A DNA stretch of 14,244 nt from Deltaproteobacteria bacterium (GTDB lineage Bacteria > Bdellovibrionota_F > JAHFAK01): assembly GCA_023250585.1 (NCBI GenBank), contig JAHFAK010000056.1:1-14244 (forward strand), written 5' to 3'. Position numbers and translations under genes: made by a program. The notes beneath the pieces are model-generated. The model saw nothing but the letters and a program-made list of their open reading frames with translations. It was not told the origin of the DNA and did not search any database. Positions 1 to 14,244 of this stretch are shown here, in pieces; positions within the stretch are counted from its first letter, which is position 1, and every line of letters begins with the position of its first letter.

Positions 1-1
1 T

Positions 2-136
2 GAAAAACTTGCGACCGGCGAAATGAAAACGCCATTTTTAAAAGCAGGAGATATAGTGCGTATAGAAATGTTTGATAAAAATGGACAATCAATTTTTGGT
101 AAGATTGAACAAACAGTAACAAAGTATACAGGGTAA
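2..136 (+). CDS. fahA: Fumarylacetoacetate hydrolase family protein, C-terminal end only
   Basis: Only the last 44 codons are in the window; the gene enters from the left and ends at the TAA at 134-136. The visible peptide, with LATGEMKTPFL, AGDIVRIEM and GQSIFGKIEQ, matches the C-terminal beta-rich part of FAH-family hydrolases, where these motifs are strongly conserved. The family enzyme cleaves fumarylacetoacetate to fumarate and acetoacetate in the cytoplasm, the last step of tyrosine catabolism. The catalytic and metal-binding residues lie upstream of the window and cannot be checked. The context supports the assignment: maiA and hmgA, which act just before it in the pathway, follow on the same strand 65 bases downstream. 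Another FAH-superfamily acylpyruvase is possible but less likely here. Confidence 0.8.
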   Translation, partial: EKLATGEMKTPFLKAGDIVRIEMFDKNGQSIFGKIEQTVTKYTG

Positions 137-138
137 TG

Positions 139-179
139 ATTCACAGGTAGACATGCACACCTGCTATTCATTTGTGAAT
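139..179 (+). other. Imperfect hairpin between fahA and maiA
   Basis: A 7-bp outer stem pairs 139-145 (attcaca) with 173-179 (tgtgaat). An inner stem pairs 145-148 (aggt) with 159-162 (acct), and a bulge of about ten bases lies on the 3' side. There is no U-tract after it, so it is not a classical terminator. It ends 11 bases before the maiA Shine-Dalgarno and might tune expression or mRNA processing between the two genes. Stem length alone does not rule out chance. Confidence 0.3.
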
Positions 180-190
180 TATTATGATGA

Positions 191-196
191 AAGGAA
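191..196 (+). promoter_or_regulatory. Ribosome binding site that decides the maiA start
   Basis: AAGGAA lies 5 bases before the ATG at 202. An in-frame ATG at 184 lies upstream of this site and has no Shine-Dalgarno of its own. The protein made from 202 begins with the canonical zeta-class GST N-terminus, so 202 is the likely start. Confidence 0.7.
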
Positions 197-201
197 ACAA
201 T

Positions 202-858
202 ATGATTACACTGTATGATTATTATCGCTCATCGGCGAGTTTTAGAGTTCGTATTGCACTGAACATAAAAAAGATTTCTTATGAAGTACAACACATTCAT
301 TTAGTAGAAGGGGAACAGCAAAAGAATACTTACAAAGAATTAAACCCATTAGGTCGTGTTCCAACTTTAGTTGATGGACAAACAACGCTGACGCAATCAT
401 TAGCTATTATTGATTACCTTGATAAAAAATATCCAACACCACGACTTATGAGTGAAAATCCAGCTGAACGTGCGCACATGTTATCTTTTGCGCTCACCAT
501 TGCTGCCGATATTCATCCATTAAATAATCTTGCTGCTCGAAAATATCTTACAGAACGATTAGGAGCAACTGAAAACGCTGGAAATCTTTGGTATGCTTAC
601 TGGATTCTTAATGGTTTTACTGCGCTCGAAAAAGTATTACAAAAATCAGCGGGAACGTTTTGTTTTGGGAGTATGCTGAGTATTGCTGATATTTGTCTCA
701 TCCCTCAGGTGTATAATGCACATCGTGTTGGTATTAATCTCTCAGAATTTCCAATAATTAATCGAATTAATAAGCATTGTCTTACGTTACCAGAATTCCA
801 AAAAGCAACGCCCGAGGCAGTTATTGAAATATATAAGGAAAAGGGATGGAAAATATAA
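202..858 (+). CDS. maiA: Maleylacetoacetate isomerase (zeta-class glutathione S-transferase)
   Basis: This 218-residue enzyme isomerises maleylacetoacetate to fumarylacetoacetate using glutathione, in the cytoplasm. The N-terminal thioredoxin-like domain (about 1-80) carries the zeta-class active-site stretch YYRSSASFRVRIAL at 7-20. The usual SSC motif of eukaryotic enzymes is SSA here. It also has the cis-proline segment GRVPTL at 51-56 and the glutathione-contact region TQSLAIIDYL at 64-73. The helical C-terminal domain has DIHPLNNL at 103-110. Length fits the family (210-220 residues). The ATG at 202 is preferred over the in-frame ATG at 184 because of its AAGGAA ribosome site and the fit to homologues. 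The 3' end overlaps hmgA by 13 bases, which indicates one operon with the hydrolase upstream. Known GSH dependence of the family implies the host makes glutathione. Confidence 0.93.
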   Translation: MITLYDYYRSSASFRVRIALNIKKISYEVQHIHLVEGEQQKNTYKELNPLGRVPTLVDGQTTLTQSLAIIDYLDKKYPTPRLMSENPAERAHMLSFALTIAADIHPLNNLAARKYLTERLGATENAGNLWYAYWILNGFTALEKVLQKSAGTFCFGSMLSIADICLIPQVYNAHRVGINLSEFPIINRINKHCLTLPEFQKATPEAVIEIYKEKGWKI

Positions 859-2144
859 AATATCAGTATGGTTTTGGAAATACATTTGCATCAGAAGCAG
901 AAAGTGGAGCGCTTCCCCTTAAACAAAATTCGCCTCAAAAAGTTCCCTTGGGTCTTTATGCAGAGCAATTGAGTGGAAGTGCATTCACTTCACTTCGAGC
1001 TCACAATAAAAGAAGCTGGCAATATAGATTACGTCCATCGGTTATGCATGCCGGTGATTTTAAGGAAATGGATTCAGGCCTGATACGATCTTCACATGCA
1101 TCTGAATTGGCTCAAACTCCTCCGACGCAATTTCGTTGGAGTCCATTACCAATTCCTCCAAAATCAACTGATTTTATCCAAGGCCTCATAACCATTGCTG
1201 TAGCAGGGGATCAATCAATGCATACGGGCGGGGCTCTACACTTATATGCAATTAATGCTTCAATGAATGATACGTATTTCTATAATGCCGATGGTGAATT
1301 ATGTATTGTTCCACAAGAAGGAGCATTATTGGTAAAAACCGAATTTGGATTAATTGAAATAAAACCACAAGAAATTGCGGTGATTCCTCGGGGAGTTCGT
1401 TTTCAGATTCAATTAAAAGAAAAATATGCTCGAGGCTATGTGTGTGAAAATTATGGGGCGCCTTTTCAATTGCCTGAACGAGGACCTATTGGAGCAAATG
1501 GGCTTGCCGAAGAGCGACATTTTCAAATTCCCCATGCATGGTATGAAAATAAAACAGGAGATTTTTTACTGGTTGCAAAATTTAATGGAAAATTATGGAA
1601 AACAAAAATTAAGCATTCACCACTTGATATCGTTGCGTGGCATGGAAATTATGTGCCCTATAAATACGATTTAACGCTGTTTAATCCAGTATGGTCAGTA
1701 TATCTTGATCATCCCGATCCAAGTATTTTTACGGTTTTAACGTCATTAACTTCACAGCCGGGAGTTCCAAATATTGATTTTGTTATTTTTCCCGATCGTT
1801 GGATGGTAACTGAAAACAGTTTTCGCCCACCATATTTTCACCGGAATCTTATGAATGAATATATGGGATTGATTTATGGAAAATACGATTCAAAGGCTAC
1901 GGGTTTTGTCCCAGGCGGTGGAAGTCTGCATAATTGTATGTCTGGCCATGGTCCTGATGCTACTACATACGAAAAGGCAATTGTAGAAGATTTAAAGCCG
2001 AATCGTTATAAAGATACCTTAACGTTTATGTTTGAAAGTCTGTATGTCTGGAATGTAACAGAATTTGGACAAAACAATGATATTCGTCAAAAAGATTATC
2101 TCGATTGCTGGAAAGGGCTCGAGTCATCATCACGTTTTGCCTAA
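846..2144 (+). CDS. hmgA: Homogentisate 1,2-dioxygenase
   Basis: This 432-residue, Fe(II)-dependent cupin-type dioxygenase opens the ring of homogentisate to give maleylacetoacetate, the substrate of the MaiA encoded just before it. The N-terminus (YQYGFGNTFASEA) is the family signature. The iron ligands can be read directly as H332 and E338 in FHRNLMNEYMG and H368 in NCMSGHGPD. H289 in LDHPDPS corresponds to the catalytic histidine. All four sit exactly three residues before human HGD H335, E341, H371 and H292, so the C-terminal domain aligns with no gap. Length is normal. The start ATG at 846 lies inside the end of maiA, just after an AAGGAAAAGGG purine tract, and translation is probably coupled. 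No 4-hydroxyphenylpyruvate dioxygenase gene is visible; it may lie upstream or elsewhere. Confidence 0.97.
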   Translation: MENIKYQYGFGNTFASEAESGALPLKQNSPQKVPLGLYAEQLSGSAFTSLRAHNKRSWQYRLRPSVMHAGDFKEMDSGLIRSSHASELAQTPPTQFRWSPLPIPPKSTDFIQGLITIAVAGDQSMHTGGALHLYAINASMNDTYFYNADGELCIVPQEGALLVKTEFGLIEIKPQEIAVIPRGVRFQIQLKEKYARGYVCENYGAPFQLPERGPIGANGLAEERHFQIPHAWYENKTGDFLLVAKFNGKLWKTKIKHSPLDIVAWHGNYVPYKYDLTLFNPVWSVYLDHPDPSIFTVLTSLTSQPGVPNIDFVIFPDRWMVTENSFRPPYFHRNLMNEYMGLIYGKYDSKATGFVPGGGSLHNCMSGHGPDATTYEKAIVEDLKPNRYKDTLTFMFESLYVWNVTEFGQNNDIRQKDYLDCWKGLESSSRFA

Positions 2145-2168
2145 GGACTCTTTAGAAAAACTCGTATT

Positions 2169-2300
2169 TCAGGGAACCTCTCAAAAAGGTCCAGATGCGA
2201 GGCGCACGCAAAGCCTTAACCGGAGCATACTCGGGTAGTATGTGAGGATTGTGGTTTTGCGTGCAACGATGCAGGTGGGCCTTTTTGAGAGGTTCCCTGA
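2169..2300. repeat. Palindromic intergenic element, copy 1 (21-bp perfect terminal inverted repeats)
   Basis: The arms 2169-2189 and 2280-2300 are perfect inverted repeats of 21 bp. Pairing continues inward with a G-U, three more pairs and further short runs. The middle holds a second stem, gcatac at 2225-2230 with gtatgt at 2238-2243, around a 7-base loop. Internal landmarks are cgaggcgc at 2198-2205 and gcaacga at 2263-2269. The same landmarks, in the same order and orientation and with an equivalent central stem, occur in the element at 13991-14144, so this is one member of a dispersed family. It fills almost the whole gap between hmgA and hisC. It has no coding capacity. It resembles a MITE or REP/BIME-like element in form; whether it moves, terminates transcription or stabilises mRNA is not shown. 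Confidence 0.8.
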
Positions 2301-2308
2301 TATAATGT

Positions 2309-3406
2309 ATGCAACAAAACCTTTCACATATTGCGCGCTATATTCATGATTTAATTCCGTATGAGCCAGGAAAAACGGTATCAGAAATTCAAAGAACCTA
2401 TGGCCTTTCGAATGTTATAAAGCTTGCGAGTAATGAAAATCCATTGGGACCAAGTCCACGAGTCATTGAAACACTCCAAAAAATCGATCCTCGTGTAATA
2501 TCTGATTATCCGGAAGATCAAGCTCCGTCATTGCACGCAGCGATTGCAAAAATAAATAATATACAGCCTGATCAAATTACGCTTGGCGCTGGATCTTCGG
2601 AGATTTTTGATTTGATTATTCAAATTTTTTTGAGCTCTGGGGGTGAGCTTTTAGTGAGTGAACATGCATGGAGTTTATATCGAATTTTTTCTCAAGCTTT
2701 AGGGAAAAAAGTAGTCATCATTAAAGATAAAAATTACCATCATGATTTACCAAGTTTTTTAAAAGCTATTAATGATTCCACGAGGCTTATCATTATTCCG
2801 TCGCCTAATAATCCAACAGGTACGTGGATTTCCTATAATGAATTAGAATCATTTATTACAGATATCCCTCCTTATATAACTGTTGTTATTGATGAAGCAT
2901 ATCATGAGTATATGACTGATAAAAGATATCAGACCGTTACGGGCTTAATTAAAAAACATCCGAATCTTATAGTATCGAGAACATTCTCGAAAATGTATGC
3001 ACTGGCTGGGTTACGTATTGGATATAGTATAGCGAGTGCTGAAGTTGCAGGTTTAATTAATAAATTTCGAAAATCGTTTACCGTCAGTTCGCTTGCGCTT
3101 TATGCAGCAGAAGTGGCGCTTTCAGATCATGAATATATTGAGAAAACAAAAAAAATAAATAGTGAAGGTATGAAACAATTACGTCAGGGGTTGCAGCAAC
3201 TTGGAGTCTCGATCATAGGCGATGCCGGTAATTTTGTATGTGCAGAATTTTCGATGAAAGCAAAAAGAATTTCCGATGAATTACTGTTAGCTGGTTTTAT
3301 TGTCCGTCCATTACTTCCATACAACATGGATCATCATTTACGAATTTCAATTGGAACCGAAGAACAAAATAGAGCTCTCCTTGAGAAGTTAGCGTCTTTG
3401 GAATGA
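2309..3406 (+). CDS. hisC: HisC-family aminotransferase (histidinol-phosphate or aromatic amino acid aminotransferase)
   Basis: A 365-residue, PLP-dependent, class I/II fold aminotransferase. The family pattern is complete: IKLASNENPLGPSP (37-50), the glycine-rich GAGSSE (93-98), SPNNPTG (165-171), the cofactor aspartate in VIDEAYHEY (D195), the Schiff-base lysine K228 in SRTFSKMYALAGLRIGY, and the carboxylate-binding arginine R345 in LRISIG. HisC converts imidazole-acetol phosphate to histidinol phosphate, but close relatives transaminate Tyr or Phe. Its position directly after the homogentisate genes leaves room for a tyrosine aminotransferase role, although no other his gene is present to decide. 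The ATG at 2309 gives the expected N-terminus. No spaced ribosome site exists; the nearest purine run (gagagg, 2287-2292) lies 16 bases away inside the right arm of the palindromic element. A second ATG at 2305 is out of frame. Confidence 0.88.
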   Translation: MQQNLSHIARYIHDLIPYEPGKTVSEIQRTYGLSNVIKLASNENPLGPSPRVIETLQKIDPRVISDYPEDQAPSLHAAIAKINNIQPDQITLGAGSSEIFDLIIQIFLSSGGELLVSEHAWSLYRIFSQALGKKVVIIKDKNYHHDLPSFLKAINDSTRLIIIPSPNNPTGTWISYNELESFITDIPPYITVVIDEAYHEYMTDKRYQTVTGLIKKHPNLIVSRTFSKMYALAGLRIGYSIASAEVAGLINKFRKSFTVSSLALYAAEVALSDHEYIEKTKKINSEGMKQLRQGLQQLGVSIIGDAGNFVCAEFSMKAKRISDELLLAGFIVRPLLPYNMDHHLRISIGTEEQNRALLEKLASLE

Positions 3407-3498
3407 AATTATCATACACCGAAGGATGGAAGAGCTGTTGTTGATTTGCCATACAATCGAAATTTAGATCATGCGTTTTGTGAGGTCAAAGTATGTAA
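3407..3498. other. Short gap between convergent hisC and the lipoprotein gene
   Basis: No convincing terminator hairpin was found between these two converging genes. The hisC frame stays open beyond its stop codon into the opposite-strand gene, with a protein-like stretch (DGRAVVDLPYNRNLDHAFCE) but no start codon. It may be a remnant of an older gene or chance. Confidence 0.3.
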
Positions 3499-5337
3499 TT
3501 ATTTTTTTCCAATATCATTGGGCGAATTATCAGAGAACACATTATCGTTTTTAATAATTACTTCACCAAGATTGTTAGTATCGCTATAAATACCGCCTCC
3601 GTCACTACTCGATAAGCCGTTAAGAGCATTATGAGTAATGGTATTATTCTCAATGACGATTATTCCCTTACTCCAGGTAAAAGTTCCCAAAGCGTAAGCG
3701 TAAATACCACCACCAAGAAGGTAATTACCATTGATACGATTATCTGAGATTATGTTATCAACAACATTCATGATTATTTGCTTATCTTTTCCGCCTCCAC
3801 TTGGTGTATAAATGAACATCCCCGCACCTCGACCATCAGGATAAGAAGGATTGGCTAATCCATCTGTTTCAACAACATTATCAATAATACTATTGTTGGA
3901 TATGTTATTTATGGCTGCAACATCCCGACGGGAATATCCTTCTCCATAAACCCCTGAACCTATACCTTCGCTTTTGTTGATTTTATTATGAGCCACCTGA
4001 TTATGATTGATATTCAAATATCCTTTAGCATTAATTCCTGCACCGGCAGAAGAAAAAATACTCGTATCTAAAACGTTATTTTCGATTCGGTTATAACGAA
4101 TATCAAGAGTACCAAAGGCATCGATCCCTCCTCCATTGGCTTCTATGATGTTGTTATGGATGAAAGATTTATTAGATATACTAACACCTTTGGGCGGGCT
4201 TACACAGCTCACTACACACGCTGCATAGTTTTCTGAATCTACACAGGAGTTTTTACATGTCTCTTCTGCTTGGCATTGTTCTGCCTCTTTTGTTGCTATT
4301 TTAGCAACATAGAGACCTGACTGACTATTATTGAGTATGGTACTATTAACAATAGATAACTGGCTATCAAGGCCAAGAAGTCGTGCATACACTCCATATC
4401 CTAATGAGTTATTTATTGTTCCGTGGGTATTCTTTATAGTGACTTGTTCAAGAGTAACATGTGCCTGTTTCGAATCGCAAGGGGCAGTATATATAGTAAT
4501 GGTATTGGTGTCTGGAGCTCTACAATTGTCAAACTCTATATTCCTAATATATACTCTTTCGTTCAGTGTAGGTGTTGATAACTGGATGTTAATAATTTTA
4601 TTTGAGGATCCTTCTTCTAGGTCATTGATTATCTTTGTTCCTTGTGTTCCAAACATTGTAAAGCTACCAAAAGATTTTTGATTCTGATTCCAAATTAGTA
4701 ACTGTTCTTTGATCTTAAAAACGCCATCAAGCATAAGACATCGAAGAGAAGGATTATTCAGTATTTCTGTAATTGCTCCATTGATTGACTGTCCATTCTC
4801 TGGATTATAGTCTATTGCATGCACGAGAAGTGTATTCGATTCATTACATTCACAAGCTTCAAGTTCTTGGTCGGGGTTAAAATTATTTGGACAAATATCT
4901 TCTTCATTGTTTATACCATCGCCATCTCGATCAGGATCAGAGATATTGAGAATTCCATCGTTATCAAAATCGTTAGGATTATGAGATGAATCGGCACAAA
5001 TAATGGGATCAGGTTGAGGAATATCAGGAGGATTGTTAGGAGGATTTGCACTACCATTACCTCCATCCTTGGTATCACTGCCTGGATCATCTTGTTGATC
5101 ATTTTGTATATTATTACTATCGGTTGTAGGGGTTTTTACGACTTCTTCTTGGTTTACTTGAGATGAATTTTCATCCTGAAGAACTATTTCGGAGATTTCT
5201 TCTCCTACAATATTCGTATCTTCTGGACGATCCAGATCAGATGAAGGATTGAGTCTTGTGAACGTCGTAGAGTTACAACTCACTAAGACAAGCATCAGCA
5301 AATAAAGAAGAAATTTTTTTGTTGATATACTCTTCAT
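3499..5337 (-). CDS. Secreted lipoprotein with thrombospondin type 3-like motif and parallel beta-helix domain
   Basis: A 612-residue protein of unknown function. The N-terminus is a lipoprotein signal peptide: KK at 7-8, a hydrophobic core at 9-19 and lipobox LVSC, with C21 as the predicted lipidated cysteine. Asn at +2 rather than Asp suggests outer membrane sorting. A disordered acidic, Pro/Asn/Asp-rich linker follows (about 30-115). Residues 123-150 read as Ca-binding thrombospondin type 3-like repeats (DFDNDG, DPDRDGDG, ICPNNFNPDQ). From about 200 to 605 the protein is a series of short Asn/Ile/Gly-rich units (NNxI, GGGIDA, GGGIYA), typical of right-handed parallel beta-helix (PbH1) folds. 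A cysteine-rich insert at 355-378 interrupts the coils. The start at 5337 has AAGGAA upstream. Related beta-helix proteins bind or cleave polysaccharides or act as adhesins, but no catalytic site is evident, so I give no function. Confidence 0.82.
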   Translation of the reverse strand: MKSISTKKFLLYLLMLVLVSCNSTTFTRLNPSSDLDRPEDTNIVGEEISEIVLQDENSSQVNQEEVVKTPTTDSNNIQNDQQDDPGSDTKDGGNGSANPPNNPPDIPQPDPIICADSSHNPNDFDNDGILNISDPDRDGDGINNEEDICPNNFNPDQELEACECNESNTLLVHAIDYNPENGQSINGAITEILNNPSLRCLMLDGVFKIKEQLLIWNQNQKSFGSFTMFGTQGTKIINDLEEGSSNKIINIQLSTPTLNERVYIRNIEFDNCRAPDTNTITIYTAPCDSKQAHVTLEQVTIKNTHGTINNSLGYGVYARLLGLDSQLSIVNSTILNNSQSGLYVAKIATKEAEQCQAEETCKNSCVDSENYAACVVSCVSPPKGVSISNKSFIHNNIIEANGGGIDAFGTLDIRYNRIENNVLDTSIFSSAGAGINAKGYLNINHNQVAHNKINKSEGIGSGVYGEGYSRRDVAAINNISNNSIIDNVVETDGLANPSYPDGRGAGMFIYTPSGGGKDKQIIMNVVDNIISDNRINGNYLLGGGIYAYALGTFTWSKGIIVIENNTITHNALNGLSSSDGGGIYSDTNNLGEVIIKNDNVFSDNSPNDIGKK

Positions 5338-5360
5338 CTTGCTCTTTCCTTATTGAGTTC

Positions 5361-5387
5361 ATGCATACTTAATAACTATGCATTATA
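5361..5387 (-). promoter_or_regulatory. Possible -10 box and dyad upstream of the lipoprotein gene
   Basis: On the minus strand a perfect TATAAT occupies 5382-5387, about 45 bases before the lipoprotein start. No good -35 hexamer sits at 16-18 bases from it. Overlapping it is a 7-bp inverted repeat, atgcata at 5361-5367 and tatgcat at 5377-5383, with a 9-base spacer, which could be an operator. The surrounding DNA is very AT-rich, so chance matches are easy. Confidence 0.35.
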
Positions 5388-5450
5388 GATGCCAAGTTTA
5401 TTCTTTTTCTTATATTATAACTATATGATTTTACTAATATAATCAATATA

Positions 5451-5471
5451 AAAGTTTCTAAGAGAAATTTT
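5451..5471. terminator. Weak hairpin between the synthase gene and the lipoprotein gene
   Basis: A 9-bp, AT-rich stem with one G-U pair joins 5451-5459 to 5463-5471 around a 3-base loop. T runs occur on both outer sides, so it could act weakly in either direction. It lies within the 206-bp gap 3' of the squalene/phytoene synthase gene, where a terminator would be expected. Stability is low because the stem is nearly all A-T. Confidence 0.3.
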
Positions 5472-5543
5472 TACCCGCTCCAAACAATGGTACAATGAAA
5501 ATTTTTCACTTTTCTATGATGAGATGAGATGATATGAAGAGTA

Positions 5544-6578
5544 CTAGACAAATCTTGCTTTTTTTCCAAACATGGCGAGGATAGATTTGTTCAGAGAAGT
5601 AAGTAAAATCTTTTTATTATTTTTTGGCGAATAGGTATTGTTTTCCATTGTTTTATATATGTGATGAGCCATGATGAATGGAAAAAGAATTGCGCCGCGG
5701 CCAAGTGATACACGTCGATAGTGATGGAATGAAAGATAGTGGGGAATATCCTTAAAAAGATGTCGTACATAGCCCACAAATTTTTGTCGAGCCTGATGAA
5801 TGTGCTCGTTGGTTAAATCATGAGTTCCATTTCTACTAATAGCTTGACCAAGATGAGGCTCATAGACTCTTCCTTCAGTAAAATCTTTTTCTATATCCTT
5901 TGCCATATTAACCATTTGAAGAATTTCTCCGAGGTGAGCACACACGTTGGTATGTTCTTTATTCATAATAATTTCATTATTGTAATGCCATTGAAAAAGT
6001 TCATCCAAAAATTCTCCAACACAGCCTGCGACGTTATAACAGTATTGTTGTAATTCAGCAGGAGTCGTAAGGCATCCGTGATTTTTTTCAAATACATTAA
6101 TATTCCAACACATGCCTTCAGACATTGTAGTAATTAAGCGAATAATAGATGCTTGCGGTTGACGTGGCAGTGTAAAAAAAGCTTCTCGCACCAGATTGCT
6201 TTTTTCTATCAGCAGTAGGGATGCCTGATCTTCTGGACTCGGAGATGTTTGTGCTGGAGGTACAATGAGATTTCTTCCCCGTAAGTGACGAGGAACGCCT
6301 TGTAATAACATGACACGATCTTTATTAACTATATGATTCAAATCTTCGTACGTATCAAGAATACGACAATAAAGATAAGAAACCGTGCAAGGAAGAACCG
6401 TTTGTTTAGGAAGCAATGATATAAAAAGCGAAAAAGTTCGTGATACATAGGGAAGAATCGCTAAAGAAAATTCTTTAGGATTACTTATGTTTTGTAGTTT
6501 GGTAAGAGGCGGATTATTTCGTGCTACGGTGAAATTTTTATAAAGTAATTGTATTCTATCGAGTGGAGAAAATTTCAT
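5544..6578 (-). CDS. Squalene/phytoene synthase family protein
   Basis: This 344-residue protein belongs to the family that joins two prenyl diphosphates head to head (2 FPP to squalene or presqualene diphosphate, 2 GGPP to phytoene). Both aspartate-rich Mg-diphosphate motifs are present: D75TYED79 in YLYCRILDTYEDL, and D228IEKD232 in MVNMAKDIEKDFTEGRVYEP. The conserved YNVAGCVGEFLDELF helix is at 181-195. The SRTFSLFISLLP stretch at 46-57 is the usual substrate-pocket N-terminus. The product cannot be fixed from sequence alone, and no desaturase, hopanoid cyclase or second synthase gene is nearby. Its ATG overlaps the ispH stop as ATGA and it has no Shine-Dalgarno, so translation is probably coupled to ispH, which supplies isoprenoid precursors. 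Membrane association through the C-terminal hydrophobic segment (about 295-306) is possible. Confidence 0.9.
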   Translation of the reverse strand: MKFSPLDRIQLLYKNFTVARNNPPLTKLQNISNPKEFSLAILPYVSRTFSLFISLLPKQTVLPCTVSYLYCRILDTYEDLNHIVNKDRVMLLQGVPRHLRGRNLIVPPAQTSPSPEDQASLLLIEKSNLVREAFFTLPRQPQASIIRLITTMSEGMCWNINVFEKNHGCLTTPAELQQYCYNVAGCVGEFLDELFQWHYNNEIIMNKEHTNVCAHLGEILQMVNMAKDIEKDFTEGRVYEPHLGQAISRNGTHDLTNEHIHQARQKFVGYVRHLFKDIPHYLSFHHYRRVSLGRGAILFPFIMAHHIYKTMENNTYSPKNNKKILLTSLNKSILAMFGKKARFV

Positions 6579-7537
6579 TGTGATGCTTGTGATAAATTAC
6601 GGAGTTCCTCGGGAATTGCAAAACGAACTTCTTCGGTTATATCGGTATATTCTTCAATATCTGAAATACCTTGTTTTTTGAAAAACTCTACACTTTGTTC
6701 TACCAGATATTCGGGTGCAGATGCCCCAGCAGTGATAGCAAGGACTTTGACGTCTTTAAGCCACTCAGGGTCCATTTCATAAATACCGTCTACCAAATAT
6801 GATTTTGCACCATGTGCAATTGATACTTCAGAGAGTCGTTTAGAATTGGAGGAGTTCTGACTTCCAATAACCAAGACCATATCAACTTTGTCTGCAAGAT
6901 CTTTTACCGCTAACTGGCGATTAGTGGTTGCATAACAAATGTCTTCTTTTGGAGGAAATTTTATGGTTGGGAATTTTTTCTTTAATGCTTCAACAATTGG
7001 TTTGGTATCATCAATACTTAACGTTGTTTGTGTAATAACTGCTGTTTTTGTGTAGGTCGTTGCAAGCTTCTCCACATCTTCAACAGAGGATACTAACGTA
7101 ATTTTATCTGGTGCTTCTCCCATTGTTCCAATAACTTCATCATGACCTGCATGACCTACAAGAAATATATGTCGACCTTCAAGCGCAAAGTGAATGGCTT
7201 CTCTATGTACTTTCGTAACAAGAGGGCAGGTTGCATCAATCGCTTTTAAACTTTTTTGTTTTGCCTTTTCATGGATTTCAGGAGCAATACCATGAGCGCT
7301 ATAAATTACAATTGATTTATCAGGTACTTCATCTAATTCATCAACAAATATTGCGCCAAGCTTCTTGAGTTCTTCAACGACATGAAAGTTATGCACAATC
7401 TCTTTTCGTACATAAATTGGTGGACCAAAATATTGTAAACTTAATTTAACGACATCAATTGCCCGGTCTACACCCGCACAAAAACCACGAGGTTTAGCGA
7501 GAAGGATTTTTTTCGGAAGATAAGGTAAAGTATTCAT
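6575..7537 (-). CDS. ispH: 4-hydroxy-3-methylbut-2-enyl diphosphate reductase (IspH/LytB)
   Basis: The last enzyme of the MEP isoprenoid pathway, a cytoplasmic iron-sulfur protein that reduces HMBPP to IPP and DMAPP. All three cluster cysteines are visible: C20 in KPRGFCAGVDRAI, C104 in IDATCPLV and C201 in DICYATTNRQ. Substrate residues also align with the E. coli enzyme: H49 in EIVHNFHV, H82 in SAHGI, H132 and E134 in GHDEVIGTMG, and the SSNS group at 229-232. The 320-residue length is normal. It sits between murB (48 bases upstream in transcription order) and the squalene/phytoene synthase gene, which overlaps its stop codon by four bases. This suggests a small operon of cell-wall and isoprenoid genes. 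The start at 7537 is preceded by only a weak purine stretch. Confidence 0.97.
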   Translation of the reverse strand: MNTLPYLPKKILLAKPRGFCAGVDRAIDVVKLSLQYFGPPIYVRKEIVHNFHVVEELKKLGAIFVDELDEVPDKSIVIYSAHGIAPEIHEKAKQKSLKAIDATCPLVTKVHREAIHFALEGRHIFLVGHAGHDEVIGTMGEAPDKITLVSSVEDVEKLATTYTKTAVITQTTLSIDDTKPIVEALKKKFPTIKFPPKEDICYATTNRQLAVKDLADKVDMVLVIGSQNSSNSKRLSEVSIAHGAKSYLVDGIYEMDPEWLKDVKVLAITAGASAPEYLVEQSVEFFKKQGISDIEEYTDITEEVRFAIPEELRNLSQASQ

Positions 7538-7585
7538 AATATCTTGTATCTAAACGCAAATGGATAAGGGAGTCAAGCGAGGGTT

Positions 7586-8602
7586 TTATATAATATTTAC
7601 TTCTGGTTCTAAATGAAGACCAAATGTTTTTTCTACTGATTTTTGTATAGCAATAATGAGCTCACGTAAATCTTGCGCATGTCCATTTCCATAATTTACC
7701 AGCACTAATGCATGGTTTTCTGAAACACCGATATTTCCAATTCTTTGGCCCTTAAAACCGCATTGTTCAATAAGCCATGCAGCTGAAACTTTTTCTTCTC
7801 GTTCAGAATGGACAAAAATTGGTAGCAATGGGTACGAATTTTTTAATGCACGAACTTTTTCTTTGGAAACAATGGGATTTTTAAAAAAGCTTCCCGCATT
7901 TGGAATTACTGCCGGATCAGGTAATTTACGTTGACGAATGTTAATGATTGCTTTGCGTAACGTCTGTAAAGTTATTTCGTTATATTTTTTTAATTCTTCT
8001 TTTACTCCCGTATAATCAGTAATGAGACGATGCTGTTTCGCCAGACGAAAGGTAACGTTGGTGATAATAATTTTGTTTGAAAGGGCTTCTTTAAATATAC
8101 TCGTGCGATAAGCAAAATGACAATCATTCTTGTTATAAGTTATTGATTCTTTTTTATTGATATGAATGCCTTCAACTTTTTCTATGCTATCTTTAACTTC
8201 AATCCCATAAGCTCCTATGTTTTGAATGGGAGCAGCGCCTACATTACCAGGAATATATGAAAGATTTTCAATACCCCCATAATTGTGTTCAACTGCATAG
8301 GCTACAAAACTGTCCCAATTTTCTCCAGCTCCAACTCGGAGCCACACATAGGCATCATTTTCTTGTATTTTTTGAATTCCTCGAATAGCCGGTTGTAAAA
8401 TAACTCCTTCGAAATCTTTGGTAAACACACAATTACTCCCACTTCCTAAAATAAAAAAAGGATGGGAGTATAAAGCCTTGTCTTCAAGATACATAAAGAT
8501 TTCCTGTGTACTTGAGAAACTAATGAAATAGGCGGCTCGAGCATTCAATCGAAATGTATGTTTATCACGTAATGAAATATTTTTTTTAAGATTCAGGGTC
8601 AT
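7586..8602 (-). CDS. murB: UDP-N-acetylenolpyruvoylglucosamine reductase (MurB, type I)
   Basis: This FAD-dependent cytoplasmic enzyme reduces UDP-GlcNAc-enolpyruvate to UDP-MurNAc in peptidoglycan synthesis. The FAD-binding region shows ILGSGSNCVF (51-60) and LSYIPGNVGAAPIQNIGAYG (114-133). The substrate and catalytic residues are Y165 and R166 in FAYRTSIFKE, the general-acid serine S238 in NAGSFFKNP, and the glutamate of the C-terminal LEPEV (331-335). The 338-residue length, the Tyr loop and the NAGSFFKNP form match the E. coli-like type I enzyme of Gram-negative bacteria. It is the first gene of the leftward cluster with ispH. No clear Shine-Dalgarno precedes the ATG at 8602. The start is kept because MTLNLKKNISLRDKHTFRLN has the family's usual short lead before the TF motif. 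Confidence 0.96.
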   Translation of the reverse strand: MTLNLKKNISLRDKHTFRLNARAAYFISFSSTQEIFMYLEDKALYSHPFFILGSGSNCVFTKDFEGVILQPAIRGIQKIQENDAYVWLRVGAGENWDSFVAYAVEHNYGGIENLSYIPGNVGAAPIQNIGAYGIEVKDSIEKVEGIHINKKESITYNKNDCHFAYRTSIFKEALSNKIIITNVTFRLAKQHRLITDYTGVKEELKKYNEITLQTLRKAIINIRQRKLPDPAVIPNAGSFFKNPIVSKEKVRALKNSYPLLPIFVHSEREEKVSAAWLIEQCGFKGQRIGNIGVSENHALVLVNYGNGHAQDLRELIIAIQKSVEKTFGLHLEPEVNII

Positions 8603-8647
8603 GAATGCGGCATTAGCATTTGATAGAATTCTTAATCAAGTTTTCTC

Positions 8648-8675
8648 TTTACATTTTTATATGTATCATTATGAT
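8648..8675 (+). promoter_or_regulatory. Sigma70-like promoter for the sco-cta operon
   Basis: TTTACA at 8648-8653 and TATGAT at 8670-8675, separated by 16 bases, each match the consensus at five of six positions. A transcript starting near 8682 would have a leader of about 27 bases before the sco ATG at 8709. It lies in the divergent gap between murB and sco, where a promoter is required. Confidence 0.55.
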
Positions 8676-8708
8676 CGCTCACCGTAACTATCCTTGCACT
8701 ACACTCTT

Positions 8709-9506
8709 ATGAAAAGAATTTTTTTTATATTTATAATTATTTTTGTATGCTTTCCTGCTTTTGCTAAAGCAGAAATAGGTATTTATCAGCAATTAGGAAA
8801 ATCTATTTCACTGGATTTAGTATTTAATGATGAAAAAGGCAATCCCGTTACCTTACGACAATTGACAAATAACAGACCATCTATACTTACTTTTGTATAC
8901 TATAAATGTCCTGGAATTTGTACCCCAGTATTACAAAGTATTGGCAAATTACTCGATCAACTCGAATCACCGTCTCTTCTTGAATCCACATCGCGTCTTA
9001 CTGTTGGGAAAGATTATTCAGTCATTGCACTGAGTATAGATCCAACTGAAAATCATACTCTTGCAGCAAGTAAGAAGAAAAATTATTATGCGGCAATGGA
9101 AAAAAATATTTCAGATACCGGATGGCGTTTTTTAACAGGATCTGCGGAAAATATTAAAAAAATTACTGAAGCTACAGGATTTACCTATGAAAAAAGAGAC
9201 GATGGAACATTCACTCATACCGCTACTTTGATAACTCTTACACGTGAGGGCAAAATTACTCGTTATATCTATGGAACGACTTATTTGCCTCTTGATGTGA
9301 GACTTGCACTGCTTGAGGCGTCACAAGGACGAGTTGGTCCAACTATTACTAAAGTCTTGCAGTATTGTTTTAGCTATGATCCTGCAGGAAGAAAGTATAC
9401 GTTGAATATCTTAAGAGTAGCAGGAACAACATCAACTTTAGCTGCAGTAGGTTTTTTTGTTTTTTTGATATTTTATTCACGAAGAAGAAATAAAGAACGA
9501 GGTTAA
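8709..9506 (+). CDS. sco: SCO1/SenC/PrrC-family copper chaperone of cytochrome c oxidase
   Basis: SCO proteins are thioredoxin-fold copper carriers that help build the CuA centre of subunit II, outside the cytoplasmic membrane. The copper ligands are C67 and C71 in YYKCPGICTPVL and H170 in GTFTHTATLIT (numbered from the ATG at 8709). A signal peptide or N-terminal anchor covers about 1-20 (KR, then a run of I and F, ending AFAKA). A second hydrophobic segment near 243-257, followed by RRRNKERG, suggests a C-terminal anchor with a cytoplasmic tail. The 265-residue length fits SCO proteins of oxidase operons. A TTG at 8694 would add five residues, but the ATG gives a proper signal peptide. Neither start has a clear Shine-Dalgarno. 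ctaD begins 5 bases after its stop. Confidence 0.93.
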   Translation: MKRIFFIFIIIFVCFPAFAKAEIGIYQQLGKSISLDLVFNDEKGNPVTLRQLTNNRPSILTFVYYKCPGICTPVLQSIGKLLDQLESPSLLESTSRLTVGKDYSVIALSIDPTENHTLAASKKKNYYAAMEKNISDTGWRFLTGSAENIKKITEATGFTYEKRDDGTFTHTATLITLTREGKITRYIYGTTYLPLDVRLALLEASQGRVGPTITKVLQYCFSYDPAGRKYTLNILRVAGTTSTLAAVGFFVFLIFYSRRRNKERG

Positions 9507-9511
9507 CACTC

Positions 9512-11113
9512 ATGTCAACACACGCTTCACAAAGTTTTTTAGAAGAAAAAGGCAAATATCCTGGAATTTTTTCATGGATATTTTCTACCGACCATAAAAG
9601 GATCGGCATATTGTATTTAGTTTCTATGCTTTCATTTTTTGCTGTAGGGGTGATGCTTGGAATAATGATACGCCTTGAATTGATTGCTCCTGGACAGACA
9701 ATCATGCCACCTCAGATGTATAATGCTATCTTCACGCTTCATGGGGTAATCATGATTTTTCTTTTTGTTATTCCAGGATTAGCAGCTCCCTTTGGAAATT
9801 TTTTCCTTCCTATTCTCATTGGTGCAAAAGATGTGGCATTCCCACGATTGAATCTTTTATCATGGTATTTATTTGTCGGCGGTGCTGCGATCGTTATTCT
9901 TTCTCTATTTACCGGTGGGGGCCCGCCTGATACGGGATGGACTTTTTATGTTCCCTACAGTTTACGAACTGGAACGAATGTTACGTTAGCAGTATTTGGG
10001 GCTTTTGTTTTAGGTTTTTCTTCAATATTAACCGGAGTTAATTTTGTATCAACTATTCATATGCTTCGTGCGCCGGGTATGAAACTTTCCCAAATGCCTT
10101 TATTTCCGTGGACACTCTATGCAACAGGTTGGGTACAAATTTTGGCAACACCTATATTATCAATTACACTATTGCTCATCATCCTTGAACGTGTTTTTGG
10201 TATTGGTCTTTTTGAAGCTTCAAAAGGAGGGGATCCTGTTCTTTATCAACATTTGTTTTGGATCTATTCACATCCAGCCGTATATATCATGATTCTTCCT
10301 GCAATGGGTGCGATTTCTGAAATGATTGCTACTTTTTCACAAAAACGAGTTTTTGGATATAAGGCTATGGTTGCTGCAACACTTTCAATCGCATTTGTTG
10401 GATACCTTGTATGGGGACATCACATGTTTGTGAGTGGACAAAGTGATATGGCAGTAATCATTTTTTCACTCTTAACATTTCTCGTTGCGATTCCTAGTGG
10501 AGTAAAAGTTTTTAATTGGGTTGCAACCCTCTATAAAGGGCGCATTAGCCTTGAGCCGCCGATGTTATTTTCTTTGTCATTTATTTTTCTCTTTTCGATT
10601 GGAGGATTATCAGGTCTTGTTCAAGGAGCCTTAGCAACGGATATTCACGTACACGATACGACCTTTGTTGTTGCACATTTTCATTATGTTATGTTTGGTG
10701 GCACCGGTTTTGCCTTCTTTGGAGCCCTACATTATTGGTTTCCAAAAATGTTTGGAAAAATGTACAATAAAAAAGTTGCAAGCGTTGCCTGGGCAATTAT
10801 GTTTGTAGGCTTTAATGTTCTTTACTTTCCGATGTTTATTATGGGTATGAGGGGTATGCCACGACGCTATTACGACTATTTACCTGAATTTCAGCCACTG
10901 CATTTTCTTTCAACAGTTGGATCATGGATTCTTGTAACGGGAATTATTATTTTATTTACCAATTTAATTGTAGCATTACGACGAAATAACAGAGCTCCAG
11001 CAAATCCATGGAATGGTGCAACGCTCGAATGGAAAATTCCATCTCCGCCACCGCTTGAAAATTTTGATGAAGAACCAAAAATAACCGGTGGGCCTTACGA
11101 ATTTACTCGGTAA
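9512..11113 (+). CDS. ctaD: Cytochrome c oxidase subunit I, A2-type heme-copper oxidase
   Basis: The catalytic 12-helix membrane subunit, which reduces O2 and pumps protons. All metal ligands are visible in this 533-residue protein: H77 and H391 for the low-spin heme; H254, H303 and H304 for CuB; H389 for the high-spin heme; and Y258, the tyrosine cross-linked to H254. Helix VI reads WIYSHPAVYIMILP. The glutamate of the common GHPEVY motif is Ala, and the preceding Tyr-Ser is the hallmark of the A2 subfamily (as in Thermus and Rhodothermus caa3 oxidases), where this Tyr-Ser pair is thought to replace Glu in the D-channel. D107 in KDVAFPRLN could be the D-channel entrance and K332 in GVKVFNWVA the K-channel lysine. 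It starts 5 bases after sco, with GAGG 9 bases before the ATG. Confidence 0.98.
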   Translation: MSTHASQSFLEEKGKYPGIFSWIFSTDHKRIGILYLVSMLSFFAVGVMLGIMIRLELIAPGQTIMPPQMYNAIFTLHGVIMIFLFVIPGLAAPFGNFFLPILIGAKDVAFPRLNLLSWYLFVGGAAIVILSLFTGGGPPDTGWTFYVPYSLRTGTNVTLAVFGAFVLGFSSILTGVNFVSTIHMLRAPGMKLSQMPLFPWTLYATGWVQILATPILSITLLLIILERVFGIGLFEASKGGDPVLYQHLFWIYSHPAVYIMILPAMGAISEMIATFSQKRVFGYKAMVAATLSIAFVGYLVWGHHMFVSGQSDMAVIIFSLLTFLVAIPSGVKVFNWVATLYKGRISLEPPMLFSLSFIFLFSIGGLSGLVQGALATDIHVHDTTFVVAHFHYVMFGGTGFAFFGALHYWFPKMFGKMYNKKVASVAWAIMFVGFNVLYFPMFIMGMRGMPRRYYDYLPEFQPLHFLSTVGSWILVTGIIILFTNLIVALRRNNRAPANPWNGATLEWKIPSPPPLENFDEEPKITGGPYEFTR

Positions 11114-11227
11114 TAATTTTTAGATATATATGTCGGGTGAGGGTTTAAAAAGATCGTAAAATTTTCTTGAATTAGAAAACCATTTATGTTTTTCTACTCA
11201 CCGTTTTAAAATAGATTACACAACATT
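11114..11227 (+). other. 114-bp gap within the oxidase operon with small hairpins
   Basis: This is the only sizeable gap in the operon. It contains a 6-bp AT stem, ttttct at 11162-11167 with agaaaa at 11174-11179 around a 6-base loop. There is also a longer-range pair, ggtgag at 11136-11141 with ctcacc at 11197-11202. Neither is followed by a U-tract. It could be an RNA processing or internal promoter region; a TAAAAT at 11207-11212 has only a poor -35 partner. No Shine-Dalgarno precedes the ctaE ATG. Confidence 0.3.
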
Positions 11228-12013
11228 ATGCAAGAAACAACAGCGCTCATACATGATCATGCAATACCTGCACAAGGTGCAAAAATAGGAATGTGGCTTT
11301 TTCTGTTTACCGAACTTTTGCTTTTTGGAGGTATGTTTTTGCTGTATGCAGTATATCGCATGTTATATCCCACAGATTTTCATTATGCAGCAACTGATTT
11401 AAATGTTTTTGTAGGAACCATTAATACGATTATTCTTCTCACGAGCAGCTTGACCATGGCGCTTTCAATTGCGGCGCTTGAACGTGGCAATAAAAAATTA
11501 TCGCTTGCAATGTTAGCAATAACTATCATATGTGGCTTAATTTTTATGGTGAATAAATATTTTGAATGGACTACAAAATTTCATCATGGAATATATCCAG
11601 GGTCAGAAGCGCTTGAAGCGAGAAGCCATGGAGAGAATCTCTTCTATGGCCTATACTTTGTTATGACCGGCTTACATGGCCTTCATGTGCTTATTGGGAT
11701 GATTGTGCTTGCGGTACTTTTTGTTTTCATTATGAAAAATCCTCATGAAAAAATTGCACTCAGTTCTCATCAGCTCAAAGGTATCTTAGGGTCCCGCTTA
11801 AGTATTATGAACGCAAATAATAAGACCCTCTGGCAGAGTGATCTCATTGATAAAAACCTAAAAGAAATGCGTGTTGAATTACGATATGAAGATCATAAGA
11901 AAGATAAAATCAATCATCGTGATTTAATTAAATTAGAAAACGGGGGGCTTTACTGGCATTTAGTAGATATAATTTGGATTTTTTTATTTCCTTTATTTTA
12001 TTTAATTACATAA
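11228..12013 (+). CDS. ctaE: Cytochrome c oxidase subunit III, with an internal hydrophilic insertion
   Basis: A membrane subunit that stabilises subunit I and supports proton uptake. Five membrane segments are visible at about 20-42, 60-82, 92-110, 138-168 and 239-260, the short five-helix form. Typical features are GAKIGMWLFLFTELLLFGG (17-35), E113 in KYFEWTTKF, the TGLHGLHVLIG stretch (147-157), and the closing GLYWHLVDIIWIFLFP. It has 261 residues, whereas bacterial five-helix relatives usually have about 190-210. The excess lies in one place: about residues 172-231, between the last two helices, form a highly charged loop not normal for the family. By analogy with mitochondrial subunit III this loop should face the cytoplasm. 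The ends of the gene are intact and in frame. The ATG follows a 114-bp gap after ctaD and lacks a clear ribosome site. Confidence 0.93.
   Translation: MQETTALIHDHAIPAQGAKIGMWLFLFTELLLFGGMFLLYAVYRMLYPTDFHYAATDLNVFVGTINTIILLTSSLTMALSIAALERGNKKLSLAMLAITIICGLIFMVNKYFEWTTKFHHGIYPGSEALEARSHGENLFYGLYFVMTGLHGLHVLIGMIVLAVLFVFIMKNPHEKIALSSHQLKGILGSRLSIMNANNKTLWQSDLIDKNLKEMRVELRYEDHKKDKINHRDLIKLENGGLYWHLVDIIWIFLFPLFYLIT
11788..11829. repeat. Nested inverted repeat inside the ctaE insertion
   Basis: An outer pair, agggtc at 11788-11793 with gaccct at 11824-11829, encloses an inner pair, tattat at 11803-11808 with ataata at 11817-11822, around an 8-base loop. The arms are asymmetric: 9 bases lie between the two stems on the left and 1 on the right. 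It falls in the segment coding for the extra hydrophilic loop of subunit III (codons about 187-201). It may mark an in-frame insertion, but it is short enough to be chance. Confidence 0.35.
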
Positions 12014-12034
12014 TTCATTGGATAATTGCATAGT

Positions 12035-12322
12035 ATGGAAAAACAGAGCGTACATACATCGCCTAGTTATACTCTTTATATCTTTATTTGGCTCAGTTTA
12101 CTTGTGGGTACAGGTTTGACTGTTGCTGTTGCTGGAGTAAATCTTCGTACTTTTGCTATCGTTGTTGCACTGCTCATTGCTACAGTCAAAACCACGCTCG
12201 TAATTTTTTACTTTATGCATCTCAAATACGAAGATCGACTTTTTAGAATTATGCTTATCTTTGCTATATCAACTCTTGCAGTTATTTTATCATTAACATT
12301 TGCAGATATTATATATCGGTAA
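12035..12322 (+). CDS. ctaF: Cytochrome c oxidase subunit IV (small CtaF/CyoD-like subunit)
   Basis: A 95-residue protein with three membrane segments at about 12-34, 38-60 and 69-92. The central segment ALLIATVKTTLVIFYFMHLKYEDRL is the family signature of the prokaryotic subunit IV found in caa3-type and related oxidases, where it helps assembly and stability. A TTG at 12026 would add three residues. The ATG at 12035 is chosen because it gives the usual length and the residues before it resemble nothing; the ribosome site is weak (a GGAT about 10 bases upstream). It starts 21 bases after ctaE and is followed closely by ctaC. Confidence 0.88.
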   Translation: MEKQSVHTSPSYTLYIFIWLSLLVGTGLTVAVAGVNLRTFAIVVALLIATVKTTLVIFYFMHLKYEDRLFRIMLIFAISTLAVILSLTFADIIYR

Positions 12323-12338
12323 GGAGTTTCACTCTATA

Positions 12339-12956
12339 ATGGAAAATATAATCCAACAGGTTGATTCGATATTTCTTTTCATTATCGCAATCAGTGCAGG
12401 TCTTTTGCTTTTAATCACTTTATTGATGATCATCTTTATTTTTAAATATCATAAAAATAAGCATCCTCAAGCAATTGATACGCATGAACATCCTTTCTTA
12501 GAAATTACATGGACAGTTATTCCAACGATTCTTGTTCTCTGTATGTTTTATTACGGAATGATCGGATATAATAACATGCGAAATCCACCCAAAGATTCAT
12601 TTGTCATTAAAGTTACGGGTAGACAATGGGAATGGGGATTTGAATATCCCAATACCAAAAAAACTAAAGAACTATATGTTCCTCAAAATAAACCAATAAA
12701 ATTATTAATGACTTCACTCGATGTTATTCATAGTTTTTTTATTCCTGCATTTCGAGTAAAAATGGATCTCATGCCAGGAAGAGAAACATTTCTTTGGTTT
12801 AAAGCAGAGAAATTAGGGGACTATGATGTATTTTGCGCTGAATATTGTGGGTTACTCCATTCAAAAATGTTGTCGAAAGTTCATGTAATGGATGAACAAA
12901 AATTTAATAACTGGTATGTAACAAACGAAGAAGTAAAAAATGAAACAAATCATTAA
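12339..12956 (+). CDS. ctaC: Cytochrome c oxidase subunit II (CuA subunit)
   Basis: Subunit II takes electrons from cytochrome c through its periplasmic CuA centre and passes them to subunit I. The protein has 205 residues, with two membrane helices (about 10-36 and 57-78) and a cupredoxin domain. The full CuA set is present: H131 in VIHSFFIP, then C166, E168, C170, H174 and M177 in FCAEYCGLLHSKM. The aromatic electron-entry stretch GRQWEWGFEYP is at 94-104. There is no fused cytochrome c domain, so this is not a caa3 subunit II despite the A2-type subunit I; a separate cytochrome c donor is implied. No cleavable signal peptide is evident. The ATG at 12339 follows AAGGAG by 12 bases, a rather long spacing. 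ctaC comes after ctaF instead of leading the operon. Confidence 0.97.
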   Translation: MENIIQQVDSIFLFIIAISAGLLLLITLLMIIFIFKYHKNKHPQAIDTHEHPFLEITWTVIPTILVLCMFYYGMIGYNNMRNPPKDSFVIKVTGRQWEWGFEYPNTKKTKELYVPQNKPIKLLMTSLDVIHSFFIPAFRVKMDLMPGRETFLWFKAEKLGDYDVFCAEYCGLLHSKMLSKVHVMDEQKFNNWYVTNEEVKNETNH

Positions 12957-13842
12957 GGCTTATCTAGACTTGGCAAAAATACGAATAACCACGCTTTCTA
13001 CCGCTTCATGTATAACAGGCTATATTATTGGCGCAGGTGTAATCGATCGAGGAATTATTGCTCCAACGCTTGGTATTTTTTTACTTGCCTGTAGTGCCTG
13101 TACGCTTAATCACATTCAAGATCGGAATATAGATGCACGTATGAATCGTACACAGACTAGGCCTCTCCCTCTAGGTATTATAAGCTTACAGGCTGCATGG
13201 ATCTACACTATAATTCTTTTTCTTGCCGGTTCATTTATTTTATATAGAGGAGCAAATGCTATAGCTTTGGCTTTAGGCTTAATTGCTTTAGTATGGTATA
13301 ATGGAATTTATGCGGCCTTAAAAAGAGTAACCTCGCTTGCAGTTATTCCCGGTTCAATAATTGGCGCTATTCCTCCTCTTGTTGGCTGGGCAGCTACTGG
13401 TCAACCGCTCAGTGATCCTCGAATTATTATTTTTTCTTTTTTACTTTTTATCTGGCAAATTCCTCATTTTTGGTTACTCTTAATTAGGTATAAAAAAGAT
13501 TATGAAGAATCAGGACTGCCTACATTAACACGTATATTTTCATTACCACAACTCGGACGTATTATTTTTATTTGGACCGTTGCTACCGCCCTCATAGGAC
13601 TTCTTTTACCTTTATATAATGAAGTATATCATCCTCTTGTCTCTGGCTCATTAGTCATCATGGCAGTATGGCTCATTTTTACCTGTAGTAATTTACTTAT
13701 TCCATCCCGTGTAACATTTGCTTTTAGAAATGCTTTTCGCAATATTAATATTTTTATACTCCTTGTAATGATTGTGCTGGTACTTGAACGCTTACTCTAT
13801 TTTACTCCTGCCCATCAATTAACGGTTTTTTTAGAAAGATAA
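12940..13842 (+). CDS. ctaB: Protoheme IX farnesyltransferase (heme O synthase)
   Basis: A UbiA-family integral membrane prenyltransferase that adds farnesyl to protoheme, making heme O, the precursor of heme A for the oxidase encoded upstream. The first diphosphate-binding motif reads N57HIQDRNIDARMNRTQTRPLP, the heme O synthase form of NxxxDxxxD followed by MxRTxxRPL. The second acidic motif is YKKDYEESGLP at 184-194, and IWQIPHFWLL just before it is characteristic of CtaB. About eight membrane helices fill the 300 residues. The start lies inside ctaC with a 17-base overlap, so the two are probably translationally coupled. A heme A synthase (CtaA) is not in the window and may lie elsewhere. 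The farnesyl donor links this gene to isoprenoid supply. Confidence 0.96.
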   Translation: MKQIIKAYLDLAKIRITTLSTASCITGYIIGAGVIDRGIIAPTLGIFLLACSACTLNHIQDRNIDARMNRTQTRPLPLGIISLQAAWIYTIILFLAGSFILYRGANAIALALGLIALVWYNGIYAALKRVTSLAVIPGSIIGAIPPLVGWAATGQPLSDPRIIIFSFLLFIWQIPHFWLLLIRYKKDYEESGLPTLTRIFSLPQLGRIIFIWTVATALIGLLLPLYNEVYHPLVSGSLVIMAVWLIFTCSNLLIPSRVTFAFRNAFRNINIFILLVMIVLVLERLLYFTPAHQLTVFLER

Positions 13843-13855
13843 TAATAGTATGATA

Positions 13856-13971
13856 AAGGAATGTGTAATGTTCTCTTTTTTAATTTCTATCGACGTCGCT
13901 TCCATAATACTATTAAGAATGGGGCAAGCGCGATCGATAGAAATTAAAAAAGAGAACATTACACATTCCTT
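13856..13971. repeat. 38-bp perfect inverted repeat (long hairpin) just after ctaB
   Basis: Positions 13856-13893 and 13934-13971 are exact reverse complements over 38 bases, with a 40-base loop. Within the loop the pairing resumes after a 3x3 mismatch with cgctt at 13897-13901 and aagcg at 13926-13930, extending the cruciform. It begins 14 bases after the ctaB stop. There is no T-run after the right arm and no clean target-site duplication at the ends. Its arm sequence is unrelated to the element before hisC. It could be a MITE-like insertion, an unusual terminator or an mRNA 3'-end stabiliser; the sequence alone does not decide. Confidence 0.9.
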
Positions 13972-13990
13972 ACAGAGCTAATGAAGGTTA

Positions 13991-14144
13991 CTATACTGAA
14001 CGACATAAATAATTGCGCATACGCAACGACAGAACGAGCAGCCCGAGGCGCGACGAAATCGAGGAATGAGGCGTACACGATAGTACGCTGCAATTCCGAG
14101 ATGAGGAGCAACGAAGGTATGCAAAGTTATGACGTTGCGTATAG
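13991..14144. repeat. Palindromic intergenic element, copy 2
   Basis: Outer arms 13991-14008 and 14127-14144 pair at 15 of 18 positions, and an alternative 10-bp perfect pair joins 14019-14028 with 14133-14142. The centre is a perfect 6-bp stem, gcgtac at 14071-14076 with gtacgc at 14083-14088, flanked by the near-complementary cgaggaat and attccgag. It shares with the element at 2169-2300 the ordered landmarks cgaggcgc (14044-14051), a central GYRTAC...GTAYGY stem with ta just before the right half, and gcaacga (14108-14114). The outer arms differ, so the family is defined by its core. It ends 8 bases before the next gene. Confidence 0.7.
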
Positions 14145-14152
14145 AGAAAAAT

Positions 14153-14244
14153 ATGAATGATGTACTTTTACCATTTCCTGAGCATTTTCAACTTTTAAAT
14201 TATTTAATGGTTATGGCTCTCTTAATTAATCTGCCGTATATGGG
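14153..14244 (+). CDS. N-terminus of a membrane protein, cut by the window end
   Basis: Thirty codons are visible from the ATG at 14153, beginning MNDVLLPFPEHFQLLNYLMV and continuing as a hydrophobic segment to the edge. A purine-rich stretch (agagaaaaat) precedes the ATG. The peptide looks like a short polar lead followed by a first membrane helix, and the frame remains open. Its place after ctaB suggests a respiratory or electron-transfer membrane protein, but 30 residues are too few to name it. It is separated from ctaB by 310 bases of repeats, so it may or may not share the operon. Confidence 0.55.
   Translation, partial: MNDVLLPFPEHFQLLNYLMVMALLINLPYM

Follow-up and report, generated by a model that had tools for sequence, protein, structure and literature searches.

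ERIC is an enterobacterial repeat that has been known since about 1990, and we know of no mover for it. Its copies have been placed only in Enterobacteriaceae and Vibrionaceae (PMC10969869). Two other short repeats are close in form. YPAL is flanked by duplications that vary from 3 to 26 bp, and RUP has ends in common with IS630-Spn1 (PMC2229807). The elements described here come from a 2.24-Mb draft genome whose class is sparsely sampled. They are ERIC-like and not ERIC proper, because they depart from it in target duplication (TA for ERIC) and in host range. We put at about 70% the probability that they are MITE-like hairpins, mobile but non-autonomous, in a superfamily that also holds ERIC.

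The window is one whole contig of this genome (C120; 14,244 nt), and all features given for it lie on the forward strand. The first-pass annotation had reported two palindromic elements in it. Both (A and B) were found, and an extra left unit moves their true starts to 2145 (A) and 13992 (B). The ends of the elements were taken from family alignments and not from automatic palindrome extension, which overshoots. The elements were scored with R1, a covariance model built from 17 A-type sequences. Element B, a third family (D), and ERIC were left out of this model.

Element A (2145 to 2296) has a homogentisate dioxygenase-like gene on its left and hisC on its right. Its start abuts the upstream stop codon, and its end is 12 bases 5' of the next start codon. 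The stop codon is TAA at 2142 to 2144, the end of the homogentisate dioxygenase-like open reading frame (846 to 2144), and it falls within the left copy (CTAA, 2141 to 2144) of a putative target-site duplication. The right copy, CTGA at 2297 to 2300, is imperfect and matches at three of four bases. The outer left unit contains 27 bp (2145 to 2171). In it the terminal motif (GGACTCTTTAGAAAAA...) occurs a second time, and most A copies in the genome have this unit. The inner palindrome (2172 to 2296) is about 125 to 127 bp long, the size of ERIC. It contains the conserved folded core at 2191 to 2276, which matched R1 at 86.2 bits (E = 5.6e-19), this copy itself being among the 17 sequences of the model. 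The basal motifs are GAGGC at 2199 to 2203 and CAACG at 2264 to 2268, and their AGGC and AACG are invariant in 17 of 17 sequences. The apical core is CCGGAGCATAC-loop-GTATGTGAGGATT with a GGA/GA internal loop (2220 to 2250). The outer arms form a near-perfect inverted repeat (2165 to 2198 and 2271 to 2304; 88% over 34 nt). The predicted folding energy is -87 kcal/mol, with a z score of -14 against shuffles.

Element B (13992 to 14143) lies 3' of a ctaB-like gene. Its outer left unit contains 26 bp (TATACTGAACGACATAAATAATTGCG; 13992 to 14017), and its inner palindrome contains about 126 bp (14018 to 14143). The extra left units of A and B (26 to 28 bp) each repeat the element's own terminal sequence. 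The folded core of B (14037 to 14121) was the second-best match in the window to R1, which holds no B sequence, at 28.3 bits (E = 4.3e-5). As a control, a near-perfect but unrelated palindrome of the window scored 14.9 bits. The basal motifs are again GAGGC (14045 to 14049) and CAACG (14109 to 14113). The apical stem is GGCGTAC-loop-GTACGC (14070 to 14088) and lacks the GGA/GA loop. The predicted folding energy is -51 kcal/mol (z score of -5.7 against shuffles). The core that the first-pass annotation assigned to both elements is thus shared in part: AGGC, AACG, and a GCGTAC/GTACGC stem are present in B, and the internal loop of A is not. The pattern CGAGGCGCR-N40..70-GCAACGA, drawn from the letters that were reported as shared, has exactly two matches in the window and none in 200 shuffles.

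Another inverted repeat lies directly upstream of B at 13856 to 13971. It has 46-nt arms that are 93% complementary and a 24-nt loop. The motifs of the ERIC-like elements are absent from it, and its loop region is found again on contig C159 near 30970.

Copies were counted across the genome by sequence and model searches. R1 gave 65 matches at E <= 1, and 38 of these were strong and A-like (E < 1e-11), in two subfamilies. The exact A core had 32 genomic matches, against 0 for a reversed control pattern. A DNA search retrieved about 25 to 30 copies of B. Family D, with the ends ATACTAAGTTGCATTCAAA, was found among the weaker R1 matches and contains about 35 copies. Many of these are 97 to 100% identical and therefore recent. 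The first-pass prediction of many intergenic copies was borne out by these numbers. A, B, and D have unrelated terminal repeats and one folded core in common. Some copies lack the middle, and of others only end pieces remain.

Several copies have features of their own. A further hairpin (TCCTGCTTCGTTCC..GGAACTACGCAGGA) is nested at one site in B copies (C115:863-1129, C113:52158-52352, C70:4165-4415, and C157:4196-4428). It is flanked by a 7-bp repeat, GCARYGA, which varies between copies and matches within each copy, and this suggests that the nested hairpins are independent site-specific insertions. In the B copy at C19:17293-17412, the palindrome runs perfectly into the flanks (TTGATCGTTATA/TATAACGATCAA), as if the element had entered the centre of a palindrome that was already there. 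In about 9 of the 11 complete D copies, the same single base stands on either side, just outside ATACT...AGTAT, and all four letters occur. No duplication longer than this single base was seen flanking complete D copies. A short palindromic repeat of another kind (TCATTGCGAGGAGG...GACGAAGCAATCTC) has an IS200-type transposase gene (145 aa) nearby, at C13:3042-3410.

Insertion of A copies occurs mostly at gene ends and leaves short target duplications. In 13 of 23 copies, 4 bp or more are repeated perfectly on the two flanks (TAAA, TTTA, TATA, CTTAT, and others). Permuted right flanks gave a mean of 3.05, and 0 of 20,000 permutations reached 13 (p < 5e-5). A 151-bp member is present between hemE and nfi in some strains of Escherichia coli. 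K-12 has the empty site ACCG-CTAAG-GAGTG, the filled allele reads CTAAG-element-CTAAG, and the hemE stop codon is contained in the duplicated CTAAG. The mobility proposed in the first-pass annotation is backed by the duplications of A and by this empty site. In the window genome, an end of an A copy lies within -6 to +4 bp of 25 of 38 facing gene ends, versus 2 of 21 gene starts. For the right end the counts are 16 of 22 gene ends and 0 of 8 starts, and for the left end 9 of 16 and 2 of 13. This distribution may reflect targeting, or selection against harmful insertions. The elements are small and multicopy, contain no open reading frame, and have terminal inverted repeats and target duplications, as do MITEs in the general sense.

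Ordinary MITEs are the first alternative. A, B, and D would each be derived by deletion from, or be parasitic on, a different IS, and the core would be a module that hitchhikes and is exchanged between transposon ends. The source of A would be IS5-like (YTAR targets), and those of B and D would be IS630-like (TA targets). The short duplications of A are of the YTAR type, CTAAG in E. coli, and the terminal inverted repeats fit as well. The ends of A presumably resemble those of IS5-type elements. One chimera (C152:11255-11460) joins a B left half to an A right half with the junction in the core, so halves do recombine. A parasite of a transposase should, however, keep its ends and lose its core, and the opposite is seen. 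An IS with these ends was found neither in the window genome nor in three halomonad genomes or viral contigs, although draft assemblies may miss an IS. We regard this explanation as a tentative one that deserves real weight.

The searches behind that result covered several sources. The assembly of the window genome yielded no autonomous element with matching ends, and its two matches to DDE_Tnp_1 (PF01609) are without these ends. In the three halomonad genomes, nearly all of about 110 terminal motifs pair at the size of the short element, and the unpaired ones that were checked flank no transposase. Nine matches to A-like ends were retrieved from viral contigs, and in none of them did paired ends enclose a transposase. 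No recurrent mover-like (transposase) gene family was found beside the GTDB copies.

The arms vary in sequence and stay paired. Six inner pairs beside the core were compared in 37 non-redundant elements. They use all four Watson-Crick types and contain 122 Watson-Crick cells, versus 65 +/- 6 after shuffling of partners. In the 17-sequence cross-phylum alignment, changes on both sides occur in 99 cells, versus 37 +/- 5 in shuffles. The compensatory stem changes that the first-pass annotation had named as a check are thus present beyond chance. The covariation score of this alignment is 0.451, versus 0.160 +/- 0.017 shuffled and at most 0.146 in slid controls; these covariation figures are not p-values, as the sequences lack phylogenetic independence. 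One G.U pair and the internal loops are also invariant in this alignment. Judged from these comparisons, a two-part folded core is conserved on one strand, and the terminal arms differ by family yet stay complementary. The constant core with differing, self-complementary arms described in the first-pass annotation therefore holds within the genome (A, B, and D) and across phyla.

Arm mismatches on the core strand were counted in an alignment that scores every mismatch equally. The 56 elements contain 73 G.A versus 6 C.T mismatches and 50 G.T versus 29 A.C. The A copies of the window genome contain 51 G.T versus 7 A.C, and its B copies contain 39 G.A versus 1 C.T. Double-stranded or cruciform DNA would make these classes equal, so one specific strand evidently folds; RNA and single-stranded DNA both fit. 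The D arms contain 31 paired changes on both sides versus 8.2 shuffled, with 8 one-sided changes that are still paired and 15 that are unpaired. Because D copies alter both arms together, the joint changes in young copies point to copying of arm from arm, or to pairing that is needed at movement.

A strand-specific constraint on hairpins would also be expected of REPIN/BIME-type elements moved by RAYT (the REP-associated tyrosine transposase, an HUH enzyme), which the first-pass annotation had named as one transposase to look for. HUH enzymes recognise folded single-stranded DNA, and the genome contains four Y1_Tnp matches. None of the RAYT loci checked contains a copy of the core, however, and RAYT as the mobilising enzyme is not supported. 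REPINs have conserved ends and variable middles, the reverse of what is found here, and elements of this class are not expected to make target duplications. We consider movement by RAYT very unlikely.

The core was also retrieved far from the window genome. Its A form is AACC-GGA-GCRTAY-loop-RTAYGT-GA-GG-A-TT, and its basal motifs are AGGC and AACG. AGGC, CCGGAGC.TA, TA.GTGAGGATT, and AACG are invariant in the 17-sequence alignment. Among the GTDB genome matches listed, more than 115 stretches contain the exact A core. The listed matches are from Enterobacterales, Halomonadaceae, Legionellales, Burkholderiales, Alistipes, Chlorobiaceae, Desulfobacterales, Syntrophus, Nitrospirota, Rokuibacteriota, Peregrinibacteria, and Bacillota. 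By record titles, the phyla among them are Pseudomonadota, Bacteroidota (including Chlorobiaceae), Desulfobacterota, Nitrospirota, Rokuibacteriota, Peregrinibacteria, and Bacillota. With the window's own class counted in, the matches listed come from at least seven or eight phyla. All core-bearing stretches from GTDB are long imperfect palindromes. A model search of 191 other genomes gave matches in 9, with 1 to 18 copies each and a different family in each. The core is present in only 7 stretches among 2.9 million viral contigs, and a phage element was ruled out on this count. No published description of the core letters was found in the literature, which is weak evidence since such sequences often sit in figures or supplements.

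The relation to ERIC was examined with real ERIC copies, taken from E. coli, Klebsiella, and Enterobacter records. R1, which is free of ERIC, gave 31.0, 22.3, and 20.8 bits for its top three matches on these copies (E = 3e-6, 4e-4, and 9e-4). R2 is a covariance model of three ERIC copies alone. Its end-to-end matches to D copies reached 27.6 bits (E = 9e-4), and it scored 37.5 bits (E = 6e-6) on an element from Pseudodesulfovibrio. It also matched the window's element A end to end at 21.9 bits (E = 0.0035), a match that proves nothing alone because an unrelated palindrome in the window also scored 21.9 bits. The link to ERIC thus rests on D, the Pseudodesulfovibrio match, R1, and the register of motifs. 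In ERIC and in inner A, RAGGC is at 25 to 27, GGAGC at 50 to 52, GTGA at 67 to 70, and YAACG at 91 to 92, in a unit of 125 to 127 bp. This register is a stronger argument than the R2 match to the window's A. D and inner B have the first and last of these motifs (RAGGC and YAACG) in common with ERIC. Of random hairpins, 0.16% contained the basal pair, and 0 of 300,000 contained the basal and apical motifs together. The unit is 125 bp long in D and about 125 to 127 bp in A and B without the outer unit. The inverted repeat GGAGC.TA ... TA.GTGA is present in A, present in part in D (GTACGT-TGAGGA), and absent from B. Neither the membership of ERIC nor the reach over many phyla was part of the first-pass annotation.

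One E. coli copy lies in a region with a known transcript. The stem-loop between glnA and glnL, in the region of the sRNA GlnZ, carries the core at 45.5 bits, and the element is at 1190 to 1345 of the retrieved locus. The GlnZ region is longer in K-12 than in O157-type strains (PMC9731577). The same paper cites cleavage of the long stem-loop by RNase III in vitro. The stem-loop is described there as part of the sRNA and not as a repeat family (PMC9731577). Because the K-12 copy downstream of glnA is in the GlnZ region, such elements are transcribed at least there. The elements could be structured RNAs with a cellular function, regulatory or as RNase processing elements, that are repeated by chance. 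The covariation, the invariant G.U pair, and the invariant internal loops are consistent with this, and ERIC copies alter mRNA decay in Yersinia (PMC10969869). The copies have no preferred orientation relative to neighbouring genes, however, and this speaks against their acting in general as 3' UTR elements. They also have no consistent gene neighbourhood, they are polymorphic for presence within E. coli, and no Rfam family was matched above the gathering score. A cellular RNA function is an unlikely explanation of the family.

If the elements are mobile hairpins related to ERIC, they would be moved in trans by an enzyme whose gene lies elsewhere. It would most likely recognise a folded single strand through the core, either as single-stranded DNA during transposition or replication or as RNA, because the arms are free to change while they stay paired and the core is not. 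The ends would need complementarity more than a given sequence. One arm may serve as the template for the other in a fold-back intermediate, as the joint arm changes in near-identical copies suggest. From the conserved core and the joint arm changes in D, we infer that recognition of the fold is favoured. A wider reading would make ERIC one branch of pan-bacterial mobile hairpins defined by a folded single-strand core, with a dedicated trans machinery that recognises the core and inserts at gene ends. The core would be recognised as single-stranded DNA or RNA, and reverse or fold-back copying might be involved, in a bacterial counterpart of SINE-like parasitism. We find this wider reading doubtful. 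A family of many phyla that includes ERIC, with a defined core and freely covarying ends, would offer a concrete handle on the mover of ERIC. Searches for co-occurring enzymes and mutational tests of core versus ends become possible. The downstream region of E. coli glnA, the source of GlnZ, contains such an element.

The elements can be compared with known systems. Like ERIC (IRU, RU-1), they are imperfect, intergenic, mobile palindromes of 125 to 127 bp, with AAGGC and CAACG at equal coordinates (about 27 and 92), and A also has GGAGC and GTGA around the apical stem. A long form of ERIC in Salmonella carries an insertion nested immediately 3' of the apical hairpin, near the site of the nested hairpin in B copies. 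Unlike ERIC, they have other terminal repeats, A and B are extended on the left by a unit of 26 to 27 bp, and B lacks the apical motif. The duplications of A are 4 bp long, whereas those of ERIC are reported as TA; the ends of B and D are TATA. Their hosts lie far outside Enterobacteriaceae and Vibrionaceae. YPAL (RU-2; 168 bp) of Yersinia is likewise a long, mobile, intergenic palindrome. It was rejected as the same element, as the published RU-2 sequence is without the GGAGC.TA/TA.GTGA core (PMC2759123). RUP of Streptococcus pneumoniae, like other IS630-type MITEs, is a non-autonomous hairpin flanked by TA, of about 107 bp; for the elements described here, in contrast, no IS with matching ends was found. 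REPINs and BIMEs are also intergenic hairpins, thought to move in trans with RAYT. Their conserved part is the ends, whereas that of the present elements is the middle, with ends that vary and no linked RAYT in the loci checked.
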